Origin: Actinomycetota bacterium
GTDB lineage: Bacteria > Actinomycetota > Thermoleophilia > Gaiellales > Gaiellaceae
Direction of reading: 5' to 3'
Assembly (NCBI GenBank): GCA_003161615.1
Contig: PMOB01000019.1
Location: 52,728-116,727, forward strand
DNA: 64,000 nt
The notes under the pieces are model-generated. The model had not been told where the DNA came from. It searched no databases and saw only the letters and a list, made by a program, of their open reading frames with translations. Below, one piece after another: positions 1 to 64,000 of this stretch. How positions within the stretch are numbered: position 1 is the stretch's first letter; every line of letters starts with the position of its first letter. The translations under genes and the position numbers were made by a program.

Positions 1-160
1 CGACGCGATAGAGCTGGAACGTGTCGTGGTTGCGGCGTCGCTGCAGGACCTGAGCGAGGAATCCCTCCGCGCGCCGCGACCGGCCGGAGCGCGGATCGAA
101 GAAGAAGAGCAGCGAGGGCCTCGTCGCCTGCTCTGCGGGTTCCAAGCGCACGGCACTCAT
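1..160 (-). CDS. Partial thioredoxin-fold protein lacking the redox cysteines
   Basis: The gene starts with ATG at 160 and runs off the left edge, so about 53 residues are visible. After a short N-terminal lead comes a hydrophobic strand followed by DPRSGRSRRAEGF, which matches the thioredoxin pattern of strand, W-C-x-x-C and helix. Both cysteine positions appear to be serine (SGRS), so it would not act as a disulfide reductase. A role in protein contacts is inference. It is divergent from the DEAD-box helicase, with 178 bp of shared upstream DNA in which I recognise no clear operator. The fold call rests on a short stretch. Confidence 0.5.
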   Translation of the reverse strand, partial: MSAVRLEPAEQATRPSLLFFFDPRSGRSRRAEGFLAQVLQRRRNHDTFQLYRV

Positions 161-338
161 CGGTGCCGCGGAGATTCCACCGACGCCGACCGTCCTAACC
201 TCTTCTTTTGCTGCGCGGCTGCTACCGTGGCTGCACGGTCACCACTTTGGCGGCCGGGAGATTCAGCTTCTCGTTCCTCCTGTCAACAGGCGTTTCGAGT
301 CTCTCGCATCTCGAACCCGCATTACAGGAAGGAACTAC

Positions 339-1505
339 ATGCTCCAATCTTTCACCGCGCTCGGTGTGAGCGCGCCCGTTGTCGAGGCGCTTTCGCGTCG
401 CGGCGTTCGGTCGCCGTTCGCAATCCAGGCGCTCGTCTTGCCCGATGCCCTCGCTGGCGTCGACGTCCTCGCGGCGTCGCCCACCGGCTCGGGCAAGACA
501 CTCGCATTCGGAATCCCGATGATCGAGCGCACCGCCGGCGCCTCGGCGCATCCCGGCGCGCTCGTGCTCGTCCCGACGCGCGAGCTCGCCTCGCAGATCG
601 TCGAGGAACTGCAGCCGCTCGCCAAGGCGCGCGGGCTGCGGATTGCCGCGGTCTACGGCGGCACGTCGGTCAGCGGCCAGACGAGGCACGCGCAAGGCGC
701 GGACGTCCTCGTCGCCACACCCGGCCGGCTCAACGACCTGCTCGAGCGGAAGCTCATCTCGCTTCGCTCGGTTCGCGTCCTCGTCCTCGACGAGGCCGAT
801 CGCATGCTCGACATGGGGTTCCGTCCCCAGGTCGACCGCATCCTCAGGGAGATCCCGGAGAACCGCCAGACGATGCTGTTCTCTGCCACGCTCGACGGCC
901 CTGTCGCAGACCTCGCGCGGACGTACACCGTCAACGCGTCGCGGTTCACGACCGGCGCCCAGATCGAGAACGCGCCCGGGGAGATCGGACACGAGTTCGT
1001 GGCCGTCACCTCGGAGGACAAGCTGGACCAGCTCGCCGAGCAGCTGAAGCGCGACCGCGGGCTCGCGCTCGTCTTCGTTCGCACCAAGTACGGCGCCGAC
1101 AAGCTCGCACGCAAGCTCGTCCGCATCCATGACATGCGCGCCGCGGTTCTGCACGGGAACATGTCCCAGAACGCGCGCGAGCGCTCGCTCGCCCAGTTCG
1201 GATCCGGCCGCGTGGCCACGTTGATCGCCACCGACATCGCCGCCCGCGGGCTCGACGTCGACGACATCACGCACGTGATCAACTTCGATCCGCCGCGCAC
1301 CGCCGACGACTACGTCCATCGCGTCGGCAGGACGGGTCGCGCCGGCCGCACCGGCACCGGGGTGACGCTCGTTCTGCCCGAGCAGCGACTCGACGTCAGC
1401 AAGCTCGCCGGGGCGCTCGGTCACACGAACGCATTCGCGGCGTCGGGCATCCAGACTCCGGCCCCCGCCCCGCGCGCGCGCACGCGCCGCCGGCGGCGCT
1501 ACTAA
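339..1505 (+). CDS. DEAD-box ATP-dependent RNA helicase
   Basis: This is a cytoplasmic RNA helicase of the RhlE/CsdA type that unwinds short RNA duplexes using ATP. The 388-residue protein has a Q-motif near residues 4-30, Walker [10 protein letters not shown] at about 46-54, DEAD at about 151-154, SAT near 181 and [10 protein letters not shown] near 327, so both RecA lobes are intact. The C-terminus is a short Arg-rich tail ([10 protein letters not shown]), much shorter than in CsdA. The ATG at 339 follows AGGAAGGA. A cold-shock protein gene lies 109 bp downstream on the same strand, a common pairing for RNA remodelling in the cold. Confidence 0.93.
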
Positions 1506-1567
1506 CGGCCTGACAGCAGGGCTGCTACGGTTATTCGACTTACTGAGCGAGTACCGGATGCGCACGT

Positions 1568-1609
1568 TGCGCCTCCTCTGCCCGTTCCTGAAGACGCAGA
1601 GGAGGTGTA
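1568..1609 (+). promoter_or_regulatory. RNA hairpin masking the cold-shock gene ribosome-binding site
   Basis: The leader contains CCTCCTCTG (1572-1580) and its exact complement CAGAGGAGG (1597-1605). The helix extends outward to 1568/1609 with two G-U pairs, and C1581 can pair with G1596, giving about 14 bp around a 14-nt loop. The right arm is the Shine-Dalgarno sequence of the cold-shock gene that starts at 1615, so the folded RNA should block initiation. What opens it (temperature, helicase or the cold-shock protein itself) is inference. Confidence 0.65.
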
Positions 1610-1614
1610 TATCA

Positions 1615-1824
1615 ATGGCAACCGGAACCGTTAAGTGGTTCAACGCCGACAAGGGGTATGGGTTCATCACTCCTGACGACGGCGGTAAGGATCTGTTCGT
1701 CCATCACAGCGCGATCGTGGGCGAGGGTTACAAGACTCTCGCGGAGAACGCGAAGGTGGAGTACGAGCCCGAGCAGGGTGAGAAGGGGCCGCAGGCGACG
1801 AACGTCGCTCTCGCGTCCGCATAG
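1615..1824 (+). CDS. csp: Cold-shock domain protein (CspA family)
   Basis: This small single-stranded nucleic acid chaperone melts RNA secondary structure. The 69 residues are full length for the family and carry VKWFN, the RNP1-like KGYGFI and the RNP2-like LFVHHS. An upstream in-frame ATG at 1558 would add 19 residues unlike the family and would sit in the leader hairpin, so the ATG at 1615, 9 nt after AGGAGG, is chosen. The Shine-Dalgarno sequence is sequestered in a hairpin. A stem-loop follows the gene at 1828-1873. Confidence 0.96.
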
Positions 1825-1827
1825 GCA

Positions 1828-1873
1828 CGAGCGACGGCAGCTGCGCCGGCGCAAGCCCCGCAGCTGCCGCTCG
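1828..1873 (+). terminator. Stem-loop after the cold-shock gene
   Basis: GGCAGCTGCG (1836-1845) pairs with CGCAGCTGCC (1859-1868), and CGAGC/GCTCG extends the helix across a 3-nt bulge. No T-run follows, so this may be a weak terminator or a 3' stabiliser that lets some transcription continue into the next genes. Confidence 0.5.
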
Positions 1874-1895
1874 CCTCCAGAAAGGAAGGCTCCGG

Positions 1896-2195
1896 ATGGC
1901 GGCTCGAAACCAGCAGACGCACGCAAAGCGGGCCCGGGAGCTCGCCCTGAGGGAGCGCCGTGAGCGGAAGGCCGAGAAGAAGGCGCTACGCGCTGCGGGC
2001 CTCCTCCCGGTCTACGACGAAGAGACCGGTCTCATGGTGACGCCAGCGGTGAACGGCGACGCGCCGGAGTCCGACGACGTCGAGGACGTCGAGGACACCG
2101 AGGACGCAGAGGATTCAGAGGACACCGAGGATTCAGAGGACACCGAGAACGCAGAGGATTCAGAGGACGAAAAGGATTCAGAGGACGCCGCGTGA
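1896..2195 (+). CDS. Small bipartite basic/acidic protein with ED[STA] repeats
   Basis: Function unknown. The 99-residue protein has a strongly basic N-terminus (about residues 1-36, rich in KR and RER) followed by a PVYDEETG segment and an acidic tail from about residue 56 built from Glu-Asp-Ser/Thr/Ala tripeptides. The basic part could bind RNA or DNA and the acidic part could be disordered; both are inference. The ATG at 1896 follows AGGAAGG. It lies 71 bp after the cold-shock gene and its stop overlaps the next start (GTGA), so the small genes are coupled. Confidence 0.75.
   Translation: MAARNQQTHAKRARELALRERRERKAEKKALRAAGLLPVYDEETGLMVTPAVNGDAPESDDVEDVEDTEDAEDSEDTEDSEDTENAEDSEDEKDSEDAA
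2081..2190 (+). repeat. Short-period coding repeat (about 9 bp, GAG-GAY-NCN)
   Basis: About twelve imperfect copies of a 9-bp unit, typically GAGGATTCA or GAGGACACC, encode the Glu-Asp-Ser/Thr/Ala tail of the preceding small protein. The near-identical 18- to 27-bp blocks suggest slippage-driven copy-number change. Confidence 0.7.
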
Positions 2196-2473
2196 GCCCC
2201 TCTCCCCGCGACCAGGACGGCATACCACGCCGCACACGGCAGGTCGTCGTGCCGCCCGGCGGCGCATCGCGCGAGGAGAACTGGCGTGGCGCGGACGACG
2301 CGAAGAAGGAGAAGCTGCGCAAGAACACCGCGCAGCGGCGCGCCCGCGACCAGGGCCTCGAGCTCCGGCACTCCGATTACGGATACGCGTTGATCGACGC
2401 GACGCGCAAGCCCGTCGAAGATCGCAACGACATGACCCTCAAAGAGGTCGAGTCGTGGCTCGCGCGCGGCTAG
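2192..2473 (+). CDS. Conserved-looking small hypothetical protein
   Basis: The function is not recognised. The 93-residue soluble protein is rich in Lys and Arg in its middle and ends in an amphipathic segment MTLKEVESWLARG. The GTG start at 2192 overlaps the stop of the acidic-repeat gene (GTGA), and its own 3' end overlaps the following small gene by 19 bp. The overlaps and steady GC-rich codon use argue that it is real. Confidence 0.6.
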   Translation: MSPSPRDQDGIPRRTRQVVVPPGGASREENWRGADDAKKEKLRKNTAQRRARDQGLELRHSDYGYALIDATRKPVEDRNDMTLKEVESWLARG

Positions 2474-2691
2474 ACGACGTACGGTCGCGCGCGCTCGACG
2501 CGTTCTTGACGAAGCGTGAGGCGGAGGGCTACCACGTCGAGACGCGGATGGCCATGCAGGCGGTCATCTACCGCCGCCACCGCCTCCACTTCCTCCTCCG
2601 CTGGATCGCGCGCGGCAGCACGCAACGACGCTTGATCTCGGTCGACCAAGGTGCGCAGATCACGAGCGTCGCGGTCGAGCTCGGGAAATAG
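2455..2691 (+). CDS. Small hypothetical protein, RLxSVDQ-type family
   Basis: This 78-residue protein has the pattern GYHVETR..MQAVIYRR..RL...RLISVDQGAQITSVAVE, which resembles a small uncharacterised actinobacterial family I know only by pattern. No membrane segment or signal peptide is visible. The GTG start at 2455 lies inside the preceding gene and is the best available; no Shine-Dalgarno sequence is obvious, so coupling is assumed. It ends 4 bp before the convergent hemolysin III gene. Confidence 0.6.
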   Translation: MARARLDDVRSRALDAFLTKREAEGYHVETRMAMQAVIYRRHRLHFLLRWIARGSTQRRLISVDQGAQITSVAVELGK

Positions 2692-2695
2692 CCGC

Positions 2696-3376
2696 TCAGC
2701 CGACGCGAACGACGAAGAACGCGATCGCGACGTACTGGCACGCGAGCGCGACGAGCGTCAACGCGTGGAACATCTCGTGGTAACCGAAGACCGCCGGTAC
2801 CGGATCAGGCTTGCGCCGGGCGTAGACGATCGCGCCGGCCGTGTAGGCGAGGCCACCTGCCCCGAGCAGGGCGACCGCCGCGGGGCCGGCCGACCGGAAG
2901 ATCTCGGGCATGGCGACGATCCCGACCCAGCCCAGTCCCACTCCAACGACCACGGACAGCCACTTCGGCGCGGTCACCCAGAGGAGCTTGGTGAGGATCG
3001 CGGCGCCTGCTCCGGCCCAGACGACGCCGAGCACGATCCGCTGCAAGTTGCCGTGGAGCGCGAGCAGGCCGACGGCGGTGTAGGTGCCCGCGATCAGGAT
3101 GTAGATGCCCGCGTGGTCGACCCGCCGCATCCAGAGGCGGGCGCGCGGGCTCCAGGTGCGGCGGTGGTAGAGCGCACTGGCGCCGAGCATCGCGCTGGCC
3201 GAGGCCGCGAAAACCGCGGCGGCGACGAGCCGGCGACCGTCGACGAACGGCAGGAGCACGGCGCCGACGCAGCAGGCGACGACGAAGCCGACCTGGTGCA
3301 GAGTCCCTCGAAGGAGCGGCTTCGTGCGTGGCTGCTCGCGGTCGAGAGGCAGCAATCGCGCCTCCGATCCCGCCAC
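2696..3376 (-). CDS. Hemolysin III / PAQR family membrane protein
   Basis: An integral membrane protein of about 226 residues with seven predicted hydrophobic segments. The family hallmarks SALYHR, RRVDHAGIYILIAGTY and the C-terminal GYHEMFHAL supply the Ser, Asp and three His residues that in PAQR proteins hold zinc. Many bacterial members are uncharacterised and the hemolysin name is historical. The GTG at 3376 is chosen because it gives a family-like N-terminus (KPLLRGTLHQ). An earlier in-frame start near 3532 would overlap the upstream CoA-transferase gene and add an Arg-rich lead; no ATG is available. Confidence 0.85.
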   Translation of the reverse strand: MAGSEARLLPLDREQPRTKPLLRGTLHQVGFVVACCVGAVLLPFVDGRRLVAAAVFAASASAMLGASALYHRRTWSPRARLWMRRVDHAGIYILIAGTYTAVGLLALHGNLQRIVLGVVWAGAGAAILTKLLWVTAPKWLSVVVGVGLGWVGIVAMPEIFRSAGPAAVALLGAGGLAYTAGAIVYARRKPDPVPAVFGYHEMFHALTLVALACQYVAIAFFVVRVG

Positions 3377-3450
3377 GGCTCGGCGGCCGACGGCCGGAAA
3401 GTCGCGACGCTCGTGTGCTTGAACTGTAGCGCCGGTCGGCGCGGAGTCCT

Positions 3451-4341
3451 CTAGCTCAGGTCGTCGGCCGCTTCGGCGAGCGTGGCGACCGGGCCGACGC
3501 AGACGTCCTCGCCCTCGAACAGCTCTAGCCAAGCTGCGAGTGGACGCTCGGAGAAGATCGCGGCCAGCTCGGCGGCGAGCTCCTCCTGCTCGGCGGTGTA
3601 CTGGCGCTCGGCGAGATCCGGCCGTTCCAGCAGCTCAACGAGGCGATGCCAGAAGACCGGCTCGAGCGCGGCGACCGTGAGCCAGCGCGCGTCGGCGGTC
3701 GCGTAGATCCGGTAGCAGGCGAGGCCGCCGGTGAGAAGGCGCGGCGTTGGATCGCCGCCGAGCCGGTGCGCCGCGAGCCGGTGCGAGCCGTGCGTCATCG
3801 AAACGACGACATGGGCGCCACGGCCGGTCTTCTCCCGCTCGAACAGCGCGGCCAGGATCTTCGTCACTGCGCCGAGCGCACCCGCGGCGAGATCCGCGAT
3901 CTGGACGGGCGGCCAGGCCGGGGCGGTGTCCTCGAGCACGCCCGCCCAGCCGAGGTAGTTGAGGTCGTGGCCGGCCCGCTGCGTGTGGCGGCCCTCCAGC
4001 CCGAAGCCGGTGATCGAGCAGTAGACGGCCGTGGCCGGCGCGTGCTCGGGGCCGATGCCGAGCCGCGACGCGACGCCCGGCCGGAACGACTCGAGGACGA
4101 CGTCGGCCTGGCCGAGCAGCTCCAACGCGGGAGCTGCGTCCTCCTTGAGGTCGACGACGACGGACTCCTTGCCGGCGGAGAGGGTGGCATGCCAGGCCGG
4201 CGCGCTGGCACGCAGCGGGTCGCCGCCGGGCGGCTCGACACAGACGACGCGCGCGCCGAGCTCGAGCAGCTCCCGCGAGGCGAACGGGCCGGGCAGGTAG
4301 CGCGTGAAATCGACGACGAGGAGCCCGCGCAGCGGTTGCAT
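3451..4341 (-). CDS. CaiB/BaiF family CoA-transferase (short form)
   Basis: A type III CoA-transferase or acyl-CoA racemase that moves CoA between acids or epimerises acyl-CoA. The 296-residue protein has the family N-terminus (GLLVVDFTRYLPGPFA), the nucleotide-loop region VVLESFRPG and QIADLAAGAL, whose Asp near residue 150 corresponds to the catalytic aspartate. The family is usually about 400 residues, so the second lobe is shortened. The ATG at 4341 overlaps the stop of the upstream helicase as TGATG. The substrate cannot be read from the sequence. Confidence 0.85.
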   Translation of the reverse strand: MQPLRGLLVVDFTRYLPGPFASRELLELGARVVCVEPPGGDPLRASAPAWHATLSAGKESVVVDLKEDAAPALELLGQADVVLESFRPGVASRLGIGPEHAPATAVYCSITGFGLEGRHTQRAGHDLNYLGWAGVLEDTAPAWPPVQIADLAAGALGAVTKILAALFEREKTGRGAHVVVSMTHGSHRLAAHRLGGDPTPRLLTGGLACYRIYATADARWLTVAALEPVFWHRLVELLERPDLAERQYTAEQEELAAELAAIFSERPLAAWLELFEGEDVCVGPVATLAEAADDLS

Positions 4342-6167
4342 CACAGGAGGCTAAGCACATCGGCGCCGTAGCGCTCGAGCTTCGCCGGGCCGACGCCCGC
4401 GATCTGCGCGAGCTCGCCGAGCGAGGCCGGCTGCGCATCGGCGATCGCGTGGAGCACCGAGTCGTGGAAGACGACATACGGCGGGACGCCGTCCTCCCGC
4501 GCGCGCTCGAGGCGCCAGGCGCGGAGTCGCTCCGCGACCGGCGTCCACTCCCGCTTGCTCTGCACGGCCGCCGACGCGGGCGCGGCGTGACCGAGCTCGG
4601 CGAGGAAGCGCGAGCGCTTACCCGACCAGCTGAGCCAAAGGACGCGCTTCGCGCGCGTCATCCCGACGTACAGCAACCGCCGCTCCTCGTCGATCTCGTC
4701 CGGCGTGCGCGCTTGCCGTGACGGGAGCTCCTTCTCCTCGAGGCGCGGCAGGAAGACGGTGTCGAACTCGAGCCCTTTGGCCTTGTGGAGCGTAAGAAGG
4801 TTGACGCCGCGCGCGTCGTCGCCGCCGGGATCGAAGCGGCGGCGTAGCTCGGCGACGAACGCCGCCCCGTCGCCCGGGAACGCGGACGCGAGGGTGACGA
4901 GCCGCGTCAGGTCGGTCTGGCGGACGAGCTCGCGCTCGCCGAGCTTCTCCGGCAGCTCCTCGAGCCAGCCGGCTTCGAGTGCCGCTGCACGCACCGCGCT
5001 CGCCGCGTCGGCGGAGCTTCCCCCGAGGCGGCGGACGAGCTTGCGCGCAGCGTCGCGGTCGAGCAGCGACGAGCCCTGGAAGGGGATGCCGGCGTCGTGC
5101 AGCGCCTCCTCGAAATCGGACAGGCGGGCGTTCGTCCGGCAGAGGATCGCGACGTCCTCGAGCGGCGTCTTCTCCTTTGCGATCCGCTCGGCGATCGCTT
5201 TCGCCTCGTCGGCGGGCGACGCGAACGCGCTGACGACCGGCTCGGGACCGTCGGCTCGCGCCGGGCGCAGCACCTTCTCCGAGCCGCCGAGCCGTGGGAC
5301 GAGCTTGTTCGCGAGCGCGAGCACCTGCGGCGTCGAGCGGTAGTTCTCCTCGAGCCGCACGACGGTGGCGTGCGGGAACCGCTTCGGGACAGCGAGGAGA
5401 TGCTCCGGCCCGGCTCCGGTGAACGCGTAGATCGACTGGTAGTCGTCGCCGACGACGCAGAGGTCGTCGCGGTTGCCGAGCCAGTGCTCGAGGAGCGTCT
5501 GCTGCAGGAGGTTGACGTCCTGGTACTCGTCGACCGTGAACGCGAGGTACTGCGCGCGGAAGGTCGCCGCGGCGCGCTCGTCGCGCTCGAACAGGCGCAC
5601 GGCGCCTTCGAGCAGGTCCTCGAAGTCCATGAGGCCCTCGTCCGCCTTCCGCCGCTCGTAGTCGGAGTAGACGCGCGCCATCAGGTCGGCCGGGATCGGC
5701 GGCTCACGGCCGGCCGCGGCCTCGAGGTAGCCGTCGGAGCCGATCCGCCGGTTCTTCGCCCACTCGATCTCGGTCGCGAGGTCTCCCGCCGGCCGGAACT
5801 TGTACGGCGCGCGCAGCCGGTTGCCGATCTGCCGGAGCAGGAGCGCCTTCGACGGGAGGATGCGGCCGAGCTCGCCCGGCGCGAAGTGGCGGAGCTGGCG
5901 CAGCGCGGCGGAGTGGAACGTCCCGGCCCGGACACCAGAGACGCCGAGCGCGGCGAGGCGCGCGCGCAGCTCGCCGCCCGCCTTGTCCGTGAACGTCACC
6001 GCCATGATCTGCGCCGGATCGAACGTCCCCGACGCGACCTGCTGCGCGATTCGCCGCGTGATCGTCGTCGTCTTCCCCGTCCCGGCGCCGGCGAGGATGC
6101 AGACCGGGCCGCGCACAGCCTCGGCGGCGCGGCGCTGCTCGGGGTTCAGGCCGTCGAGCGGATCCAT
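4341..6167 (-). CDS. uvrD2: UvrD2-like superfamily 1 DNA helicase with HRDC domain
   Basis: An ATP-dependent 3'-5' DNA helicase for repair. The 608 residues carry the Q-motif LNPEQRRAAEA, Walker A AGAGTGKTTT, Walker B DEYQDVN, the YRSTPQVL motif, TLHKAKGLEFD and YVGMTRAKR. The last ~70 residues (DSVLHAIADAQPASLGEL onward) form an HRDC domain, as in mycobacterial UvrD2. I do not see the tetracysteine motif of that protein, so this is a shorter relative. The ATG at 6167 begins MDPLDGLNPEQ. It is coupled to the CoA-transferase downstream. Confidence 0.9.
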   Translation of the reverse strand: MDPLDGLNPEQRRAAEAVRGPVCILAGAGTGKTTTITRRIAQQVASGTFDPAQIMAVTFTDKAGGELRARLAALGVSGVRAGTFHSAALRQLRHFAPGELGRILPSKALLLRQIGNRLRAPYKFRPAGDLATEIEWAKNRRIGSDGYLEAAAGREPPIPADLMARVYSDYERRKADEGLMDFEDLLEGAVRLFERDERAAATFRAQYLAFTVDEYQDVNLLQQTLLEHWLGNRDDLCVVGDDYQSIYAFTGAGPEHLLAVPKRFPHATVVRLEENYRSTPQVLALANKLVPRLGGSEKVLRPARADGPEPVVSAFASPADEAKAIAERIAKEKTPLEDVAILCRTNARLSDFEEALHDAGIPFQGSSLLDRDAARKLVRRLGGSSADAASAVRAAALEAGWLEELPEKLGERELVRQTDLTRLVTLASAFPGDGAAFVAELRRRFDPGGDDARGVNLLTLHKAKGLEFDTVFLPRLEEKELPSRQARTPDEIDEERRLLYVGMTRAKRVLWLSWSGKRSRFLAELGHAAPASAAVQSKREWTPVAERLRAWRLERAREDGVPPYVVFHDSVLHAIADAQPASLGELAQIAGVGPAKLERYGADVLSLL

Positions 6168-6218
6168 CCAGCCACGCTAGCCAGCCGCCCGGCCGGAAAC
6201 GTGACGGGATTCTGGCGA

Positions 6219-7598
6219 CTAGCCGTTCAGCTGCTCGAAGCGGGCGGTGAAGTGGCGCAGCGCCGCGGGCTCGTACGTGATGCGCAGGCCCCGCAGCTCG
6301 TCGCGGCGCTCGGCGACCTGCGCGCACACCTCTCCGACGTAGTCGATGTGGCTCTGGGTGTATGTGCGGCGCGGGATCGCCAGGCGGACGAGATCGAGCG
6401 CCGCGGGCTCCTCCGTCCCGTCGGGGCGGCGGCCGAACATCACCGTGCCGATCTCGCAGCCGCGCACGCCGCCCGCCTCGTACAGCGCCACCGCGAGCAC
6501 CTGGCCGGGGTATTCGAGCGGCGGGATCTGCGGCAGGAGCTCGCGCGCGTCGAGGTAGATGGCGTGGCCGCCGGTCGGCCGGACGATCGGGATCCCGGCC
6601 CGGATGAGCGCGTCGCCTAGGTACTCGGTCGAGCGGATGCGGTAGCGGAGGTAGTCGTGGTCGACCGCTTCCTTCAGTCCCTGCGCGATCGCCTCGAGGT
6701 CGCGGCCGGCGAGGCCGCCGTAGGTGGGGAAGCCTTCGGTGAGGACGAGCAGGTTGCGGCAGCGCTCCGCGAGGGCGTCGTCGTTGACGGCGAGCCAGCC
6801 GCCGATGTTGGCGATCGGATCCTTCTTCGCGCTCATCGTCATCCCGTCGGCGAGCGAGGCCATCTCGCGCACGATCTCGGCGACCGGCCGGTTCTCCTGG
6901 CCGGGCTCGCGTTCGCGGATGAACCAGGCGTTCTCGGCGAACCGGCACGCGTCGAGGAAGAGCGGGACGCCGAACGCGTCGCAGACCGCGCGCACGGCGC
7001 GGAGGTTCTCGAGCGAGACGGGCTGGCCTCCGCCCGAGTTGTTCGTCACCGTGACGAAGACGGCGGGGACGGCGTCGCGGCCGCGGTCCGTGAGCAGCTG
7101 CTCGAGCGCCGCAACGTCCATGTTTCCCTTGAACGGATGCTCGAGCGATGGGACGAGCGCCTCGGGGATCGGCAGGTCGACCGCCTCCGCTCCCGTGAAC
7201 TCGACGTTCGCGCGTGTCGTGTCGAAGTGCGTGTTGTTCGGGACGACCTGGCCTGGCCCGGCGATCGCCGTGAACAGGATCTTCTCCGCGGCGCGGCCCT
7301 GGTGAGTCGGGATGACGTGCGCGAACGGGAAGAGCTCACGCACCGCGTCGAGGAAGAGGTACCAGGACGGCGAGCCCGCATAGCTCTCGTCGCCGTGCTG
7401 GATGGCGGCCCACTGGTCGCGCGACATCGCGCCTGTTCCGGAGTCGGTGAGCAGGTCGATGAGGACGTCCGTTGCGCGCAGGGCGAAAAGGTTGAAGCCG
7501 GCCTCACGGATCGCCGCGCGCCGCTCCTCGTCGGTCGTCAGCCGTAGCGGCTCGACCGAGTGGATGCGGAAGGGCTCGATGATCGTGCGGAAGGCCAT
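6219..7598 (-). CDS. tnaA: Tryptophanase (tryptophan indole-lyase)
   Basis: A PLP enzyme cleaving L-tryptophan to indole, pyruvate and ammonia. The 459 residues start with EPFRIHSVEP and contain IDLLTDSGTGAMS, THQGRAAEK, DACRFAENAWFI and the PLP lysine in MSAKKDPIANIGG. Two specificity sites fit tryptophanase rather than tyrosine phenol-lyase: FDTT (Asp, where the lyase has Thr) and GCEIG (Ile, where the lyase has Arg). The C-terminal RRTYTQSHIDY and FTARF blocks are also typical. It lies 60 bp after the formate dehydrogenase operon on the same strand. No TnaC-like leader is visible in that gap. Confidence 0.92.
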   Translation of the reverse strand: MAFRTIIEPFRIHSVEPLRLTTDEERRAAIREAGFNLFALRATDVLIDLLTDSGTGAMSRDQWAAIQHGDESYAGSPSWYLFLDAVRELFPFAHVIPTHQGRAAEKILFTAIAGPGQVVPNNTHFDTTRANVEFTGAEAVDLPIPEALVPSLEHPFKGNMDVAALEQLLTDRGRDAVPAVFVTVTNNSGGGQPVSLENLRAVRAVCDAFGVPLFLDACRFAENAWFIREREPGQENRPVAEIVREMASLADGMTMSAKKDPIANIGGWLAVNDDALAERCRNLLVLTEGFPTYGGLAGRDLEAIAQGLKEAVDHDYLRYRIRSTEYLGDALIRAGIPIVRPTGGHAIYLDARELLPQIPPLEYPGQVLAVALYEAGGVRGCEIGTVMFGRRPDGTEEPAALDLVRLAIPRRTYTQSHIDYVGEVCAQVAERRDELRGLRITYEPAALRHFTARFEQLNG

Positions 7599-7658
7599 CC
7601 CGACAGGAGACCGGACAGGCGCGGCCCGGGCATCCGGGCGTTCCCTGACGCGCGGGCG

Positions 7659-8483
7659 CTATTTGGCCCGGTTCTGCACGTACTGGTAGCCGAACCGTCC
7701 CTTGATGCAGAGGTTGCCGAGCGTGACGTCGTGGTCGTCGGGCGAGCTGACTTTGACGATGTCGCCGTCCTGCACGTGGAGCGTGAGGTTGCAGCCAACT
7801 CCGCAGTAGGGGCACACGGTGTCGACCTCGGTCTGCTCCTCTTCGCGCCACTCCCCGGCCTCGCGCAGCTCGTGCTCGCTCGTCGCCATCAGCGCGCCGG
7901 TCGGGCAGACGGCGATGCAGTTGCCGCAGTAGACGCACGCCGACTCGGGCAGCGTCACGTCGAACTCGGTGGAGATGCGCGCCTCGAAGCCGCGTCCGGC
8001 GACGGCGATCGCGAACGTGTTCTGGTGGTCGACTCCGCAGGCCTCGACGCACTTGTAACAGAGGATGCACTTGGAGTAATCCCGGACGTAGAGCTCGTTG
8101 TCGACCTTGATCGGCTGCGCGACGGTGCGGGTGTCCGGGCCGAAACGCTGCGGCTCCGCGTCGTAGCGCTCGCTGTAGGCGAGCGCCTCCGGCGCGGTGG
8201 AGAGGTCGGTGGCCGAGCCGAGCAGCTCGAGGACGAGGCGGCGGCTCGTGCGGACGCGCTCGGAGTCGGTGTGGACGACCATCCCGTCCTCGACCTGGCG
8301 CGAGCAGGCGGGCACGAGCGTCCGCGCTCCCTCGAGCTCGACGACGCAGACGCGGCAGACGTTGACCGGGGTGAGCGTGTCGGCGTAGCAGAGCGTCGGC
8401 GTGTCGATCCCCATCGCGCGCGCCGCGTCGAGGATCGTGCCGCCGTCGACCTCGCTCGTGACTCCGTCGATTGTGATCTTCAC
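7659..8483 (-). CDS. Formate dehydrogenase iron-sulfur subunit carrying the detached Fe4S4 domain of FdhA
   Basis: A 274-residue electron-transfer subunit. The N-terminus is a plant-type 2Fe-2S domain (C-x11-C-x2-C, then a Cys in LVPAC). Two ferredoxin clusters follow (CILCYKCVEAC and CVYCGNCIAVCP). The C-terminal ~55 residues start CPYCGVGC and end GRFGYQYVQNR, which is the first Fe4S4 subdomain of molybdenum formate dehydrogenases, normally fused to the catalytic chain. The chain stops exactly where the catalytic gene's product begins. The GTG at 8483 overlaps the upstream stop (GTGA). It should link the Mo site to the flavin subunit. Confidence 0.9.
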   Translation of the reverse strand: MKITIDGVTSEVDGGTILDAARAMGIDTPTLCYADTLTPVNVCRVCVVELEGARTLVPACSRQVEDGMVVHTDSERVRTSRRLVLELLGSATDLSTAPEALAYSERYDAEPQRFGPDTRTVAQPIKVDNELYVRDYSKCILCYKCVEACGVDHQNTFAIAVAGRGFEARISTEFDVTLPESACVYCGNCIAVCPTGALMATSEHELREAGEWREEEQTEVDTVCPYCGVGCNLTLHVQDGDIVKVSSPDDHDVTLGNLCIKGRFGYQYVQNRAK

Positions 8484-10039
8484 GCGAGCACTCCGAGATT
8501 GTGGATGGCGGAGTCGACGGCGCTCGCCGCGGTCTGGCCGAGCCCGCAGATCGAGGCGTCGCGCATCACTTGCGACAGGTCGGCGAGGACGGCGAGCTCG
8601 TCTCCCTGCGTCCGGCCGGAGGCGAGCCGGTGGAGCGCTTCCTCCTGGCGGACGGTGCCGATGCGGCAGGGGACGCACTGGCCGCACGACTCGTCGCGGA
8701 AGAACTCGGCGATCCGGAGGACGGCCTCGACGAGATCGGCCTGCTCGCCGAAGACCATCACGACGCCCGAGCCGAGGGTCACGCCGGCTTCGCGGGCGCC
8801 ATCGAACGAGAGCGGCAGGTCGAGCTGGTCCGGCCGCAGGAACGAGCCGGCGGCGCCGCCGAGCAGGACGGCCTTCGGCGGCTCGGCTCCCGCCAGGTCG
8901 AGCAGCTCGCCGAGCGGTGTGCCGAGCTCGAGCTCGTAGAGGCCCGGCCGAGCGACGTGGCCGGAGACGCAGAAGAGCCGCGTCTCGCGCGTGTCTCCGA
9001 GGAGTATCGGAGGCACGTTGACGAGCGTCTCGACGTTGTTGACGACGGTCGGCTTCCCGTAGAGGCCGACCTCGACCGGGAAAGGCGGCTTGTTGCGCGG
9101 CTCGCCGCGGTAGCCCTCGATCGACTGGAAGAGCGCCGTCTCCTCGCCGCACACGTAGGCGCCCGCGCCGATCCGCAGCTCGATGTCGAGACCGCTCGCC
9201 TCGATCGCCTCCCGCATCCGCTCCTGCGCGAGCGGATACTCGGCGCGGATGTAGAGGTAACCCTTCTCGCAGCCGGTCGCGAACATCGCGATCGCCATCC
9301 CCTCGACGAGCGCCTGCGGATCCTGCTCCATGATCACGCGGTCTTTGAAGGTCCCCGGCTCCGACTCGTCGGCGTTGCAGACGAGGTAGTGCGGGAGGGC
9401 GGGCTGGCGCGCGACGGCTTCCCACTTCGCGCCGGTCGGGAAGGCGGCGCCGCCGCGGCCGAGGAGCTTCGAGTCGGCGATCGCGTGGATCACGGCGTCC
9501 TGTCCCATCTCCTTCGCGCGCGCGAGCGCGGCGAATTCGCCGTAGGGCTCGCCGCTGACGATCCGCTTCAGCAGCCGGTCGCCGTGGACGGGCAGGCGCT
9601 GCTCGGGCAGCTGGATCTCGCGCGGCTCCTCGCCCGCGATCGTGCGCAGCGAGGCGGGCGCGAGCTCGCAGAGGCCGAGGCACGGTGACGGGACGGCGCC
9701 CTCGGGAACCTTCGCGCCGGCGAGGCGGCAGGCGAGGTCGGTGCAGACGTGGAGAACTTCCGGCGGGCGCTCTTCAAGCGCGAGCATCGCGTAGAAGGTC
9801 GCGACGCCGTACGCGTCGGCGGGCGGCACGTCGAGGCGGCGCGACGCGTAGCCGAGCGCGCCCGGCGTCACCCAGCCGGCGCGCTGCTGCGCGGCGCGGA
9901 GCGCGGGCAGAAGGAGATGCCGCCGCGTCCGGTCACGCCTCGCAACCCGGTTTCCGTCATCCGGCTCGACGCCGACGACGGCGTCGATTGCCGCGCGCTC
10001 GGCGTCGGTCGGCTCCGCTTCGAGCAGCTTCAGGTCCAC
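8480..10039 (-). CDS. fdhB: NAD-linked formate dehydrogenase flavin subunit (NuoE-NuoF fusion)
   Basis: The diaphorase subunit passing electrons from formate to NAD. Residues ~1-160 are NuoE-like with 2Fe-2S ligands C-x4-C (CTDLAC) and C-x3-C (CLGLC). The rest is NuoF-like, with the FMN loop GRGGAAFPTGAKW, the NAD-binding stretch GAYVCGEETALFQSIEG and the 4Fe-4S site ESCGQCVPCR with a later Cys. The 519-residue length fits FdsB-type fusions. The GTG at 10039 overlaps the stop of the catalytic gene (TAGTG), and its own stop overlaps the next gene, so the three genes form one coupled operon. Confidence 0.93.
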   Translation of the reverse strand: MDLKLLEAEPTDAERAAIDAVVGVEPDDGNRVARRDRTRRHLLLPALRAAQQRAGWVTPGALGYASRRLDVPPADAYGVATFYAMLALEERPPEVLHVCTDLACRLAGAKVPEGAVPSPCLGLCELAPASLRTIAGEEPREIQLPEQRLPVHGDRLLKRIVSGEPYGEFAALARAKEMGQDAVIHAIADSKLLGRGGAAFPTGAKWEAVARQPALPHYLVCNADESEPGTFKDRVIMEQDPQALVEGMAIAMFATGCEKGYLYIRAEYPLAQERMREAIEASGLDIELRIGAGAYVCGEETALFQSIEGYRGEPRNKPPFPVEVGLYGKPTVVNNVETLVNVPPILLGDTRETRLFCVSGHVARPGLYELELGTPLGELLDLAGAEPPKAVLLGGAAGSFLRPDQLDLPLSFDGAREAGVTLGSGVVMVFGEQADLVEAVLRIAEFFRDESCGQCVPCRIGTVRQEEALHRLASGRTQGDELAVLADLSQVMRDASICGLGQTAASAVDSAIHNLGVLA

Positions 10040-11922
10040 TAGACCGGCTCCAGCCGGATCGCGGTGGCCTTGAACTCGGCCGTGCCCGACTGCGGGTCGG
10101 TGGCGTCGATCGTCAGGACGTTGGTCGCCACCTGGTCGGGGAAGTGGAGATTCATGAACGCGAGGCCGGGCCGCAGCGTCGCGTCGTAGCGCGCGGGCGC
10201 CTCGACCGAGCCGCGCCGGGAGACGACCCGGACGCGCGCGCCGTCGGCAATCCCGTAGCGCTCGCCGTCTGCGGGCGCGAGCAGGATCGCCTCGCCGTCG
10301 ACGTGGAGCGGCGACGAGAAGCGTCCCGACTGAACGCCGGTGTTGAACGACTCGAGCCGCCGGCCGGTCGTGAGGCGGAGCGGGAAGTCGTCGTCGAGCT
10401 TGTCGACCGGCGGGTCGTGCTCGACGGGCATGAACGGCGCGCGCTCGGAGACCACGTCGTCCCAGAGGCGGCCGTGGAGGAAGAGCGTGCCGGGATCCTC
10501 ATCGTCGCCGCACGGCCACTGGATGCCGCCCAGCTCCTCGAGCCGCGCGTAGCTCATGCCGGCGTGCATCGGCGAGAGGGAGCGCAGCTCTTCCCAGACG
10601 TCCGCGGCGCGGGGCAAGCCGAGCTCGTGGCCGAGCCGCCGGGCGAGGTCGTAGACGATCTCGATGTCGTCGCGCGCGCCGGCGGGCGGCTCGACGGCCT
10701 TTCGCACGCGCTGCACGCGCCGCTCGCTCGAGGTGACGGTGCCCTCGACCTCGCCGAGCGTGGCGGCAGCGGGAAGGACGACGTCGGCGAGTTCCGCGGT
10801 GCGGGTGAGGAAGAGGTCCTGCACGACGAGATGATCGAGGCCTTCGAGCAGCCGCTCGGCGCGCCGCTGGTCCGCCTCCCCCTGGGCCGGGTTCTCGCCG
10901 ACGACGTAGACGGCGGTGAGCTCTCCCTCCTCCATCGCCTCGAACATGTCGGTCAGGTGGAGCCCCGGCTGCGACGGGACCGCCGTTCCCCAGGCCGCCT
11001 CGAACGGCGCGCGGATCGCGTCGTCGGTGAGCTCCTGGAAGCCGGGCAGCTTGTTGGGGATCGCGCCCATGTCTCCCCCGCCCTGGACGTTGTTCTGGCC
11101 GCGCAACGGCTGCAGCCCGGAGCCCCACTTCCCGACCTTGCCCGTGAGGAGGGCGAGGTTGATCAGGGCGAAGACGTTGTCGACGGCGTTGTGGTGCTCG
11201 GTGATCCCGAGCGTCCAGCAGAGCTGCACGTGCTCGGCCGTCCCGTAGGCGTGGGCAAGCTCGCGGATCGCGTCGGCCGGAACTCCCGTCACGCGCGCCG
11301 CCTCGGCGAGCGTCCACGGCTCGACCGAGGCGCGGTAGGCGTCGAAGCCCGTCGTCGCGCGCGCGATGAACTCCTCGTCGTGGAGCCCCGCCACGATGAT
11401 CTCCCGCGCGACCGCGTTCGCGAGCGGGATGTCGGTACCGACGTCGAGCCCGAGCCAGAGGTCGGCCCACTGCGCCGAAGGTGTGCGGCGCGGGTCGACG
11501 ACGACGAGGCGCGCACCGCGATGCACGGCCTTGAGGACGTGGTGGAAGAAGATCGGGTGCGCCTCGCGCGCGTTCGAGCCCCAGAGGACGATCAGGTCCG
11601 CGCCGCGAGTCTCCTCGTAGGAGCTCGTCCCGCCACCCGCACCGAACACCGTCGCCAGACCGACGACGCTAGGCGCGTGTCAGGTTCGGTTGCAGCTGTC
11701 GACGTTGTTCGTGCCGAGCGCGACCCGGGCGAACTTCTGCGTTGCGAAGTTCAGCTCGTTGGTCGCCTTCGAGCAGGAGAAGACGCCGGTCAGGGCGCCG
11801 TCGTCCAGTGCTCTCCGGAAGCCCGCTGCCGCGCGGTCGAGCGCCTCGTCCCAGCTCGCCTCGCGTAGTTGCCCGTCCTCGCGCACGAGTGGCGTCGTCA
11901 GCCTTGCTCGGATCAACGCCAT
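10039..11922 (-). CDS. fdhA: Selenocysteine-containing formate dehydrogenase catalytic subunit
   Basis: The molybdenum or tungsten bis-MGD subunit oxidising formate to CO2, or running in reverse. Reading through the UGA at 11682-11680 gives 627 residues with selenocysteine at 81: before it DSCNRT, after it HAPSVVGLATVFGAGGG, matching the Sec/Cys-His active-site pair of formate dehydrogenases. Downstream motifs include LWGSNAREAHPIFF, GRGGNN-like RGQNNVQGGGDMG and the C-terminal MopB domain starting near LRLTTGRRLESFNTG. The N-terminal Fe4S4 subdomain is missing and is encoded by the third gene. The ATG at 11922 has only a weak ribosome-binding site. Confidence 0.92.
11651..11682 (-). promoter_or_regulatory. 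Bacterial SECIS element and UGA selenocysteine codon of fdhA
   Basis: The UGA codon is at 11682-11680. In the message, 18 nt after it comes an apical GGUCU loop closed by a 6-bp stem GUCGUC/GGCGAC (plus-strand 11662-11667 and 11651-11656). From memory, the E. coli fdhF SECIS has the same GGUCU loop at the same 18-nt distance from its UGA. This is the element SelB reads to insert selenocysteine. Confidence 0.9.
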
Positions 11923-11973
11923 GCGCAGGACCCTACAAGGGGACGGGTGCGACCTCGGCAGACTCGGGCTGCG

Positions 11974-13047
11974 CTACTCCGAGCGACCGGAGTCCTCGTC
12001 GCCGCCGGGCTCCGTCTCTACCTCGACCAAGCCGTCGTCGATCGTGTCTTCGTCCGCTGCGAGCTCGGGTCGCGGCGCAGCCGGACGGAGATGCGCGTTC
12101 GGCCACATGTAGTGGATCGAACGAACGCCGACGACCAGCAGGACGAGAAGGATCGCCGTTTCGAGGACGAGGTCGACGCCGGTGGAGTCGGGCGGATAGC
12201 TCCCGACGAGCAGCGAGCGGACGCCCCAGATACCGAGGACGAGCCCGCCGACGGTCGGGATGATCTGGTTGAACGGCCGGAAGATGACGCCGTAGATGGC
12301 CGAGATCACGATCAGGAGGATCAGGTCGATGGTCAGGACGCGCAGGTACAGCGGCCGTGAGAACCGGAGCGCGACGACGTTGTCGTAGACGACTCCGCTG
12401 CGGTCGTAGTCCGACGCCTGGAGGATCCGTGGCTGGGCCATCGTGAGCCGAGGGACGCCGTCCTCGACGGTGTATGCCAGCGCCCGTCCGGCAGCGCGCA
12501 CGGTGGACGGGACGTACTTGCCGCCCGGTGCGGCCCGCGAGAACGCGACGCCGAGGAGAAGCGTGTAGTGGTCGAACGGATAGTCGGTGAGGTTGCCGTC
12601 GATGGGGAGCGTGACCTCTTGCTCGATCTCGCCGGAGTCCTTGGGTAGGTCGATCGTCTGCGACGGCGGGGCGCCGAGGGCTCCGGTCGGCTCCGCGTGG
12701 ACGGAGAAGAGCTGGATGCGCTCGCGCGCCGGGCAGCTGGCTGCGGGACAGTTGTGGAACCCCGTGACGCGGACGGTGAGCTTCCGGGCCGTCTCGTCGA
12801 TCTTGAACGCGCTGAGGTTGAGCTTCGTCCACTCCCCCTGCAGATTGGTCGGCCGCATGACGACCCAGGTACGGCCGACGACCGGCCCGTGGAGGACCGA
12901 GATGACGCTCACGATCGCGAGCGGGGCGAGGGCAAAGGCGAGCCCGACGGCGGCCACGGCCGCGACGATCCCGGCGCGATAGCCGTGGCGTGTCGCCGGC
13001 AGGGTGCCTTCTGCCGGCGGCTGGGCGTGCTCGAGACTGGCGGCCAC
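11974..13047 (-). CDS. Four-segment membrane protein, DUF4436-like
   Basis: A 357-residue membrane protein with one N-terminal segment (about residues 24-50), a beta-rich extracytosolic domain of about 180 residues containing two Cys (FHNCPAASC) and a NLTDYPFDHYTLLLG motif, then three clustered segments near the C-terminus and an acidic tail. The architecture and YPFD motif resemble mycobacterial DUF4436 proteins; the family assignment is from pattern only. The GTG start is at 13047. It ends 51 bp before fdhA on the same strand, so co-transcription is possible, but no functional link is shown. Confidence 0.65.
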   Translation of the reverse strand: MAASLEHAQPPAEGTLPATRHGYRAGIVAAVAAVGLAFALAPLAIVSVISVLHGPVVGRTWVVMRPTNLQGEWTKLNLSAFKIDETARKLTVRVTGFHNCPAASCPARERIQLFSVHAEPTGALGAPPSQTIDLPKDSGEIEQEVTLPIDGNLTDYPFDHYTLLLGVAFSRAAPGGKYVPSTVRAAGRALAYTVEDGVPRLTMAQPRILQASDYDRSGVVYDNVVALRFSRPLYLRVLTIDLILLIVISAIYGVIFRPFNQIIPTVGGLVLGIWGVRSLLVGSYPPDSTGVDLVLETAILLVLLVVGVRSIHYMWPNAHLRPAAPRPELAADEDTIDDGLVEVETEPGGDEDSGRSE

Positions 13048-13134
13048 GGCTCAAGTCTTGCTTGGCGCGCCACTCCTGGCAATGGGAGAAGGCTTGCCTC
13101 CCCGCCCGCGATGTGAGTAGGTGGGTAGTCAGAG

Positions 13135-16100
13135 TTGGCTACGGGCGCACACAGCAGGAGTGATCGCAGGCGCCCGTGGCAGCTTGCTGCCTCGGCCTGC
13201 GCCGGCGTCGCGGCTATTGCCTCGCTCTCGGCCGCAGGCGCGGCTCCGGTCGGCGCGGCGACTCAGGCGCCGACAGCGAGCCTCACCGCGCGGGCGGCTT
13301 CGGCGGCGACGATCGCCGGCGGCGCGGCCGAGATCCTCGTCCAGCTGTCGAACGTCGCCGGTCAGGGCGCAGGCGCGCTGGCGAGCCCGTCCGTTGCGAT
13401 CGCCGCTCCGCCCGGCTACCGCTTCACCGGCTCGACGAATCTCAGCCAGGTACCCGGCTTCGGCGCCGGCGACCGGATCAGCGGCCGTTGGAGCTGCCAC
13501 GCCGCCGCCGGCGGCGCGTCGTGTTCCTTCGCCGGCTCGGTCAAGCCGGGACATTCCCTGCCGCTGCTCGTGGGCTTCACCGCTCCGGCTACCGCGCGCG
13601 TCGGCAGCCGCGCCGTCTTCCACGTCACGGGAACGGGCTCGATCGCCGGCCACCAAGCGCTCGCCACGATGCGGATCGTCCGCGGCCCCGGCTACCCCGT
13701 GCTCTATGCGGAGACGACGACCGGGACGCAGGTGCGGAGCGGAGGTGGCGGCGTCGAGACCGTCGAACTGCTGAACACGGGGCCGGTCGCGGCGAGCGGC
13801 GCCCAGCTCTCCAATCTGCTTCCCGCTGCGGTGATCGGCACGTGGACAGCCGCCGGGACAGGCTGGAGCTGCGCCGGAGCGCAAGGCTCGCCGCCGTCCT
13901 GCTCGAGCAGCCAGACGATCCAGCCGGGCGGCGTCTCGGCGCCGCTGCGGCTCACGTTCCGCCTCGACCCGGCGAAGGTGGCCGCGCTCCACCTGAAGCC
14001 GGGCGGGAAGACGGTGGTCGAGAAGTGGTCGGTGCGCGTCGTCGCCGACGGTTGGCCGCCCTCGCTCGCCGTCAGCTCGCCGGCCGAGCTCGCGGTGGCG
14101 CCGCCTCCCGCCGCGCAGCTGCGCGTGACCGCCGTCGCGTCCGGCGGCCGGCAGGAGCTGATGCCGGGGACGAACAAGACCATCGTCGCCCGAATCTCGA
14201 ACGTCGGCATCGGAGCGACCGAGGGCCGCCTCTCGCTCGGCGGGGCTTTCCCGGCCGGGCTCAGCCTCCTTCGTGCGGAGGCCCCGGGCAACTGGCAGTG
14301 CTTCGACAAGGCCGTTCTCGCCGGCGGCAGCCAGGCATTTGCGTGTTATCCGACGTCACCACGCGAGCTCGGTGCCGGAAAGCGCCTCTCTGTACGGCTC
14401 GTCTTCGCCGTCGCGCCCGGCGCGATCCCGGGCCGGCGCCAGCTCGACCTCGGCGCGCACAGCTCGAACGAGACGCAGGCGCGAGATCCGAAGGCGGACG
14501 TCTCTCTGCCGCTTCTGATCCTCGAGCCGAACCGGGGCTTCCCGGCGCTGAGCCTCCTACGCCCGGGGCCGCGCGGCGCCGTACCGGCGACCGACGGCCG
14601 CCCGCTCCATCTCGTCTCCGGCCGCCCGTCCAGCGAGCGGCTCGACGTCCGGAACGCGGGCGGTGCGCCGATCGCGGCTGGGAGCCGGCTCGAGTTGACG
14701 CAGAACCTCGGCGCCGGCGCCACCGTCTCGTCGGTGAGCGCTCCCCCCGGCTGGTCGTGCTCCGGCACGCGCGCGCTTGTCTGCACGTACACGTTCGGCG
14801 CGGAGCTCGCGCCGGCCGACTCGCTCGAGGGGCCAACCGTCTCCCTGCTCGCCCGCACGCCCACGACGAAGACCGAGGACTGGCGCGCCTCCGTTCATCT
14901 GGTCAGCGGCGCCCCGCACGTCTCCGAGCTGCCAGTCCTCGTCACGGTCTCGCGCGGCGCGGCGCGGCTCGTCCCGAACTGGACGAATGGCCGCGTCCCG
15001 ACGGCAGGTGGCACCGGCAGCTTCGGGCTCGCCGTCCGGAACACAGGCAACCTCACCACCGGCCGCCCGGTCGTCGTCGGGCTCCGGCTGCCGCGGGGTG
15101 TCCACCTCGTCCGGCTCGACGCCACCGGCTGGAGCTGCGCGTCGACCCGCAGTTCGGCTCGCTGCACCGCCGCCCCGCTCGCGCCAGGCGCACGCTCGCC
15201 GCGCCTGCACGTCGTCGCCGGCTTCGCCCCGCGCACAGGCCTGAGGACGCTCGCACTGCAGGCGCGCGCCTACGTCGAGGGAGGCACTCCGGCCCACGCT
15301 CGCGCGGCGACCATCCAGGTCGAGCCGCGCCACGCGCTGTACGCGCGGATCAACGAGCCGGACAAGGTCTACTTCGCCGACCAGCCGATCGTTCGCGCCG
15401 GCCAGCCGCTTCTCCCGACCCCTATCACGCTCGAAGGCGACGGCAGCGGCGGTAGCGGCCTCGGTCTCACCTACCGCTGGACGCAGGTCGCCGGCCCGCC
15501 GGTTGCCTGGCTCGGCCCGGCAACCCAGGCGGACGTCCAATTCCAGGCGCCGCAGGTCACCCGCTCCACGATTCTGAAGTTCGCGCTCACCGTCTCCGAC
15601 CGCAGCGCCACCTCGAGCGCGGGAGTGCGGATCCGGGTCGTGCCGCTGCAGAGCGCCACGGCGGGGTTCACGATCCGCCAGCCGCATCCGCAGAAGGAGA
15701 AGCCCGGCGGGCCGCCGCGCGAGCGGCGGCGCCTGCCGAAGCCGGCGCGGAAGCTCCGCAACGTCACGCCCGCGCCGCCCGGCACCCAGATCCACACGGC
15801 GGCGCGGCCGCACCTCACGCCGGGCGCCGCCCCGCCGGCGATCTTCTGCCAGCTCGTCCAGGACGCCGAGAACGCGGCCAACGGCTCGTTCAGCGCGTCG
15901 GTCGGCGGCGTCTCGTTCGGCTTCGCCGATGTCCAGCTGACCGGCAGCGGCTGCAACGCGAACACGCAGTTCAGCTTCTCCGGCGCCACCTTCTCTGTCG
16001 GCAGCTCCCTCGACGCGAGCGGCGTCGACGGGACAGTGACGGAGAACGGGATCACCCTCAGCGCAGGAACGCTTCGCGGTCCGTCCGCCTGGCACTCCCC

Positions 16101-19100
16101 GACCTTCACACTCGCCGGCGGCGGCCTTTCGGTTCCGTTCGGCGGCGCGGAGGTTTCCCTCGCCGGCACGATCACCGGGGCCGGAATCGCCTTCGTCCCG
16201 CTGCCGAGCGGCTGGACCGGCAGCACGAAGATCGCGTTCACCGCCGGCGGCGGCGACACGACGAGCGTCTCGGCCACGGTCACGGCGACCGGGCCAAAGC
16301 GCGACGCGAGCCCGAACTCGCCCGCGCCGAGCCTCAATCTGCAGGGCTCGATCGCGAGCGACGGCACCTTCTCGCTCACCCTCGCGATCCGGCAACTCGT
16401 CCAGCTCGCCGGCTCGCCAATCGATGTCGCGGGCAAGGTCAGCAGGAGCCAGCCCGGCGGACCGCTCGCGATCTCCGTCAGCGGCACGCTGACGCAGCCG
16501 ATCACGATCGTCCCCGGCCTCCAGATCGCGACCTTGTCGGTCAAGGCCGAGCCGACCGACACCGCGCTCAACCTCAAGGGCAGCGGCACGGTCGAGCTGT
16601 CGCCCCCAACCGGGAAGATCGGTGTCGAGGTCGGCTTCTCCTACGCCGACCCGGCCAACTGGTCGCTGACCGCGAAAGGAACCGGCGACGCCGTCTGGGA
16701 GCCGCTGCCCGGCCTAAAGATCAGTGGCAAGAACTTCAGCGGCGCGATCGTCGCCCGCGACGACAGCTACGCGCTCAGCCTCGAGGCGAAGTTCCCCGGC
16801 ACCTGGAAACCGCACTCCAGCGTGACCGTCTCGAACCTCGCCCTCCGCCTCTCGAACACGTGCCCCGACACCGGCGCGCCGTGCCCGCGCGACGCCTCGA
16901 TCTTCTTCACCGCCCGCGGCGACGTGACCTTCGCGCTGCCGGCGATCGGCGACGTCTCGACGAGCCTCGCCGGGACGCTCGCCCTGCCGAGCGGCGACTT
17001 CAGCGTCGAGGCGAAGCTCAACCGCGGCCTCTCGCTCGGCGCCGGGATCTCGATCGACGCCGCCCGCGTCCTGATCTCCTCCGGTATGCCGAAGCCGGCG
17101 GAGGAGCCGTCGACCGAGAGCGCCGACCCAGGCGGCTACAACGTCGACCTCTCCGGCCGGGTCACGCTCCCCGCGCTCGGGACGCTCCCGACCGTCCACG
17201 CCGCCTTCTCGTCGAGCGGCTGGGCGATCGCCGTCCCGCTCGGCAGCTTCTCGCTGCCCGGCGCGAGCGGCGACGGCTCGCGACTGGCTGCGACGGTTCT
17301 CGGCTGGGCGAGCTACCCGACCAAGCTCAACGTCGTCGACCCGCTGACCAAGGCGGTCACGAAGATCGAGCTACCGGCGGACGGCTTCAAGCTGACCGGC
17401 GACTTCGCCACCCCGCCCTGGCTGCGCCGGATGCTCCGGCTCGGCAGCGACATCAACGGCCGCGCCACAGGCGTCTTCAACCCCGCCGCCGACACGTACG
17501 CGCTTCGCATGGAGTTCGCGATCCCGGGCAAGCCGTACCTCTACGGCAGCTCGACCTCGGCCGCGAGCGTCGCGCTGAAGTCGACGTACTTCGAGATCGC
17601 CCGCCAGGCCGGCGACTTCACGGTCGGGCTCGGCGGCACGGCCGGGATGACCATCTCCTCCTCGAAGATCGATCTGAGCGTCGGCCTTTCCTACGCAACG
17701 CTCTCCCAGACCGTCGCCGGGACGCTCTCGTTCACGAGCCCGGAGGGCTGGCGGGACGCGTTCGGAGCGCGTGACCTGACGCTCTACGACCTCGCCGTCG
17801 CGTTCTCCTACAACATCCCGAGCTCGACGCCCGGCCTCGGCTTCGGAGCGCGCGCAGTCCTCCCGGGCGTCGTACGCCAGAACCTCGGCGTCACCAACGG
17901 CGCGAAGACGACGGTCGTGGCGAACCTCTCGCTCGACCATCCGTGCCTCGGGATCCAGGTCGCCGATCCGACCAACAACAGCCAGACCGTCCTGAGCATC
18001 GGCTCCGGCGCGCTCACCGCAACCGTGTTCGATCTCGCGATCGCGCCATCCGGCTGCACTGTCGGGCAATTCCGGTACGCAGCGGGCCTCTCCCTCAACT
18101 TCAACGGGAAGGTCGCCGGCATCCCCGTCGTCATCAAGGCGACGCTCGGCCTCGAGCCGTTCAAGTTCGACGCGACGGCCGACATCGGCGAGATCCCCGC
18201 CGGCGGCCTCACGATCAAGCAGACCCACCTCGAGGTCTCGCTCGCCCAGGACAAGGTCCGAATCGCGTTCAACGGCGGCGTCGAGGTGCTCGGGACGAAC
18301 GTCACCGTCGCGGGAAAGATCAGCAAGAACGGCAGCGTCGTCGTCTCGGACTTCACCGGCACGCTCGATCGCCTCGCGATCGGGGACGCGATCACCGCGA
18401 CCGGGCTCGCCGTCACGATCCACACGGAGTCCGGCGGCGCCTCGAACGTCCTCAACTTCTCCGCCAAGGGACGGATCGCGCTCTTCGGCGCGACCGCCGA
18501 CTGCGACTTCCGGCTCTCGATCGCCAACGGGCAGCTCAACGCCGCGAAAGCGGAAGTCACGGCGAAGGTCGTCGTCGGAGGACTGACCCTCGACGGCAAG
18601 TTCAAGGTCGACTACTCGAAGACGGCTCCGCTCTCGGTCGACGCGAACGTCGCGGCGACCTATCGCGGCTACAAGCTCGCCGACGCGACCGTCGTCGCCC
18701 GACCCAGCTACCTCCAGGTCGCCGCCGGCATCTCCGTCAACGGCGTCTTCAGCGCCCGGCTCGAAGGCGCCGCGTACTACGGCGCCGTGCCCGCGGGGAC
18801 GAACATCACGTTGCCCGGCGGAACCAAGGTCGCCGCCAAGACAGGCGACTGGTACATGGCCGCCAAGGACGTCTCGCTCACGGTCGGCGGCTTCAGCGGC
18901 ACCACCGGCCTCTGGCTCGGCCAGGCGGGAGGAATCGTCCGGCTCCGCGTCAACGCCGCCGTCCAGATCCTCGGCACGAGCGGCTCGAACACCGTGGACG
19001 TCGCAGGCTCCGTCGACGACACCGGCGACTTCTCACTGACGGGCAATGCACACCTCGACCTCGCAGGCTTCAAGCCCAAGGTCGCCGTGACGATCGCGAG

Positions 19101-19941
19101 GAACGGCACCGCCGTCTCGGTCTCGGGAGCAGCGGACGTCTCGATCGGCGGCGGCTCGGCCGCACTCAACGGCTCCTTCCTATACGACGGCGGCAAGTTC
19201 CTCTTCCGGCTCGACGGCACCGCGACGATCAACGCAGGCGGCTACACGCTCGTCGACTCGAAGGTCAAGTTCTCGAACTTCCCGGGCGAGGCCGGCCTCT
19301 ACGCCGAGGTGCACTTCAACGCCGGCGACACCGTCCATATCGACGGCACCCTCAACGTCAACGCCGAGGGAGGCTTCTACCTCGGCGCGAACGCGAACAT
19401 CGACCTACGCGCCTTCACGGTGAACGGGAACGTCGAGTTCTACTCGGGCAGGAACACCTTCTGCCACGACACCTTCATCTGGTTCTTCTGGTTCACGATC
19501 AACGTCGGGCAGACCTGCGAGACGGCCGACTATCCGACGACGCTCACGGCGACGGCGACCGTCGAGTCGGCCGGCTTCTCCTTCGGCGTCTCGATGCGGA
19601 TCAACGGCGACGGCACCTTCTACGCCACCGCGCGTACGCCCATCTATGCGGACACGGTCGTCTCGACGGGCACCGTCGACCTGTGGGCCGTGCGCGGCTA
19701 CGCCCAGTTCGCGTACCACATGAGCCTCACCGTCCAGTCCCACTACCCGCAGGTCTCGGTGGAGGGGAGCGGCACGGCGAGCATCAAGTACCAGCACTGG
19801 GACGTCGTCTGGCCGCCGTGGGATTCCGGCTGGTCGGACTGGAAGACGGCCGCGACGATCTCGGTCTCCATCCGGACGAACCCGTTCGGAGCCTGCGCCT
19901 ACGTCGACGTCTTCGGCTACGACGTGGGCGGCTGCATCTAG
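13135..19941 (+). CDS. Giant secreted beta-rich repeat protein (2268 residues)
   Basis: Function unknown. A signal peptide (Arg-rich n-region, then an Ala-rich core to about residue 42) is followed by five modules of about 130-150 residues, most with a GWxC...C pair and DUF11/CARDB-like NxG patterns (to ~735). A PKD/Ig-like domain (~745-840) contains LTYRWTQVAGPP. A Pro/Arg/Lys-rich linker (~845-900) leads to about 1360 residues of repeating short beta strands rich in Gly, Ser and Thr. No LPxTG or C-terminal membrane anchor is visible. The TTG at 13135 is the only start before the signal peptide, as an in-frame stop lies just upstream, so the exact start is uncertain. Confidence 0.85.
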   Translation: MATGAHSRSDRRRPWQLAASACAGVAAIASLSAAGAAPVGAATQAPTASLTARAASAATIAGGAAEILVQLSNVAGQGAGALASPSVAIAAPPGYRFTGSTNLSQVPGFGAGDRISGRWSCHAAAGGASCSFAGSVKPGHSLPLLVGFTAPATARVGSRAVFHVTGTGSIAGHQALATMRIVRGPGYPVLYAETTTGTQVRSGGGGVETVELLNTGPVAASGAQLSNLLPAAVIGTWTAAGTGWSCAGAQGSPPSCSSSQTIQPGGVSAPLRLTFRLDPAKVAALHLKPGGKTVVEKWSVRVVADGWPPSLAVSSPAELAVAPPPAAQLRVTAVASGGRQELMPGTNKTIVARISNVGIGATEGRLSLGGAFPAGLSLLRAEAPGNWQCFDKAVLAGGSQAFACYPTSPRELGAGKRLSVRLVFAVAPGAIPGRRQLDLGAHSSNETQARDPKADVSLPLLILEPNRGFPALSLLRPGPRGAVPATDGRPLHLVSGRPSSERLDVRNAGGAPIAAGSRLELTQNLGAGATVSSVSAPPGWSCSGTRALVCTYTFGAELAPADSLEGPTVSLLARTPTTKTEDWRASVHLVSGAPHVSELPVLVTVSRGAARLVPNWTNGRVPTAGGTGSFGLAVRNTGNLTTGRPVVVGLRLPRGVHLVRLDATGWSCASTRSSARCTAAPLAPGARSPRLHVVAGFAPRTGLRTLALQARAYVEGGTPAHARAATIQVEPRHALYARINEPDKVYFADQPIVRAGQPLLPTPITLEGDGSGGSGLGLTYRWTQVAGPPVAWLGPATQADVQFQAPQVTRSTILKFALTVSDRSATSSAGVRIRVVPLQSATAGFTIRQPHPQKEKPGGPPRERRRLPKPARKLRNVTPAPPGTQIHTAARPHLTPGAAPPAIFCQLVQDAENAANGSFSASVGGVSFGFADVQLTGSGCNANTQFSFSGATFSVGSSLDASGVDGTVTENGITLSAGTLRGPSAWHSPTFTLAGGGLSVPFGGAEVSLAGTITGAGIAFVPLPSGWTGSTKIAFTAGGGDTTSVSATVTATGPKRDASPNSPAPSLNLQGSIASDGTFSLTLAIRQLVQLAGSPIDVAGKVSRSQPGGPLAISVSGTLTQPITIVPGLQIATLSVKAEPTDTALNLKGSGTVELSPPTGKIGVEVGFSYADPANWSLTAKGTGDAVWEPLPGLKISGKNFSGAIVARDDSYALSLEAKFPGTWKPHSSVTVSNLALRLSNTCPDTGAPCPRDASIFFTARGDVTFALPAIGDVSTSLAGTLALPSGDFSVEAKLNRGLSLGAGISIDAARVLISSGMPKPAEEPSTESADPGGYNVDLSGRVTLPALGTLPTVHAAFSSSGWAIAVPLGSFSLPGASGDGSRLAATVLGWASYPTKLNVVDPLTKAVTKIELPADGFKLTGDFATPPWLRRMLRLGSDINGRATGVFNPAADTYALRMEFAIPGKPYLYGSSTSAASVALKSTYFEIARQAGDFTVGLGGTAGMTISSSKIDLSVGLSYATLSQTVAGTLSFTSPEGWRDAFGARDLTLYDLAVAFSYNIPSSTPGLGFGARAVLPGVVRQNLGVTNGAKTTVVANLSLDHPCLGIQVADPTNNSQTVLSIGSGALTATVFDLAIAPSGCTVGQFRYAAGLSLNFNGKVAGIPVVIKATLGLEPFKFDATADIGEIPAGGLTIKQTHLEVSLAQDKVRIAFNGGVEVLGTNVTVAGKISKNGSVVVSDFTGTLDRLAIGDAITATGLAVTIHTESGGASNVLNFSAKGRIALFGATADCDFRLSIANGQLNAAKAEVTAKVVVGGLTLDGKFKVDYSKTAPLSVDANVAATYRGYKLADATVVARPSYLQVAAGISVNGVFSARLEGAAYYGAVPAGTNITLPGGTKVAAKTGDWYMAAKDVSLTVGGFSGTTGLWLGQAGGIVRLRVNAAVQILGTSGSNTVDVAGSVDDTGDFSLTGNAHLDLAGFKPKVAVTIARNGTAVSVSGAADVSIGGGSAALNGSFLYDGGKFLFRLDGTATINAGGYTLVDSKVKFSNFPGEAGLYAEVHFNAGDTVHIDGTLNVNAEGGFYLGANANIDLRAFTVNGNVEFYSGRNTFCHDTFIWFFWFTINVGQTCETADYPTTLTATATVESAGFSFGVSMRINGDGTFYATARTPIYADTVVSTGTVDLWAVRGYAQFAYHMSLTVQSHYPQVSVEGSGTASIKYQHWDVVWPPWDSGWSDWKTAATISVSIRTNPFGACAYVDVFGYDVGGCI

Positions 19942-20507
19942 AAGGGGTCGGGCAACGTCGGGTGGTCGGTGGGATAGATGCCGACCGCGAAGCCGTAGAC
20001 CGTGTCGCCCGAGCGCGGCAGACGGTCGAACTCGGCGATGAGCTCGGCCATTCGCTCCCAGAACTCCGACACCTGCGGTTCCGCTAGCCGCGCGTGGCGG
20101 ATGAACCCCCAGAGCTCCCCGTCGCGGAACGCCGTCGCCGACTCGCGGGCGGCGACCTCGAAGTCGTTGAAGTCGCGCGGCATCTCGTCGCCCTCCGGCC
20201 CGCGCTCGACCCCGACGTAGAACATCCGCGCCGTGCGGCCGTAGAACCGCTCGTCGATCGCACGTACGCGCCGTGTTCTCACCACCTGGACGAGCCCGTT
20301 CTCAGCGAGCACCTTGACGTGGTGGGCGACCGTGCTCTTCGGCCGCTCGAGCGCCGCCGCCAGCTCCGACACCGTCGCGGCGCGCTCGTGGAGGAGGCCG
20401 AGGATCGTCGTCCGCAGCGGATGCGTGATCGCGCGGACCTGGGCCGGCTCGGTGAGGGCGACCCGGTCGGCGAGCTCGTAGTCCGGCGGTTGTGGGTTGC
20501 CGTCCAT
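19938..20507 (-). CDS. ArsR-like winged-helix transcriptional regulator
   Basis: A 189-residue DNA-binding protein with a helix-turn-helix near residues 20-85 (ITHPLRTTILGLLHERAATV, then ALERPKSTVAHHVKVLAENG), followed by a C-terminal alpha-helical region of about 90 residues rich in aromatic residues, probably for ligand sensing or dimerisation. No metal-binding Cys pair is present. The ATG at 20507 is divergent from a dienelactone hydrolase gene with 64 bp between them, so it probably controls that gene and itself. Its stop overlaps the stop of the giant protein gene by 4 bp. Confidence 0.85.
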   Translation of the reverse strand: MDGNPQPPDYELADRVALTEPAQVRAITHPLRTTILGLLHERAATVSELAAALERPKSTVAHHVKVLAENGLVQVVRTRRVRAIDERFYGRTARMFYVGVERGPEGDEMPRDFNDFEVAARESATAFRDGELWGFIRHARLAEPQVSEFWERMAELIAEFDRLPRSGDTVYGFAVGIYPTDHPTLPDPF

Positions 20508-20528
20508 CGTTGATCAGACTAGTGTTGC

Positions 20529-20538
20529 GGAACGTTCC
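20529..20538. promoter_or_regulatory. Candidate operator between divergent regulator and hydrolase
   Basis: The 64-bp gap between the two starts holds a perfect palindrome GGAACGTTCC. It is flanked by TGATCA near 20511 and GGATCA near 20547. The position between regulator and target suits an ArsR-type operator; binding is inferred. Confidence 0.45.
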
Positions 20539-20571
20539 ATATTGTTGGATCAATACTACGAGGAGGCTCGG

Positions 20572-21147
20572 ATGGCCGAAGTCGTGCTCTTCCACCACGT
20601 GCAGGGACTGACGGACGGGGTCCGCGCGTTCGCCGACGAGCTGCGGCAGGCGGGACATACCGTCCACACGCCGGACATGTTCGAGGGCCGAACGTTCCCG
20701 ACGATCGAAACCGGCGTCGCCTTCGCACGCGAGACGGGATTCGGCGAGCTCGCCGGGCGCGGCGTCGCGGCCGGCGAGGAGCTCCCCGCCGAAGTGGTCT
20801 ACGCCGGCTTCTCGTTCGGCGCGATGCCGGCGCAGCAGCTCGCGCAGACCCGTCCCGGCGCCCGCGGCGCGCTCCTCATCTACGGCGTCGTCCCATTCAC
20901 GGAGTTCGGCGACGCGTGGCCTCAAGACGTCCCCGTCCAGATCCATGCGAAGGAGAACGACGCCTGGTTCATCGAGGACCTCCCCGCCGCCCGCGAGCTC
21001 GCCGCCTCGACCGACGCCGCGGAGCTGTTCCTCTACCCCGGCGAGCAGCACCTCTTCGCCGACTCGTCCACGTCCGACTACGACCCCGCCGCCGCCGCGC
21101 TGCTGATGGAGCGGGTGCTCGCGTTCCTCGACGCCGTGGACGCCTAG
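20572..21147 (+). CDS. Dienelactone hydrolase family protein
   Basis: A small alpha/beta hydrolase of 191 residues. The nucleophile elbow is AGFSFGAM, with Ser in the place held by Cys in classical dienelactone hydrolase. An acidic residue (KENDAW) and His (GEQHLF) complete a plausible triad in the family order. The ATG at 20572 follows AGGAGG by 6 nt, and an upstream in-frame start is rejected for lack of a ribosome-binding site. It is divergent from an ArsR-type regulator. The substrate is unknown. Confidence 0.88.
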   Translation: MAEVVLFHHVQGLTDGVRAFADELRQAGHTVHTPDMFEGRTFPTIETGVAFARETGFGELAGRGVAAGEELPAEVVYAGFSFGAMPAQQLAQTRPGARGALLIYGVVPFTEFGDAWPQDVPVQIHAKENDAWFIEDLPAARELAASTDAAELFLYPGEQHLFADSSTSDYDPAAAALLMERVLAFLDAVDA

Positions 21148-21244
21148 CTCAGGCGGCCCCGGCCGCCCGCGACGTTCACGGGCTCGCTCCCGACGGGCGC
21201 GGCAGCCTGCAGCGCCGCGGATCCGACGGGCCAGTAGGGCCGTC

Positions 21245-22576
21245 TCAGTGGCCGCGGCCGGAGATCGTGCCGGCGACGTGGGCGAACGCCGACGGCCGGC
21301 CCGTCTTCGCCTCCCGCCGGTCGGCGGCGCCGAGCAGCTTGTGGACGGCGTGGATGCCGACGTAGCGGAACGGCTCCGGCTCCCACGACCGGTCGAGCGG
21401 CCCGACCCACGGCAGCGCCGTCAGCTCGGTCTCGCGGCCGAGGATCAGGTCGCGCAGCGTCCGGCCGGCGAGGTTCGACGCCGCGACGCCGTCGCCCGCG
21501 TAGCCGCCCGCCCAGGCGATCCCGCGCGCGCGATCGACTCCCACGGCCGGCCGCCAGGTGCGGCTGACGCCGAGCACTCCCTGCCACGCGGCCGCGACGC
21601 CGGCGTCGAGCCCGAACAGGTCGCGCACCCGCCCGCGCAACCAGTCGACGATGTGCGGCGCCGGCGAATCCTCCCGAGCCGTGCCGGAGCCGAAGACGTA
21701 GGGGACGCCGCGGCCGCCGAGCGCGATCCGGCCATCGGCCGTCCGCTGCAGGTACGTGTAGAGGTTGCGGCCGTCGAGCATCGTCTCGCAGCCCGCCCAG
21801 CCGAGGTCTACCCAGACGGAATCCGGCAGCGGCTCGGTCGCGATCATCGCGCTCGTCACCGGCGCGAGCAGGCGTCGCAGACCAGGAAGGTCGGCGGTGT
21901 ACGCCTCGGTCGCGCGGACGATCCAGCGCGCCCGCACCTCGCCGGCCGGCGTCCGGACGGAGCCGGGCTCCAGCGCGAGCGCGGGCGTCCGCTCGTAGAT
22001 CGTCGCGCCGGCACGCTCGGCCGCGGTCGCGAGCCCGCGCACGAGCTTGGCCGGCTGGACGCGCGCGCAATGCGGGCTGTAGAGCGCGCCCACACCGCCG
22101 CGCACCCTGACGCGGCGGGCGAGCTCTGCCGCATCGAGGAGAAGACTCTCCCCTTGCTGGGCGCGGAGCCGGTCGAGCTCGACGCCGCTCTGGGCGACCG
22201 TGAGCGTGCCTGCCTTGACGAAGTCGCAGTCGATCCCTTCCTCCGCGACGGCCCGGCCGACCTCGTCCACCGTCTGCTCGATCGCCCGCTGCTGCGCGAG
22301 CGCTCCCGCCTCCCCGCCCCGCGCGATCCAGCCCGCGCGCGAGCCGACCAGCGCGCCGAGCACCCAGCCGCCGTTCCGGCCGGAAGCCCCGAATCCCGTC
22401 GTCTCCTTCTCGACCACAACCACCTCGAGGGACGGATCGGCGCGCCGCAGCTCGAGCGCGGTCCACAAGCCGGTGTAGCCGGCGCCGACGACGCAGACGT
22501 CCGCCTCGACGCGGCCCTCGAGCGACGGTCGTTCCGGCGCCGCGCCGAGCTGCTCCATCCAGAAGGAGACCGTCAC
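21245..22576 (-). CDS. FAD-dependent amine/amino-acid oxidoreductase (DAO family)
   Basis: A 443-residue flavoenzyme with an N-terminal Rossmann motif (VCVVGAGYTGLWTALEL) and a GFGASGRNGGW signature typical of glycine oxidase / PuuB-like enzymes. A C-terminal second FAD contact, AWAGGYAGDGVAASNLAG, is also present. It probably oxidises a secondary amine, polyamine conjugate or amino acid with O2. The GTG at 22576 starts 34 residues before the GAGYTG motif. It is transcribed alone; about 100 bp with no clear gene separate it from the convergent hydrolase. Confidence 0.88.
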   Translation of the reverse strand: MTVSFWMEQLGAAPERPSLEGRVEADVCVVGAGYTGLWTALELRRADPSLEVVVVEKETTGFGASGRNGGWVLGALVGSRAGWIARGGEAGALAQQRAIEQTVDEVGRAVAEEGIDCDFVKAGTLTVAQSGVELDRLRAQQGESLLLDAAELARRVRVRGGVGALYSPHCARVQPAKLVRGLATAAERAGATIYERTPALALEPGSVRTPAGEVRARWIVRATEAYTADLPGLRRLLAPVTSAMIATEPLPDSVWVDLGWAGCETMLDGRNLYTYLQRTADGRIALGGRGVPYVFGSGTAREDSPAPHIVDWLRGRVRDLFGLDAGVAAAWQGVLGVSRTWRPAVGVDRARGIAWAGGYAGDGVAASNLAGRTLRDLILGRETELTALPWVGPLDRSWEPEPFRYVGIHAVHKLLGAADRREAKTGRPSAFAHVAGTISGRGH

Positions 22577-22710
22577 GGGGCCACGCTATCCGCGCGATAA
22601 ACCAACCCTAGAAAGATGTCAGGCCCGTCGATCGCTTGCGCAACCTCCGGGCCCAACGCGCGCACTCTCGCATCCCGGCGCGCGTCTGTCAAGTGCCTAC
22701 CGTCGAAGGC

Positions 22711-22740
22711 GGACGGCCGGGACCGAAGCCCCGGCCGTCC
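22711..22740 (-). terminator. Strong UUCG-capped stem-loop after the sedolisin operon
   Basis: On the minus strand GGACGGCCGGG pairs with CCCGGCCGTCC and the helix closes with a C-UUCG-G tetraloop, giving about 13 bp. It starts 10 bp past the stop of the second sedolisin gene. There is no T-run, as is common for actinobacterial terminators. Confidence 0.75.
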
Positions 22741-22749
22741 ACCTCCTGG

Positions 22750-23985
22750 CTAGAAGCCCGAGATGCCGTTCGGCGTGCCCAGCCCGGTCGGACCGTCGTA
22801 GCCCGGCCCGGCCTGGCAGAGGTAGCCGCACGTCGTCGTCGGCGTCATGTTCGAACCGCTCGCCACGTCGAACAGCCCACTTGTGTGGCTATACGGATAC
22901 GAGCCGTAGACGAGGGACTTCGCGTTTCCGGCCAGCGCGTACACCGACGCGGTGAACGGCGAGGCGATGCTCGTGCCGGCGACAACGCCCCAGCCGCCGA
23001 TCTCCGGCGAGCTGTCGTAGATCGCGACGTTGTCGGCGACCGCGGAGACGTCCGCGACCGTCCGGCCCGCGCAGCCGGCGTCGTGCTGCCAAGCCGGCTT
23101 CGGCTCCCACATCGAGCAGCCGCTGCCCGTCCCCTGCGCGTCGTTCGGCAGGACGCCCGGATAGAGGCTGCCCCACACCGACTCGCTCCAGCCGCGCGCC
23201 GTGGTCGGGTCCTGGACGAGCTCAGTGCCGCCGACTGCTGTCACGTAGGGCGAGGCGGCGGGCCAGACCGTCCCGTAGTCCTGGTCGCCCGCCGACGCGG
23301 TGATCGCGACGCCCGGATGGTCGTAGTAGTGGTCGAAGAAGGTCTGATCCGGCTCCGGCCCGGCGGTGCCGTAGCTGTTCGAGACCTCGGTCGCCCCGAG
23401 GTTGACGGCCGTGTCGACCGCGGCGCCGAGATCGCTGTGCTGCGCCGGGTTGGACGTGGCGATCGCCTCGTCGGCCGAGTTCGCCTCGACGAGCAGGATG
23501 TGGCACTTCGGACAGACCGCCGACACCATCTCGGTGTCGAGCGCGATCTCCGGCTCCCAGTCGGGGTTGGCGATGGGGTAGTTGCCCTGCTCGCCGTCCT
23601 GGTTGACCTTCTTGAAGCAGCCGTTCGCGGTCGTGCACGGGCCGAGCCCGTAGTAGGCGCGGTAGACGTTGAGGTCCGACTCGATCGTCGGGTCGTCGTA
23701 CGCGTCCACGAGCGCAACCGTCTGCGTACCGCCTCGCGTCGCCGAGTAGGAGGCGAGTTTGTAGGCGGCCTGGAGGTCCTGTGCGCCGTACCCAGAGTGT
23801 GCCGCCGTCGCGGCCGGGACAACCGGGATGTCGACGCGAAGTGCCGACTGGCAGCGGATCGGGCCGGTGGTGCAGAACGGCCTCAATGTCGGCAACGTCC
23901 CCGCCGCCCCCGCCGAGGAGGCGAGGACGGCGGTGGTGGCGACGAGCGCGGCGATGCCGCTCAGGCCGAGGGTCGACTTCTTCAT
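22750..23985 (-). CDS. Secreted sedolisin-type serine peptidase without propeptide
   Basis: A 411-residue S53 family peptidase. A signal peptide (MKKSTLGLSGIAALVA) leads almost directly into the catalytic domain, with no pro-kumamolisin activation domain. The Glu-x3-Asp pair (EIALD), oxyanion Asp (SAGDQD), nucleophile Ser (GTSIASP) and the calcium-loop region ending GYDGPTGLGTP are all present, so it looks active. Several Cys pairs suggest disulfides. The ATG at 23985 follows GGAGG by 9 nt and overlaps the upstream sedolisin stop (ATGA). Confidence 0.88.
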   Translation of the reverse strand: MKKSTLGLSGIAALVATTAVLASSAGAAGTLPTLRPFCTTGPIRCQSALRVDIPVVPAATAAHSGYGAQDLQAAYKLASYSATRGGTQTVALVDAYDDPTIESDLNVYRAYYGLGPCTTANGCFKKVNQDGEQGNYPIANPDWEPEIALDTEMVSAVCPKCHILLVEANSADEAIATSNPAQHSDLGAAVDTAVNLGATEVSNSYGTAGPEPDQTFFDHYYDHPGVAITASAGDQDYGTVWPAASPYVTAVGGTELVQDPTTARGWSESVWGSLYPGVLPNDAQGTGSGCSMWEPKPAWQHDAGCAGRTVADVSAVADNVAIYDSSPEIGGWGVVAGTSIASPFTASVYALAGNAKSLVYGSYPYSHTSGLFDVASGSNMTPTTTCGYLCQAGPGYDGPTGLGTPNGISGF

Positions 23986-26378
23986 GAGGAGCAACCTCCG
24001 AGGACGTCGTTGTAGGTCGGGCCGGCCGAGTCGGCCGGCTCGAGCGGTCCCTGCGTCGCGCCCTCGCGGACGTAGGTCGCCGCGGAGGGCCGCAGGAGCG
24101 TGGCGCCGACGGCCAAGCCCGGGAAGTCCGAGATCGGCGCGTCGACTTCGGCGGTGCCGTTCGGACCGAGAGTGATCGTCCCGGTGTCCACGTGCTCCTG
24201 GAGGTACTTGTTCTCAAGCGAGAGGCGGACGAGCTCCCCGTCCCAGGCGAGCACCGTCCCCGTCTGCTCGACGGCGAGCTGCGTGAAGTACTGAGTCCCG
24301 CCGTACGTGAAGACGAGCTGGTAGTCGTTCTCGCCGCCGCCCGTCGGGATCACGGTCGAGAGGTTGCTGACGGTGATGATCGTCCGCAGCGTCTGTCCGT
24401 CGGTCGAGAGGAAGGCGCGGCCGCTGAGGATGTCGAGCTGCGGTGCCGTGCCTGGCCCGTCGACCGAAACGCCTTCGGGCGCATACGCGTCGTCGCCTGC
24501 CGGATCGGTGAAGAGGTTCCCGCAAGTTGTCGACGAGCTCGTCACGATCGGAGCCGGCGGGGTGTTGTGCGACGGCGTGAGACGACCGGTGAGGTCAAGC
24601 ATGATCTGCGAGATCTCGGGCGTTCCCCAGCCGGTCGTGTTGTCATAGCCGGGTTTCGCCGGATACGGCTGGTTGTCGCCGACCGTGACGTCGTAGAAAT
24701 CACGGCCCGGGGCCTCCTGCGCGAGCTTGTAGATCTGGTAGTTCGCGAAGCCGAGCCCCTTGCCCTGCGACGCGGCCTGGATGCGGGCCCAGACTCCGAG
24801 CCAGAGTGGTGACGAGAGGCTCGTGCCCGCTCCCTGCGAGTCGGCGCCACCGTCGTCGTTGATCAGGAGTCCGTTACCCGTCACGACGTCGCCCGAGATG
24901 TCGGCGACGTCCGGCGTCGACCGGCAGATCGGGCCTGCCGCGCCGGCGACTGGGACGTACGGGTTCCCGTTCGGGTCGAAGGTGCAGTTCGTCGAGGCGA
25001 CGCCGGTCTGGTAGCTGCCTGCCGGCTCGCTCGTCGAGTTGCCGCCGCCCCCGAACTCCCAAGCGGTCTCGGTGAAGCGGTGCTCCGGCGTTCCGCCGTC
25101 TCCGCTCAGATCGGTGCCGCCGACCGCGACAACCCACGGGCTGGCCGACGGCCAGTTGAGTCCCGGGTAGAGCTGGGTTGCGACGCCGTTCGTCGAGCCG
25201 AGCACCGGAACGCCGATGATCGGGCACGAGCCGCCGGTGTCGCCGGTGGAAGAGAAGAGCGTGCGTCCCTCGGCAGCGGCCTGCTCGAGGATCTTGTCCC
25301 CCGGCACTTCCATGCCGTCGGTGATGATCGCGTTCGCGTTGCCGACGTTCTCGCACTCGCCGAACGAGGCGCTGCCCTGGAGCGGGCCGTTCTTGTCGTT
25401 GACCCAGCCGGCGAAGGCGGCGAGCGCGTCGGTGTCGCTGTTGTGGTGCGCGAAGTAGAGGGTCTCGGACTTGACGTTTGGCGCCATGCCGGTGGAGGCC
25501 TGCGTGTCGAGCTCCCACTCGACGGTCGCACCGTCACCGCTTGTGTCGGGCGTCGACGTGTCGCCGTAGTGCTTGACCGTGATCGGCACGCCCGGCAGCC
25601 CCCACTCGGCCTCGAACGACCGGAGGTCGGGGACGACCGGGTCGGTGACGCCCCAGCCGAAGATCGCCATCGTCTGCCCGTTGCCGGCGTTCGTCGACGG
25701 CGCGTCGTAGATCGACCAGAGGTCCCGGATGCTCAAGAGACCCGTTTTCGGGGTCGTCCCGGTCGCAGTCTGCGTCGTCGTCTGCGACGTGCCTGTCGCC
25801 TGGACGCGCGGAATCGCGAGCCGGTTGAAGTTGTTCAGACCGAGGACGTCGGAGATCCCGAGCGCCGCGGGCACCGACGGCGCCTGCGTGTTCGCGTAGA
25901 AATTGCGGCCGGCCGCGGTGTAGTTGTTGAGCGGCGTACCGAACGCCAACTCGACCTGCGCCGCGCTCCCGCTCGCGAGGAAGTAGTTCGTAGAGGTCTC
26001 GATCGGCGTCACGGTCAGGCCTCTGCTTTGGGCCCAAGACGTCGCCGCCTGGAAGCTCGACGCGGGCACCCCGAACTCGGAGTTGAACGTGTCCGGATCG
26101 AGGTAGTTCCCATAGTTCGAGCTCGACGGGTCGTAGAGCTGCTTGACGTAGGCATCCTCCGCCGCCTGGTTCGGGTTGGACAGGAAGACGCCGACCGTCA
26201 CCGGCTGTGACGACGGCACCGTTCCGACCAGTGTGGCGAGCGAGAGGTTGTGCACAAACGCCTGGTCCAGCCGCACGCTGCCACTGTTGCCCTGGGCGGA
26301 CGATGCCGCACCGAAGGCGAGGAGCGACGCCGCAAGCAGCACGAGTGGCAGGCGACGAAGCGAGAAGTCTCTGAGCAT
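23982..26378 (-). CDS. Secreted sedolisin (S53) with pro-kumamolisin domain
   Basis: A 798-residue secreted endopeptidase, probably acid-active like characterised family members. Order: signal peptide (about 1-30), pro-kumamolisin activation domain (about 40-190), then the catalytic domain with Glu-x3-Asp (EWELD), oxyanion Asp (SSTGDTGG), Ser (GTSLSSP) and calcium-site GYDNTTGWGTPE. A C-terminal beta domain of about 180 residues follows. The ATG at 26378 sits after GGGGGA; an earlier in-frame start adds ten residues without a signal-like sequence. It is divergent from an ECF sigma/anti-sigma pair. Confidence 0.9.
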   Translation of the reverse strand: MLRDFSLRRLPLVLLAASLLAFGAASSAQGNSGSVRLDQAFVHNLSLATLVGTVPSSQPVTVGVFLSNPNQAAEDAYVKQLYDPSSSNYGNYLDPDTFNSEFGVPASSFQAATSWAQSRGLTVTPIETSTNYFLASGSAAQVELAFGTPLNNYTAAGRNFYANTQAPSVPAALGISDVLGLNNFNRLAIPRVQATGTSQTTTQTATGTTPKTGLLSIRDLWSIYDAPSTNAGNGQTMAIFGWGVTDPVVPDLRSFEAEWGLPGVPITVKHYGDTSTPDTSGDGATVEWELDTQASTGMAPNVKSETLYFAHHNSDTDALAAFAGWVNDKNGPLQGSASFGECENVGNANAIITDGMEVPGDKILEQAAAEGRTLFSSTGDTGGSCPIIGVPVLGSTNGVATQLYPGLNWPSASPWVVAVGGTDLSGDGGTPEHRFTETAWEFGGGGNSTSEPAGSYQTGVASTNCTFDPNGNPYVPVAGAAGPICRSTPDVADISGDVVTGNGLLINDDGGADSQGAGTSLSSPLWLGVWARIQAASQGKGLGFANYQIYKLAQEAPGRDFYDVTVGDNQPYPAKPGYDNTTGWGTPEISQIMLDLTGRLTPSHNTPPAPIVTSSSTTCGNLFTDPAGDDAYAPEGVSVDGPGTAPQLDILSGRAFLSTDGQTLRTIITVSNLSTVIPTGGGENDYQLVFTYGGTQYFTQLAVEQTGTVLAWDGELVRLSLENKYLQEHVDTGTITLGPNGTAEVDAPISDFPGLAVGATLLRPSAATYVREGATQGPLEPADSAGPTYNDVLGGCSS

Positions 26379-26580
26379 GTAATCCCCCGCGGAGAGTTGG
26401 AGTCCCACCCCTTGGTGAGGCAGGTCATCCTTCTTTCCCGAACCTGCGCAAACCTCAAACAGATTGACCAGTCAGTCAACGGCGGCCGTCGGTCCGGGGC
26501 CTGTGTCGAACGGCGTTGCGCGACCTGGAGGATCGGTTCGACTTTCGTTCGCGGACGAACCAGAATCGGCTCTGAGGCGA

Positions 26581-27180
26581 ATGAGGAACGTGACTCGCGA
26601 GCTCGCGCATCTCTCGGACGAAGCGCTCGTCGCGCTGATGGCGCGCTCCGAGCAGCAGGCGCTCGCCGAGCTGTACGACCGCTATGGACGAGCCGCGTTC
26701 GGGCTCGCGCTGCGCGTGCTCCGCGACGAGACACTCGCGGAGGACGCGGTGCAGGACGGCTTCCTGGCCGTCTGGCGCACCGCGGCGCGGTTCATCCCCG
26801 AGCAGGGAAAGGCGAGCACGTGGATCCTCACGCTGGTCCACCGGCGCGCCGTCGACCTCGTCCGGCGCGAGCAGCGACGGCGCGGGGACACGCTGGACGA
26901 GGTTGCGGATCCCGTCGGCGGCAGCGTCGACGAGGTGGCCTGGCTGCGCCTGCAGCGCGAGCGCGTGCAGGCAGCGCTGCGCCGGCTGCCGGACCGCGAG
27001 CGCGAGGCGATCGAGCTCGCCTACTACGGCGGTTTCACGCAGTCGGAGCTTGCGGAGCGGCTCGGCCAGCCGATCGGCACGATCAAGAGCAGGATGTTCA
27101 CGGGGCTCGCGCGTCTGCGAGAGCTCCTGGAGGAAACCGCACCGGAGATGACATGGACGCCAGAGACCTCCACGACCTGA
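26581..27180 (+). CDS. ECF sigma factor (SigK-like group)
   Basis: A 199-residue sigma-70 factor. Region 2 spans the RYGRAAFGLALRVLRDETLA / DAVQDGFLAVWRTA stretch, and region 4 spans LPDREREAIELAYYGG and QSELAERLGQPIGTIKSRMF. The ATG at 26581 follows GAGG; an upstream TTG would add a Gly/Ser-rich lead lacking in the family. The anti-sigma gene overlaps its 3' end by 28 bp, the usual arrangement. An inverted repeat GGTTCG/CGAACC (26535-26561) lies just upstream of the start. Confidence 0.92.
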   Translation: MRNVTRELAHLSDEALVALMARSEQQALAELYDRYGRAAFGLALRVLRDETLAEDAVQDGFLAVWRTAARFIPEQGKASTWILTLVHRRAVDLVRREQRRRGDTLDEVADPVGGSVDEVAWLRLQRERVQAALRRLPDREREAIELAYYGGFTQSELAERLGQPIGTIKSRMFTGLARLRELLEETAPEMTWTPETSTT

Positions 27181-27773
27181 CCCCCGCTTACGCGCTCGAC
27201 GCCCTCGATGCCGAGGAGGCGGCGGCGTACGAGGCGCATCTCGGCCAGTGCGAAGCTTGCCGGGAGGAGCTGACGCGCCTCAACGAAGCCGCGACCGCGC
27301 TCGCCTGGGCGACGGCGGCTCCTGAGCCTCCGGCGCGTCTGCGCAGCTCGATCCTCGACGCGGCGGCGGAGGAGCGCTGGAACGTCGTTCCGCTGCTGCG
27401 CCGCTCGTGGGCCTTCCGGGCGACGGCGGCCGCGGCTGCCGCGGCGGCGGCCGTAGCGGTGGGAGTCGGCGTCTGGGCTGCCGGGGCGCATTCGACCCGC
27501 GTCGTCAGCGCGGTGATCTCCGTCGGGCCGAGCGGGCAGGCGACGCTGCGGGTCTCCGGCCTCGCGGTAGCGCCGAGCGGCAAGACGTACGAGGCGTGGA
27601 TCATCCCCGCGGGCGGCCAAGCCCGTCCGGCCGGACTGTTCGCCGGCGGCCGCACCGCCGTCGTGCATCTCCGCGGGACGGTTCCTCAGGGAGCTGTCGT
27701 CGCCGCGACGCTCGAGCGCGCGGGCGGCGCCAAGGCGCCGACGCACGCTCCCGTCTTCAGCGCGCCGGTCTGA
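27153..27773 (+). CDS. RskA-type zinc anti-sigma factor
   Basis: A 206-residue single-pass membrane anti-sigma factor. The cytosolic N-terminus carries the zinc anti-sigma motif H-x3-C-x2-C (HLGQCEAC), followed by a linker, one membrane helix (about 90-115, Ala/Val-rich) and an extracytosolic RskA-like domain with TYEAWIIPAGG. It should hold the ECF sigma factor encoded just upstream until a signal triggers release or proteolysis. The ATG at 27153 follows GGAG and lies inside the sigma gene. It ends 3 bp before the convergent PQQ gene. Confidence 0.92.
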   Translation: MDARDLHDLTPAYALDALDAEEAAAYEAHLGQCEACREELTRLNEAATALAWATAAPEPPARLRSSILDAAAEERWNVVPLLRRSWAFRATAAAAAAAAAVAVGVGVWAAGAHSTRVVSAVISVGPSGQATLRVSGLAVAPSGKTYEAWIIPAGGQARPAGLFAGGRTAVVHLRGTVPQGAVVAATLERAGGAKAPTHAPVFSAPV

Positions 27774-27776
27774 TCC

Positions 27777-28964
27777 TCAGCGCGGCACGAGCGCGTAGAG
27801 CTTGCCGAGCCCGACGAAGTAGAGCCGGCCGTAGCCGGCGACCGCGGGCGAGTACTCGCCGTCCGGCCACTCCTGCACGACGCGGCCGCGGCCGGCGGTC
27901 AGCGCGTACGTCCGGTGGGAGAAGGTCGAGAAGTAGACGACGCCGTCGATCGCCGACGCTGCGCCGGAGATAGAGGCTCCCGCCGGGTAGCGCCAGCGAA
28001 CCGTGCCGCTGTCCGCCTGGAGCGCATAGAAGCTGCCGTCGTAGGAGCCGACGAGGACGACACCGCGCCAGACGGCGGGCGATGCGTAGACGTAGCCGCC
28101 CGTGCCGACGCTCCAGAGGGTTTCGCCGGTGCGGGCGGAGAAGGCATAGACCCTGTCGTCGAGCGAGCCGACGAAGACGCGTCCGGCGCTGACCGTGGCG
28201 GTCGAGTAGATGTTCCCGTGGCCGCCGTTGCGCCAGAGGATCCTGCCGGTGCGGGCGTCGAGCGCGAACATCGTCCCGGCGTAGTTGCCGATGAAGATCC
28301 GCCCGCCGGCGAGCGTCGGTGACGCCTTGATCGCAGCGCCGGTGTCGACGCGCCAGAGGAGCCGCCCCGTGCGGTCGGCGAAGGCGTAGACGTAACCGTT
28401 CTGGTCGGCGGCATAGACGACACCGTCCACGGCGAGCGGGGACGACTCGCTCGGGCCAATCCGCTGCCGCCAGCGAATCCGGCCCGTCGAGGGCGAGAAG
28501 GCGACGAGCTCGCCGTTCCGGAACGTCGAGTGACAGCTCGGGTGGGCGATGAAGCTCGCGAAGAGGATGCCGTCGGCGAGCGCCGGCGACGCCCAGCCGC
28601 AGCGGTGCGCGTAGTAGCGCCAGCGCACCGCGCCCGTCGCCGGGTCGAGCGCGTAGAGGCGCCCGTCGAACGCCTCCTCGAACACGCTGCCGTAGCCGAC
28701 GACGGGCGGGAACTCGAGGAGGGCCCGTCCGTGGAATGTCCAGAGGCGCCGGAACGGTGGCCGTATTCCCTGCGCGGAGACGGCCCGGGACCGCGCGTTG
28801 TCTGCTCCGTAGGTCGGCCAGGGCAGCGTCGCGCTCGCCGGTGGCGGCGGCGGCACGGTGGTCGGGGGCAGCGGAACGGAGGTCGTCGTCGGCGCGTGGG
28901 CGCCGCCGCACGACGCGAGCAGACCTACCGCGGCGACGAGGACGACGGCCCCAGTCCACCTCAC
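27777..28964 (-). CDS. PQQ-like beta-propeller lipoprotein
   Basis: A 395-residue exported lipoprotein with lipobox LLASC near residue 19, then a Thr/Pro linker and about seven repeats of the WRxxTGAxIxxSPxLxxGxI[FY]xG type that form a PQQ-dehydrogenase/BamB-like propeller. It lacks obvious PQQ ligands and is more likely a binding scaffold. The GTG at 28964 overlaps the stop of the upstream gene (GTGA), so the two are coupled and probably act together outside the membrane. Confidence 0.85.
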   Translation of the reverse strand: MRWTGAVVLVAAVGLLASCGGAHAPTTTSVPLPPTTVPPPPPASATLPWPTYGADNARSRAVSAQGIRPPFRRLWTFHGRALLEFPPVVGYGSVFEEAFDGRLYALDPATGAVRWRYYAHRCGWASPALADGILFASFIAHPSCHSTFRNGELVAFSPSTGRIRWRQRIGPSESSPLAVDGVVYAADQNGYVYAFADRTGRLLWRVDTGAAIKASPTLAGGRIFIGNYAGTMFALDARTGRILWRNGGHGNIYSTATVSAGRVFVGSLDDRVYAFSARTGETLWSVGTGGYVYASPAVWRGVVLVGSYDGSFYALQADSGTVRWRYPAGASISGAASAIDGVVYFSTFSHRTYALTAGRGRVVQEWPDGEYSPAVAGYGRLYFVGLGKLYALVPR

Positions 28965-30292
28965 CGGCTCTCACCGCTCAACCGGCTCCAGAGGTTGTCG
29001 ACCAGCCGCGAGACCGACGGCCAGTGCGCGCTCGCGCCGAAGTTGAAGGCTCCGGCGTCGAAGACCGTCGAGCGCCCGACGCGGTAGATCGTCATCTTCG
29101 CCGGCTTGTGCGGCCCGAACTCGTGCGGGATGACCGCGAGGACGTGCGTGCCGCGCGGCGAGGAGCCGTTCGGCTCGTCGATCTCGATCCCGTAGTTCCC
29201 GAACTTGACGCCATCGTGCAAGCCCGTGCCCGCAAAGAGCCAGGGCGCGGCCGCCGTGTCGACGACGTGGTACGGGTGGTTCGCGTACTTGTCCTCGTCC
29301 CAGCCGACGTACTGCTCGCCGACGAGCGCGGCCTCGGGCCGGCCGATGTCGCGCCACCGGGTGCGGCCGGTCATCGTGTTCCCGTCGACCTGCACGCGGT
29401 AGAAGAAGTTGTTCGCAGAGAGGAAGGCAAGGTTGCCGCCGGCGTTGCGGTACTGCGTGATCAGGCCGTAGACGTGCGCCGTCGTGTACTCCTCGTGGCC
29501 GGCGAAGACGATCAGGCTGTAGCGGCTCAGCTGCGCGGCGCTCTTGATGTTCTCGAGGTCGTCGTCGGAGAAGAAGTCCGCCCTGAAACCGCTCGGCCAG
29601 TACCAGCGGAGGAAGCCGAGGTCGAGCCTCCAGAACTGTTCCGGCAGCCCGGCGGGAACCTGCGCGCCGCGGATGTCGTTCGCGGTGAAGGGGTGCGTCA
29701 GGTCGACGGTGTGGACGTTCGAGTTGAGGTACCAGCTGTCGCCCCCGAGGTTGTCGTAGGCGTGCCACGTGTTCGTCGGCTCGATCACGAGGACGGGCGC
29801 GGTGCCGAGCGTCGTCGGGCGGAGGATGAACGGCGCATAGTCGGTGTGCCCGTGCCAGCGGAGCCTGGCGACGTAGTCGCCGCTCGGCCAGGTCGAGCCG
29901 AGCCGGAGGCGCGCGAGCCACGGGCCGTTCGCCGGCCGCCGCAGGTGCCGCGGCGCCGACACCGGCTTCCCGAACGTCGTCTTGTCCCAGCCACCCCGCC
30001 CGTGGCGCACCGTGGCGCCGGCGAGGAAGAACTGGAGCGTGACACGGTTCGTCGTCCCGCCGTCGATCTGGAGGAGGGCGACCTGGCCGGGCTTGTAGCT
30101 TCGGGCCTCGAAGCCGGCGAGGAATTGCGGCGACGGCGGCGTTCCCGAGCCGAGGACGGCCGTGTAGACGATGACGAGCGCGGCGACGATCGCGACGCCG
30201 GAGGCGACCGTGACGAGCGCTGCGCGGTCGCGCCGAGAGCGCGGCGAGCGGGGTTTCCTGTGCTGGCGGAGCCTGTCCGGAGCGATGGCCAT
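28961..30292 (-). CDS. Membrane-anchored N,N-dimethylformamidase-like protein
   Basis: A 443-residue protein with a basic N-terminus, one membrane segment (about residues 25-48) and a large extracytosolic domain resembling the C-terminal part of the N,N-dimethylformamidase large subunit. Supporting blocks are VIEPTNTWHAYDNLGG, FFSDDDLEN, SLIVFAGHEEY and GGNLAFLSANNFFYR, a class I glutamine amidotransferase-like fold. Catalysis is not established. The ATG at 30292 is chosen over an upstream TTG. It is divergent from the SARP gene and coupled to the PQQ lipoprotein. Confidence 0.75.
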   Translation of the reverse strand: MAIAPDRLRQHRKPRSPRSRRDRAALVTVASGVAIVAALVIVYTAVLGSGTPPSPQFLAGFEARSYKPGQVALLQIDGGTTNRVTLQFFLAGATVRHGRGGWDKTTFGKPVSAPRHLRRPANGPWLARLRLGSTWPSGDYVARLRWHGHTDYAPFILRPTTLGTAPVLVIEPTNTWHAYDNLGGDSWYLNSNVHTVDLTHPFTANDIRGAQVPAGLPEQFWRLDLGFLRWYWPSGFRADFFSDDDLENIKSAAQLSRYSLIVFAGHEEYTTAHVYGLITQYRNAGGNLAFLSANNFFYRVQVDGNTMTGRTRWRDIGRPEAALVGEQYVGWDEDKYANHPYHVVDTAAAPWLFAGTGLHDGVKFGNYGIEIDEPNGSSPRGTHVLAVIPHEFGPHKPAKMTIYRVGRSTVFDAGAFNFGASAHWPSVSRLVDNLWSRLSGESR

Positions 30293-30326
30293 GGGCGGCA
30301 CGCTCGGAGGCCGCGCCAATCACCCA

Positions 30327-30343
30327 CTAACGACCCGCTAACG
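30327..30343 (+). promoter_or_regulatory. Candidate SARP-binding direct repeat
   Basis: CTAACG occurs at 30327-30332 and again at 30338-30343, exactly 11 bp apart. SARP regulators typically bind direct repeats with this one-turn period. The site lies 44 bp upstream of the SARP gene and between it and the divergent dimethylformamidase-like gene, so self-regulation is plausible. Confidence 0.45.
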
Positions 30344-30386
30344 GCGGCCGGGACCGCCGCGTGAAAGGGTGCTAGAACCTCCTGCG

Positions 30387-31991
30387 GTGGTCGAATTCGC
30401 CATCCTCGGTCCGCTCGAGGCTCGCGATGCTGGGAAGCCGATTGGACTCGGCGGCCCGAAGCAGCGCGGGCTCCTGACGCTGCTTCTCCTCGAGGCCGGC
30501 CGCGTCGTCTCGATCGACCGCCTCGTCGAGGCGCTCTGGGAGGGAAACCCACCGGCGACCGCGGTCGCGTCGCTCCAGAACTTCGTCGCGCAGCTGCGGA
30601 AGGCGCTCGGCCCGGACACGATCGAGACGCGCTCGCCGGGCTATCTCGTCCGTCTCGAGCCGGAGCAGCTCGACCTCGCGTGGGTACGGCGCCTCGTCGA
30701 CGAAGCACGCGCGAGCGAGCCGCAGCGGCGCGCAGAGCTGCTGGACGAGGCGCTCGAGCATTGGCACGGCGAGCCGCTCGGCGAGTTCCGCTACGAGGCG
30801 TTCGCGCGCGACGAGATCGCGCGGCTGGACGAGTTCCGGCTCACGCTGGTCGAGGAGCGGGCGGAGGCGAAGCTGGCGATCGGCGAGCAGACAGAGCTCA
30901 TCTCGGAGCTCGAGAGGCTCGTCAATCAGAACCCGCTGCGCGAGCGGCTACGGGCACAGCTGATGCTCGCCCTCTACCGCTCCGGCCGCCAGGCGCAGGC
31001 GCTCGAGGTGTACCGGGAAGGGCGCGAGAAACTCGTCGGCGAGCTCGGGCTCGAGCCGAGCCCTCTCCTGCGCGGAGTGCACGCCTCGATCCTCCGCCAG
31101 GAGACGTTCGCGGTCGGACGCGGCGCGATCCCCGAGGTCGAGCACTTCGACGAAGTCGCGGCCGCCCTCCTCGCCGGAAAGGTCACGGTCGTCATCGGCT
31201 CGGAGTCGGAGCCGCTCGCCTCGGAGCTCGCGCGCCGCTTCGGGCTCGAGACGGAGGTGGTGCCGGAGCTGGCTCGCATCTCCCAGGCCGTCGCGGTGCT
31301 CAACGGCTCCGGCCCGCTCTACGACACGCTGCACAGCCTCGTCTCCAACGACGGGGAGCCGACCGCAGTCCATCGCTTCCTCGCTGGCCTGCCGACCCTC
31401 CTGCGCGAGCGGGAGACGGCCCAGCCGCTCCTCGTCACCACGGGCTACGAGCTCGCCCTCGAGCGCGCGCTCGAGGAGCGTGACGAGGCGTACGACACCG
31501 TCTGCTACCTCGCGGCCGGCGAGATGCGCGGCAGCTTCTGCCACATCGCCCCGGGCGGCGCCGCGACCGTGATCGAGCGCCCGAACGCCTACACGCGCGA
31601 GCTCGACCTCGATGCGCGCACCGTCCTCCTCCACCTGCAGGGGCGCGTCGACCGCTCGACGGGGCGCGCCTGGGAGAGCTTCGCGGTCACCGAGGACGAC
31701 TTCATCCACTACGGCGACATCGCGCGGCGGCTGCCCGTCGCGCTCGGCGCTCGCATGCGCCGCACCCATCTCCTCCTCCTCGGCTACACGCTCTCGACCT
31801 GGACGCTGCGTGTCGTGCTCGAGCGCTTCTGGGGCAGCGAGCCGCTGCCGTACCGCTCCTGGTCGGTGCACGCCGGGCCGCAGCCGCTCGAGCGGGAGTT
31901 CTGGCGGCGGCGCGACGTCGAGGTCGTGGACATGGCGCCCGCCGCGTACGTCGCCGAGCTCGAGCAGGCGCTGGAGAAGGCCACAGGATGA
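30387..31991 (+). CDS. SARP-family regulator fused to a SIR2-like domain
   Basis: A 534-residue fusion. Residues ~1-95 are an OmpR-like winged helix (VEFAILGPLEARD, PKQRGLLTLLL) and ~95-245 a BTAD helical domain (ALYRSGRQAQALEVYREGRE), as in AfsR/DnrI regulators. Residues ~260-530 match SIR2-like domains, including TVVIGSESEPLASELARRF, the C-terminal LLLLGYTLSTWTLRVVLERF and YVAELEQAL. The usual catalytic Asn and His are replaced (TTGYE, LHLQG), so NADase activity is doubtful. The start is GTG 30387 or 30369; the former matches SARP proteins. The stop overlaps the STAND gene (ATGA). Confidence 0.85.
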   Translation: MVEFAILGPLEARDAGKPIGLGGPKQRGLLTLLLLEAGRVVSIDRLVEALWEGNPPATAVASLQNFVAQLRKALGPDTIETRSPGYLVRLEPEQLDLAWVRRLVDEARASEPQRRAELLDEALEHWHGEPLGEFRYEAFARDEIARLDEFRLTLVEERAEAKLAIGEQTELISELERLVNQNPLRERLRAQLMLALYRSGRQAQALEVYREGREKLVGELGLEPSPLLRGVHASILRQETFAVGRGAIPEVEHFDEVAAALLAGKVTVVIGSESEPLASELARRFGLETEVVPELARISQAVAVLNGSGPLYDTLHSLVSNDGEPTAVHRFLAGLPTLLRERETAQPLLVTTGYELALERALEERDEAYDTVCYLAAGEMRGSFCHIAPGGAATVIERPNAYTRELDLDARTVLLHLQGRVDRSTGRAWESFAVTEDDFIHYGDIARRLPVALGARMRRTHLLLLGYTLSTWTLRVVLERFWGSEPLPYRSWSVHAGPQPLEREFWRRRDVEVVDMAPAAYVAELEQALEKATG

Positions 31992-34900
31992 ACGCCGGCC
32001 CCGACAGCCCGTACAAGGGCCTTGCGGCGTTCGAGGACTCCGAGCTCGACGCGCTCCTCTTCTTCGGTCGCGAGCGCGAGGTCGAGATGGTCGTGGCGAA
32101 CGTCCTCGCGAGCCGGCTGACCGTCCTCTACGGGCCGAGCGGCGTCGGCAAGAGCTCGCTCGTCCGCGCCGGCGTCGCGCGCCGGCTGCGCCAGGCGAGC
32201 GGAGCGCCGGTCGTCGTGCACGACTCCTGGGCGGAAGATCCGGCCGCGGCGCTGATGGCCTCGGTGGCGGCCGAGTGCGGCGACCTCGGAGCGACCGCCG
32301 GGCTCGTGGACACCATTGCCGCGGCCGCGCAACGAAACGGCGAGCTGCACCTCCTGCTCGACCAGTTCGAGGAGTACATGCTCTACCACGGCCTCGAGGG
32401 GCCGCTGAGCACGGCGCTACCCGAGCTGCTGCGGCGGCCCGGCTTGCGCGTCAATGTCCTCGTCGCGATCCGGGACGACGCGCTCGCCGAGCTCGACGAG
32501 TTCGCCGGCCGGATCCCGGAGTTGTTCGGCAACCTCCTCCGTCTCGACCGACTCGACCGCGCAGCCGGGCGCGACGCGATCGTCGGGCCGCTCGCCCGCT
32601 ACGGCGAGCTGCACGGAGAGGAGTTCAGCGCGGAGGATGGGCTCGTCGAAGCGGTGCTCGACGAGGTGGCCGAGGGGCGGCTCGACTTCGGCGGCACCGC
32701 CGTGCAGCGCTCCACCCGGATCGAGGCGCCGTACCTCCAGCTCGTGCTCGAGCGCCTCTGGGAGCACGAGCGCCTCGCGGGCTCGAACGTCCTGCGCCTG
32801 AACACCTTCCGCGAGATCGGCGGCGCGCGAGCCGTCGTCCGCGAGCACGTCCAGGGCGCGCTCGACCGGCTCCCCGTGTCGGAGCAGGATTCGGCGGAGC
32901 GTGTGATGCGCCAGCTCGTCACGCCGTCCGGCCGCAAGCTCTCGCACGAGGCCCGCGACCTCGCCGAGTACGCGGACGTCGAGGATGCGCAGCTGCGCCG
33001 GCTGCTCGAGCGCCTGGGACGGGAGCGGATCGTCCGCGGCGTCAACGGCACGCCGGGGGCGCCCACGCGGTACGAGATCTTCCACGACGTCCTCGGCCCG
33101 CCGATCCTCGCGTGGCAGCACGACCACCAGCTGCGCCGCGAGCGCGAGCGCGCCCGCAGCCAGCGCCGCCGCCTGCGCACGATCATCGCCGCCACGCTCG
33201 CCGCGCTCGCCGTCGTCGCCGCCCTCGCCGTCTACGCGCTCGTGCAGCGGAGCAACGCGAACACGCAGGCCACCCACGCGCGCGGGCGCGAGCTCGCGGC
33301 ACGGGCCCTGGCCGAGATCGCGACGAATCCGCAGATCAGCGTCGAGCTCGCCCTGCACGCCGCCAGGCTCGCCCCCGGCGAGCAGACGGCCTCCGTCCTC
33401 CGCACGAGCCTGCTTGCGATGCGGGAGACGAAGATCCTCCACCCGGGCGGCGCCGTGCTGACCGCGGCGTTCGCGCCGAAGAGCGCGCTGCTGCTCGTTG
33501 CGAGCACGGACGGAAAGGTCGGGCTCTTCAGCCGCGAAGGACGCGCGGAGCCCGCGTTGCCGCGCCAGGCCGGCCTGACCACGGCGGTCTGGAGCCCCGA
33601 CGGTCGCCTGTTCGCGACGGGCACGAAAACCGGTGTCGTCTCGGTCTGGCGGCCGGGCCGCGACGTTCCCGTGCGAGTCGTCCGGACCGGTTCGCCGATC
33701 GTCGCCCTCGCGTTCGATCAGAGCACGCTCCTCGTCGCGAGCGGCACCCACGTCCGCCTCGTCCAGCGCGGAAGCGGCCGGATCAAGACGATCGACCTCC
33801 AAGCCGGAGTGGTGGCCGCCGCGCTGGACTTGACCGGCCAGGTCTTCGCCGTCGCGTTCCGCCACGGAACCGGGACGAAATCCGAGCTCGTCGATGCCCG
33901 CACCGGCAAGAAGATCCGCGTCCTCCCCGAAGACGAGATCCGTTCGTTCGCCTTCAGCCCCGACGGCCATCACCTCGCCAGCGGCAGCTACGACAAGACG
34001 GCGCGCATCTGGGACGCACACACCGGCAGGCAGCTCCACGTCCTCCACCATCACGGCTACGTCCTCGCCGAGGCCTTCTCGCCGGACGGCCGGTTCCTTG
34101 CCACCGCGAGCTCCGACGGAGCGGGCTATCTCTGGAGCGTCGCGAACGGAGCGCGCGAGCTTCTCCTCGTCGGCCCGGCCGGCGGTGCCGACGCGATCGC
34201 CTTCAGCCCGGACGGGAGCGAGATCGCGCTCGGCTCGACCGACCAGCTGGCTCGCCTCTACTTCGCGCAGGACGGACGGTTGCTCGCTCCTCTTGCCGGA
34301 CACGGCGGCGCCGTCACGAGCGTCGACTTCGACCCGAGCGGCCGGACGCTCGCCACGGGCTCAGCCGACGGAACGGTCCGGCTCTGGCAGGCGTTCCCGG
34401 CGGGGACGTTGAAGGTGATCGATCACCGCGGCCCCACGACTGCGGTGACGTCGCTCTGGGCCGGGAACGATCCGCTCAGCGTCGCCGGAAACCAGGCGCG
34501 GATCCTCACGACGTCGGGCGGCGTGGTCGGGCGGCTCACGATGAAGAGCCCGATCGTCAAAGCGGCGACGGCGGGAAGGACGATCGCGCTCGTCGACCAG
34601 TCCGGAGACCTCCTCGTCGACCGGCGCGGCCACGTCGGAACGCTGTCCGGCCTCAAGGTCACCGCCGTCGCTCCGGAGACGAACGGCCTCGTCGTCCTCG
34701 GCCGGGCGGACGGTGGCGTCGACTACTTCGGAGGTAGAGCCCTCGCCGACGTCGGCGCGCCGGTCGTCGGCCTGTCGGTAGGCGGCCACCACATCCTCGT
34801 CAACACCGGCAAGGAGCTCCGCGTCCTGAGCGACGACGGCAAGCTCGTCAGCACGATCCACACCGCGGCGCAGCACGCAACGCTCTCCCCCGGCGGCCTC

Positions 34901-35389
34901 GGCGTCGCGACCTCGAAGGGAGACGTCGCGCAGCTCTGGGACGCGACGACGGGCAAGCTCCTCCACACGTTGACCGGCCACACAAAGCCCATCACCGACG
35001 TCGAGTACTCGCCCGACGGTCTCGAGGTCGTCGCTGTCAGCATCGACCACACCGGCTTGGTCTGGTCCGCCCGCAGCGGCCTTCCCATTCACCACCCGCT
35101 GATCGGCCACTTCTTCCCGGTCTACTCCGGCAGCTACAGCCCCGACGGCCACTGGATCGTGACCGCGAGCCAGTTCACGGCCGGCCTCTGGAACGCGGCG
35201 ACGTCGCAGCTCATGTTCTATCTCGGCCGCACCGCCGCGCCACTGACCGGCGCAAGCTTCAGCCCGCGGGGCGACTGGATCCTCACCGGTAGCCATGACG
35301 GCACCGCGCGCCTCTACCACTGCCAGATCTGCGCGCCGCTGCCGAAGCTCGAGAACCTCGCCGAGAACCGGCTCCGCTCACTGCACTAG
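31988..35389 (+). CDS. Membrane-anchored nSTAND NTPase with WD40 propeller
   Basis: A 1133-residue signalling ATPase. SPYKGLAAFEDSELDALLFFG starts the nSTAND module; Walker A GPSGVGKSS is at 49-57 and Walker B HLLLDQFEE at 121-129. A helical region with YEIFHDVLGPPILAW follows, then an Arg-rich stretch and one membrane helix (~397-419). Residues ~450-1133 hold about 14 WD40-like repeats (FSPDGHHLASGSYDKTARIW and similar), enough for two seven-blade propellers. The cytosolic STAND and external propeller topology is inferred. It is translationally coupled to the SARP-SIR2 protein, which it probably controls or senses with. Confidence 0.9.
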   Translation: MNAGPDSPYKGLAAFEDSELDALLFFGREREVEMVVANVLASRLTVLYGPSGVGKSSLVRAGVARRLRQASGAPVVVHDSWAEDPAAALMASVAAECGDLGATAGLVDTIAAAAQRNGELHLLLDQFEEYMLYHGLEGPLSTALPELLRRPGLRVNVLVAIRDDALAELDEFAGRIPELFGNLLRLDRLDRAAGRDAIVGPLARYGELHGEEFSAEDGLVEAVLDEVAEGRLDFGGTAVQRSTRIEAPYLQLVLERLWEHERLAGSNVLRLNTFREIGGARAVVREHVQGALDRLPVSEQDSAERVMRQLVTPSGRKLSHEARDLAEYADVEDAQLRRLLERLGRERIVRGVNGTPGAPTRYEIFHDVLGPPILAWQHDHQLRRERERARSQRRRLRTIIAATLAALAVVAALAVYALVQRSNANTQATHARGRELAARALAEIATNPQISVELALHAARLAPGEQTASVLRTSLLAMRETKILHPGGAVLTAAFAPKSALLLVASTDGKVGLFSREGRAEPALPRQAGLTTAVWSPDGRLFATGTKTGVVSVWRPGRDVPVRVVRTGSPIVALAFDQSTLLVASGTHVRLVQRGSGRIKTIDLQAGVVAAALDLTGQVFAVAFRHGTGTKSELVDARTGKKIRVLPEDEIRSFAFSPDGHHLASGSYDKTARIWDAHTGRQLHVLHHHGYVLAEAFSPDGRFLATASSDGAGYLWSVANGARELLLVGPAGGADAIAFSPDGSEIALGSTDQLARLYFAQDGRLLAPLAGHGGAVTSVDFDPSGRTLATGSADGTVRLWQAFPAGTLKVIDHRGPTTAVTSLWAGNDPLSVAGNQARILTTSGGVVGRLTMKSPIVKAATAGRTIALVDQSGDLLVDRRGHVGTLSGLKVTAVAPETNGLVVLGRADGGVDYFGGRALADVGAPVVGLSVGGHHILVNTGKELRVLSDDGKLVSTIHTAAQHATLSPGGLGVATSKGDVAQLWDATTGKLLHTLTGHTKPITDVEYSPDGLEVVAVSIDHTGLVWSARSGLPIHHPLIGHFFPVYSGSYSPDGHWIVTASQFTAGLWNAATSQLMFYLGRTAAPLTGASFSPRGDWILTGSHDGTARLYHCQICAPLPKLENLAENRLRSLH

Positions 35390-36271
35390 ATGCTCGCCGA
35401 GAAAGGCGAGCGAGGCCGGCTCCTGCGAGACGAAGAACGGGCCGGTGTGGCAGCCACCCGAGAGGTCGACGGTCGCGCTTCGCGGCAGCACGCGCGTGAG
35501 CGCGACGACGCCGGGATGGAACGGATCGTCGTTACCCGACGCGACCCGGACGGGCTTCCCGGCGAGGGCGCCGACGTGCGCGATGACGTCGGCGGCTGCG
35601 AACGCCTCTGCCGAGGCGAACGCGCCGGCGTTGGCGGCGTGCGCCTCGGCGTACGTCGTCCAGATCGCGGGACTGATCGCGGCGACGGCTCCGAACAGCT
35701 GCGGGTACTTCTCGGCGAAGAGCAGAGCCCCGTAGCCGCCCATCGAGATCCCCATCGCGCCGATTCGCTGCCGGCCGAGCCCTTGCCGCCGGCAGAGCGG
35801 GATCAGCTCGTCGATGACCATCCCCAGCGGGTCGTCGCCCGGATGCGGGTTCCAGTAGCCCCCTCCGCCGTCGACGGTGACCATCGCCAGCGGGGGCAGG
35901 TGCCGGAGACCGACGGCTTGGGCGGGAGTCATGCTCGACAGCGCGTTGCGGTGGTCGCCGCCGAAGCCATGCAGCATCACGATCAACGGCAGCCGGTCGC
36001 CGGGCTCGTGGCCGGGCGGGTAGGCAATCGTGTATCCGACCCGCCGGTTCCGCGCGTGCGAAAAGAAGCTGCCCGAGCGCGACGGGCCGAGCACCGGCGC
36101 GAAATGGAGCGGCGGTGACGAGACCGAGCACGCGCCGGTGATCACGTCGAGGAAGTGCTTGCCGGGCAGGACTCCGCGCGAGACGAGCTGCTCAACCCCG
36201 ATCCCGGCGGCGACGACCGAGCCCGTGCCGGCGAGCCCGAGCTTGAGGAACCGGCGCCGCGTCATCACCAT
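35378..36271 (-). CDS. Tat-exported esterase of the alpha/beta hydrolase fold
   Basis: A 297-residue secreted esterase resembling the esterase D/ mycolyltransferase group. The twin-arginine signal is TRRRFLKLGLAG. The nucleophile elbow is GISMGG, the acid is likely in SGNDDPFHPG and the His in GGCHTGPF. An N-terminal HGFGGDHRNA oxyanion region is present. The ATG at 36271 or the one at 36265 both precede the Tat motif. Its 3' end overlaps the convergent STAND gene by 12 bp, and it follows the DUF1801-like gene by 32 bp. Confidence 0.88.
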   Translation of the reverse strand: MVMTRRRFLKLGLAGTGSVVAAGIGVEQLVSRGVLPGKHFLDVITGACSVSSPPLHFAPVLGPSRSGSFFSHARNRRVGYTIAYPPGHEPGDRLPLIVMLHGFGGDHRNALSSMTPAQAVGLRHLPPLAMVTVDGGGGYWNPHPGDDPLGMVIDELIPLCRRQGLGRQRIGAMGISMGGYGALLFAEKYPQLFGAVAAISPAIWTTYAEAHAANAGAFASAEAFAAADVIAHVGALAGKPVRVASGNDDPFHPGVVALTRVLPRSATVDLSGGCHTGPFFVSQEPASLAFLGEHLVQ

Positions 36272-36303
36272 GAGTTCGCCGGCACCACGTCGATCCTTGC
36301 GAC

Positions 36304-36711
36304 CTACCTCACCGCTTGCTTGACGAGCTTCGTGATCTTGGCCTCGTCGGCCTTGCTCAGCTTCGCCGTCAGCGCGTAGGCGACCGGCCACATCGTGCCG
36401 TCGTCGAGGTTCGAGTTGTCCTGGAAGCCCAGCAGCGCGTAGCGCTCCTTGAACTTCGCGGCGTCACGGAAGTAGATGACCGCCTTGCCGCTGGGGCCCG
36501 CATAAGCCGGCATCCCGTACCACGTCTTCGGCGTCAGCTCGGGAGCCGCCTTCTTGACGATCGCGTGGATCCGCTCGCCGAGCTTGCGGTCATGGGGTGT
36601 CATCTTGGCGAACGCGGCCTGGATCGCCTCCTCGCCTTCCGCCGCCAGCTTGAGCTCTTCTTTCGCCCGCGCGCGCATCGCGGCCTTCTCCTCTGCGCTG
36701 AAACCGCTCAC
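36304..36711 (-). CDS. DUF1801 / YdhG-like small protein
   Basis: A 135-residue cytosolic protein. An N-terminal helical lead is followed by the DUF1801 core with RIHAIVKKAAPELTPKTWYGMPAYAGPSG, AVIYFRDAAKFKERYALLGF and a C-terminal helical pair. The family has a frataxin-like fold and its role is mostly unknown. The GTG at 36711 follows AAAGGAG. It is likely first in an operon with the Tat esterase. Confidence 0.8.
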   Translation of the reverse strand: MSGFSAEEKAAMRARAKEELKLAAEGEEAIQAAFAKMTPHDRKLGERIHAIVKKAAPELTPKTWYGMPAYAGPSGKAVIYFRDAAKFKERYALLGFQDNSNLDDGTMWPVAYALTAKLSKADEAKITKLVKQAVR

Positions 36712-36785
36712 TGGGCTCCTTTCGTTCTCTCAACCGAGCAGCCGGATGTTGCTTCTACCACGAGATCGTTTCCGTGCGGTTGCCA

Positions 36786-36822
36786 CTTGACAACCGGCCC
36801 GGAACATGACAAGCTTGTCAAG
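36786..36822. promoter_or_regulatory. Palindromic operator candidate with three TGACAA half-sites
   Basis: TGACAAGCTTGTCA (36807-36820) is a perfect 14-bp palindrome. A further half-site CTTGACAA (36786-36793) is the exact reverse complement of TTGTCAAG (36815-36822). The cluster lies between the divergent DUF1801-like gene (start 36711) and the HAD gene (start 36929). No regulator gene is adjacent. Confidence 0.5.
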
Positions 36823-36928
36823 TCGAAGCCCGTGGACTGCGCAAGCGGTTTGCGGGTTTCGGCATTTCTGCAGGTAAATCGGGAGCAGCCCTGATGCGCC
36901 CGACCTTCGCCGAGGCCACGCTTGAAGC

Positions 36929-37939
36929 ATGGCCGACACGGCGAACCACACCGACGAGCTCGATTCACTCCGCGCCGAGTGGCGCGCCGCGCTGTCGACC
37001 GCGCGCGAGGCGCTTCAGGCGAACGAGGATGAACTCGGCCCCGCAGCCCTTGCAGCCGAGAAGCGACACCTCCGCGACGAGTACACGCAAGCCGCGGACT
37101 CCCTCCGCAGCTACGCGCTCGACGAGGGGCTGCCGCCGGAACTCGCGCAGCCGTTCCTGCCCAAAGGGCTGACGCGCCGCGCGCTCGGCCTGCCGGCGAC
37201 CGTCCAGGCGTGCGTCTTCGAGCTGGACGGCGTCCTCGTCGCGAGCACGAACCTCCACATGGAGGCCTGGCGCCGCGCGTTCGACGAACTGCTCCACCCG
37301 CGGATCGAAGCGACGTACCGGCGCCTGACGGCTCCGTTCGATCCCCACCTCGACTACCCCGCCTACGTGGAAGGGCGGATGCGGCTCGACGGCGTCCGCA
37401 GCTTCCTCGCCAGCCGCGGCGTCCGCCTGCCGGAGGGCTTGCCCGACGACCCGCCCGGGAGCGAAACGGTGCACGGCGTCGCGAACCGCAAGCACGAGCA
37501 GTTCGACCTCCTCCTTTCCCACCACGGCGTCCGCGGGTTCGACGGCTGCCGCCACTACCTCTCTCTCGCCCATGAGGCGGGAATCACGAGCGCCGTCGTC
37601 TCCGCCAGCGCCCACACGCATGACATGCTCGAGCGGGCGCAGCTCGCCGATGTCGTCGACGAGATCGTCGACGCGGAGGTGATCGAGATGGCGCAACTCG
37701 GTGAGACCGTCGACGCCGCCCACCTGCTCGAGGCGTGCCGCCGGCTGAAGGTCGAGCCGGAACACACGGCCGCGTTCGTCGCGGGCCGCGCCGGCGTCGC
37801 CGCCGCTCACACGGCCGGCTTCGGCTGGGTCGTCGCGATCGCCCCGGACACGCAGGCCGGCTACGTGCGCGAGCTGCGCGCACTCGGCGCCGACGCCGTG
37901 GCGCCGACGCTCGCCGGACTGCTGCTCGAGCGCGGCTAG
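36929..37939 (+). CDS. HAD-superfamily protein, beta-phosphoglucomutase-like, catalytic residues altered
   Basis: A 336-residue protein with an N-terminal helical extension of about 90 residues and a HAD fold similar to actinobacterial beta-phosphoglucomutase-like domains (SFLASRGVRLPEG, NRKHEQFDLLLSHHGV, YLSLAHEAGI). The DxDG motif reads FELDGVL, so the nucleophile Asp is Glu. The motif IV region reads VAGRAGVAAAHTAG without its acidic pair. Motif II Ser is kept (VVSAS). It is probably not an ordinary phosphatase or mutase. The ATG is at 36929; the stop shares 4 bp with the convergent neighbour. Confidence 0.8.
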   Translation: MADTANHTDELDSLRAEWRAALSTAREALQANEDELGPAALAAEKRHLRDEYTQAADSLRSYALDEGLPPELAQPFLPKGLTRRALGLPATVQACVFELDGVLVASTNLHMEAWRRAFDELLHPRIEATYRRLTAPFDPHLDYPAYVEGRMRLDGVRSFLASRGVRLPEGLPDDPPGSETVHGVANRKHEQFDLLLSHHGVRGFDGCRHYLSLAHEAGITSAVVSASAHTHDMLERAQLADVVDEIVDAEVIEMAQLGETVDAAHLLEACRRLKVEPEHTAAFVAGRAGVAAAHTAGFGWVVAIAPDTQAGYVRELRALGADAVAPTLAGLLLERG

Positions 37940-38328
37940 GCGACCTGCCGCGCGCGCGCCTCGTCCCACTGCAACGGGAGGTCCCGGCCACGCACCTTGA
38001 ACTGGACGAAGACGCTCTTGCGGCGCATGTCGCTCGCGAACTTCGCCGCACTCTCGCCGTGAGCGCCCGCCTTGAGAAACCTCCGCAGATCCTCCGCCGA
38101 CTCCCAGGCCGAGACCGTGAAGAACTCGAGCCTGGGGAGGTTGGTGGCGATTGCCCAGCCAACCGCCCCAGGCGCGGAGTCGATCTCTTTCATGATCCGC
38201 CGCGAGTGGCGCATGAACGCCGCGGCCCGCACCGGTGAGCGCAGGAAGAAGCGCGACGTGAAGGCGACGTACTCGCGCTCCGGGTCGACCGCACTCACCG
38301 GCGTCCAGGGCCGTGGCGGCGGGAACAT
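37936..38328 (-). CDS. Small dimeric alpha/beta-barrel-like protein
   Basis: A 130-residue protein with a pattern seen in antibiotic-biosynthesis-monooxygenase and DUF3291-like proteins: EREYVAFTSRFFLRS, GAVGWAIATNLPRLEFFTVSAWES, then a helix EDLRRFLKAGAHGESAAKF and a final strand. Cofactor use is not visible. The ATG at 38328 begins MFPPPRPWTP. It lies 17 bp after the next gene upstream on the same strand and shares stop-codon bases with the HAD gene. Confidence 0.6.
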   Translation of the reverse strand: MFPPPRPWTPVSAVDPEREYVAFTSRFFLRSPVRAAAFMRHSRRIMKEIDSAPGAVGWAIATNLPRLEFFTVSAWESAEDLRRFLKAGAHGESAAKFASDMRRKSVFVQFKVRGRDLPLQWDEARARQVA

Positions 38329-38345
38329 CGCTCGGGTCAGCCGCC

Positions 38346-38828
38346 CTACCCGACCTTGAGGATCGGCGCGTTGAGGACGATGTGGGCGTCCTTCTTCGTG
38401 AGCTTGCCCTTGGCAGCGAGCGCGTTGATCTCGTTGTCGCTGTAGAGGACGACCGGCTTGACGCCCGTCTTCCAAGTCACCCAGATCTCTTCCCAGAGCG
38501 GGTTGTAGTCGGTCTCGCCGGGCTCCGAGCCGAAGATCGTGACCTGGCCGGCGGCGGCGCGGCCCTTGACGAAGTACTGGTCCGGCAGATGCTTCACCGT
38601 TCCGAGGGCCGCGGAGTAGTTGACGTGCAGCGCGGCCGACTGCGCCTTGTTCGAGGTGTCGGTGATCAGGTACGTGTCGATGTGATGGTCGTAGTAGCCC
38701 TTGTAGACGGGCTGGGCGGTCATCTTGGGCTGGCCGATATTCGGCAGCCCTCCTGTCGTCGCGGCGGCGATGGCGCCGGCCACGACGAGGGCCGTGAAGG
38801 CAACTCCTCCGAGAACCGATTTGCGCAC
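38346..38828 (-). CDS. Small secreted protein of unknown function
   Basis: A 160-residue exported protein. The signal peptide covers about residues 1-23 (KSVLGGVAFTALVVAGAIAA). The mature part is beta-rich with VYKGYYDHHIDTYLITDTS, HVNYSAALG, DYNPLWEEIWVTWKTG and a C-terminal TKKDAHIVLNAPILKVG. I do not recognise a catalytic site; the DHH cluster could bind metal. The GTG at 38828 follows GGGGAGGA. Confidence 0.75.
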   Translation of the reverse strand: MRKSVLGGVAFTALVVAGAIAAATTGGLPNIGQPKMTAQPVYKGYYDHHIDTYLITDTSNKAQSAALHVNYSAALGTVKHLPDQYFVKGRAAAGQVTIFGSEPGETDYNPLWEEIWVTWKTGVKPVVLYSDNEINALAAKGKLTKKDAHIVLNAPILKVG

Positions 38829-38910
38829 GACTGGGCTCCTCCCCTTTGGGTTCGTGCCTAGAAGTACGGGGTCTGTGCGGGGACGGTTTGCGACTGCGGC
38901 GGCGTTAGCT

Positions 38911-38964
38911 GCGGATTAACCCGTACTCGAGTCCGTGCGCCCTACCGATTACGCCACGCGCGCC
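38911..38964 (-). pseudogene. Decayed tRNA-like remnant
   Basis: The minus strand starts GGCGCGCGTGGCGTAATCGG at 38964, like a tRNA acceptor strand and D-arm, and ends with GGGTTAATCCGC, close to a T-loop. Only 17 nt separate the two parts, so most of the anticodon and variable region is gone, and no complementary 3' acceptor strand is present. It cannot be a working tRNA. Confidence 0.35.
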
Positions 38965-39012
38965 AGGCCCGACCATGCGTCGGACGGTGGAATTCGCGAA
39001 CAAGGAGTCGCA

Positions 39013-39363
39013 ATGAAGATCTTCGCCATCTCTCTTCTCGCTGCGTGCGGCTTGGCGCTCGGCACGAGCCAGGCGCTCGCCGCGACGCATCACCATGCCG
39101 CGTTCAAGACGACCCTCGTGGTCGCGATGCACGATCCCGGCTGCCACTGGTTCTCGGTGCACGGCGCCTTCACGAGGACCGCGTCCGTCGGCGGCCCCGT
39201 CCGGGTCGAGAATCGCGACGAGGCCACATTGAAGGTCGCCTCGCGGCACGGGATGCAGATCATCCCGGTCGGCAAGTCACTCGTCCTCACGCACGGCAAC
39301 TACGTGGTGATGATGAAAGGGCAGGCCGTCGACGACAACTACCTCAAGCTGACGGTCCGCTAG
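39013..39363 (+). CDS. Small secreted cupredoxin-like or Ig-like protein
   Basis: A 116-residue exported protein. Signal peptide: residues 1-23 (MKIFAISLLAACGLALGTSQ, then ALA). The mature part starts ATHHHAAFKTTLVVAMHDPG and forms beta strands ending NYVVMMKGQAVDDNYLKLTV. The placement of HDPGCHWF and a late NYVV strand is reminiscent of cupredoxins, but a full copper ligand set is not visible. The ATG at 39013 follows AAGGAG. Confidence 0.7.
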   Translation: MKIFAISLLAACGLALGTSQALAATHHHAAFKTTLVVAMHDPGCHWFSVHGAFTRTASVGGPVRVENRDEATLKVASRHGMQIIPVGKSLVLTHGNYVVMMKGQAVDDNYLKLTVR

Positions 39364-39406
39364 CCAGTCTGAAGGGACGAGCGGGCGGCGGGCGAAGTAC
39401 GAACGC

Positions 39407-39610
39407 CTGATCCGTCCGCTTCTCGTCGCCGTCTACGCCGCGGGCGCGACCGCGCTCTGGTGGATCGTCGCCGCCCACCCGATCAGCATCCGCGCTGAGA
39501 TCGCGGCCGGCATCGCCGCGGCAGTCACGGCTTTCGCGCTCCTCCTGCACGCCGGGCTCGTGCTACGAACAATCCGGGCCATGGCGGCAGGCGTAGGAAC
39601 CAAGTGGTGA
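39407..39610 (+). CDS. Possible small two-helix membrane protein with non-standard start
   Basis: An open frame of about 67 residues encodes two membrane helices, with LWWIVAAHPISIRAE between them. There is no ATG or GTG start; CTG at 39407 is the best candidate, and the frame is open a little further upstream. It fills the gap between a secreted protein gene and a transporter and overlaps the latter's start. The hydrophobic pattern and an AHP motif shared with other small proteins of this window support it; the start does not. Confidence 0.35.
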   Translation: MIRPLLVAVYAAGATALWWIVAAHPISIRAEIAAGIAAAVTAFALLLHAGLVLRTIRAMAAGVGTKW

Positions 39611-40785
39611 GCACCGCACCAACCGCCGGCGGAGTGCGGAGCTCCGTCTTCCTCGGCGCCGTCGTCGCCTCGATCGGCGGCCCGCTGGCGCTCATCGCCC
39701 TCTACCTGCCCGGCGCCGCGGGCGACGCAGGGCGCGCCTCCGGGCTGACGACGCTGCTGGCTATCGGTGTCTTCGGAGCGCCGCTCGCCGTCTGGCTGGG
39801 CTTCTCGGAGCAGATCGCCTCGGCGGGCGGGCTCGCGGCGTTCGTCGAAGCGGCGGCGGGAAGAACGGTCGCTCGCATCCAAGCGGCGATCTGGATCGTC
39901 AGCTACTTCCTCTATCTGCCGTACACGGTGACGTACATCGTCTACGACCTGCTCGCGCCCGTCTTTCCCGGCCTCGTGCCGTATCGCGGCTCGCTCGAGC
40001 TCGTCCTGCCGGTGGCGATCGCGGTCTTCGCCTTCCTGCCGCTCGCGACCAGCCTCGGCGTGCTCGGCGTCGTGGCGGTCGCGCAGCTCGTGCTCGTCGC
40101 CGTGCTCGGCGGGCTTCTCTTCGCGCACGGCGGAGCGTCGAGCTCGTCGTTCACGGCCCACGTCGGCGGCGCGCCGCTCGGCCGGGGCGTCGGAGCGATC
40201 GCGCTCCTCTTCGTCTGCGCCAGCCTGCCCCTCTTCTTCGGCGCCGAGGTTCGTGGCGGCACGAGGACGATCCGGCGCGGGCTCGCTTGGGGCTACGGCA
40301 TCGTCGCGGTCTTCCTGCTTCTCGCCGCTGTCCCGCTCGCGACCGGCGCGGGGCGGTTCGGCGGCACGGAACTTCCCGGCGTCTCGATTGCGCAGGCGTA
40401 TGCGGGACGTCCGCTCGCGGTCGCGGTCGCGCTCGGCGCGGCGGCAAGCGTCGCGGGGCTCATCGTGCTCGAACTGCTCGCGCTCGGGAGGCTCGTCCAC
40501 TGGCTCGCGGGAACAGCGATCCGCCCTACGCTCGCCGCGGTGTCGATCCCCTTCGTCGTCGCGGACGCGATCAGCCTTGTCGACCCGGAGCGGTTCTACA
40601 ACGACCTCTCACAGCCGTCGCTCGTTGCGCTCTTCGCGTCGCAGATTCTCGTCTTCGCCGTCTACCCGCTCTTCCGGCGGCGCGGGTGGCGGCCGCCCGC
40701 CGCAGCAGTGGGGGCAGCCGCCGTTGCTTCAGTCCTCGCGGGCTACGGGCTCTACACCGCGATCGTCAGCAGCGTGGGGTCTTAG
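39604..40785 (+). CDS. APC-type amino acid permease-like transporter
   Basis: A 393-residue membrane protein with about 11 hydrophobic segments. The N-terminal SSVFLGAVVASIGGPLALIA matches the unwound first helix (Gly-rich) of the APC superfamily, and a SYFLYLPYTVTYIVYDLL segment follows. It is somewhat shorter than typical members (about 450). The substrate is unknown. The GTG at 39604 or 39607 is used; it ends in a 4-bp stop overlap with the convergent cupredoxin gene. Confidence 0.75.
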   Translation: MVSTAPTAGGVRSSVFLGAVVASIGGPLALIALYLPGAAGDAGRASGLTTLLAIGVFGAPLAVWLGFSEQIASAGGLAAFVEAAAGRTVARIQAAIWIVSYFLYLPYTVTYIVYDLLAPVFPGLVPYRGSLELVLPVAIAVFAFLPLATSLGVLGVVAVAQLVLVAVLGGLLFAHGGASSSSFTAHVGGAPLGRGVGAIALLFVCASLPLFFGAEVRGGTRTIRRGLAWGYGIVAVFLLLAAVPLATGAGRFGGTELPGVSIAQAYAGRPLAVAVALGAAASVAGLIVLELLALGRLVHWLAGTAIRPTLAAVSIPFVVADAISLVDPERFYNDLSQPSLVALFASQILVFAVYPLFRRRGWRPPAAAVGAAAVASVLAGYGLYTAIVSSVGS

Positions 40786-41240
40786 CCCCAGTTGCTGCCA
40801 CCGCTCGTGGTCGTACCGCCGGACGTGCTCGTGCCACCTGTCCCGGATGTGCCACTGCCGCCGGCCTTGATCGACGTCTTCATCCCGAGTGCGAGATGGA
40901 GCGGGCAGACGAGGCTGTACGTGCCCTTCTTAAGGGTGACGGTGAGCGACTTCGTCTCGCCGGGGTTGATCAGACCCGGAATCCGCTTCGAGAGGCCGGG
41001 GCCACTGATCTTGAACTCGTGGGCCGTGTCGCTCGTGTTCTTGACGACGAAGGTGACCTTCCCCTTCGCAAACGAGTGCTTCTTGAGGACGATCCGGTAG
41101 TTCTTCTCGGTCACCGGAATCTTGGTCGTCGCTGTCGCGGTATGGGCGACCATTGCCGCCAGCGCGCCGCCCGCGAGTGCGGTGGCCGCCAGCACTCCGA
41201 CGACGAGAACGGTGCCGATCCTGCGATGTCTGCTTTTCAT
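40782..41240 (-). CDS. Secreted type 1 copper protein (cupredoxin)
   Basis: A 152-residue exported electron-transfer or copper-binding protein. A signal peptide (about residues 1-30) precedes a single cupredoxin domain with ligand His in TAHEFKI and the C-terminal ligand loop C-P-L-H-x4-M (CPLHLALGM), giving the His-Cys-His-Met set of a blue copper site. The tail is a low-complexity Gly/Ser/Thr segment. The ATG at 41240 follows GGAGGAACGA. It may supply electrons to the redox region to its right, but this is inference. Confidence 0.9.
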   Translation of the reverse strand: MKSRHRRIGTVLVVGVLAATALAGGALAAMVAHTATATTKIPVTEKNYRIVLKKHSFAKGKVTFVVKNTSDTAHEFKISGPGLSKRIPGLINPGETKSLTVTLKKGTYSLVCPLHLALGMKTSIKAGGSGTSGTGGTSTSGGTTTSGGSNWG

Positions 41241-41295
41241 TCGTTCCTCCGGTTGACATCCAGCACTACGCGGGAGCCGCCGGGCCGGTTTTCGG

Positions 41296-41919
41296 TCAGA
41301 CAGCCCAGTCGGGAAGATCGAGCCCCTGCTCTTCCTGCATCCGGCGCACACCCGGCAGCGCAAGCGTGGCGAGGAAGTGCGCGCGCAGGTTGGCTCTGTC
41401 CCACGCAGGCGCCTCGAGCCGGCGCGCCCAGCGGGTGAGCATGAAGAGAAAGAGGTCGGCGCCGGTGCGATGGTCGGCGGCCAGCCATGTGCGGCCGGCG
41501 AGGGCGCCGTCGAGGATGTCGAACGCCTCCCCGGCGTCCCGTGCCGCTGCAGCGGCGACCTCATCGCCGCTCCCGTACCGCTCGGGATAGAACCAGCGCA
41601 GCATCGCGGTCTGCGCCGTGTTCGTGAGGAAGACGAGCCAGCGGTAGTAGTCGGCGCGGTCGGCCGGCGCGAGTTGGGCCTCCGGGTAGCGGTCGCCGAG
41701 GTAGAGGAGGATCGCGGCCGACTCCGTGAGGACGAGCCCTTGCTCGGAATCAACAAGGGTCGGGACGACGCCGAGCGGGTTGAGGGCGCGGTACTTCTCG
41801 TCGGCCTGCGCCTCGTCGCGCTCGATGAGCTCGAGCCGGTAGTCCACGCCGATCTCCGCGAGCGCGGCGTGCGGCGCCATCGAGGCGGTACCCGGCCGCC
41901 AGTAGAGAACGAGTCCCAC
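41296..41919 (-). CDS. Glutathione S-transferase-like protein
   Basis: A 207-residue protein with the N-terminal thioredoxin-like GST domain (LVLYWRPGTASMAPHAALAE, then NPLGVVPTLVDSEQGLVLTES with the cis-Pro and the ES glutathione-contact pair) and a helical C-terminal domain. In actinobacteria lacking glutathione such proteins may use another thiol. The GTG is at 41919. It follows the AlkZ-like gene by 9 bp on the same strand. Confidence 0.88.
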   Translation of the reverse strand: MGLVLYWRPGTASMAPHAALAEIGVDYRLELIERDEAQADEKYRALNPLGVVPTLVDSEQGLVLTESAAILLYLGDRYPEAQLAPADRADYYRWLVFLTNTAQTAMLRWFYPERYGSGDEVAAAAARDAGEAFDILDGALAGRTWLAADHRTGADLFLFMLTRWARRLEAPAWDRANLRAHFLATLALPGVRRMQEEQGLDLPDWAV

Positions 41920-41928
41920 GCGGCGACC

Positions 41929-42936
41929 CTAGCCCGTCTCCCAGCGAACGGCGACCTCTCTCTCGAGACCCGGCAGCGGCAGCGACGCCGCTTCCGTCTC
42001 GATCGCCTCCCGCTCGGCACGCGTCAGCCGGCGCCACGGCTCGATCGAAAGGTCGGCGTGCGCGCGGCGCCACGTCCCGGCAATCTCGCCGGCGACGAGG
42101 ACGGCGCCCGGCCAGACGCGCGGCGTCCAGAGCGCCGCACGCTGCTTCGCGTCCGGGACGAGGAGCTCGCGGTCTCGGCCCTGCAGGAGCCAGTAGGCAT
42201 CGCCGCTCGGCAGCAGTCGCGCCGCCGCAACCGGCCCGGCCGGCTCGCGGATCAGCGCTTCGTCGCCGCTCAGGATCCACGCCTCGCCGATCGGCGTGCG
42301 CACCGGCGTGAGATCGATCCCGTCGAACGCCGTCCGGGCCTCCTTCGCGCCGATTCCCGCCCAGATCGCGAACGACGCGGACGTCGTCGGGCCGAAGACG
42401 TGGAGGTAGCGGCGCGCCAGCTCGTGGCGCGCCTCGAGCGGGTCGAGCTCGGGCTTCGGCACCGTCCAGACGAGCGGTGCCCGCGCGCCCTCCCAGCGGA
42501 TGAGAACCGTGCCGGTCGTCGTCGCGCGCCTCACTCCGCCGACGCCGAGCGCAGCCTGCGCCTCGTTGTCCGTGGCCTGGCGGCCGGCGAGAAAGGCGTG
42601 GAGGCGCGCGGCGAGATCCTCCGCCCACTCCCGCCCGCGCGCGTCGTCGGGGTGGCGGCCGAGCGTGAAGATCGCGTGATCGCTTGCGGGCACCACATAT
42701 GTGCTGAAGCGCGGCCCCCAGACCTGGACGAGCGACTTGTCCTCCCAGCTGGACGGGTGCGCGCCCTCCACGCGCGCGTGGATCGAGAGGAGAGCCGCCC
42801 GCGGCATGCTGTCCTGCAAGCCCGCCCATGCCGCGCGGCGGAGGGAGCGGGCACCGCGCGGCAGCCGTTCGTCGAGCGCCCCGACGCGGCGGCGGAAGGC
42901 GAGGATCCGGACGCGGGAGAGATCGAGCTCGGTCAG
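41929..42936 (-). CDS. AlkZ-like winged-helix DNA glycosylase family protein
   Basis: A protein of about 335 residues of the HTH_42/AlkZ family, whose characterised members unhook DNA crosslinks. Recognisable blocks are WAGLQDSMPRAALLSIHAR, WEDKSLVQVWGPRFSTYVVP, TTGTVLIRWEG and GAVLVAGEIAGTWRRA. Family members use a Q-x-Q motif that I cannot place with confidence here. The start is uncertain: no ATG or GTG precedes the conserved N-terminus, and a CTG at 42936 overlaps the upstream stop as CTGA. It is the last gene of the left redox operon or just reads from it. Confidence 0.78.
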   Translation of the reverse strand: MTELDLSRVRILAFRRRVGALDERLPRGARSLRRAAWAGLQDSMPRAALLSIHARVEGAHPSSWEDKSLVQVWGPRFSTYVVPASDHAIFTLGRHPDDARGREWAEDLAARLHAFLAGRQATDNEAQAALGVGGVRRATTTGTVLIRWEGARAPLVWTVPKPELDPLEARHELARRYLHVFGPTTSASFAIWAGIGAKEARTAFDGIDLTPVRTPIGEAWILSGDEALIREPAGPVAAARLLPSGDAYWLLQGRDRELLVPDAKQRAALWTPRVWPGAVLVAGEIAGTWRRAHADLSIEPWRRLTRAEREAIETEAASLPLPGLEREVAVRWETG

Positions 42937-43505
42937 GCCGGAGAAAGTACCGGTGCCGAAGTTGGCCGCGCCGGTACGCCGCGCGGTGCGAGCAGGCGGT
43001 AGAAGGTCAGCGTCAGCACGGGACCGGCGGCGAGCACCGCGGTGATCGCTCCGCCGAAGCCGCGCAGGTCGGTGCCGGTGAGGAGCGCGTGCCCTAGCGC
43101 GAGCCAGAAGGCGGCGAAGCTCGCGTAATGGAGACGGCGCCAGCCCTTCTGGCCGATCCAGCGCTTCGCCTTGAAGGAGGAGGCGAGGGCGAGGCTCAGC
43201 CACGCAGCGACCACGCCCAGCGCGACGCTGCCCGGCCGCCAGCTCGCGGCGCCCGGCACAAGAACGGACAGCACGTTGAAGTGGAGGAAGGGGTCAGCGA
43301 GAACCGCGCCGGCGTGGAGAACGAGCGCCGAGAGACCGGTCCAGGCGAGCGTCCGGTGCAGGCTGAGCAGCGACTTCGTCCGCTTCGGCGGCAGTAGGCG
43401 CGTGCTCATCGCGAGCCCGAGCCAGACCGAGAGCGTCAGCAGGCCGAAGGCCACAAGCCCCGCGGAGCGCGCGATCAGCCAAGCGATGGGGAGACCGGTC
43501 GTCAT
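42933..43505 (-). CDS. Ferric reductase-like heme membrane protein (left copy)
   Basis: A 190-residue integral membrane protein with six hydrophobic segments. It has paired His residues on two helices (LHRTLAW / VLHAGAV and RRLHYASF / LGHALL) that fit b-type heme ligation, as in MsrQ and the ferric reductase transmembrane family. Shared blocks LVPGA, KRWIGQKGWRRLH and GHALLTGTDL make it a paralogue of the protein encoded at 47766-48326. It is coupled to the ApbE gene (ATGA). Confidence 0.88.
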   Translation of the reverse strand: MTTGLPIAWLIARSAGLVAFGLLTLSVWLGLAMSTRLLPPKRTKSLLSLHRTLAWTGLSALVLHAGAVLADPFLHFNVLSVLVPGAASWRPGSVALGVVAAWLSLALASSFKAKRWIGQKGWRRLHYASFAAFWLALGHALLTGTDLRGFGGAITAVLAAGPVLTLTFYRLLAPRGVPARPTSAPVLSPA

Positions 43506-44455
43506 GCCAGCGAGACCACGAGGCGCGGAGTCTCCAGCGGCAAGGCGCCGAGCGGAGTCGGCGGCCCCGCGTGAGGGACGTACAGCGCGGCGAGGTGCGG
43601 CCTGGCGGCGATGTGTGCTTCCGCTTCGGCGAGGCTGCCGATCGCGAGCGTCGTCGCGTGCGCCTCGGCTTCCGCCGCGTCAGGAGCGACGACAGTGACG
43701 GTGAGCGGCCCGGCGAGGGCGGGCTCGCCGGTCTCCGGGTCGATGAGGTGGTGGAGCGAGCCTGCGGGGCCGAAGCGGCGCGCGTCGCGGCCGGACGTCG
43801 CCACGCCGCCTTCGGCGAGCGCGAGGACGGCAAGCGTCTCGCCGGGCCGGCGCGGGTCGCTGACGGCAACGTGCCAGGGGCCGCCCTCCGGGGTCTCGCC
43901 GCGCACGGCGATGTCCCCGCCGAGATCGACGAGACCGCCGGGCAAGCTCGGCGCCCGCGCGAGCATCGCGTCGAGCGCGCAGCGCGCGGCGTAGCCCTTA
44001 CCGATGCCGCCGAGGTCGACGGCGGTGCCGGGCTCGAGCCGCGCCCGTCCGCGGCGATGGTCGAGCTCGATCGTCGCGCCGGCGCACCAGCCGTCGGCGT
44101 GCTCCGCCGGGCGTTCCTCGAGCAGCTCGAACGACTTGTCGTAGCCGGCGGCCACGAGAGCGGGAAGAACAGTCGGATCGAAGCGGCCGCCGGTGTCCTC
44201 GCGGGCGCGGAGAGCAAGTCGCAGCGTCTCGAGCAGGCGCCGGCCGACAGGCTGCCAGGAACCGGCGCCTGCGTTGAGCCGCGTCAGGTCGCTGTCGGAG
44301 TCGAAGCGGGAGAGCTCACGCTCGCACGCGGCGACCTCCTCCTGTGCGGCCTCGAGGGCTACGCGAGCGCGGAGCTCGTCGTGGATTCCGGTCGTGGCCG
44401 CCGCCGTGCACGTCGTGCCGACGGCGCGCCACTTGATGCGGGAGAGAGTGCTCAT
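43502..44455 (-). CDS. apbE: FAD:protein FMN transferase (ApbE)
   Basis: A 317-residue enzyme that attaches FMN covalently to Thr or Ser of target redox proteins. Characteristic blocks are FDSDSDLTRLNAGAG, GRFDPTVLPAL, TAVDLGGIGKGYAA, GLVDLGGDIAVRG, DPETGEPA and DAAEAEAHATTLAIG. It has no signal peptide or lipobox, so it may act inside the cell. The ATG at 44455 overlaps the stop of the small upstream gene. No obvious FMN-acceptor domain is encoded in this window. Confidence 0.93.
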   Translation of the reverse strand: MSTLSRIKWRAVGTTCTAAATTGIHDELRARVALEAAQEEVAACERELSRFDSDSDLTRLNAGAGSWQPVGRRLLETLRLALRAREDTGGRFDPTVLPALVAAGYDKSFELLEERPAEHADGWCAGATIELDHRRGRARLEPGTAVDLGGIGKGYAARCALDAMLARAPSLPGGLVDLGGDIAVRGETPEGGPWHVAVSDPRRPGETLAVLALAEGGVATSGRDARRFGPAGSLHHLIDPETGEPALAGPLTVTVVAPDAAEAEAHATTLAIGSLAEAEAHIAARPHLAALYVPHAGPPTPLGALPLETPRLVVSLA

Positions 44456-44664
44456 CCCCGTGCCACCGCTGAGGTCGCCGTCGTCGCATGGGTCGACGAC
44501 TTCAGGACGACGAGATGCTGCTTTCCGTTTGCTCCCTTCACCACGACCTGCTGCGGCGCGAGCTGCGGCGAGGCGGTGGAGACGGGGTGCGACGCCCAGG
44601 CGAGCACCGCGACGATCGCGAGCATCGCCCAGACGGACATCACGACTATCCAGATGCGTTGCAT
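44452..44664 (-). CDS. Small membrane-anchored protein of the left redox operon
   Basis: A 70-residue protein with one N-terminal membrane helix (residues ~5-24) ending LAWASHP, followed by an extracytosolic stretch LAPQQVVVKGANGKQHLVVL and a Thr/Ser/Ala tail. The NGKQHLVVL segment is beta-like. Function unknown. It sits between a similar tiny protein and ApbE and overlaps the latter by 4 bp. Confidence 0.7.
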   Translation of the reverse strand: MQRIWIVVMSVWAMLAIVAVLAWASHPVSTASPQLAPQQVVVKGANGKQHLVVLKSSTHATTATSAVARG

Positions 44665-44666
44665 GA

Positions 44667-44843
44667 TCAGTCACCTCCGTCGTGCCAGGCATGCGCAGCC
44701 GGCTGCACCTGCTGGACGACCGCGGCAGGCGCGGCCATCGGCGCGGCGGGCCGATGCGCAAGGCCGAGGATCGCCGCGCCGCCCGTGAGGACGGTGGCGG
44801 CGAGCACCGCGGCCAGTGCGAGTAGATGCTTGTTCGTGTTCAT
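44667..44843 (-). CDS. Tiny membrane protein with His/Asp/Gly tail (left operon leader)
   Basis: A 58-residue protein: one membrane helix or signal (KHLLALAAVLAATVLTGGAAIL), then a Pro/Ala-rich linker and the C-terminal tail HAWHDGGD. The tail resembles GHPHDGGADD and KHHGDDGSDGG of two proteins in the opposite operon. Metal or heme binding is inference. The ATG at 44843 is the operon's first start, with the GTAAAGGTTC motif 58 bp upstream. Confidence 0.65.
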   Translation of the reverse strand: MNTNKHLLALAAVLAATVLTGGAAILGLAHRPAAPMAAPAAVVQQVQPAAHAWHDGGD

Positions 44844-44900
44844 GGCCGCTGTTCTACGCGTGCGTCCGCAAAGGGCGGGCGAGGCGGCGGGCAAGCTTCG

Positions 44901-44910
44901 GTAAAGGTTC
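44901..44910. promoter_or_regulatory. GTAAAGGTTC box upstream of the left redox operon
   Basis: The 10-bp sequence GTAAAGGTTC lies 58 bp upstream of the first gene of the left operon and at the 3' end of the histidine kinase gene. The same ten bases occur, inverted, at 46971-46980 upstream of the regulator and right operon. It is a candidate site for the adjacent response regulator. Confidence 0.55.
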
Positions 44911-46270
44911 AGGCAGGACGAAGCCGGACGACAGCGTCGACCCCGCCGCCGGGCGCGTCCCGCAGCTCGACTTCTCCGTCGTCGGCCACGACAAGCCGCC
45001 GGACGATCGCCAGGCCGAGTCCGGAACCTCCCTCGCCGGAGCCGGCGCGCCAGAAGCGGTCGAAGGCGCGGGCCCGCTGCTCGGGCGTCAGGCCAGGGCC
45101 TTGGTCGGTCACGTGGAGCTCGACCCAGGGCGGCTCCGCACGGGCGGCCAGCGTCACCGTGGCGGTGGGAGCGGATGCCTCGAGCGCATTGGCGATGAGG
45201 TTGTCGAGCACCTGCGTGAGCCGGCCCGGCGCGGTGCGCACCGGCAGCGGGCCGTCGAGATCTGCAACGAGCGCGATCCCCTGCTCGCTCGCGACGGGCA
45301 GCCAGGCGTCGAGCCGCTCCCGTGCAAGCGCGGCGGCGTCGACGCGCTCGCTCGTCTCGGCACCGGAGTCCGCCCGAGCGAGGGCGAGGAGACCGTCGAC
45401 GAGCTCGGAGAGCCGGTGGCTCTCCCGCAACGCGGCGTCGCGGTCAGCGCTTGACGGGAGGCTCTCGAGCCGAAGCCGCAGGGCGGTAAGCGGCGTCCGC
45501 AGCTCGTGCGATGCGTCGGCGACGAACTCCTCCTGCGAGCGCAGCAGCCGCTCGAGCTTGGCGACCGTCTCGTTGAAGACAGCCGCCAGCGAGCGCACCT
45601 CGGGCGGACCGCCCGCGGCCGGAGCGCGCGTCTCGAGTCGTCCCTCCCCCACCGCCGCAGCTGCCTCCTCGAGCCGGTGCAGCGGACGCGTCACGAAGCG
45701 CGCGAGGCCGAAGCCGACGAGCGCCGCGCCCGCAAGGACGAGCACGCCGATCAACCCGAGGATCATCCAATACCGCTGAATACGCGAGTCGACGGCCGAG
45801 AGCGGATACGTGATCCGGACGGCGCCGTGCACCTGACCGCCGGAGGCGATCGGCACCGCGACGTAGAGGAGCCTCTCGTGAAGGGTCTGCGAGGTGCGGA
45901 CGCCGCGCGGGTAGCGGCCGGCGAGCGCCGCAGCGATCTCGGGCCGCGAGGCGAAGCTCTCGGCACCGCGGACGCGGCCGCTCGTGTCGATGAGCGCGTA
46001 GCCGCGGCGGTCGACGATCACGACTCGGCCTCCCGTGCGCGCCGTGTACGACGAGGCGGTGGCCGCGACCGGAGCAAGCTGCCGGCGGGTCGGCCGTTCG
46101 ACTTGCACCGCGTCCTCGGCGTCGGCGGCGAGCGCCATCGCGTCGTGGGAGACGTTCGCGGTCAGATCGCGCCGCTCGGTCCGCTGGTTCTGGACGCCGA
46201 GCGGAACCTCGAGGCTGAGCAGGACGAACAGCGTCACCCCGAGGTAGCCGAGCAGGAGGCGGCGGGTCAC
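44909..46270 (-). CDS. Sensor histidine kinase
   Basis: A 453-residue membrane sensor kinase. An N-terminal helix (~3-25), an extracytosolic sensor of about 130 residues and a second helix (~165-190) lead to a HAMP domain, then the H-box FVADASHELRTPLTALRLRL. N-box DNLIANALEAS, G1 DQGPGL and G2 GSGLGLAIVRRL follow. The GTG at 46270 overlaps the regulator stop (GTGA). The pair lies between two outward redox operons that it probably controls; the signal is unknown. Confidence 0.93.
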   Translation of the reverse strand: MTRRLLLGYLGVTLFVLLSLEVPLGVQNQRTERRDLTANVSHDAMALAADAEDAVQVERPTRRQLAPVAATASSYTARTGGRVVIVDRRGYALIDTSGRVRGAESFASRPEIAAALAGRYPRGVRTSQTLHERLLYVAVPIASGGQVHGAVRITYPLSAVDSRIQRYWMILGLIGVLVLAGAALVGFGLARFVTRPLHRLEEAAAAVGEGRLETRAPAAGGPPEVRSLAAVFNETVAKLERLLRSQEEFVADASHELRTPLTALRLRLESLPSSADRDAALRESHRLSELVDGLLALARADSGAETSERVDAAALARERLDAWLPVASEQGIALVADLDGPLPVRTAPGRLTQVLDNLIANALEASAPTATVTLAARAEPPWVELHVTDQGPGLTPEQRARAFDRFWRAGSGEGGSGLGLAIVRRLVVADDGEVELRDAPGGGVDAVVRLRPA

Positions 46271-46923
46271 GGTTCGCGGAGCCGGAAGCCGACGCCGCGC
46301 ACGGTCTCGATCCAGTGCGGGTCGCCGAGCTTCTTACGCAGGGCGGCGACGTGGACATCGATCGTCTTCGACGAGCCGTACCACGTCGTCTGCCAGACGT
46401 CGGCGAGCAGCCGCTGTCGGCTGATCGCGGCGCCGGGATCGCGGGCGAGCGCGGCGAGCAGCTCGAACTCCTTCGGCGTCAGCTCGAGGACGCGGCCGTC
46501 GAGGCAGGCCTCGCGGGCGCGCTCGTCGACCTCGAGGCTACCCACGCGCAACGGCCCTCCGGTCGCTCCCGCCGACGCAGCTCGGCGAGTCACGGCGCGG
46601 ATCCGCGCGATCAGCTCGCGCAAGCCGTACGGCTTGACGACGTAGTCGTCGGCACCGAGCTCGAGGCCGACGACGCGGTCCGCCTCCTCGCCGCGAGCAG
46701 TCACGATGATGATCGGGACGCGCGAGCGCTCGCGCAGGCGGCGGCAGACGTCGAGCCCGTCCAGATCGGGAAGGCGCAGATCGAGCAGGACAAGATCGGC
46801 CGCAGCCGCCTCGAGCGCGTCCGCGCCGGTTGCGACGCGGGAGACGTCGAAGCCTTCGCGACGCAAGCCGTTCACGAGCGGCTCGGCGATCGCGTCTTCG
46901 TCCTCGACCACAAGGATGTGCAC
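46267..46923 (-). CDS. OmpR-family response regulator
   Basis: A 218-residue two-component regulator. The receiver domain has acidic pocket VEDED, phospho-acceptor Asp at about residue 48 (LLDLRLPD), TARGE Thr and VKPYG Lys. The C-terminal winged helix contains ELTPKEFELLAALARDPG and SKTIDVHVAALRKKLGD. The GTG at 46923 matches the family start (HILVVEDED); upstream in-frame codons would read into the shared promoter with the GTAAAGGTTC box. It is co-transcribed with the sensor kinase. Confidence 0.93.
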   Translation of the reverse strand: MHILVVEDEDAIAEPLVNGLRREGFDVSRVATGADALEAAAADLVLLDLRLPDLDGLDVCRRLRERSRVPIIIVTARGEEADRVVGLELGADDYVVKPYGLRELIARIRAVTRRAASAGATGGPLRVGSLEVDERAREACLDGRVLELTPKEFELLAALARDPGAAISRQRLLADVWQTTWYGSSKTIDVHVAALRKKLGDPHWIETVRGVGFRLREP

Positions 46924-46970
46924 GCCTGCAGTGTCGGGGCGCGGTACTTGGGTGGCATCGGGACTTAGCC

Positions 46971-46980
46971 GAACCTTTAC
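46971..46980. promoter_or_regulatory. GTAAAGGTTC box (inverted) upstream of the regulator and right redox operon
   Basis: GAACCTTTAC on the plus strand is the exact reverse complement of the box at 44901-44910. It lies 48 bp upstream of the response regulator start and 69 bp upstream of the right operon's first gene, so one site could serve both directions. Confidence 0.55.
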
Positions 46981-47048
46981 TGCGCCTTGGGCGAAGCCTC
47001 GCCGTGGGCTCGCCCGGCCCTGACTCGCGCCCACCTAGCGTCGGCGGC

Positions 47049-47417
47049 ATGAACAAATTCCATGTCACCGTCCTGGCGCTGCTGTTCGCGGGCTCCGCCG
47101 TGCTCGGGGCCGTTGCGGTCACGCGCACAACGCATCTCGGTTCGGCGGCCACACAAGCGAACAACTCGGCCGTCGCCGCGCGGGCGAAGCAATTGACCGT
47201 CTATGCGGCAAAGCTGCGGCAGGAGCTCAAGGCCCGGCCGCCCGCACTCCCCGCAGTTCCGAAGCCGGCACCGGTCTCCCCGCCGGTCGTCGCCGCAGCC
47301 GCATCCGCGGCGCCGCGGATCGTCTATCACCAGCCGCCCCCGATCGTCGTGACCGTCCACAAGCACCACGGGGACGACGGCTCGGACGGCGGAGGCGGGG
47401 GTGGCGGAGATGACTAG
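47049..47417 (+). CDS. Small exported protein with His/Asp/Gly tail (right operon leader)
   Basis: A 122-residue protein with an N-terminal membrane helix or signal (FHVTVLALLFAGSAVLGAVA), a helical segment (NNSAVAARAKQLTVYAAKLR) and a Pro/Ala/Val linker. A tail HKHHGDDGSDGGGGGGGDD ends the chain. The His-Asp-rich end suggests metal binding. The ATG is at 47049. Its stop overlaps the next gene by 8 bp. Confidence 0.75.
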   Translation: MNKFHVTVLALLFAGSAVLGAVAVTRTTHLGSAATQANNSAVAARAKQLTVYAAKLRQELKARPPALPAVPKPAPVSPPVVAAAASAAPRIVYHQPPPIVVTVHKHHGDDGSDGGGGGGGDD

Positions 47418-47769
47418 CCATCACGCCCGTCTCTACGGCCTCGCGCTCGCGCTCGTCGTCTTCTTCCTCGCCTGGGCCGTCGTAGCCGCGCATCCGTGGG
47501 CGACGGCGGCGAGCGACCCGCGCCTCAAGACCCTCGGCACCCGCGAGGCCGAGCTCCGCCACGAGGCGAAGCTCGTCCGCCAGGTCGTTGCGACCCGCTG
47601 GGCCCACTACCGCGTCCAACTCAAGCTGCGGCGGGTGGAGATCGCCAAGGTCGCGGCCTCGAACGCGGCAGCCGCCGCACAGCAGTCCGTCGTGGCAGCG
47701 GCGCCCGCCGCGGCCGCGCCCGTCCAGGTCGTCAACCTGCCGGCCCACGTGATCACGAGGACGTCGTGA
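47410..47769 (+). CDS. Small membrane-anchored coiled-coil protein
   Basis: A 119-residue protein with one N-terminal membrane helix ending AVVAAHPWATA, then a charged helix of about 50 residues (REAELRHEAKLVRQVVATRW) likely to form a coiled coil, an Ala-rich linker and a short beta-like end PVQVVNLPAHVITRTS. Function unknown. It is preceded by GGCGGAG and is coupled to the ferric reductase-like gene (GTGA). Confidence 0.75.
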   Translation: MTSHHARLYGLALALVVFFLAWAVVAAHPWATAASDPRLKTLGTREAELRHEAKLVRQVVATRWAHYRVQLKLRRVEIAKVAASNAAAAAQQSVVAAAPAAAAPVQVVNLPAHVITRTS

Positions 47770-48326
47770 AGAACGACCCGACCTTCTGGCTCCTCGCACG
47801 CGCTAGCGGGTTGACCGCATACGGGCTCCTCACCGCCTCCGTGCTCGCGGGGCTCGTGCTCAAGTCGCGGCCGTTCGGGCGGGCGCTCAAGCCCGGTTCG
47901 GTCACCGACATGCACCGCTTCCTCGCCTTGCTCGGTCTCGGGATGCTCGGGCTGCACGGCGTGACGCTGGTGCTCGATCGCACGGTGCATATGCCGCTCA
48001 GCGGCCTGTTCGTGCCGGGCGCGTCGCCTTACCGCACCGCCGCGGTTGCCGCCGGCGTGGTCGGAGCCGAACTGATGACGCTGATCTACCTCTCGTTTCT
48101 CCTGCGCCCTTGGATCGGCGGCCGCAACTGGCGCCGGCTCCACTGGGCGACGTATCTCGTCTTCCTCCTCGCCACCGTCCACGGCTTCGCCTCGGGCACC
48201 GACTCGACGCAGCCGTGGGCGCGCGACCTCTACCTCGGGGCGGTCGGTGCGGTCGCCTTCGCCACGGCGTGGCGGGCACTCGGCCGCCCCACCCGCCCAG
48301 CACCCGCAATCGAAAGGAGCACGTGA
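47766..48326 (+). CDS. Ferric reductase-like heme membrane protein (right copy)
   Basis: A 186-residue membrane protein with six hydrophobic segments and the same paired His pattern as the left copy (DMHRFLALLG / GLHGVTLVLD and RRLHWATY / TVHGFASGTD). It shares LFVPGA, PWIGGRNWRRLH and the HGFASGTD end with its paralogue at 42933-43505. It is expected to carry b hemes and pass electrons across the membrane. The GTG at 47766 overlaps the upstream stop, and a ferredoxin gene follows directly. Confidence 0.88.
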   Translation: MKNDPTFWLLARASGLTAYGLLTASVLAGLVLKSRPFGRALKPGSVTDMHRFLALLGLGMLGLHGVTLVLDRTVHMPLSGLFVPGASPYRTAAVAAGVVGAELMTLIYLSFLLRPWIGGRNWRRLHWATYLVFLLATVHGFASGTDSTQPWARDLYLGAVGAVAFATAWRALGRPTRPAPAIERST

Positions 48327-48523
48327 TGTACCGCATCTCGATCGACCGCTCGCTCTGCAACGGCTACGGCGTCTGCGAAGCCGTCGCCCCGGACGTCTTC
48401 GCGCTCGGGGACGACGGGCTCGCCGTCCTCCGCACCGGCGTCAGCGAGGACGACGCCGTCAAGGAAGCCTGCGATTCCTGCCCGATGGGGGCGATCTCCA
48501 TCGCCAGGGTCGAGGCGGCATGA
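48326..48523 (+). CDS. 3Fe-4S-type ferredoxin
   Basis: A 65-residue cytosolic ferredoxin. The cluster motif is C-x5-C (CNGYGVC) then CDSCP, so the middle Cys of a 4Fe-4S motif is Tyr; this matches the 3Fe-4S ferredoxins that serve actinobacterial P450s. No P450 gene is near, so here it more likely feeds or accepts electrons from the heme membrane protein encoded just upstream. The ATG at 48326 follows AAAGGAG. Confidence 0.92.
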   Translation: MYRISIDRSLCNGYGVCEAVAPDVFALGDDGLAVLRTGVSEDDAVKEACDSCPMGAISIARVEAA

Positions 48524-48723
48524 CCCGGACACTGCTCGTCGTGGCGATCGCGGCGGTGGCCGTCGCTGCCGCGATCGCCGCCAATCTCCTGCTTCTCGGC
48601 AGCGCGTCGGCGAGCAACGACCCCGTCGGGCAGCTCAGCCAGCGCGCACATCTGCCCGCGGCTCCGCACTGGACGGTCCGCCCAACCAGCGGCCACCCGC
48701 ACGACGGAGGAGCCGATGACTGA
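48520..48723 (+). CDS. Tiny exported protein with HPHDGGADD tail
   Basis: A 67-residue protein: N-terminal hydrophobic helix (LLVVAIAAVAVAAAIAANLL), then a short extracytosolic part with several His (QRAHLPAAPHWTV) and the tail SGHPHDGGADD. The tail closely resembles HDGGD at the end of the left operon's first protein. The ATG at 48520 overlaps the ferredoxin stop. Confidence 0.7.
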   Translation: MTRTLLVVAIAAVAVAAAIAANLLLLGSASASNDPVGQLSQRAHLPAAPHWTVRPTSGHPHDGGADD

Positions 48724-48785
48724 CCTGCCGCACGGTTTTACGACGCCATTACACGGCCGGGCGGATCCGAGCCGAATAGTGAGGC

Positions 48786-49319
48786 ATGCGCGCGCTCGCC
48801 CTGGTCGCCGCTCTGCTCTTTGGCCTCGCCGCCGGCGTGGTGCTCGAACACTCTGCCCCGCTGCCGTCGCCGTCCGCCGCTCCGCCGCTCACCCCGCCGC
48901 CCGTGGCGAAGGTCGTCGTCACGGCGCCGGCGCCCGCGGCGCACTTCTCCGGTCGCGTTCCCTTCCCAGCGAGCGCGGCGGTCGCACCCGCCGTCTCCAC
49001 GCCGGCCGTGGCTCCGGTTCGCTCGACCTCTCCTGTCGCCCATCCCGTGACCGTGACGTCGCCGCAACCGGCGTCTGCGCCGGCACCCGCTCCCACGACT
49101 GCTGCGACTACCACGACGGCGCCACCCCCACCGCCCGCGGCAGCGCCGAAGGCCAGCACGCAGAAACCGGCGAAGCCCACCCCGCGGGGCCTCGCGAAGC
49201 ACGACCACGCTCCGCCCGGCCAGAGCAAGAAGGATCATGGCCCGTCCGGGCACGGCCTCTCCGGCCACGGCCCGTCCGGGCATATCCCGCCGGGACAGGC
49301 CAAGAAGCACGGCCGCTGA
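48786..49319 (+). CDS. Secreted Pro/Ala-rich protein with His-rich repeats
   Basis: A 177-residue low-complexity exported protein. Signal peptide about residues 1-20 (ALALVAALLFGLAAGVVLEH); the middle is Pro/Ala/Thr-rich and likely extended. The C-terminus has Lys/His repeats with DHGPSGHGLSGHGPSGH. It may span the cell wall and bind metal; both are inference. It lies 62 bp after the previous small gene and 1 bp before the diguanylate cyclase. Confidence 0.7.
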   Translation: MRALALVAALLFGLAAGVVLEHSAPLPSPSAAPPLTPPPVAKVVVTAPAPAAHFSGRVPFPASAAVAPAVSTPAVAPVRSTSPVAHPVTVTSPQPASAPAPAPTTAATTTTAPPPPPAAAPKASTQKPAKPTPRGLAKHDHAPPGQSKKDHGPSGHGLSGHGPSGHIPPGQAKKHGR

Positions 49320-49320
49320 G

Positions 49321-50394
49321 ATGGCCCTCACGTTCGGACTCCGGCTCCGCCTGATGCTGACGCTCGGCGCGCTGGCCATCCTTCCGCTCGCCGGCGTCTC
49401 CTACGTCGTCGTCCGCGACGAGATCGCGAACGTCGATCGCAGCCTCGCCTTTCAGCGGCACGACGCGGTGGTCGCCGCACAGGCTAAGGCGGCCACCCGT
49501 CTCTACCGGCGAGAGGTGAGCGTCGTCGCCGCCGCGTCGGCGATCCGCCTCCACCACACCGACCTCCGCGCCTTCGTGCGCCGGCACCACGTCGTGCTCG
49601 AGGTGAAAGGGCACCGCTACGGCCGCCTGCTCTCCCACGCGCTCAGCGCGCGCGTGCAGCTTGTCAGCGGCGGCCACCGAATCGGCACCGTGATTGCGCA
49701 GGTCGCCCGCCCACGCGTCCACCTCCCCGCCGGCGTCGGCGCCAGCCGGACGGCCGCCGTCTATCGCCGCGTCGAGGAAGGCGGCGCCCTCGCGCTCGCC
49801 GCGCTGATGCTCCTCGCCTTCGTCCTCGCGCGTCCGCTGCTGCGCGCGATCCGCTGGACGGAGCAGCGCGCCGGGGAGTCGCGGGTCGATGCGCTGACCG
49901 AGGTCGCGAACCGCCGCGCCCTCGAGGAGACGCTCGCGGCCGAGATCTCCCGCGCCCAGCGCTTCCGTCACGAGCTCGCCGTCGTGATCCTCGACCTCGA
50001 CCACTTCAAGCGGACGAACGACACGCACGGCCATGCCGCCGGCGACCGGCTGCTGCGCGAAGTCGCGCGCGTCCTCCACGCGAGCGCCCGCCAGGGGGAC
50101 ACGGTCGCGCGCTGGGGCGGCGAGGAGTTCGTCGTCGTCCTGCCGGAGACGAACCTCGAAGGAGCGGTTCAGCTGGCCGAGCGGCTGCGCACGGCGATCG
50201 CGACCGTCTCCCTCGGCGCGACCAGGACGAGCGCGAGCGCCGGCGTCGCAGCCCTTCTCGCCGGCGACGACGCCGACAGCCTTCTCGCCGCCGCGGATGC
50301 CGCCCTCTACCGGGCGAAGGAGAACGGCCGGAACCGGACCGAGGCCGCGAGCAGCCGTAGCGCCGATGATTTGCCGCTGCCGCGGGCGTCTTAG
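49321..50394 (+). CDS. Membrane diguanylate cyclase (GGDEF)
   Basis: A 357-residue enzyme making cyclic di-GMP. Two membrane helices (~10-30 and ~150-172) flank an extracytosolic sensor rich in His and Arg (RLHHTDLRAFVRRHHVVLE). The GGDEF domain has DxLTEVANRR, the substrate Asp stretch VVILDLDHFKRTND and the active WGGEEF. An inhibitory I-site RQGD lies 5 residues before it. The ATG at 49321 is almost contiguous with the upstream His-rich gene, suggesting co-expression. Confidence 0.93.
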   Translation: MALTFGLRLRLMLTLGALAILPLAGVSYVVVRDEIANVDRSLAFQRHDAVVAAQAKAATRLYRREVSVVAAASAIRLHHTDLRAFVRRHHVVLEVKGHRYGRLLSHALSARVQLVSGGHRIGTVIAQVARPRVHLPAGVGASRTAAVYRRVEEGGALALAALMLLAFVLARPLLRAIRWTEQRAGESRVDALTEVANRRALEETLAAEISRAQRFRHELAVVILDLDHFKRTNDTHGHAAGDRLLREVARVLHASARQGDTVARWGGEEFVVVLPETNLEGAVQLAERLRTAIATVSLGATRTSASAGVAALLAGDDADSLLAAADAALYRAKENGRNRTEAASSRSADDLPLPRAS

Positions 50395-50421
50395 CCTCGA
50401 CAGCAACCGCGAGGAGGCACG

Positions 50422-50823
50422 ATGTCCAGCGTGACGTCGCAGCTCAACATCAGCAAGGTCGGCCGAGTCTGCGTGACGGTCGCCGACACCGACCGGGCGA
50501 TCGACTTCTACGTCGGCACGCTCGGTCTCGAGAAGGTCGTCGACACGCCGATGGGCCCGGGCATGCGCTGGGTCGAGGTCGCGATCCCCGGCGCGGAGAC
50601 GACGATCGCGCTCGCACCGCCGCCGCCGGGCAAGGAGGCAGGTGGCAGCGACACGGGAATCATCCTCGACAGCAGCGAGCTCGAGGCCGATCACGCGACG
50701 CTGAAGGCCGCGGGCGTGGACGTCGACGACGAGATCACCGCCTACGGCGATCCCGTGCCGCCGATGTTCTGGCTTCGCGATCCAGACGGCAACTCGCTGA
50801 TCGTCGTCCAGCCGCTCGGCTGA
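50422..50823 (+). CDS. VOC-family glyoxalase/dioxygenase-like protein
   Basis: A 133-residue single-module vicinal oxygen chelate protein. It has GRVCVTVADTDRAIDFYVGTLGL at the start, WVEVAIPG, and the C-terminal WLRDPDGNSLIVVQ. Metal ligand positions include the final acidic/His region but no fixed reaction can be assigned. The ATG at 50422 follows GAGGAGG-like GCGAGGAGGCACG. Its stop codon lies inside the next, STAS-like reading frame. Confidence 0.85.
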   Translation: MSSVTSQLNISKVGRVCVTVADTDRAIDFYVGTLGLEKVVDTPMGPGMRWVEVAIPGAETTIALAPPPPGKEAGGSDTGIILDSSELEADHATLKAAGVDVDDEITAYGDPVPPMFWLRDPDGNSLIVVQPLG

Positions 50824-51026
50824 AGACGGTCACGTACGACCTGCGGACGGTCGATACTGTGGCGCGCCTCCGTCTCGCCACGGGGGCGCGTCTCGTCCGC
50901 GCGCCGCGCGAGCTCTGGGATCTGATCGAGCTCTGCGGCTTACGGGAGGCGGTCGGGAAGCCCGAGCAGCGGAAAGAGCCGCGCCGTGTCGAGGAAGAAC
51001 GTCAGCTCGGCGATCCGGCCGTCTGA
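50820..51026 (+). CDS. STAS-like short protein overlapping the sigma gene antisense
   Basis: A 68-residue frame beginning at CTG 50820 (CTGA overlap with the VOC stop) or GTG 50859. It reads DLRTVDTVARLRLATGARLV and then APRELWDLIELCGLREAVG, a pattern like the second half of STAS anti-sigma-antagonist-type proteins, and ends in an acidic EQRKEPRRVEEERQLGD tail. The last 87 bp run antisense to the 3' end of the ECF sigma gene. No ATG start and a missing N-terminal STAS half make it either a very short gene or a remnant. Confidence 0.45.
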   Translation: MKTVTYDLRTVDTVARLRLATGARLVRAPRELWDLIELCGLREAVGKPEQRKEPRRVEEERQLGDPAV

Positions 51027-51875
51027 CACCTCGGGAACGATGACCGACCACGGCTCGTAGCCACCGTCCTCCGCAGGCTTGTACTGGCCCCACGCCGGCA
51101 TGCCGTTGACCAGGCCGACCGGCACGAGCTTCGACCCCTTGCAGCCGATACCCGCCCCGAGCCACCAGGCGAAGATGTCGTCACGGCCTTGCAGCCAGAG
51201 GCTGAACGGCGGCATGGACTGGACGGCGTCCTCGTGCAGGAGGTCGGTGAGCCGGTCGATGTCGTAGGCCTCGAAGGCCGTGACGTAGCGCTCGAGGAGT
51301 GCGTGCGCGTCGTCGTCGAGCTCGCCCGGAGCGCCCGTGTCTGCGGTCGCGAGCGTCGCGCGCGCTCGCTGCGGCGCGCTGTTGATCGACGCGACGCTCG
51401 TCTCGAGCAGCTCGGCCGCCTCGGACGCCTGCCACTTCAAGACCTCGCAGAGGATGAGCGCCGCCCGCTGCCGCGGCGGCAGATGCTGGAGGGCCGCGAC
51501 GAAGGCGAGCCGCAGCGTCTCGCGCTGCTCCGCGAGCTCGTCCGGCGTCGGCAGCGGCGTGATCCACGTCACCTCCGGCCGCTCGGCGAGGTTCTCGAAC
51601 AGCGGCTCGGCCGCCGGGCCGAGATCCATCGGCCGCGCACGCCGCTCGCGCCCCTCGAGCGCGTCGAGGCAGACGTTCGTCGCGATCCGGTACAGCCACG
51701 ACTTCAGCGCCGCGCGGCCCTCGAAGCGGTCGAGGGAACGCCAGGCGCGGAGCATCGTCTCCTGCACCGCGTCCTCCGCCTCGAAGACGGAGCCGAGCAT
51801 CCGGTAGCAGTAGCCGACGAGGTCGTGCCGGTACTGATCGAGGTCGGTAGCCGTAGCGGACTGGGCGGTGGCCAC
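50940..51875 (-). CDS. ECF sigma factor with C-terminal SnoaL-like domain (SigG/ECF-type)
   Basis: A 311-residue sigma factor. Region 2 covers YRHDLVGYCYRMLGSVFEAEDA and ETMLRAWRSLDRFEG; region 4 covers LPPRQRAALILCEVLKWQ and ASEAAELLETSVASINSAPQ. The C-terminal ~110 residues form a SnoaL-like fold (LERYVTAFEAYDIDRLTDLL, then ITFFLD-like LTFFLDTARLFPLLGLP), which in this sigma group acts as built-in regulator. The GTG is at 51875. No anti-sigma gene is adjacent, but a STAS-like frame overlaps its 3' end on the other strand. Confidence 0.9.
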   Translation of the reverse strand: MATAQSATATDLDQYRHDLVGYCYRMLGSVFEAEDAVQETMLRAWRSLDRFEGRAALKSWLYRIATNVCLDALEGRERRARPMDLGPAAEPLFENLAERPEVTWITPLPTPDELAEQRETLRLAFVAALQHLPPRQRAALILCEVLKWQASEAAELLETSVASINSAPQRARATLATADTGAPGELDDDAHALLERYVTAFEAYDIDRLTDLLHEDAVQSMPPFSLWLQGRDDIFAWWLGAGIGCKGSKLVPVGLVNGMPAWGQYKPAEDGGYEPWSVIVPEVSDGRIAELTFFLDTARLFPLLGLPDRLP

Positions 51876-51889
51876 GCCGGAATCCTAGA

Positions 51890-51925
51890 AAGAAGAGGCG
51901 GCCCCTTGCGGAGCCGCCTCTTCTT
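51890..51925 (-). terminator. Intrinsic terminator after the HEHNE secreted protein gene
   Basis: AAGAAGAGGCGGC (51890-51902) and GCCGCCTCTTCTT (51913-51925) form a perfect 13-bp stem with a 10-nt loop. On the minus strand it ends TCTTCTTTCT, a fair T-run, and lies 21 bp after the stop at 51946. Confidence 0.85.
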
Positions 51926-51945
51926 CGTCAGCTACGCCGCAGCTA

Positions 51946-53370
51946 CTAGGACGGAACCGTGAAGCCCGCCGACGCCTTGCCCGCGTTGCCGCTGCTCGTG
52001 ACGGTCGCCGAGCCGGCCTTGGCCCCGGACGGCACCTTCGTCATGAGCGAGAACTGGCCGCTCGAGTTGGCGGTCGCCGACCCGAGCCCCCACGTCGACC
52101 CCGCGTCGCTGAAGCTGCTCGCGACGCGATCGCCGACATTGAAGAACAGCCCCGAGATCTTGAACGGCGCCGTCGCGTAACCGATGTTCGGCGTCAGGGA
52201 GATCTCCGGCGTGTCGTAGTTCGGCTGGCTCGGCACCGGATTGCCGGAGGAGTCCGAGCCTGGACAGCCGTTCGTCGTGTTGTCCCACTCCGTCTGCATC
52301 AGGTAGTGGTGACCGTTGATCGTCTCGTTGTACTCGGCCCCGGTCGGCCCGTACGTGGTGCCGAAGTTCCAGGCGCACATGTCGCCGTTCTCGTTGCCAT
52401 ACGCGCTGTCGTTCGGGTTGCTGTCCCACCAGCCGGTGCCGAACGGGTCGGTGATCGACTCGTTGTGCTCGTGGCTCGTGACGCTGATCTCCGGATCGGA
52501 CGGGTTGCCGTTCGGGCGCTGCCCGAGATCGCAGGTGAGCGGATTCCCGTTCGTCTGGGCCGCGTACGGCATGTTCGAGTAGATGATCTGCGAGTTCGTG
52601 TTCACGGTCGAGTCGAAGTACGCGCTGTGGTACGCGCAGAAGTACGAGAAGGAGCAGAGCGGCGCGGTCACGGTCGTGCCGACACCGGCCCCACTGTCGA
52701 CGCCGACCTGAGCCGGGAAGCACGTGCCGATGTTCGGTGCGGTGAACATGAAGAACTCGGTCGTGTTGCTGACCGGCCAACCCTCGCGCTTGACGACGGT
52801 CGAGATCTCCTGCTGCACCTGCGCGTCGGTGACGCAACCGGCACTCGTCGAGGGGACGCTGGCCCCGCCGTTCGTCGCGGCGACCGGCGTGTCCGGGCAG
52901 TTGACCGGATCGAGCGTCGGCAGCGGATCGGAGTCCGCGTACGTGCCGGCGAACGTCGTGTGCTCCTGCACGTACGTCTTCGCCCCCGAGCTCGACTGCT
53001 CGTAGTACTGGGTGCCGTTGACGTACGGGTTGGAGTCCTTCCCGTTGTCCGCCTGCAGATCCTTGAAGTACTGGTTCAGGTTGCCCACATACCCGGCCGG
53101 GAACGCGTAGCCGGATGGCGCCCAGTAGATGGAGTAGACGTTGCTGGTCGGCATCACCGGGCCGCCGTTGTAGTAGAGCGAACCACTGGCGGGCGCGGAG
53201 TTGCTGACCTGTGTGCCTGTGGTGCTCTCGGGCGCGATCATTCCCCAGATGTTCCCGATCCGGGACTGAAACTGAGTCGTCGTGTTAGAGCCGGTCGTCG
53301 CAGATGCAGATCCGAGAGGCGCGACTGCGAACGCTCCGACGATGACTGCCACAGCAAGGAGGCGGCGCAT
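51946..53370 (-). CDS. Secreted protein with HEHNE metallopeptidase-like motif
   Basis: A 474-residue exported protein. After a signal peptide (LLAVAVIVGAFAVAPLGSA) comes a domain with NVYSIYWAPSGY and several Cys, then SHEHNESITDP, followed by GWWDSNPNDSAYGNENGDMC. This arrangement resembles the SHE..E..TDP motif of secreted exordium/phosphate-induced-like proteins and could bind metal. The last ~90 residues (PNYDTPEISLTPNIGYA...) are an Ig-like domain. Peptidase activity is not shown. The ATG at 53370 follows AAGGAGG. Confidence 0.8.
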   Translation of the reverse strand: MRRLLAVAVIVGAFAVAPLGSASATTGSNTTTQFQSRIGNIWGMIAPESTTGTQVSNSAPASGSLYYNGGPVMPTSNVYSIYWAPSGYAFPAGYVGNLNQYFKDLQADNGKDSNPYVNGTQYYEQSSSGAKTYVQEHTTFAGTYADSDPLPTLDPVNCPDTPVAATNGGASVPSTSAGCVTDAQVQQEISTVVKREGWPVSNTTEFFMFTAPNIGTCFPAQVGVDSGAGVGTTVTAPLCSFSYFCAYHSAYFDSTVNTNSQIIYSNMPYAAQTNGNPLTCDLGQRPNGNPSDPEISVTSHEHNESITDPFGTGWWDSNPNDSAYGNENGDMCAWNFGTTYGPTGAEYNETINGHHYLMQTEWDNTTNGCPGSDSSGNPVPSQPNYDTPEISLTPNIGYATAPFKISGLFFNVGDRVASSFSDAGSTWGLGSATANSSGQFSLMTKVPSGAKAGSATVTSSGNAGKASAGFTVPS

Positions 53371-53676
53371 GCGTGTTCTCCTTCTTCGTGCGGTTGGGGT
53401 CCCTTGGTGGGTCGCCGCGCACGGAACTCTCGATCGGTGTGCCCGCCCGCGACCGGCCCGTGGTCCCCGAACTGGCAACTTCCGAACGTGCCGGGCTGCG
53501 CGGTTTACGAATGGCTTACGCAGGACGTAATGCGGCCCGCAACGGGTAACCTGGAATCCGTCCGGGGAGTTTCGGCGTATTCGCTGGTAGAACGACCCGT
53601 GATGGTGGGCGAGGTGCTGCCGCAGGTGCCTCGCCCGTTCCTTTTTATCGACGGTGTATCGGCCTAGACTGGCGCC
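53371..53676 (+). promoter_or_regulatory. Structured leader with attenuator terminator upstream of the di-iron oxidase gene
   Basis: This 306-bp gap holds no gene. Towards the R2-like gene it carries a long-range helix ACGGGT/ACCCGT (53542-53547 with 53595-53600) that encloses a small hairpin CGGCG-tatt-CGCTG. It ends in a clear intrinsic terminator: GGGCGAGG (53607-53614) with CCTCGCCC (53629-53636), then CCTTTTT. No plus-strand gene lies upstream, so the terminator must act on a transcript starting inside the gap: a riboswitch-like attenuator or a small RNA. The class is not recognised. Confidence 0.55.
53607..53646 (+). terminator. Intrinsic terminator 31 bp before the di-iron oxidase gene
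   Basis: An 8-bp perfect stem GGGCGAGG/CCTCGCCC with a 14-nt loop is followed by GTTCCTTTTT. It is one of the few T-run terminators in this GC-rich window and sits directly in front of the start at 53677. Confidence 0.8.
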
Positions 53677-54813
53677 ATGGACGCTGCGGTAGACCTTCCC
53701 GCCGAAGCCGCCCCCGCGCTCCCGTCTCACCGACGCGGCGAGCGGTTGGAGCGGCTGCTGCACGAGATCGACGTCCTGATCGCGGACGACGAGACGGCCG
53801 ACCGGCAGGTCACCGGCGGCTGGCAGACGTTCGACGACATCGTCGCGGCCGCGTACGTCCACACGTGGGACGCGTACAGCGTCGACCTCACGCACGACGC
53901 CGCGAGCTTCCGCGCCCTCGACCACCGGCAGCAGGAGGCCGTGAAGCGGGTCTTCGGGACGATCTACCGCGCCGAGTCGGTCGTGGACGACTGGATGGAC
54001 CGGATCGTCGCGGCGATCCCGCGCGAGCCGGGCTACGAGTCGATGCGCGCCGCGCTGATGACACAGGAGCACGACGAGCGGATGCATCGCGGGAGCCTCC
54101 TGCGGGCGGCGACCGAGGTGCTCGGCATCGCCGAAGAGGACGCGAGCCGGGTCGCCAAGAAGTACAACAACTTCGTCGCCGAGATCCTCTTCGACCAATT
54201 CGAGGAGGAGATGCGGCACCTGCTGCGGCCGAACCGGCCGCTCGAGGACGTCTACATGGCGATCTTCATCTACGGCGTGATCAGCGAGGACGTCGTGGCC
54301 AACAGCGACGTCGTGATCCGCCGTGCCAAGGGCAAGGGCCTCTACGACACGTTCCACCTGCCGGGGATGAAGGAAGGGCAGACGAACGTCCGCCGCGACG
54401 AGGGGCGCCACGTGCGGATCGCCGTCCTCGCGACGAAGCGGTTCCTGGCCGAGCATCCGGAGTCGGCCGGCCGGCTCCTCGCCCAGGCCGTCGACTACAT
54501 GGATCTCGCCGACCGGATGGTGCGCCGCGCCAAGGCGTCCCGAGGGCTGATCGACATGCACCTCGCGGAGTCCTACGGAGCGGGCGTCGACTCCCTCTAC
54601 TACTACGTGATGAACATGAAGCGGCTGGCCGTACGCCTCGACGAGCTCGGCCTGCGCGAAGGCGTGCTCGAGGTGAAGAAGCGCGTCGACGCCGCGATCG
54701 CCGAGCTGAGCGACGACGACGGAGAGCCGATCGTCGAGACGCCGAGCCTCTGGCTACGGGTCGTCGGCCCGCGGATGCTGAGACTCGCCGGCACCGAGCG
54801 GCTCGCCGGCTAA
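53677..54813 (+). CDS. R2-like di-iron/Mn-Fe oxidase-type ferritin-like protein
   Basis: A 378-residue helical protein with the ligand set of class I ribonucleotide reductase small subunits and R2-like oxidases: E100, E134-x2-H137 (ERMH), E204 and E242-x2-H245 (EGRH). Two-metal oxidase chemistry is expected; no large ribonucleotide reductase subunit is near, which favours an R2-like oxidase role. The ATG at 53677 follows a leader with an intrinsic terminator. Its stop overlaps the convergent glycosyltransferase stop by 4 bp. Confidence 0.85.
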   Translation: MDAAVDLPAEAAPALPSHRRGERLERLLHEIDVLIADDETADRQVTGGWQTFDDIVAAAYVHTWDAYSVDLTHDAASFRALDHRQQEAVKRVFGTIYRAESVVDDWMDRIVAAIPREPGYESMRAALMTQEHDERMHRGSLLRAATEVLGIAEEDASRVAKKYNNFVAEILFDQFEEEMRHLLRPNRPLEDVYMAIFIYGVISEDVVANSDVVIRRAKGKGLYDTFHLPGMKEGQTNVRRDEGRHVRIAVLATKRFLAEHPESAGRLLAQAVDYMDLADRMVRRAKASRGLIDMHLAESYGAGVDSLYYYVMNMKRLAVRLDELGLREGVLEVKKRVDAAIAELSDDDGEPIVETPSLWLRVVGPRMLRLAGTERLAG

Positions 54814-55928
54814 GCCGCGAGCACGCGCTCGTAGCAGTCCTGCAGGCGCCGCGCGAGGAGCGGCCAGGCGTAGCTGCCCGCCGCCAGCTCGCGCGCCGCG
54901 CGTCCGCGTGCGACTCGGGCCGGCTCGTCCGCGAGCACCGCCTCGATCGTCTCGGCCAGCGCGTCGGCGTCGCCGGGCGGCGTCAGCACGCCGGTCTCGG
55001 GAGTCACGAGGCCCCGGTAGCCGGGGATGTCGGAGGCGACGACGGGAGTGCCGCAGGCGAAGGCTCGCGTGATCACCATCCCGAAGCTCTCGTTGCCGAG
55101 CGAGGGCGCCACCAGGAGCTTCGCCGTCGACAGCTCCTCGGTGAGATGGTCGTCGCCGACGTAGCCGAGCACGTCGATGCCGTCGTCCGGCACGCGCAAG
55201 CGTGTGAGGAGGAGGCGCACCGCCAGCGGGTCGGCACCGATCACGCGCAGCCGGAGGCCGTTACGGCGCAGGCGCGGCCACGCGCGCAGCACGATGGGCA
55301 GTCCCTTGCGCGGGTCGCGGCGGCCGAGGAAGACGATCCGGTTCTCGCGGCCCGCGGGATCGACTCCCTCCGGCATCTCGACGCCGTTCGGGATCACCTC
55401 GTACTCGCCGCCGGAGTACGTGATCGCGGTCTGCCGTGCCTGCTCGGAGACGGCGATCCGCAGGTCGATCCGCTCGACGAGGAAGCCGAACAGGCTGTGG
55501 GCGAACGGCCGCCATGCGGAGTCGCCGGCCGCGTGGAACGTTCCGACGACCGGGCCATCCCAGAGCGCGAGCGCTGCTGGGCTGACCATCGGCGCAAGCG
55601 GCTCGTGAACGTGGATCAGGTCGAAGCCCTCGGTCGCGAGGATGCGCCGCAAGCGCGGCAGCGTGGCGGGACTGAGGACGAGGTTGGAAAGGGCGCCGTT
55701 CCCGGGCACGATCACCGAGCGGCCGAGCGGCATGACGCCGGGCGGCGGCGAGTCGTGGCGGCCTTGCCTCGGGTGGAGGATGCGGCTGAACGAGCCCGGC
55801 GGGTCGTTGCCGATCAGGAGCCGCGTCTCGATCCCGAGCTCCGCGAGCGCGCGCACCTGAGCCTCGGCGTGGTCGACGACGCCGCCGCCGAACGACCACG
55901 AGTACGGGACGACGATCCCGACCTTCAC
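54810..55928 (-). CDS. GT4 glycosyltransferase, PimA-like
   Basis: A 372-residue retaining glycosyltransferase resembling phosphatidylinositol mannosyltransferase PimA. It has KVGIVVPYSWSFGGGV at the acceptor loop, VHEPLAPMVSP, the FLGRRDPRKGLP phosphate loop and the E-x7-E motif in ESFGMVITRAFACGTPVVAS. It acts at the inner face of the membrane on a lipid acceptor, probably using GDP-mannose. The GTG at 55928 overlaps the stop of the small membrane gene upstream (GTGA). Confidence 0.9.
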   Translation of the reverse strand: MKVGIVVPYSWSFGGGVVDHAEAQVRALAELGIETRLLIGNDPPGSFSRILHPRQGRHDSPPPGVMPLGRSVIVPGNGALSNLVLSPATLPRLRRILATEGFDLIHVHEPLAPMVSPAALALWDGPVVGTFHAAGDSAWRPFAHSLFGFLVERIDLRIAVSEQARQTAITYSGGEYEVIPNGVEMPEGVDPAGRENRIVFLGRRDPRKGLPIVLRAWPRLRRNGLRLRVIGADPLAVRLLLTRLRVPDDGIDVLGYVGDDHLTEELSTAKLLVAPSLGNESFGMVITRAFACGTPVVASDIPGYRGLVTPETGVLTPPGDADALAETIEAVLADEPARVARGRAARELAAGSYAWPLLARRLQDCYERVLAA

Positions 55929-56308
55929 CGGCGCCGCCCCAACAGGAAGCCGACCGTCGCGCCGGCGAGGAGCAGCTGTGCGTCGGTCGAGATCCCTCCG
56001 CCGGGCTGCTCACCCCAGTGGAAGAGCTTCCTCCCGCCCGGCCGCAAGAACGGCAGGACGTGCTCGAGGTCCGGCGCCGCCGCGGTCGCGCCGCCCAGCA
56101 CGGCGGGGTCGAACAGCCAGCGCCGCACGGCGAGGAGCGCGAGCGAGGCGAGGCCGCTGCCGATCTCGAAGCTCTGGTCGGGGATGTCCTCGTGCCGGAA
56201 CCTGTCGGCGGCGACGTGCAGCGCGGGGCCGAGGAGCACGGCGAACGGACGTGACCGGACGAGCGCGCCGGCGGCGGCCCCGGTGGCGACGTGGAGCGAG
56301 ACGATCAC
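55925..56308 (-). CDS. Small membrane protein, metal-dependent hydrolase-like pattern
   Basis: A 127-residue membrane protein with four hydrophobic stretches. SLHVATGAAAGALVRSR, LGPALHVAADRFRHED and APDLEHVLPFL hold His and Asp residues spaced like membrane-bound metal-dependent hydrolases of the YdjM/DUF457 type, though shorter than that family. The GTG is at 56308. It is coupled to the PimA-like gene, hinting at a lipid or cell-envelope role. Confidence 0.65.
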   Translation of the reverse strand: MIVSLHVATGAAAGALVRSRPFAVLLGPALHVAADRFRHEDIPDQSFEIGSGLASLALLAVRRWLFDPAVLGGATAAAPDLEHVLPFLRPGGRKLFHWGEQPGGGISTDAQLLLAGATVGFLLGRRR

Positions 56309-56355
56309 GGCTTGATCTTCGCGTAGAACAGTCGTCCGACATTACTGTGACCCGC

Positions 56356-56631
56356 ATGAGCACCGTCTGTACACACCTCGACAGCGTCGTCGTCACAGAG
56401 CTGCCCTCGGATATTCCCGGCTGCGAGGACTGCCTCGCGAGCGGCGGCTCGTGGGTTCACCTGCGGATGTGCCAGGCCTGCGGCCGCATCGGCTGCTGCG
56501 ACAGCTCGCCGAACCGGCACGCCACCGCGCACGCGCGCGACACCGGCCATCCGATCGTCCGCTCCGCCGAGCCCGGCGAGGACTGGAGCTGGTGCTACGT
56601 CGACGAGGTGGCGTTCGTTCTATCGCCGTGA
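56356..56631 (+). CDS. UBP-type zinc finger protein
   Basis: A 91-residue stand-alone ZnF-UBP domain. Metal ligands are CTHLD, GCEDCLASG, MCQACGRIGCCD and the His cluster HATAHARDTGHP, the arrangement of eukaryotic ubiquitin C-terminus-binding fingers. Such proteins are common in actinobacteria with unknown partners. The ATG is at 56356; the stop overlaps the DUF5996 gene start (GTGA). Confidence 0.9.
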   Translation: MSTVCTHLDSVVVTELPSDIPGCEDCLASGGSWVHLRMCQACGRIGCCDSSPNRHATAHARDTGHPIVRSAEPGEDWSWCYVDEVAFVLSP

Positions 56632-57509
56632 CGCTGCCCGAGCTCCATCTCGCCGGCTGGCGGCCCACAAAGGACACGCTCCACCTCTACTGCCAGATCG
56701 TCGGCAAGGTGCGGCTCGCGACAACGCCGCATCGCAATCACTGGTGGAACGTCCCGCTCTACATCGACGTCCGCGGCCTGACGACTCGCCGCCTCCACCA
56801 TGAAGACGCGACGTTCGAGCTGGCACTCGATTTCGTCGATGAGCAGCTCGTGGTGGAGACCGCGGACGGCCGCACTTGCCGCTTCGCCCTCGGCTCGAGC
56901 GTCGCGGAGTTCGACGCGAGCCTGCACGCGACGCTGCGCGAGCTCGGGATCGACGTCCCGATCTACGAGCACCCGTTCGGAGTCCCGATGACGACGCCGT
57001 TCCCTCTAGACGTCGACCACGCCGCCTGGGACGGGGCCGCGGTGCGCCGGTTTCATCGCGCCCTCGACTGGACCGACTCCGTGTTCGAGGAGTTCAGCGG
57101 CCGCTTCAACGGCAAGACGAGTCCGGTGCATCTCTTCTGGCATAGCCTCGACCTCGCGGTGACACGGTTCTCCGGCCGGCCGGCGCCACCGCTCCCGGAC
57201 GCCGACGCGGTTACGCAGGAGGCGTACTCGCACGAGTTGATCTCCTTCGGCTTCTGGGCCGGCGACGACAATGTGCCCGACGCGTCGTACTACTCGTACA
57301 CGGCGCCCGAGCCGCCGGGCCTGCGCGACGAACCGCTCGCGGTCGGGGACTGGATCGCGTCCGGAGACGGGTCGCTGGCGCTTCTCTCCTACGAAACCGT
57401 GCGCGCCTCAACCGATCCCAAGGCGACCCTCCTCGCGTTCCTTCAGTCGGCGTACGAAGCCGGAGCCCGGCTTGCCGACTGGGATGTAGACGCATTCGCC
57501 GTCCCGTAA
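56628..57509 (+). CDS. DUF5996 family protein
   Basis: A 293-residue cytosolic protein matching DUF5996 by pattern: LHLYCQIVGKVRLATTPHRN, VPLYIDVRGLTTRRL, then LYEHPFG-like IYEHPFGVPMTTPF, HLFWHSLDLAVTRFSG and FWAGDDNVPDASYYSYTAPE. The function of this family is unknown; several Trp, His and Asp residues line up as a possible active site. The GTG at 56628 is coupled to the zinc finger gene. Confidence 0.85.
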   Translation: MTLPELHLAGWRPTKDTLHLYCQIVGKVRLATTPHRNHWWNVPLYIDVRGLTTRRLHHEDATFELALDFVDEQLVVETADGRTCRFALGSSVAEFDASLHATLRELGIDVPIYEHPFGVPMTTPFPLDVDHAAWDGAAVRRFHRALDWTDSVFEEFSGRFNGKTSPVHLFWHSLDLAVTRFSGRPAPPLPDADAVTQEAYSHELISFGFWAGDDNVPDASYYSYTAPEPPGLRDEPLAVGDWIASGDGSLALLSYETVRASTDPKATLLAFLQSAYEAGARLADWDVDAFAVP

Positions 57510-57545
57510 CCGACAGGCGGCGAACCGGTCGCCTATCCTCCCGGC

Positions 57546-57764
57546 ATGAGCATCGGAAACTGGTTCAAGCGGTTCTTCTCCTCCCCCGCCTCGACAGACG
57601 CGTCTGCCAACGTCGCTGCCGGGACGAACGACGAGAAAACGATCGACGAGGCACGGATCGACGCCGGTGGCGGCGGGCCTATGACGGCCGACTACGCCGG
57701 ACTCGCGGCGAATGAGGCAGCGGAGGGCGAGCTCTCCGATCAGGAACCGCCATCCGGCGAGTGA
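57546..57764 (+). CDS. Small acidic hypothetical protein A
   Basis: A 72-residue protein starting MSIGNWFKRFFSSPA, an amphipathic basic-aromatic helix, and continuing as an acidic Gly/Ala/Glu-rich disordered tail. Function unknown. The next gene, overlapping by 4 bp, encodes a protein with the same head-and-tail layout. Confidence 0.6.
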   Translation: MSIGNWFKRFFSSPASTDASANVAAGTNDEKTIDEARIDAGGGGPMTADYAGLAANEAAEGELSDQEPPSGE

Positions 57765-57991
57765 GCTTCCGCAGCTTCCTCCGCGCGCTGTTCTCCAGTC
57801 CGCTCGAGGTCGGGGATACCCAAGACAATCCCGCCGACGTCGATGAGGACCTCGACGAGGGGATGCCCGCAGCCGCGGAGGACGCAGCGCAGACGGCGGA
57901 GGCCGAGGACGTCCAGGACGGGCGTATAGCCGCCGTGCTCCATCCGCCCAGCACGATCGCCTTCGAGGGCGAACAGGCGGAAGCGGACTGA
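57761..57991 (+). CDS. Small acidic hypothetical protein B (paralogue of A)
   Basis: A 76-residue protein starting MSFRSFLRALFSSPLEVG, which matches the upstream protein's head in its FxxxFSSP pattern, followed by an acidic Asp/Glu/Ala tail. The heads could touch membrane. The GTG start at 57761 overlaps the previous stop (GTGA). Confidence 0.6.
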   Translation: MSFRSFLRALFSSPLEVGDTQDNPADVDEDLDEGMPAAAEDAAQTAEAEDVQDGRIAAVLHPPSTIAFEGEQAEAD

Positions 57992-58062
57992 AAGAACACG
58001 TGAGGCCGCCCGTCCGTTAGCCTCAGCAGTGGTGTGCCGGGAAGGCTGGTCGGCGTCGACTC

Positions 58063-59001
58063 ATGACGCCCACAGCCGCCATTCCTCTCTTCATCGCCTC
58101 CGTGGCGCTGATGCTCGTCGCATCGGCGGTCTTCGCGGGGCGCCTCGACCACATCGGCCTGCGGCTCGGGATGCCCGAGACGCTGCTCGGCCTGCTCACC
58201 GCGCTCGCAGCGGACGCGCCGGAGATTTCCTCCGCGATCACGGCGCTTGTCTCACACGAGAAGTCGGTCGCGGTCGGCGTCGTCGTCGGCTCGAACGCCT
58301 TCAACCTCGCGGCGATGCTCGGCGTCAGCGCGGTCGTCGCCTCGCGCGTCCGCGCCCGTCACGAAGCGCTCGAGCTCGAGGCGTTCGCCGGCCTCTGGCT
58401 CGTCGGGGTCGCGCTCGCAGTCGTCGCGGGAGGAATCGGCGGTCGCGTCGGCTTTGCGCTCGTCGCGGTCGTCGTCCTGCCGTACGTCTTCCTGCTCGGG
58501 CGGGGCGAGGCGCCTGAGCACACGCGCGAGCAGAACATCGACTCACACCGCGAGATTGCGCAGCTCGTCGTGGTCCTGCTCGTCGCGCTCAGCCTGATCG
58601 TCGGCGGCAGCATCGGCGCGGTGCGCTCGGCGACCGATCTCGCGCAAGCGTGGTCGGTGCCGAAGGAGCTCGTCGGAGTCGTCGTCCTCGCGATCCTCAC
58701 GAGCCTGCCGAATGCGTGGACCGGCGTCCGCTTCGGCTTGCAACAGCGCGGCTCGGCGCTGATGAGCGAGACGCTGAACTCGAACTCCATCAACATCGTC
58801 GCCGGACTGGCGCTGCCCGCGGCGCTCGGAAGCCTCGGCGCCTTCTCCGGTCTCGACGTCTTCGACCTCGCGTGGCTGGTCGGGATGACCGCGGCGGCGG
58901 TGCTCCTCTTCGGACGCCGCGGTGGCGCCGGCCGAACCGCAGGCGTCTTCCTGATCGGGCTCTACGCGGTCTTCCTCGCGGTACAGCTGGTGGTCAGGTG
59001 A
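58063..59001 (+). CDS. Sodium/calcium exchanger family membrane protein (CaCA)
   Basis: A 312-residue antiporter with ten hydrophobic segments and the two inverted alpha repeats: AADAPEISSAITALVSHEKS with SNAFNLAAMLG, and ILTSLPNAWTGVRFGLQQRG with LNSNSINIVAGLALP. The first repeat has the acidic PE pair; in the second the acidic residue is replaced by Asn, so ion selectivity may differ. The ATG is at 58063. Its end overlaps kbl convergently by 8 bp. Confidence 0.87.
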   Translation: MTPTAAIPLFIASVALMLVASAVFAGRLDHIGLRLGMPETLLGLLTALAADAPEISSAITALVSHEKSVAVGVVVGSNAFNLAAMLGVSAVVASRVRARHEALELEAFAGLWLVGVALAVVAGGIGGRVGFALVAVVVLPYVFLLGRGEAPEHTREQNIDSHREIAQLVVVLLVALSLIVGGSIGAVRSATDLAQAWSVPKELVGVVVLAILTSLPNAWTGVRFGLQQRGSALMSETLNSNSINIVAGLALPAALGSLGAFSGLDVFDLAWLVGMTAAAVLLFGRRGGAGRTAGVFLIGLYAVFLAVQLVVR

Positions 59002-60184
59002 GCAGACCGCTCTCGCGACCAACCTCGACAAACACTTCGAGCGCCCGTTCGAGGTGGACGGGCTCGAGCGCCGCCGACATCTGGACGCGGATCCGCGCCG
59101 TTCCCTCCGGCACGACCGGATAACCGAAGCCGGTCACGAAGACGCCGCGCTCGAGCAGCTTCTGCGAGAGCTCGATCGCGCGCGCCGTCTCGCCGACGAT
59201 GATCGGGATGATCGCCGCCTCGCCGGGCAGCGGATCGAAGCCCGCCTCCCGCAGAGCGGCGCGGAACCAGCGCGTGTTCTCGTGCAGGCGCGCGACGCGT
59301 TCCGGCTCCGCCCGGAGGACACGCACCGCGGCGAGGGCCGAGCACGCGACCGTCGGCGGCAGCGCATTCGAGAAGAGCTGCGGCCGCGAGCGCTGCTGGA
59401 GCAGATCGCAGACCTCCTCCGTCGAGGCGACGTAGCCGCCGGCCGCGCCGCCGAGAGCCTTGCCGAGCGTCCCCGTCAGGACGTCGACCTGACCGAGCAC
59501 GCCGAAGTGCTCGACCACGCCGCGGCCGGTCTCGCCGACGACGCCGACACCGTGCGAGTCGTCGACGAGGACGATCGCATCGTGCTCGCGGGCGAGCTCG
59601 AGGATGTCCGGCAGCTTGGCGAGGTCTCCCTCCATCGAGAAGACGCCGTCCGTGAGGATCAGCTTGCGCTGGCCCTTCTCGCACGAGCCCAGCGCGTCGC
59701 GGAGCTCGCCCATGTCGGAGTGCTTGTAGACGAGCTTCCGCTCGGGTTTCGAGAGCCGGACGGCATCGATGATCGAAGCGTGGTTGAGCTCGTCGGAGAC
59801 GATCACCGTTTGCGCGTCGGCGAGGGTCGGGATTGCCGCCTCGTTCGCGTTCCAGCAGGAGACGTATGAGAGCGCGGCCTCGGTCTCGGACAGCTCGGCG
59901 AGCTCGCGCTCGAGCTCGAGATGCGGCGCGAACGTCCCGCAGATGAAGCGCACCGAGGCGGTTCCGGCTCCGTAGGTTCGGAGACCTTCGATCCCCGCCT
60001 CGATCACGGCCGGGTGGGCGGCAAGGCCGAGGTAGTTGTTCGACGAGAGGACGATCACCTCGCCGCGGCCCGCCATCTCGACAACCGGGCCTTGCGGCGA
60101 GGAGAGCACGTTGAACCGCTTGTACGTGCCGGCGTCCTGCAGGGAGTCGAGCTCCTTCCGGATGTCCTGTTCGAGGGCCTTCAT
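58994..60184 (-). CDS. kbl: Glycine C-acetyltransferase (2-amino-3-ketobutyrate CoA ligase)
   Basis: A 396-residue PLP enzyme splitting 2-amino-3-ketobutyrate with CoA into glycine and acetyl-CoA. Family blocks: LSSNNYLGLAAHP, YGAGTASVRFICGT, DELNHASIIDA, LVDDSHGVGVVG and the PLP lysine in TGTLGKALGG. The ATG at 60184 overlaps the tdh stop (ATGA), so the two-step threonine pathway is expressed as one unit. Confidence 0.95.
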   Translation of the reverse strand: MKALEQDIRKELDSLQDAGTYKRFNVLSSPQGPVVEMAGRGEVIVLSSNNYLGLAAHPAVIEAGIEGLRTYGAGTASVRFICGTFAPHLELERELAELSETEAALSYVSCWNANEAAIPTLADAQTVIVSDELNHASIIDAVRLSKPERKLVYKHSDMGELRDALGSCEKGQRKLILTDGVFSMEGDLAKLPDILELAREHDAIVLVDDSHGVGVVGETGRGVVEHFGVLGQVDVLTGTLGKALGGAAGGYVASTEEVCDLLQQRSRPQLFSNALPPTVACSALAAVRVLRAEPERVARLHENTRWFRAALREAGFDPLPGEAAIIPIIVGETARAIELSQKLLERGVFVTGFGYPVVPEGTARIRVQMSAALEPVHLERALEVFVEVGRESGLLT

Positions 60185-61242
60185 GCGGCTGCCTCCACTG
60201 TCTGTGCGTGCGGATGGATGACGATCTTGCAGGCGTCGCCGCTTGCCAGCAGCTCGAACGCGCTCTCGAACCCGTCCAGCCCGACCTCCGCGGTGATCAG
60301 AGGACGGAGGTCGACGACGTCATGCTCGAGCAGCCAGCGGGTGCGGTACCACGTGTCCCAGACCTGGCGGCCGCTCACGGCGGAGACGTCGAGGTTCTTG
60401 AAGATGAGCGCTTCCGCGACGTCGATCTCGACCGGGTGCGCCGGGATGCCGAAGAGGATGACGCGGCCGCCGTTGCGCGCGATCCGAAAAGCGTCGGCGA
60501 TCGCCTCGGGAGCGCCGGACATCTCGAAGACGACGTCCACGTGCTCGCCCTCGTTCTCCTCCCTGAAGGCCGCGGCGGTATCGGAAACGGCGGTGACATC
60601 GATCGCGACGTGCGCTCCCATCCTGCGCGCGAGGTCAAGCCGGAAGGGCCGAGTGTCGGAGGCGAGGACGCGGCCTGCGCCGGACGCGCGCGCGATTCCG
60701 ATGCTGAACAGCCCGACCGGCCCGCACCCGACGACGGCGACGCTCTTGCCGGCGAGGTCGGCGTGGGCGAGCGCGAAGACGGCGTTCCCGAACGGCTCCT
60801 GCAGCGTCGCGAGCTCGGACGGCAGCTTGTCGCGGTCGTTCTGCCAGATGACCGACTCGGGGACGGCGACGTACTCGGCGAAAGCGCCGTCGCGGTCGAC
60901 TCCGAGGATCTTCGTGAGCTCGCACATGTGCGCGCGGCCCGTGCGGCAGTGGACGCAGACACCACAGGTGACGTGGCTCTCGGCCGAGACGTAGTCCCCG
61001 ACCTGCGTCTGGCGGACGAGCGGCCCGACCTCGGCGACCGTTCCGGCAAATTCGTGGCCAAGGGTGAGCGGGGGCTTGATCCGGCGCTGCGCCCACTCGT
61101 CCCACTTGTAGATGTGGAGGTCTGTGCCGCAGATGCTCGCCGCCTCGACGCGAACGAGAACCTCGTCGTCGCCGATCGCCGGCACCGGCACTTCGACCAG
61201 GTCCAGGCCCGGCGCAGCGCGCAGCTTCCGCACCGCCCACAT
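60181..61242 (-). CDS. tdh: L-threonine 3-dehydrogenase
   Basis: A 353-residue zinc medium-chain dehydrogenase oxidising threonine to 2-amino-3-ketobutyrate with NAD. It has CGTDLHIYKWDEWAQ with the catalytic-zinc Cys and GHEFAG. The structural-zinc motif C-x2-C-x2-C-x7-C (CGVCVHCRTGRAHMC) and a GCGPVGLF Rossmann turn are also present. The ATG at 61242 follows GGAG by 6 nt; a GTG four codons earlier is the alternative. It feeds Kbl and shares its upstream DNA with the divergent fhs gene. Confidence 0.95.
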   Translation of the reverse strand: MWAVRKLRAAPGLDLVEVPVPAIGDDEVLVRVEAASICGTDLHIYKWDEWAQRRIKPPLTLGHEFAGTVAEVGPLVRQTQVGDYVSAESHVTCGVCVHCRTGRAHMCELTKILGVDRDGAFAEYVAVPESVIWQNDRDKLPSELATLQEPFGNAVFALAHADLAGKSVAVVGCGPVGLFSIGIARASGAGRVLASDTRPFRLDLARRMGAHVAIDVTAVSDTAAAFREENEGEHVDVVFEMSGAPEAIADAFRIARNGGRVILFGIPAHPVEIDVAEALIFKNLDVSAVSGRQVWDTWYRTRWLLEHDVVDLRPLITAEVGLDGFESAFELLASGDACKIVIHPHAQTVEAAA

Positions 61243-61359
61243 TTTCGACTCCACGGCTGGAGCCTATTCCGTCCAGCCGCGCCGGTATCCGCACCCCACC
61301 GTACGCGGACTGCGGCAATTACCTGTCGCAGCCCCGCAGGCGCATGCGAAGATCGATAC

Positions 61360-63003
61360 ATGAGCCAACCTTCGAGTCTTGAGATCGCCCAGGCCGCGCA
61401 ACTGCTTCCGATCACGGAGATCGCGGCGGCGGCCGGTATCGAGGAGGACGAGCTCGAGCCGTACGGCCGCTACAAGGCGAAGGTCTCGCACTCCGTCCTC
61501 GACCGGCTCGCCGACGTGCCCGACGGCAGGCTCGTCGCCGTCACCGCCATCACGCCGACGCCGGCCGGCGAGGGGAAGACGACCACCGCGGTCTCCCTCG
61601 CCCAAGGGCTCGGATTGCTCGGCGAACGCCCGATCCTCTGCCTGCGCGAGCCCTCCCTCGGACCGGTGTTCGGGATCAAGGGCGGCGCCGCCGGCGGCGG
61701 TCATGCCCAGGTCGTGCCGATGGAGGATCTCAACCTTCACTTCACCGGCGACCTGCACGCGATTACGGCCGCGAACAACCTCCTCGCCGCGATGCTCGAC
61801 GCGCACGTTCTACAAGGAAACGCTCTCGGCATCGATCCGCTCACGATCACCTGGCGACGCTGCCTCGACATGAACGACCGCTCGCTGCGCCAGATCGTGA
61901 CGGGGCTCGGCGGCAAGGTGAACGGAATCCCGCGCGAGACCGGCTTCGACATCACGGCCGCCTCCGAGGTGATGGCCATCCTCGCGATGTCGCGCGACCT
62001 CGCGGATCTGCGCGCGCGGCTCGGCGCGATCACCGTCGGCACGACGTACGAGGGAGAGCCGGTTACCGCCGAGCAGCTGCGCGCCGCGGGCTCCATGGCC
62101 GTGCTGCTGAAGGAGGCGATCAAGCCGAACCTCGTCCAGACGCTCGAGGGTGGCGCGGCGTTCGTCCACTGCGGGCCGTTCGCGAACATCGCGCACGGCA
62201 ACAGCTCCCTCATCGCCACGCGCACCGCGCTCAAGCTGGCCGACATCGTGATCACCGAGGGCGGCTTCGCGTCCGACCTCGGGATGGAGAAGTTCCTCGA
62301 CATCGTCGCTCGCACCGGCCGGCTGGTCCCGAGCGCGATCGTCCTCGTGGCGACCGTCCGCGCGCTCGAGCACCACGGCGACGGCGACCTCGAGAAGGGC
62401 GCCGACAACCTCGAGCGGCATCTCGGCATCGCCCGGACGTTCGGGCTGAACGCCGTCGTCGCCGTCAACGCCTTCCCGGGTGACAGCACGAAGGACCTCG
62501 ACCGCGTGCGTCAGCTCGCCCTCGAACGCGGCGCCTGGGCGGCGGAGATCAACTACGGCTTCGAGAAGGGAGGCGCTGGTGCGGTGACGCTCGCCGAGAC
62601 GGTCTCCGAGGCGGCGGCCCAGCCGTCCGCATTCGAGCCCATCTATTCGCTCGACCTCCCGATCCGGGAGAAGATCGAGGCCATCGCCACCCGCGTCTAC
62701 GGCGCCGACGGGATCGAGCTCCTGCCCGCGGCCAAGAAGGCGGCCGACCGTTATGAGAAGCAGGGGCTCGGCGGCCTCCCGATCTGCATGGCAAAGACGC
62801 ACCTCTCGCTGTCCCACGACCCGAAGCTGCGCAACGCGCCGACCGGCTTCACGGTGCCGGTGCGCGACATCCGCGCCTACACGGGAGCGGGCTGGCTCGT
62901 CGCGCTTTGCGGGGACATGCAGCAGATGCCGGGCCTCGGCAAGCAGCCGGCGGCGGCCGAGATCGATCTCGGACCCGACGGCCGCACCGTCGGGCTCTTC
63001 TAA
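61360..63003 (+). CDS. fhs: Formate-tetrahydrofolate ligase
   Basis: A 547-residue enzyme joining formate to tetrahydrofolate with ATP. The P-loop is PTPAGEGKTTT; EPSLGPVFGIKGGAAGGG, DMNDRSLRQI and GGFASDLGMEKF are typical. Length matches the family (about 555). The ATG at 61360 begins MSQPSSLEIAQA. With the formate dehydrogenase on the left, this gives the cell both a formate source or sink and entry to one-carbon metabolism. It is divergent from tdh. Confidence 0.96.
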   Translation: MSQPSSLEIAQAAQLLPITEIAAAAGIEEDELEPYGRYKAKVSHSVLDRLADVPDGRLVAVTAITPTPAGEGKTTTAVSLAQGLGLLGERPILCLREPSLGPVFGIKGGAAGGGHAQVVPMEDLNLHFTGDLHAITAANNLLAAMLDAHVLQGNALGIDPLTITWRRCLDMNDRSLRQIVTGLGGKVNGIPRETGFDITAASEVMAILAMSRDLADLRARLGAITVGTTYEGEPVTAEQLRAAGSMAVLLKEAIKPNLVQTLEGGAAFVHCGPFANIAHGNSSLIATRTALKLADIVITEGGFASDLGMEKFLDIVARTGRLVPSAIVLVATVRALEHHGDGDLEKGADNLERHLGIARTFGLNAVVAVNAFPGDSTKDLDRVRQLALERGAWAAEINYGFEKGGAGAVTLAETVSEAAAQPSAFEPIYSLDLPIREKIEAIATRVYGADGIELLPAAKKAADRYEKQGLGGLPICMAKTHLSLSHDPKLRNAPTGFTVPVRDIRAYTGAGWLVALCGDMQQMPGLGKQPAAAEIDLGPDGRTVGLF

Positions 63004-63075
63004 CTCGCGGAAAATCCACCTCTCCGGGGGTAAATCCCTGATGCCACGGCGGCGGCGCGGGACGAGGATCGAAGC

Positions 63076-63924
63076 ATGCAAGAGATGCTGATCACCGGTC
63101 GCGGGGGTGAAGGCGTCGTCCTCGCCTCGCAGCTCCTCGCGGACACGTTCGCGCGCGGCGGCTTTTACGTGCAGAGCTTCCCTGAGTTCAAGGCCGAGCG
63201 CCGCGGCGCGCCGCTCTCCGCCTTCCTCCGCTGGGACGACGAGCCGATCCGGCGCCGCTACAAGCTGCGCGAGTGCGACGTGCTCATGTCCATCTCCCCC
63301 TCGCCGCCGCCGGCGCGGGCCGTTGCGACGTTGCGGCCGGGCGGACTGCTGCTCGTCAACCGCGAGACCCGCTTCCCGCACTGCGGCGACTGGCACGTCG
63401 CGCATGTCCCCGGCTCGGGGATCGCGCGCCGCCACGGGATCCTCTCGGCAGAGGGCCGGCCGATGGGAAACGTCGCCGTCCTCGGCGCCGCCGTCAAACT
63501 GCTGCTGCCCGACGGGCTCGAGTTTCTCGAGCAGGCGATCCGCAGCCGGATGGGCGCGAAGATCGCCGAGCCGAACGTCGTCGCCGCGCAGGAGGGCTAC
63601 CGCCTCTGCGCGCGCCAGCACACGGTCGCGACCGACAGTTCCTATGAGCCGGAGCCCGCAGTCGCGCGGCCGCCGCTGCCGGTCTTCTCCGCGAGCTTCA
63701 TGGACACGCGCGTCAACAACACCGGCTCGTGGTCGCTCGAGCGGCCAGCGCTCCTCGCGGCCTGCAACGTCTGCGGCCTCTGCGCCCTGTTCTGCCCCGA
63801 GGGAGCGATGCGGCGCGAGGACGGGACGATGGTCATCGACTTCGACCACTGCAAGGGCTGCGGGATCTGCGAGGACGTCTGTCCGGTGCAGAACGCGATC
63901 ACGATGGAGGAGGTGCTCGTATGA
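63076..63924 (+). CDS. 2-oxoacid:ferredoxin oxidoreductase gamma-delta fusion subunit
   Basis: A 282-residue subunit. Residues ~1-185 are the gamma (PorC-like) domain starting LITGRGGEGVVLASQLLADT. The C-terminal ~80 residues are the delta ferredoxin with two 4Fe-4S motifs, CNVCGLCALFC and CKGCGICEDVC. It transfers electrons from oxidative decarboxylation of pyruvate or another 2-oxoacid to ferredoxin. The stop overlaps the alpha-subunit start (ATGA). It follows fhs by 72 bp on the same strand. Confidence 0.92.
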   Translation: MQEMLITGRGGEGVVLASQLLADTFARGGFYVQSFPEFKAERRGAPLSAFLRWDDEPIRRRYKLRECDVLMSISPSPPPARAVATLRPGGLLLVNRETRFPHCGDWHVAHVPGSGIARRHGILSAEGRPMGNVAVLGAAVKLLLPDGLEFLEQAIRSRMGAKIAEPNVVAAQEGYRLCARQHTVATDSSYEPEPAVARPPLPVFSASFMDTRVNNTGSWSLERPALLAACNVCGLCALFCPEGAMRREDGTMVIDFDHCKGCGICEDVCPVQNAITMEEVLV

Positions 63925-64000
63925 GCATGGAGCTGCCGCAGGGACGCACCGTCCTCACCGGCAACGAGGCGGCCGCCGTCGCGGTCGTGCTCGCACGGGC
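63921..64000 (+). CDS. 2-oxoacid:ferredoxin oxidoreductase alpha subunit (partial)
   Basis: The gene starts with ATG at 63921 and leaves the window after about 26 residues. ELPQGRTVLTGNEAAAVAVV matches the start of PorA-type alpha subunits (GNEAAA). It is translationally coupled to the gamma-delta subunit. The identity relies on this short stretch and the operon context. Confidence 0.8.
   Translation, partial: MSMELPQGRTVLTGNEAAAVAVVLAR

Follow-up and report, generated by a model that had tools for sequence, protein, structure and literature searches.

A UGA "stop" very probably read as selenocysteine in a formate dehydrogenase of an actinobacterium

The three genes of the locus

The window analyzed here, the whole stretch of 64,000 nt from an actinobacterial contig, carries on its minus strand three genes for a putative formate dehydrogenase (FDH), the first of which contains a UGA codon followed by a hairpin (Table 1). 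Gene 2 begins with a GTG that shares one base with the TAG stop of gene 1, and gene 3 with a GTG whose overlap with the end of gene 2 is 4 bases. A consensus scan of positions 7400-12200 found no promoter or terminator (promoters of the consensus type only).

Table 1. Coordinates of the genes and sequence features at the locus
Feature	Coordinates	Strand	Remarks
Gene 1, C-half of FDH alpha: molybdopterin/bis-MGD part	10039..11922	-	627 aa; predicted Sec = residue 81
UGA very probably read as selenocysteine	11680..11682	-	TGA at the aligned codon in 30/30 rows of the codon alignment
SECIS hairpin	11650..11668	-	7 possible pairs, 6 conserved; loop GGUCU at 11657-11661
Gene 2, NuoE-NuoF fusion: FMN/NADH-binding part and [2Fe-2S] thioredoxin-like domain	8480..10039	-	
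Gene 3, N-half of FDH alpha: [2Fe-2S], two [4Fe-4S], Molybdop_Fe4S4 with K44-equivalent Lys	7659..8483	-	

In gene 1, Pfam detects the Molybdopterin and Molydop_binding domains and no Molybdop_Fe4S4 domain, which instead forms the C-terminal end of gene 3 (E 4.4e-21), where it corresponds to about residues 253-305 of FdsA. Gene 2 contains Complex1_51K, NADH_4Fe-4S, SLBB, and 2Fe-2S_thioredx, that is, a NuoF-like FMN/NADH subunit together with a NuoE-like [2Fe-2S] domain. The iron-sulfur N-terminal part and the molybdopterin part are thus not joined in one alpha chain, and the NuoEF gene lies between them. The initial annotation took the UGA-bearing gene as the catalytic gene; the gene is real, but it encodes only the molybdopterin part, and the rest is the gene at 7659-8483. 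The best NCBIfam match of gene 1 is TIGR01591 (FDH alpha; 631.8 bits, E 1.1e-189), below the cut-off of at least 666.25 when gene 1 is taken alone; the scores of gene 1 and gene 3 add to 683.7, a plain sum that is no valid score. Positions 1-50 of this model match gene 3 (51.9 bits) and positions 52-671 match gene 1. Similarly, in the alignment with FdsA (6tg9_A), gene 3 corresponds to residues 27-305 and gene 1 to residues 308-931, and gene 1 matches residues 57-688 of FdhF (1aa6_A). Four fused relatives match gene 3 and gene 1 within a single frame, with two codons between the matches. Judging from these alignments, the break in the alpha subunit falls exactly where the proximal-cluster domain meets the molybdopterin domains. 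The 16 cluster Cys and the Lys of gene 3 (residue 261 of the window's own protein) are kept in all 59 sequences that scored >250 bits among the 72 loci examined.

The AlphaFold model of gene 1 (mean pLDDT 84.6) is matched best, by Z, by FDH1 of Methylorubrum extorquens (MeFDH1; 7vw6, 8j83), with Z 42.3, 615 aligned residues and an rmsd of 2.6 for 8j83_A (rows within 1 Z counted as tied); for 1fdi, Z is 39.4. The model of gene 3 alone is poor (mean pLDDT 57.3) and thus lends no structural support to the docking of gene 3 onto gene 1, which is suggested by the sequence comparisons. MeFDH1 has three [4Fe-4S] clusters and one [2Fe-2S] cluster in the alpha subunit, and FMN, [4Fe-4S], and [2Fe-2S] in the beta subunit (PMC10869683); the same kinds of cofactor sites are predicted in the window genes, and gene 2 aligns over 35-512 with a single beta chain (7e5z_B). 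However, the alpha subunit of MeFDH1 is described as one chain using Cys (PMC13397495), whereas that of the window is in two chains with a predicted Sec and a rotated gene order. FdsA of Rhodobacter capsulatus FdsABG (6tg9) is also one chain, covered by gene 3 and gene 1 together; its extra Cys-rich stretch (DCLTCAANGDC) is missing from gene 3, and no such Cys columns were found in the 59 sequences. NuoE and NuoF are separate genes in FdsABG. E. coli FDH-H (fdhF), in which Sec is followed by His and which is not known to have a NuoEF partner, carries the cluster, K44, and Sec together on a single chain, whereas the K44 equivalent of the window is on gene 3. K44 of FDH-H has been published as strictly conserved, and on its replacement activity fell to <0.23% with five of the substitutions and to about 7% with Arg (PMC12176258).

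The UGA codon, its hairpin, and the selenocysteine machinery

Plain ORF calling over 10039-11922 gave 10039..11649 (536 aa, GTG) and 11680..11922 (80 aa, ATG), exactly the two false genes into which a routine caller had been expected to split gene 1. With TGA read as Sec, 10039-11922 is a single frame of 627 residues with one UGA and the motif NRT-U-HAPSVVG. The initial annotation was right in placing this UGA (11682-11680) at the Sec/Cys site of the FDH family: homologues have Sec or Cys there, and the aligned codon is Cys in 10 members of the clade with the split alpha subunit. Among the best 33 class matches to gene 1 (the window's own counted), 32 have exactly one in-frame TGA, and the remaining one (G301) starts after the Sec site, at the contig start; there is no sign among these 33 of homologues with a real stop and a separate start. 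A frame change inside gene 1 was found at three loci (L083, L084, L168). The codon alignment consists of the 34 class loci minus L066, L072, L083, and L084 (incomplete or frameshifted); in the rows of L067 and L074, an additional TGA upstream of the true start was translated as a residue, which affects the first two columns only. The FDH UGA "stop" is very probably read as selenocysteine in this actinobacterium, and Sec would be inserted as residue 81.

When the U of the UGA is numbered 1, positions 15-21 can pair with 27-33 (7 pairs) around the loop GGUCU at 22-26, and the distance from the UGA to the loop is 18 nt. The six-base-pair stem described earlier corresponds to 16-21 paired with 27-32; the seventh, outer pair is possible in the window's own sequence but is seen in no more than 17 of the 34 distinct clade windows. 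The likeness to the spacing in E. coli fdhF also stands, as GGUCU is at the identical position there; an fdhF 48-mer used as query is present in 5368 of 5426 E. coli genomes, with fdhF annotated in the two rows listed. In the split clade, GGUCU is found in 74/74 Sec-codon windows (34 distinct) versus 1/10 Cys-codon windows. The inner five pairs form in 32/34 distinct Sec windows versus 0/10 Cys windows of this clade, and in 46/50 distinct Sec windows versus 0/35 Cys windows of the other homologues. Over the six pairs, the share of paired cells was 0.97 in 84 distinct Sec windows versus 0.58 in 45 Cys windows. In the hairpin counts, the label "split" was given by clade, including rows whose stretch ends before gene 3, and among the rows labeled "fused" are L161 (a short chain of FdhF type), L186, and others without shown fusion. 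Cells with both bases changed numbered 51 in the Sec windows (shuffle mean 20) and 44 in the Cys windows (mean 29); because this count exceeded all 1000 shuffles in the Cys windows too, the measure cannot separate structure from relatedness. The seven codons from Sec+4 to Sec+10 were the most codon-conserved of 111 testable windows in 30 sequences including the window's own; thus, the hairpin is more than chance.

Rfam at gathering scores gave no match in the window, and to our knowledge Rfam includes no family for bacterial SECIS elements in general. When 40 nt of the window's own sequence were folded, a hairpin displaced by three bases was more stable (-13.6 versus -10.6 kcal/mol). The bSECIS model as published has a loop of 3-9 nt, an upper stem of 4-16 bp, G in the first two loop positions, a distance of 16-37 nt from the UGA, and an MFE <= -7.5 (PMC13188914); the present hairpin lies within these values, with a loop of 5, a stem of 7 (6 conserved), GG, 18 nt, and a folding energy of -9.2 kcal/mol when isolated.

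As predicted in the initial annotation, the host genome has the genes for Sec incorporation: tRNA-Sec with anticodon TCA (UCA), selA (499.8 bits), selB (331 bits in the genome scan, with the winged-helix domain SelB-wing_3), and selD (324.7 bits). Absence of selB and tRNA-Sec, which would have argued against Sec, was therefore not found. The genome also has fdhD. When four loci matching the tRNA-Sec family were analyzed with ARAGORN, L001 was called tRNA-Sec, and L002, L004, and L008 were called Ser or Leu tRNAs, L002 also being above the family cut-off. The accompanying statement that Sec use is sparse in actinobacteria does not hold in this class, in which 190 of 399 genomes have selA over the cut-off. 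selA was found in 30 of 33 class genomes with a near-full gene 1 match of at least 62% versus 161 of the 366 others (Fisher p 7e-8, relatedness ignored); the three genomes in which it was not found (G305, G185, and G231) are in about 560, 520, and 500 contigs, respectively. Most of the Actinobacteria count in one selenoprotein survey is reportedly from Symbiobacterium, since moved to another phylum. That survey lists Actinobacteria among three selenoprotein-rich phyla (PMC1794560), and a Streptomyces with Sec-containing FDH-O and selABCD has been announced (PMC4498112). A selenoprotein FDH in an actinobacterium is by itself already known.

Conservation and spread of the rotated gene order

Compared with the usual NuoEF, N-C, the operon is rotated and runs C-half, NuoEF, N-half. 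The order gene 1-gene 2-gene 3 was found at 30 of 34 class loci and at 31 of 35 named clade loci, and the 8 others end before gene 3; that is, all 61 loci long enough to show the order have it (one record, L131 and L052, is counted twice, and further overlaps between both locus sets are possible). L186 (59%) is not part of the named clade set; only 240 bases follow gene 1 in its stretch. The loci compared also do not include four near-full matches to gene 1 that lack a stop (G733, G702, G516, and G546) or one that begins after the site (G564). We rejected an assembly artefact as the source of the split, since the order is identical in these 61 loci from many separate assemblies. According to database record labels, the split form is found in Actinomycetota, Acidobacteriota, Gemmatimonadota, Planctomycetota, Bacillota, and Armatimonadota. 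Named carriers are Actinomycetospora lemnae DW7H6 (L150) with Sec, and Streptomyces parvulus JCM 4068 (L149) and S. iakyrus NRRL ISP-5482 (L144) with Cys. Gene 3 matches were also seen on viral contigs (4 distant loci, 32-33% identity) and on plasmids (173 records, all <60% identity).

Fused Sec-FDHs of the same class (L085-L088 and L111-L130) have about 42-46% identity to gene 1, and in all of them the gene 3 and gene 1 parts lie head to tail with no gene between; in L087 and L088, gene 2 is upstream. Most have GGUCU, whereas the group of L085, L087, L088, L127, L128, and L130 is without it. In a FastTree tree of 170 of the 177 loci with matches (L066, L083, L084, L099, L160, L163, and L168 left out), the split (56 rows) and fused (78 rows) forms are separated by a single change (support 99). 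With midpoint rooting, the node uniting the 80-row split clade has a support of 76 (FastTree only), and these rows comprise 56 shown split, none fused, and 24 neither. In this tree, the split and rotated arrangement arose once. No split or permuted FDH alpha was found named in titles and abstract openings of the open-licence literature; the split and rotated arrangement, common to many bacteria, was not found described in the literature searched.

The proposed enzyme and alternative explanations

We propose, with a probability of about 0.88, that the locus encodes a soluble NAD+-dependent Mo/W-bis-MGD FDH, a three-subunit selenoprotein whose gene order was rotated by duplication and loss. SelB with Sec-tRNA-Sec would bind the hairpin just 3' of the UGA, and the Sec inserted at residue 81 of gene 1 would be the metal ligand. 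The gene 3 product would be the usual N-terminal part of alpha, with [2Fe-2S], two [4Fe-4S], the Mo-proximal [4Fe-4S], and the essential lysine, and would have to dock onto the gene 1 product to rebuild the normal subunit. Formate, the probable substrate, would give its electrons to Mo/W-Sec; they would then move through the proximal cluster of the other chain and the further clusters to the FMN of gene 2, and finally to NAD+, the probable acceptor. The rotation would be best explained if the operon was duplicated in tandem and its two outer parts were then lost; this would give the order gene 1-gene 2-gene 3, with a start and a stop newly created at one domain junction.

It is scarcely credible that the UGA is a true stop and that gene 1 has decayed or is two real genes of 80 aa and 536 aa. 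A plain ORF caller yields precisely those ORFs; however, sequence identity runs on past the UGA, TGA is kept in every row of the codon alignment, the aligned codon is Cys in 10 clade members, synonymous constraint and conserved pairing are seen 3' of the codon, and the Sec machinery of the host is complete. Gene 1 as a pseudogene, or as ending at a true UGA stop, was therefore rejected. A different enzyme of the molybdopterin oxidoreductase type, such as an assimilatory nitrate reductase, would fit with the matches to the NasC and NasA models (390.9 and 372.9 bits), the missed TIGR01591 cut-off, and the nearness in fold of nitrate reductases and arsenite oxidases (Z 37-41), which means that fold alone cannot name the substrate. 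We consider this highly improbable, because TIGR01591 is about 240 bits over the next model, FDHs or FDH-type chains make up the ten best PDB sequence matches (B. subtilis ForCE1 appears twice among them, as YjgC), FDHs typically have His directly after Sec, and the NuoEF partner is as in NAD+-dependent FDHs. The TIGR01591 score and the PDB matches point to FDH, and nitrate reductase identity was rejected.

Whether genes 1 and 3 are two halves or mere neighbours, with gene 1 self-sufficient and gene 3 an independent HoxU/HydA-like electron-transfer protein, is a related question. By E-value, gene 3 is matched best in NCBIfam by the N-terminal portion of group A6 [FeFe] hydrogenase (2.6e-50), and FDH genes are often adjoined by genes for electron-transfer subunits. 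Nevertheless, independence is quite improbable: gene 3 ends in Molybdop_Fe4S4, the proximal-cluster domain of the molybdopterin family, which Pfam does not find in gene 1, the break coincides with FdsA 305/308, the cluster Cys and Lys are invariant, and a single gene order is seen wherever the stretch is long enough. A further possibility concerns the reason for the order. With the Sec gene first, Sec at codon 81, and each later start overlapping or close to the preceding stop, failed Sec insertion could, through translational coupling, silence genes 2 and 3, so that the complex would need selenium; without it, the ribosome would stop at codon 81 and neither the flavin nor the iron-sulfur subunit would be made. 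In that case, the rearrangement would act as a selenium checkpoint, retained by inheritance in the later Cys lineage. Consistent with this, 32/32 class loci have a candidate gene 2 start between -16 and +9 nt relative to the gene 1 stop and 24/30 allow a gene 3 start that overlaps gene 2 by 4 bases (start positions called mechanically), and in fused homologues Sec is far downstream in a much longer frame. However, tight spacing is ordinary in compact operons, and beyond the class set, genes 1 and 2 are within 10 nt at 28/36 Sec clade loci and also at 7/10 Cys loci (two further loci, L155 and L159, are without a nearby start, and L181 lies outside the clade). The spacing is thus not tied to Sec, tight junctions specific to Sec members were not borne out, and we regard the checkpoint as unlikely.

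For the proposed split FDH, the unusual point is that a very well studied catalytic subunit is divided at a domain junction. The K44-equivalent lysine, which is important in E. coli FDH-H, would now be supplied by a second protein. Gene callers may err twice at such a locus, at the UGA and at the fission. For studies of assembly and for engineering, the arrangement would provide an FDH that is naturally in two pieces.

The UGA codon, its hairpin and the selenocysteine machinery

If the UGA in the gene for the molybdopterin part of the formate dehydrogenase (FDH) alpha subunit (gene 1) is read as selenocysteine (Sec), the two open reading frames of the initial annotation (10039-11649 and 11680-11922), both of which are present in the window, form a single 627-residue chain in which position 81 is Sec. 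The hairpin with a GGUCU loop claimed at 18 nt past the UGA was also found, and lies within the limits published for bacterial SECIS (PMC13188914). The distance from UGA to GGUCU is equal in the window and in a 48-mer of Escherichia coli fdhF, in agreement with the spacing given in the initial annotation; 5368 of the 5426 E. coli genomes contain the 48-mer, with an fdhF annotation in the two rows shown.

Features of the window, with positions in window coordinates
Feature	Position	Strand	Remark
Gene 1	10039-11922	-	molybdopterin part of FDH alpha
UGA codon	11682-11680	-	within gene 1
SECIS hairpin	11668-11650	-	7 possible pairs, 3' of UGA
Hairpin loop GGUCU	11661-11657	-	18 nt from UGA to loop
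Gene 2	8480-10039	-	NuoE-NuoF fusion
Gene 3	7659-8483	-	iron-sulfur N-half of FDH alpha
Beta_elim_lyase gene	6219-7598	-	tryptophanase/tyrosine phenol-lyase like; about 60 nt downstream of gene 3
Antisense ORF	9685-11868	+	727 residues, over most of the FDH gene
Large ORF	13135-19941	+	2268 residues; only a weak PKD-like match (PF22352)

Since the loop encodes conserved residues, the constraint on the protein has to be removed from the test. When 30 sequences, the window's among them, were aligned by codon (4 of 34 loci were left out), the share of the commonest codon averaged 0.76 over 244 columns with a nearly invariant degenerate amino acid; for the seven codons Sec+4 to Sec+10 (S V V G L A T) it was 0.966, the top of 111 windows. 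Homologues with Cys at the Sec site served as a natural control. In the clade around the window gene, in which genes 1 and 3 are separate (the split clade), GGUCU follows the site in all 74 Sec sequences (34 distinct) versus one of 10 Cys sequences, and the inner five pairs are all formed in 32 of the 34 distinct Sec sequences versus none of the 10. In other homologues the five pairs are formed in 46/50 distinct Sec versus 0/35 Cys sequences, and GGUCU is found in 48/57 versus 5/35, nine of the 57 being without it. Conservation does not extend to the outermost pair, which is formed in 17 of the 34 distinct clade sequences. Pair 18-30 is G-C, not C-G, in five distinct clade sequences (L213, L214, L217, L219 and L227), where GTC...GAC has become GTG...CAC by two synonymous changes. 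Over six pairs, 0.97 of the cells are paired in 84 distinct Sec sequences versus 0.58 in 45 Cys sequences. Cells with both bases changed numbered 51 in the Sec group (shuffle mean, 20) and 44 in the Cys group (shuffle mean, 29), neither count being reached in 1000 shuffles; as both groups exceed their shuffles, this measure alone cannot separate them. A point against the SECIS reading is that, within a 40-nt piece of the window itself, a hairpin three bases out of register has the greater stability (-13.6 versus -10.6). With the register slid by three, 0.69 of the cells pair versus 0.97 unshifted in all Sec sequences, and 0.85 versus 0.99 in the clade. A second group of Sec-FDH loci (L085, L087, L088, L127, L128 and L130) has GGCCUGG after the UGA, no GGUCU and a different predicted hairpin.

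The Sec machinery that the UGA reading implies is all in the host genome (2.32 Mb, 35 contigs, 95.4% complete): tRNA-Sec (anticodon TCA), selA, selB and selD, with selA and selB on the tRNA-Sec contig and at most 6 kb from tRNA-Sec. The genome also has fdhD, and its SelB carries the SECIS-binding SelB-wing_3 domain. Among 399 Thermoleophilia genomes, 191 have a selA match (190 over the cut-off). Thirty-three match most of gene 1 at 62% or more; TGA was seen in 32, the contig of the other (G301) beginning past the site, and selA is present in 30, the remaining three being fragmented assemblies. Four genomes with gene 1 fragments only or a frameshifted copy (G257, G217, G233 and G079), counted among the other 366, all have selA.

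Several further observations concern individual loci. At L069 (G358:C68:64464-68908), gene 1 of a split Sec-FDH operon has selA about 1.4 kb away. At L099 (G076:C106), a single contig carries both a Sec-FDH and, about 3.3 kb away, a Cys-FDH paralogue, which together offer a natural pair for Sec/Cys comparison. For Geodermatophilaceae, tRNA-Sec with anticodon CUA has been described (PMC5330540); L168, from a metagenome-assembled genome (MAG) of this family, nevertheless carries TGA rather than TAG as its Sec codon. In L168 and two other split-clade loci (L083, L084), gene 1 matches as two tblastn pieces in different frames, owing either to sequencing error or to recent decay. The antisense ORF over gene 1 is probably a high-GC effect; antisense frames are open in relatives too and are a trap.

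Division of the catalytic subunit

A Sec-containing FDH with an fdhF-like SECIS is an already known kind, and Sec in actinobacterial FDH has been published (PMC4498112); a fissioned, order-rotated FDH alpha was not found in the open-licence literature searched. The initial annotation took gene 1 for the catalytic FDH gene. Its sequence is that of FDH alpha, but only of the molybdopterin part, and the rest is in gene 3, 1.5 kb downstream past the fused NuoE-NuoF gene (gene 2). The only Pfam domains in gene 1 are Molybdopterin and Molydop_binding, and its TIGR01591 match starts at model position 52, positions 1-50 being in gene 3. On Rhodobacter capsulatus FdsA, gene 3 corresponds to 27-305 and gene 1 to 308-931. 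Furthermore, in fused relatives with one continuous chain (L085, L087, L088 and L089), the gene 3 match stops two codons ahead of the gene 1 match in the same frame. The catalytic subunit has thus been divided at a single domain junction. Across 59 of 59 gene 3 sequences, 16 cluster cysteines are invariant, as is the Lys of an LC-x-KGR motif. The counterpart of this Lys is Lys44 of E. coli FDH-H, within LCLKG (PMC12176258), which precedes FdhF residue 57, the first matched by gene 1. The large ORF on the opposite strand possibly encodes a surface or secreted protein.

Distribution and origin of the rotated order

The order gene 1 - gene 2 - gene 3 was found in 30 of 34 Thermoleophilia loci and 31 of 35 clade loci from titled records, with L055 and L163 showing it only in part; the titled records come from a scan that retained the best 80 among at least 590 relatives. 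The remaining 8 stretches stop before gene 3, as does L186, outside the 35, and the two sets share at least one record. By record title, carriers belong to Actinomycetota, Acidobacteriota, Gemmatimonadota, Planctomycetota, Bacillota and Armatimonadota, many being MAGs whose phylum rests on binning. In a FastTree phylogeny of 170 gene 1 homologues, one branch (support 99) parts 56 split from 78 fused rows. The clade has 80 rows, 70 with Sec and 10 with Cys; a single change accounts for all Cys rows, which come only from Streptomyces, Nocardiopsis, Nonomuraea, Sphaerisporangium, Amycolatopsis and Umezawaea. Because the cluster domain is fused in the distant FdhF-like chains L161 and L166, fission is probably the derived state. 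Among the 16 titled fused loci in which gene 2 was matched, it is upstream in 15 and downstream in one (L181), so the usual order is gene 2 followed by the fused chain. The proposed route is a tandem duplication of this unit, after which the first copies of genes 2 and 3 and the last copy of gene 1 would have been lost, leaving exactly gene 1 - gene 2 - gene 3.

Gene junctions and the expected enzyme

Gene 2 could start between -16 and +9 nt relative to the stop of gene 1 in 32 of 32 Thermoleophilia loci; for gene 3, a start with a 4-base overlap with gene 2 is available in 24 of 30 (tallied by hand from mechanically assigned starts). In the other set, the junction between genes 1 and 2 is within 10 nt for 28 of the 36 Sec loci of the clade where a start was located and for 7 of 10 Cys loci; for genes 2 and 3 the counts are 19 of 20 and 9 of 10, respectively. 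Through such coupling, Sec insertion might gate the entire operon; as the Cys members retain the tight junctions, we consider this unlikely.

MeFDH1 is described as having three [4Fe-4S] and one [2Fe-2S] on the alpha side and FMN, [4Fe-4S] and [2Fe-2S] on the beta side (PMC10869683), and the split FDH has matching domain content. The predicted structure of gene 1 (mean pLDDT 84.6) aligns with MeFDH1 (8j83_A 341-981 with model 4-627; Z 42.3, rmsd 2.6, 615 residues) and with FdhF (1fdi 54-688 with model 2-627; Z 39.4, rmsd 2.8, 619 residues); gene 3 by itself was poorly predicted. Gene 3 would supply the proximal cluster and its lysine in trans to gene 1. From the domain content and these model alignments, the split FDH would be expected to use the same chemistry as those enzymes.

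Follow-up and report, generated by a model that had tools for sequence, protein, structure and literature searches.

The locus analysed here lies in a 64,000-nucleotide stretch of the genome of a soil bacterium of the Actinomycetota (the window) and raises the question of what is achieved by placing a SARP-type transcription factor, a SIR2-like domain and a STAND ATPase side by side, given that STAND and SIR2 domains are common in both conflict and signalling systems. The SARP-SIR2/STAND combination proposed from the sequence is confirmed as a real, conserved and unusual regulator pair. Our reading, to which we would give a probability of roughly 0.7, is that the two proteins form a signalling switch at the membrane, which descends from a defence-type SIR2/STAND pair and controls genes for exported proteins. 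The basis of this reading is sequence and structure comparison, including the domains, the strict pairing of the two genes, the loss of catalytic motifs under purifying selection, the geometry and conservation of an operator, and the positions of its sites in the genome.

The regulator gene (30387..31991, plus strand, GTG start) encodes a protein of 534 amino acids, for which 24 of 129 genomes in the order have an orthologue. It comprises a winged helix-turn-helix (residues 23-86), a BTAD domain (96-236), a linker (approximately 240-250) and a SIR2 fold (251-534), and Pfam detects Trans_reg_C (PF00486, 5.6e-9), BTAD (PF03704, 2e-41) and SIR2_2 (PF13289, 9.6e-11), the last with 42.4 bits against a curated cut-off of 24.5. 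The AlphaFold model, based on an alignment with 22 orthologues, has a mean pLDDT of 86.8. Its N-terminal half resembles AfsR (8k60; Foldseek E 2.3e-17, 41% identity), is covered by the NCBIfam AfsR model (1.9e-57) and shows the SARP arrangement of an OmpR-type winged helix followed by BTAD. The C-terminal half adopts a SIR2-like fold, the closest structures being the SIR2 domains of KomC, ThsA, DSR2, SIR2-HerA and Avs5 (Foldseek E 1e-8 to 1e-4), and at the sequence level a profile of this part also retrieves KomC, DSR2 and ThsA, with E-values from 1.7e-9 to 3.5e-5. The SIR2-like nature of this half is thus borne out by Pfam, profile and Foldseek.

The second gene (31988..35389, plus strand, ATG start) shares an ATGA with the regulator gene and encodes a protein of 1133 amino acids with nSTAND1 (PF20703, 1.4e-48) and WD40 (3.1e-60) matches. 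In its AlphaFold model, built with an orthologue alignment (mean pLDDT 88), an NTPase is followed by a helical linker with a membrane helix and by propellers. The Walker A motif GPSGVGKS (32132..32155, plus strand) is intact and falls in invariant alignment columns; together with the nSTAND1 domain and the sensor repeats, it places the protein among nSTAND1 ATPases. The WD40 region (33425..35320, plus strand) has approximately 14-15 blades in two propellers according to Pfam, matches to tandem propellers and Apaf-1, and the model, in which 62 strands across residues 480-1111 correspond to about 15 blades. The best full-length fold match is Apaf-1, and the order of an NTPase and two WD40 propellers is shared with Apaf-1 and other NOD-propeller STAND proteins, whereas the window protein is bacterial, carries a membrane helix between NTPase and propellers, and is partnered with a transcription factor instead of a caspase. 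The domain calls of the original prediction for both genes (SARP/BTAD with a SIR2-like part, and STAND with WD40 repeats and one membrane helix) therefore hold in Pfam, AlphaFold and Foldseek.

The single membrane helix (residues 399-417; 33182..33238, plus strand) was assessed by hydropathy in 19 homologues, and its N-terminal side is richer in basic residues. In all 18 helix-bearing homologues, 5-10 basic residues are present in the preceding 20 positions and 2-5 in the following 20; the STAND protein of locus L147 is devoid of the helix (L, G and C numbers are our labels for loci, genomes and contigs). Judged from this charge bias, the NTPase would be cytoplasmic and the propellers would lie outside, a topology that fits the earlier suggestion that the propeller may sense the envelope or a ligand.

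A SIR2-domain match was found in 24 of the 129 genomes of the order. The same 24 genomes were recovered from a 399-genome sample of the class, and a 396-genome sample of the phylum added G425 as one strong case from beyond the order. In named records, the close relatives come from Thermoleophilia bacteria. The STAND gene lies directly 3′ of the SIR2 gene with a 4-base NTGA overlap in all 23 loci with downstream sequence, in agreement with the expectation that homologues of this ATGA-sharing pair would co-occur. Because the SIR2 match is present in 24/129 genomes and the same overlap recurs in 23/23 loci, the pairing is not a matter of chance. Two outcomes had been named beforehand as speaking against the pair, a C-terminal half that is not SIR2-like and homologues that never co-occur with the STAND gene, and neither was found. 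The window genome has a single nSTAND1 protein above the cut-off and a single full-length BTAD protein.

With regard to the surroundings, the genes from 35378 onward were rejected as part of the system since they are not conserved in the context loci; the first of them, downstream of the pair, encodes an esterase or alpha-beta hydrolase (35378-36391, minus strand). A mobile or phage-borne defence gene was likewise rejected, as no relatives of the SIR2 part were found in phage or plasmid records and the neighbourhood is kept on one side. Among the SARP genes examined in order-mates without the pair, no single-chain BTAD-nSTAND1 fusion was found. SARP fusions of other kinds are abundant in order-mates (L126, L129, L127, L131, L128, L138 and L140), including BTAD with guanylate cyclase and AAA domains and BTAD with Vgb_lyase/DUF6923-like propellers (one with SBP_bac_5), and these organisms also have BTAD proteins of 530-600 amino acids whose C-terminal half is without a Pfam domain.

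The motifs of active SIR2 NADases, GAGx(S/N), TTNxD and HG, appear in the window protein as GSESE, TTGYE and QG. In the alignment, the NAD-binding loop is degenerate (IGSESE, 31194..31211; LGAGAN in stand-alone relatives), the TTNYD motif has become TTGYE with loss of the catalytic Asn and Asp (31437..31451), and the HG motif reads HLQG with Gln in place of the catalytic His (31632..31643), all on the plus strand. In ThsA, the dyad consists of the Asn and His, and the corresponding residues of DSR2 are important as well (PMC11263360). Defence by Avs5 was abolished when the Asn or Asp was replaced by Ala, and likewise by either Ala or Gln in the HG/NG position (PMC12931631); the window residues at these positions are Gly, Glu and Gln. 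Among 21 SARP-fused proteins, the catalytic Asn is kept in only three (L016, L022 and L024) and the His in 12, and the NAD-contacting glycine loop is altered in 20; all three motifs are kept in L022, whereas eight proteins keep none, namely that of the window and those of L003-L008 and L020. Despite these changes, the SIR2 domain is 85-88% identical to its four closest orthologues, exceeding the SARP domain, and among the five genomes of the window clade its dN/dS of 0.09-0.20 is below that of the SARP domain in every pair; against the more distant L007 it is 0.37, slightly above the 0.27 of the SARP domain.

Because the NAD loop and the catalytic Asn, Asp and His have been lost in the window clade, the SIR2 domain there is probably a pseudo-enzyme kept as an adaptor. 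An active NADase effector was rejected for this clade on account of the motif loss, and gating by NAD or ADP-ribose, as first proposed, found no support there. The loss of catalysis is not universal, however, given the intact-looking SIR2 site of the L022 SARP fusion. One could suppose that NAD, ADP-ribose or a related nucleotide is still bound by the domain, though no longer cut, and that this ligand gates DNA binding; the intact fold of the model, the strong purifying selection, the His kept in 12/21 fused proteins and the complete motifs of L022 would all agree with this. We nevertheless consider it unlikely, as the glycine loop is altered in 20 of the 21 and the window clade has additionally lost Asn, Asp and His.

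The region between the regulator gene and the divergently transcribed gene contains a predicted SARP operator (30316..30344, unstranded) of three direct repeats with an 11-bp pitch, CCAATCA (30316), CTAACGA (30327) and CTAACGG (30338), which towards the divergent gene reads CCGTTAG-n4-TCGTTAG-n4-TGATTGG. Repeats of this pitch score 12-14 of 14 in all 16 orthologous intergenic regions, while shuffles average approximately 9. A predicted -10 element of the divergent promoter (GAGCGT, 30300..30305, minus strand) lies 10 bp past the last repeat and 7 bp before the ATG, suggesting a leaderless transcript. Its position is conserved in the 16 divergent promoters, where the CGTTAG units are in general followed by 10 bp, a hexamer, 6-7 bp and the ATG; the hexamer is GACGGT in most orthologues, a poor match to TANNNT. 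According to the published rule, SARPs recognize direct repeats placed at 11 or 22 bp from each other, of which the 3′ one is located 8 bp from the -10 element (PMC10936776), and the operator layout matches this rule when the heptamer is counted from GTTRG. The target site expected of a SARP, 11-bp direct repeats near the -10, is accordingly present at fixed spacing in 16/16 regions, and the CGTTAG unit resembles the AfsR box, CGTT(T/C)ATCGNN (PMC10972967). On the other strand, a leaderless promoter of the regulator gene may use TAGAAC with an extended TGC (30373..30378, plus strand); this was identified by eye, as was a TGnTAnAAC-like sequence directly before the regulator start codon in most orthologues. 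A consensus promoter scan returned no sigma-70-like sites, and the -10 elements are put forward on the basis of their conservation. Judged from this conserved SARP-type operator with its divergent target gene, transcription is most likely the output, as the original prediction had anticipated.

The candidate target is an exported DMFA2_C-domain protein of 443 amino acids (28961..30292, minus strand; Pfam 7.7e-51), which occupies the divergent position in 12 of the 16 orthologous loci. In the other four (L065, L069, L072 and L073, the last assigned from its sequence) the divergent gene encodes an M23-peptidase-like exported protein, so that an exported product of one type or the other is found in 16/16 loci. 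At L071 (5120-7576) the divergent ORF has 819 codons and apparently comprises two DMFA2_C-type units. The plus-strand ORF at 28736-30364 was rejected as the upstream gene, as it is without a Pfam match and the minus-strand gene is the conserved one. The second gene of the divergent operon (27777..28964, minus strand) encodes a PQQ/BamB-type propeller with a lipoprotein-like N-terminus (Pfam PQQ_2, 8.2e-44) and is kept beside the DMFA2_C gene in most DMFA2_C loci. A further match of this propeller is to the C-terminal propeller in the model for AfsK (4.9e-30), the AfsR kinase of Streptomyces. Further along, an ORF at 26250-27773 (plus strand) has anti-sigma-K factor domains (zf-HC2 and RskA_C) from residue 305.

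The exact double box CYAACGG-n4-CTAACGG was found in 11 of the 24 SIR2-domain genomes versus 2 of the 105 others (Fisher p 6e-8), and in 10 of these 11 it lies at the promoter of the pair itself. In the window genome, the site of the pair has one mismatch and exact boxes are located elsewhere. Three further sites (C12:7680, C18:15003 and C25:24192) were found there versus none for a reversed control pattern, counts that are partly circular because the box was derived from pair loci and then scanned for, and for the stricter pattern, written after the sites had been seen, circular altogether. Each of the three consists of two units, 10-11 bp, TANNNT, 6-7 bp and a start codon, and precedes an ORF with an export-type N-terminus. 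A looser pattern adds a fourth extra site (C8:142463) before another exported propeller-like ORF, directly after an M23 gene whose product is 45% identical to the divergent protein of L065; for the four extra sites together, the reversed control again gave none. An M23-like gene of the window genome (L150, G000:C8, approximately 2076-2948) is homologous to the gene in the divergent position elsewhere, and the pattern used detected no CGTTAG box upstream of it. The independent part of the evidence is the recurrence of two of the extra sites at orthologous genes (L123/L115/L112 and L113/L114), namely at the same place at the C18 orthologues in G108 and G100 and at the C12 orthologue in G103. For the other families of the clade, boxes were found at the pair only.

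Since target sites occur in G100 and G103, in which no SARP-SIR2 protein was detected (the genomes being 81% and 78% complete), the box may also be used by a paralogous SARP. It could even be argued that the repeats belong to another SARP-type regulator of the order and that the pair is merely among its targets, the more so as order-mates have SARP fusions with approximately 50% identical DNA-binding halves. This seems improbable to us, considering that the window genome has one full-length BTAD protein yet five sites and that exact boxes track the SIR2-domain genomes (11/24 versus 2/105), almost always at the promoter of the pair.

The signalling switch that we favour may be sketched as follows; its inferred parts are the physical contact of SIR2 with STAND, the binding of the site by SARP, activation as the effect, sensing on the outside and the signal itself. 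The WD40 propellers would sense a ligand or the envelope state outside the membrane, upon which the cytoplasmic nSTAND1 NTPase would switch its nucleotide state and oligomerise. The oligomer would then engage the non-catalytic SIR2 domain of the regulator, a docking or oligomerising adaptor, and the attached SARP domains would be loaded head to tail on the tandem 11-bp CGTTAG repeats before the leaderless promoter. This would switch on the divergent operon, which encodes the DMFA2_C protein and the PQQ propeller, along with a small number of further genes whose products are exported, probably with autoregulation as well. The regulator could, on the other hand, repress instead of activating.

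As for the origin of the pair, a stand-alone SIR2 gene with all motifs intact adjoins and precedes the STAND gene at L025 (G079) and L147 (G425), and these two form a clade of their own (support 100/99) in a midpoint-rooted tree. The presence of stand-alone intact SIR2 beside STAND in two relatives suggests an ancestral defence-like SIR2/STAND pair, followed by SARP fusion, after which the active site decayed on repeated occasions; the direction of change is inferred, the root being without an outgroup and the argument resting on an active SIR2 as the general state of the superfamily. More tentatively, and at somewhat below even odds, a SIR2/STAND immune pair might have been domesticated into a trans-membrane transcription switch in which the NADase repeatedly decayed to a pseudo-enzyme adaptor. 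By the same tentative account, STAND oligomerisation, formerly the trigger of NAD depletion, would now load a transcription factor on tandem repeats, and the controlled genes would be those of the exported propeller and envelope proteins. The contrast originally drawn between conflict and signalling separates the two too sharply, as the ancestry looks defence-like and the present role regulatory. That the pair still serves defence, with the STAND protein sensing invasion and SARP-SIR2 depleting NAD or inducing protective exported genes on infection, is distinctly unlikely: the folds nearest to it are those of NADases from phage defence and of Avs5, a SIR2-STAND protein, its stand-alone relatives with intact motifs make the same gene pair and its distribution is patchy (24/129), but the active site is lost, the sensor is membrane-anchored, the operator and the divergent exported-protein operon are conserved, and the window SIR2 part has neither a PADLOC match nor relatives in phage or plasmid records.

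The pair shares features with several known systems. AfsR and other large SARP-STAND regulators of Streptomyces share the SARP fold, 11-bp CGTT-type repeats near the -10 and control by a STAND NTPase, whereas in AfsR the NTPase and a TPR sensor are part of the same chain, and in the window the STAND is a separate membrane WD40 protein and a degenerate SIR2 domain follows the SARP part. In EmbR of M. tuberculosis, too, the SARP fold is extended by a C-terminal module; this is a phosphothreonine-binding FHA domain, and EmbR has neither SIR2 nor a STAND partner. Avs5 likewise links a SIR2 fold to a STAND NTPase, yet does so within one protein with NADase output, whereas the window has two genes and a lost active site. 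The motifs of the active SIR2 enzymes (Avs5, KomC, ThsA and DSR2) are retained, as GAGAN, TTNYD and HG, in the stand-alone relatives; the window pair differs from these systems in the lost motifs, the added SARP, the operator with a divergent target, and the nSTAND1-WD40 membrane protein on a gene of its own. PADLOC did not assign the window proteins to a known anti-phage defence system; the matches were weak and confined to the ATPase and the DNA-binding half. In the open-licence PMC papers searched, we found no description of the SARP-SIR2 fusion, and SIR2, nSTAND1, BTAD and SARP are all absent from the main text of a 2020 eLife survey devoted to NTP-dependent conflict systems (PMC7159879).

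A practical consequence is that SIR2 proteins encoded beside STAND genes should not be designated NADase effectors until their active site has been checked. The predicted operator and the small candidate regulon make the signalling switch testable. If the reading is true, the family would offer a traceable path from an immune NADase/STAND module to a gene regulator, with stand-alone intact SIR2, SARP-fused intact SIR2 and SARP-fused SIR2 with dead motifs as intermediates, and it would indicate that a pseudo-enzyme adaptor can put a transcription factor carried by one protein under the control of a STAND sensor on another.

Follow-up and report, generated by a model that had tools for sequence, protein, structure and literature searches.

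A gene set that brings together an FAD:protein FMN transferase (ApbE), two heme membrane proteins, a ferredoxin, a two-component system and five tiny anchored proteins is real and is kept across relatives of a Gaiellaceae actinobacterium. We consider it likely that this set represents the actinobacterial MsrQ-like flavinylation system in a variant under two-component control, in which tails of the tiny proteins serve as flavin sites for ApbE. The core of the system is of the known MsrQ-like flavinylation kind, and the new part is the tiny tail proteins.

A two-component system between two redox operons

In the window (the whole 64,000-nucleotide stretch of DNA analysed), a two-component system lies between a left operon on the minus strand (42933-44843) and a right operon on the plus strand (47049-48723). 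An earlier note had described this arrangement, and every part was found where that note had placed it. All genes are supported by a codon-model gene caller. The features are as follows.

42933..43505, minus strand: HEME1, ferric-reductase/MsrQ-like membrane protein (Pfam, alignment A1, AF2)
43502..44455, minus strand: ApbE, FAD:protein FMN transferase, without a signal peptide (PF02424)
44452..44664, minus strand: s2, tiny anchored protein of 70 aa directly 5' of ApbE, predicted ApbE substrate (alignment A3)
44470..44490, minus strand: HATTATS motif of s2, predicted flavin attachment region (alignment A3)
44667..44843, minus strand: s1, tiny anchored D-type protein of 58 aa with the acidic end HAWHDGGD (gene call)
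44909..46270, minus strand: histidine kinase with HAMP (HAMP, HisKA, HATPase_c)
46267..46923, minus strand: response regulator, OmpR-type (Response_reg and Trans_reg_C)
47049..47417, plus strand: s3, small anchored D-type protein with a His/Asp/Gly tail ending DD (alignment A4)
47410..47769, plus strand: s4, small anchored T-type protein, alternative start 47401, predicted ApbE substrate (alignment A2)
47755..47766, plus strand: C-terminal TRTS of s4, predicted flavin attachment site (alignment A2)
47766..48326, plus strand: HEME2, paralogue of HEME1 (Pfam; 37% identity)
48326..48523, plus strand: single-cluster ferredoxin, C-x5-C ... C-P (Fer4_15, Fer4_13)
48520..48723, plus strand: s5, tiny anchored D-type protein with the end SGHPHDGGADD (alignment A5)

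None of the five proteins s1 to s5 reaches any Pfam cut-off. The two heme membrane proteins are paralogous, as had been proposed, with HEME2 37% identical to HEME1.

The set recurs in three genomes of the same genus (L035-L037) and in L038, which belongs to another genus of the family; part of it is present in L039, from another family of the same order. The earlier note had made its reading depend on co-occurrence outside this genome, and in these relatives the two heme paralogues, ApbE, ferredoxin, two-component system and five tiny anchored proteins do recur together. Orthologues of the response regulator and histidine kinase adjoin the operon in L035-L038. Orthologues of s1 are found in L036 and L037, and L038 has a similar 58-aa protein at the same position. 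A scan of the named genome collection with a narrower heme alignment (A6) gave 15 named loci. Because of the control-gene counts given below, the association is more than chance.

Tiny proteins 5' of ApbE end in a motif resembling the ApbE target

At their very C-terminus, tiny proteins encoded immediately upstream of ApbE mostly carry [S/T]-x-[A/G/S/T/V]-S, in some cases exactly SGAS (L080, L081, L087, L205 and L219). This tail resembles the ApbE target motif [S/T]-G-A-[S/T]. The C-terminus of s4 is VITRTS. Of nine aligned rows, eight retain its last serine, and the remaining one (L044) carries VTGATPVTHSTSS at a more internal position. For s2, HATT-x-TS is invariant in all five aligned orthologues, and an orthologue at the same position in G037 contains HATTGSS and also ends in VTRSS. 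In s2, five more residues (AVARG) come after the element, which therefore does not lie at the very C-terminus. According to PMC12052999, the full target motif is the seven-residue D-x-x-[ST]-G-A-[ST], in which the Asp can be replaced with minor effect. Neither s2 nor s4 matches it, as the Asp is absent and R or T stands at the G and A positions; some relatives have [ST]GA[ST] without the Asp.

In two genomes of genus g40, the tail appears as if fused to heme proteins, which carry an extra segment and the tails TGGS/TGAS in L115 and TGGS in L226. Where FMN_bind operons occur, the FMN_bind gene occupies the position of the tail gene beside ApbE. From these motifs and positions, s2/s4-type proteins are probably minimal ApbE substrates, for which we predict flavinylation. 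The s4 VITRTS and s2 HATTATS tails were absent from the earlier note, and s2 and s4 look like ApbE substrates.

Tails are enriched upstream of ApbE

We counted how often an ORF with a strict tail ends at a gene start. Across 96 class-level loci, this was the case for 62 of 79 ApbE genes, compared to 11 of 95 heme genes and 14 of 992 other genes (5 ApbE, 2 heme and 79 other genes were dropped for having <200 bases upstream). The tail pattern was fixed after the first set had been viewed, and only the hold-out of unseen loci is independent of that choice. In this hold-out of 40 class loci, a tail was present upstream of 23 of 38 ApbE genes versus 3 of 187 other genes, and in 19 of the 25 ApbE genes with a heme gene within four genes. 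Outside the class (40 loci, 32 ApbE genes called), the strict tail was found at 11 of 32 ApbEs, one of them probably by chance; gene calls in these lower-GC loci may be poor because the codon model was trained on the class.

All 47 non-redundant tails have S/T at -4 and S last, both being required by the pattern that selected them, and 34 have P at -8, which was not part of the pattern. The strict upstream tail is lacking at 17 of 79 ApbE genes in the first set and 15 of 38 in the unseen class loci. These genes include two with a tail downstream (L216, L217), one with SGGT (L210), five with s2-like proteins, and a family f5 group in which a longer upstream protein ends in SKQS or similar.

ApbE and the FMN_bind domain

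The window ApbE scores 182 bits against PF02424 (cut-off 25.6) and matches solved ApbEs, such as 1VRM (E=3.8e-26). The H, GGD and GKG positions are kept, with the His, second Gly-Asp and Lys at 100% in tail-paired rows, and we predict from this that the protein is an FMN transferase. ApbE lacks an N-terminal hydrophobic segment in 83/84, 37/38 and 31/32 cases. In a conserved A-[DE] stretch, the acidic residue is Glu in the window ApbE, E, N or D among tail-paired ApbEs, and mostly Asp in FMN_bind-paired ones. In the ApbE tree, those with an FMN_bind neighbour fall into a single clade of 13 rows (support 100) that is separate from nearly all tail-paired ApbEs.

Pfam searches found no FMN_bind among 10 window proteins, including s1-s5, and a search of the window's own genome (95% complete) returned 0 matches. 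In the class sample, 34 of 299 genomes have FMN_bind, and all 34 are within the 160 that have ApbE. The remaining 126 of the 160 ApbE genomes are without FMN_bind; known ApbE substrates also include NqrB/RnfD, DUF2271 and DUF3570, and this count covers FMN_bind only. For these genomes, the tail proteins are candidate ApbE targets that can be tested directly.

Heme membrane proteins and ferredoxin

HEME1 and HEME2 match Ferric_reduct with E=1.6e-5 and 2.5e-4, respectively, both under Pfam's own 28-bit cut-off. HEME1 has four invariant histidines at 50, 64, 126 and 139 (alignment A1). Its AF2 model (pLDDT 88.1) suggests a NOX/STEAP-like fold, nearest to NOX/STEAP/b561 proteins, in agreement with the PF01794 assignment. 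A Foldseek search with HEME1 gave no match under E 0.001, the best being NOX/STEAP at E 0.09 and TM about 0.55, and a second structure aligner gave Z up to 13.7, which the aligner's own note rates as borderline for helical bundles. We rejected HEME2 as MsrQ proper of MsrPQ repair, given 13.5 bits against the NCBIfam MsrQ equivalog (cut-off 130); HEME1 has no match to this equivalog. By Pfam, the window heme proteins consist of the membrane domain only, with no NAD-binding domain or NuoF-like partner.

The ferredoxin matches Fer4_15 (E=7e-12) and Fer4_13 (E=1e-10), both above cut-off. With C-x5-C and C-P, it has the features of the P450-type [3Fe-4S] fold, the cluster type being predicted. It carries one extra Cys, two residues ahead of the last Cys. 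Relatives add genes for a ferredoxin reductase (Pyr_redox_2 and Reductase_C), a NuoF-like protein or a di-heme cytochrome c (L038:7517-8242).

Acidic tails of the D-type proteins

A second tiny type (D-type; s1, s3 and s5) has an acidic end, DD, and the His/Asp tails of the earlier note belong here. That note expected the tails to be conserved. The acidic end is indeed kept in s1, s3 and s5 orthologues, but the histidines vary: s1 orthologues end in PAWSEGGDN, PRGEGD and RWDD. The C-terminal end of s3 is HKHHGDDGSDGGGGGGGDD, and the terminal DD of s5 is present in 6 of 6 rows (alignment A5). His/Asp tails were rejected as a conserved core in that form, since His is not kept in s1 orthologues while the acidic end is. 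In 33 of 43 D-type proteins, the final 25 residues contain His, the mean over the 43 being 2.05 versus 0.53 expected from background. This enrichment makes metal binding by D-type tails possible.

A proposed electron path and its alternatives

The earlier note had suggested electron flow between cytosolic ferredoxin or flavin and the outside through heme. This remains the best reading, and the reductase, NuoF-like protein and di-heme cytochrome c of relatives fit it. In the path that we propose, NADH would reduce the single-cluster ferredoxin via a ferredoxin reductase, encoded elsewhere in the genome and next door in relatives. The ferredoxin would pass electrons to a di-heme b membrane protein (HEME1 or HEME2), and from there they would reach FMN bound covalently to a tiny protein anchored in the membrane, and then a cell-surface acceptor. 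ApbE would attach the FMN to Ser/Thr of the s4-end [ST]-x-[small]-S and of the s2 HATTxTS element. Metal-ion binding or docking of the acceptor may be the role of the D-type partners s1, s3 and s5. Behind a single membrane helix, the predicted flavin-bearing tail forms a flexible stretch rich in Ala, Pro and Ser, so the flavin would sit on a tethered arm rather than in an FMN_bind domain. Of 57 tail proteins with a helix, net charge suggests an outside tail for 37 and an inside tail for 14, with 6 tied. We lean towards the view that natural terminal flavin tags serve an entire branch of actinobacterial electron-transfer systems: tiny, largely disordered proteins, tethered to the membrane, that carry FMN on the last residue, swing it between a di-heme membrane protein and surface acceptors, and have replaced or preceded the FMN_bind domain.

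We weighed four other explanations. Translational coupling, composition or shared ancestry could produce the tail enrichment as an artefact, since overlaps of 1 or 4 nt with ApbE are common among tail genes, the tails have low complexity and the loci are related. We give this very little credence, and it is already disfavoured: in a control matched for 1- or 4-nt overlap, the tail precedes 37 of 46 ApbE genes versus 1 of 213 other genes, the unseen loci are also enriched, the terminal Ser is encoded by four codons from both Ser codon families, and the 129 small neighbours form 56 blastp clusters with tails in many of them. An origin of the tail from overlap with the next start codon was rejected by the same matched control. 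It is improbable that ApbE is mainly an FAD pyrophosphatase and FMN supplier, like Treponema Ftp, with the small proteins as structural heme-protein subunits. Such activity is published for Treponema (PMC4767422), and the variable acidic residue of the A-[DE] stretch would be consistent with it, but this leaves unexplained why the kept tail residues are those of the ApbE target motif and why they are terminal.

The tail might instead be a signal for docking or sorting, directed at ApbE, the heme protein or export, while ApbE flavinylates something encoded elsewhere. The frequent replacement of the known motif's G and A would fit this, as would an ApbE without a signal peptide although the tail seems to be outside. 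Against it, some tails are exactly SGAS or TGAS, FMN_bind genes hold the same position beside ApbE, and most ApbE genomes of the class sample lack FMN_bind, the one known substrate that this search covered; we consider it unlikely. An assimilatory or detoxifying metal reductase is possible, with Fe or Cu bound at the acidic/His tails and reduced directly by the heme protein. The modelled fold, nearest to NOX/STEAP/b561 proteins, and the His-enriched D-type tails point this way, whereas the gene listing of the operons shows no recognisable metal transporter. Metal reduction is compatible with, and not opposed to, a flavin on a tethered arm.

If confirmed, the tail proteins would represent a new type of redox protein with a wide distribution in one large bacterial phylum. 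They would form a flavoprotein class without a flavin-binding fold, which domain libraries have missed, and the minimal terminal tag devised in the laboratory would have natural counterparts. Annotators could then spot many unlabelled electron-transfer operons by the last four residues.

Comparison with known systems

The earlier note knew of no described system with this composition. This claim does not hold, because ApbE with a PF01794 membrane protein is the MsrQ-like system, described in flavinylation clusters of Actinobacteria (Meheust et al. 2021, PMC8238504). In the literature that we searched on ApbE flavinylation, including Thermoleophilia, we found no earlier description of terminal tail proteins; most subscription journals lay outside this search.

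According to PMC8238504, MsrQ-like clusters share with the window an ApbE and a PF01794 six-helix heme membrane protein. There, NAD(P)H is the likely electron source, some clusters have NuoF-like partners, and extracytosolic electron delivery is proposed. A gene for an FMN-binding domain is typical of these clusters, and a fused NAD-binding domain is frequent; the window has neither. In turn, the window has tiny tail proteins, a ferredoxin, D-type partners and two heme paralogues. Like the tail proteins, FMN_bind (PF04205) proteins occur beside ApbE and a ferric-reductase-like protein, are membrane-anchored or exported, and have an S/T-rich target site. However, FMN_bind folds into a domain of roughly 77-120 residues that contains SGATYTS internally, whereas no domain is seen in tail proteins and their motif is terminal.

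FMN_red proteins carry flavin on an unstructured C-terminal extension, which Huang et al. 2024 (PMC11334425) demonstrated with co-expression and with S/T-to-A variants; a similar placement is predicted here. As described in that paper, the extension belongs to a folded flavoprotein, whereas tail proteins have a membrane anchor and no flavin-binding fold. The engineered flavin-tag, reported to work best at a terminus (PMC12052999), is likewise a short terminal peptide recognised by ApbE, as we predict for the tails. The tag retains the full seven-residue motif, and the window tails do not.

Gene layout of the window locus

The window locus is made up of two divergent operons (42933-48723). The earlier note had described redox operons with His/Asp-tailed mini-proteins here, and its coordinates and gene list were borne out by gene calls and Pfam.

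Left operon: response regulator, kinase, s1 and s2 (tiny anchored proteins), ApbE (FAD:protein FMN transferase), HEME1
Right operon: s3 and s4 (small anchored proteins), HEME2, single-cluster ferredoxin, s5 (tiny protein)
40782-41240 (-): cupredoxin-like exported protein (Cupredoxin_1 E=2e-9, Copper-bind E=5e-5), on the same strand as HEME1 and two genes past it; a possible electron partner
48786-49319 (+): Pro/Ala-rich ORF with SGHG-type repeats and a His/Lys-rich C-terminus, between s5 and a GGDEF protein; rejected as a gene by the gene caller

HEME1 and HEME2, which resemble ferric reductases and MsrQ, share 37% identity. In an alignment of 16 relatives, His 50, 64, 126 and 139 (HEME1 numbering) are invariant and form two pairs with a spacing of ~13-14 residues within each, as would be expected for two b haems. 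The nearest structures to the HEME1 model (pLDDT 88.1) are bacterial NADPH oxidase, STEAP and cytochrome b561, with moderate similarity.

Conservation in Thermoleophilia

HEME1-like genes occur in 26 of 61 near relatives, and whole neighbourhoods were examined in the first 15 loci. The layout is almost fully kept in three genomes of the same genus. In the G036 copy, all genes lie on a single strand, HEME1 is followed by a di-haem cytochrome c, and a ferredoxin reductase gene separates s5 from ferredoxin; at another locus (L037) the right operon has its own ApbE too. The heme alignment matched in 134 of 299 class genomes (E<=1e-10). We added 80 more loci, and gene calling over the total of 96 gave 1252 genes, including 84 ApbE and 97 heme genes.

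Two types of tiny protein accompany these genes. D-type proteins, to which all three tails of the earlier note belong, have an acidic end, usually DD (41 of 43), and often a His within the last 25 residues (33 of 43). T-type proteins are those with a terminal [ST]-x-[AGSTV]-S. The recurring order, with variants, is D - T - ApbE - HEME - ferredoxin - ferredoxin reductase - D. The two other heme loci of the window's genome both have a T-type protein as well. On contig C28 a SATS-ending protein precedes ApbE; on contig C8 (L042:7019-9019, the third heme locus), which is without ApbE, a TATS-ending protein stands directly before the heme gene. The C8 locus also adjoins a SCO1/SenC-like protein.

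Elsewhere, in the single operon at L049:6265-12148, the genes for heme protein, reductase, ferredoxin and ApbE are surrounded by two copies each of a T-type protein (ending SGTS), a 108-114 aa protein and a Ser/Thr-rich one. Six loci (L073, L075, L078, L084, L098, L130) encode a conserved exported protein of ~224 aa (cluster c10), whose gene often precedes the T-type gene or adjoins kinase genes and for which a Pfam search gave no confident family.

T tails are found next to ApbE

Of 129 small anchored proteins encoded beside ApbE or heme genes in the same operon, 47 have the T tail, versus 12 of 897 other genes, and most of those 12 also adjoin ApbE or heme genes. When all ORFs whose end meets a gene's start were scanned, an upstream T tail was found at 62 of 79 ApbE genes; for heme genes the count was 11 of 95, and for all others 14 of 992. 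Among 40 previously unseen class loci, the corresponding counts were 23 of 38 ApbE genes versus 3 of 187 others. Outside the class, the strict pattern matched at 11 of 32 ApbE genes versus 2 of 180 others; of these 11, the L253 match is probably due to chance, and several of the other outside-class cases have near variants close to the end, such as TSGSR and SNGSR.

At the outside-class loci L241, L243, L244, L248, L254 and L261, ApbE neighbours have near-terminal variants (TSGSR, SNGSR, TTSGSHP, STGGSAPPP) or CYTSPSGNVTCY ends. Family f5 (L193, L194, L197, L198, L201, L204) has a second ApbE group with no heme gene nearby, preceded by proteins of 176-232 residues with Asp/Ser-rich ends (DSTSKQS, DSGQS), perhaps a further tail variant.

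s2 carries a HATT-x-TS element that is invariant in five genomes and is followed by a few more residues. Because its counterpart in G037 (L039, upstream of ApbE 8944-9903) has both HATTGSS and a terminal VTRSS, s2 appears to be a T-type protein with a lost or lengthened C-terminal end. The two motif-like stretches of that counterpart may possibly form a doubly flavinylated tail. Two genus g40 loci encode heme proteins (337 and 252 residues at L115, 337 at L226) that have an extra hydrophobic segment, a linker and a terminal TGGS or TGAS, as if a T tail had been fused to its proposed partner.

Evidence bearing on the proposed flavin on the tails

According to PMC12052999, ApbE takes FMN from FAD and attaches it to the Ser/Thr that closes the motif D-x-x-[ST]-G-A-[ST], seven residues are enough, changing Asp to Ala has a minor effect, and an engineered flavin tag works best at a protein terminus. 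T tails retain the Ser/Thr three before the final Ser and a small residue preceding that Ser; some are exactly SGAS.

The usual ApbE substrate domain, FMN_bind (PF04205), is present in 34 of 299 class genomes. Since all 34 fall within the 160 ApbE-bearing genomes, 126 of the 160, including the window's genome, have ApbE and lack FMN_bind. In 15 short FMN_bind loci, the domain adjoins ApbE in most, the C-terminal part of the heme protein is longer, and no ApbE-adjacent gene has a T tail; one heme-type protein (L151) ends in a match that we judged to be chance. In the ApbE tree, FMN_bind-paired ApbEs lie mainly in one fully supported 13-row clade, and tail-paired ApbEs fill the other parts of the tree. 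The T label needs 27 changes and is therefore clustered, not of single origin by that label.

Proposed electron path

Gene context supports each partner in a path where electrons would pass from NADH through ferredoxin reductase, ferredoxin and the HEME1/HEME2 haems to FMN on s2/s4, and then to an acceptor, for which iron, copper, cytochrome c and quinone are candidates. The residues A, P, S, T, Q, G and V make up 84% of the stretch preceding the T tail, and the flavin would therefore sit on a flexible tether. Charge bias places most T tails outside, whereas almost every ApbE examined lacks a signal peptide, which is a difficulty for placing flavin on the tails: either the tails receive their flavin before they are exported, or some of them lie on the cytosolic side.

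Relation to known systems

Literature searches on ApbE flavinylation returned no description of the terminal-tail proteins, the D-type pairing or the ferredoxin branch, nor do these appear in the parts consulted of PMC8238504, PMC11334425 and PMC12052999. Because they are undescribed in the literature found, T-type proteins could represent a new class of ApbE substrate. The core gene set itself groups with the MsrQ-like clusters of PMC8238504.
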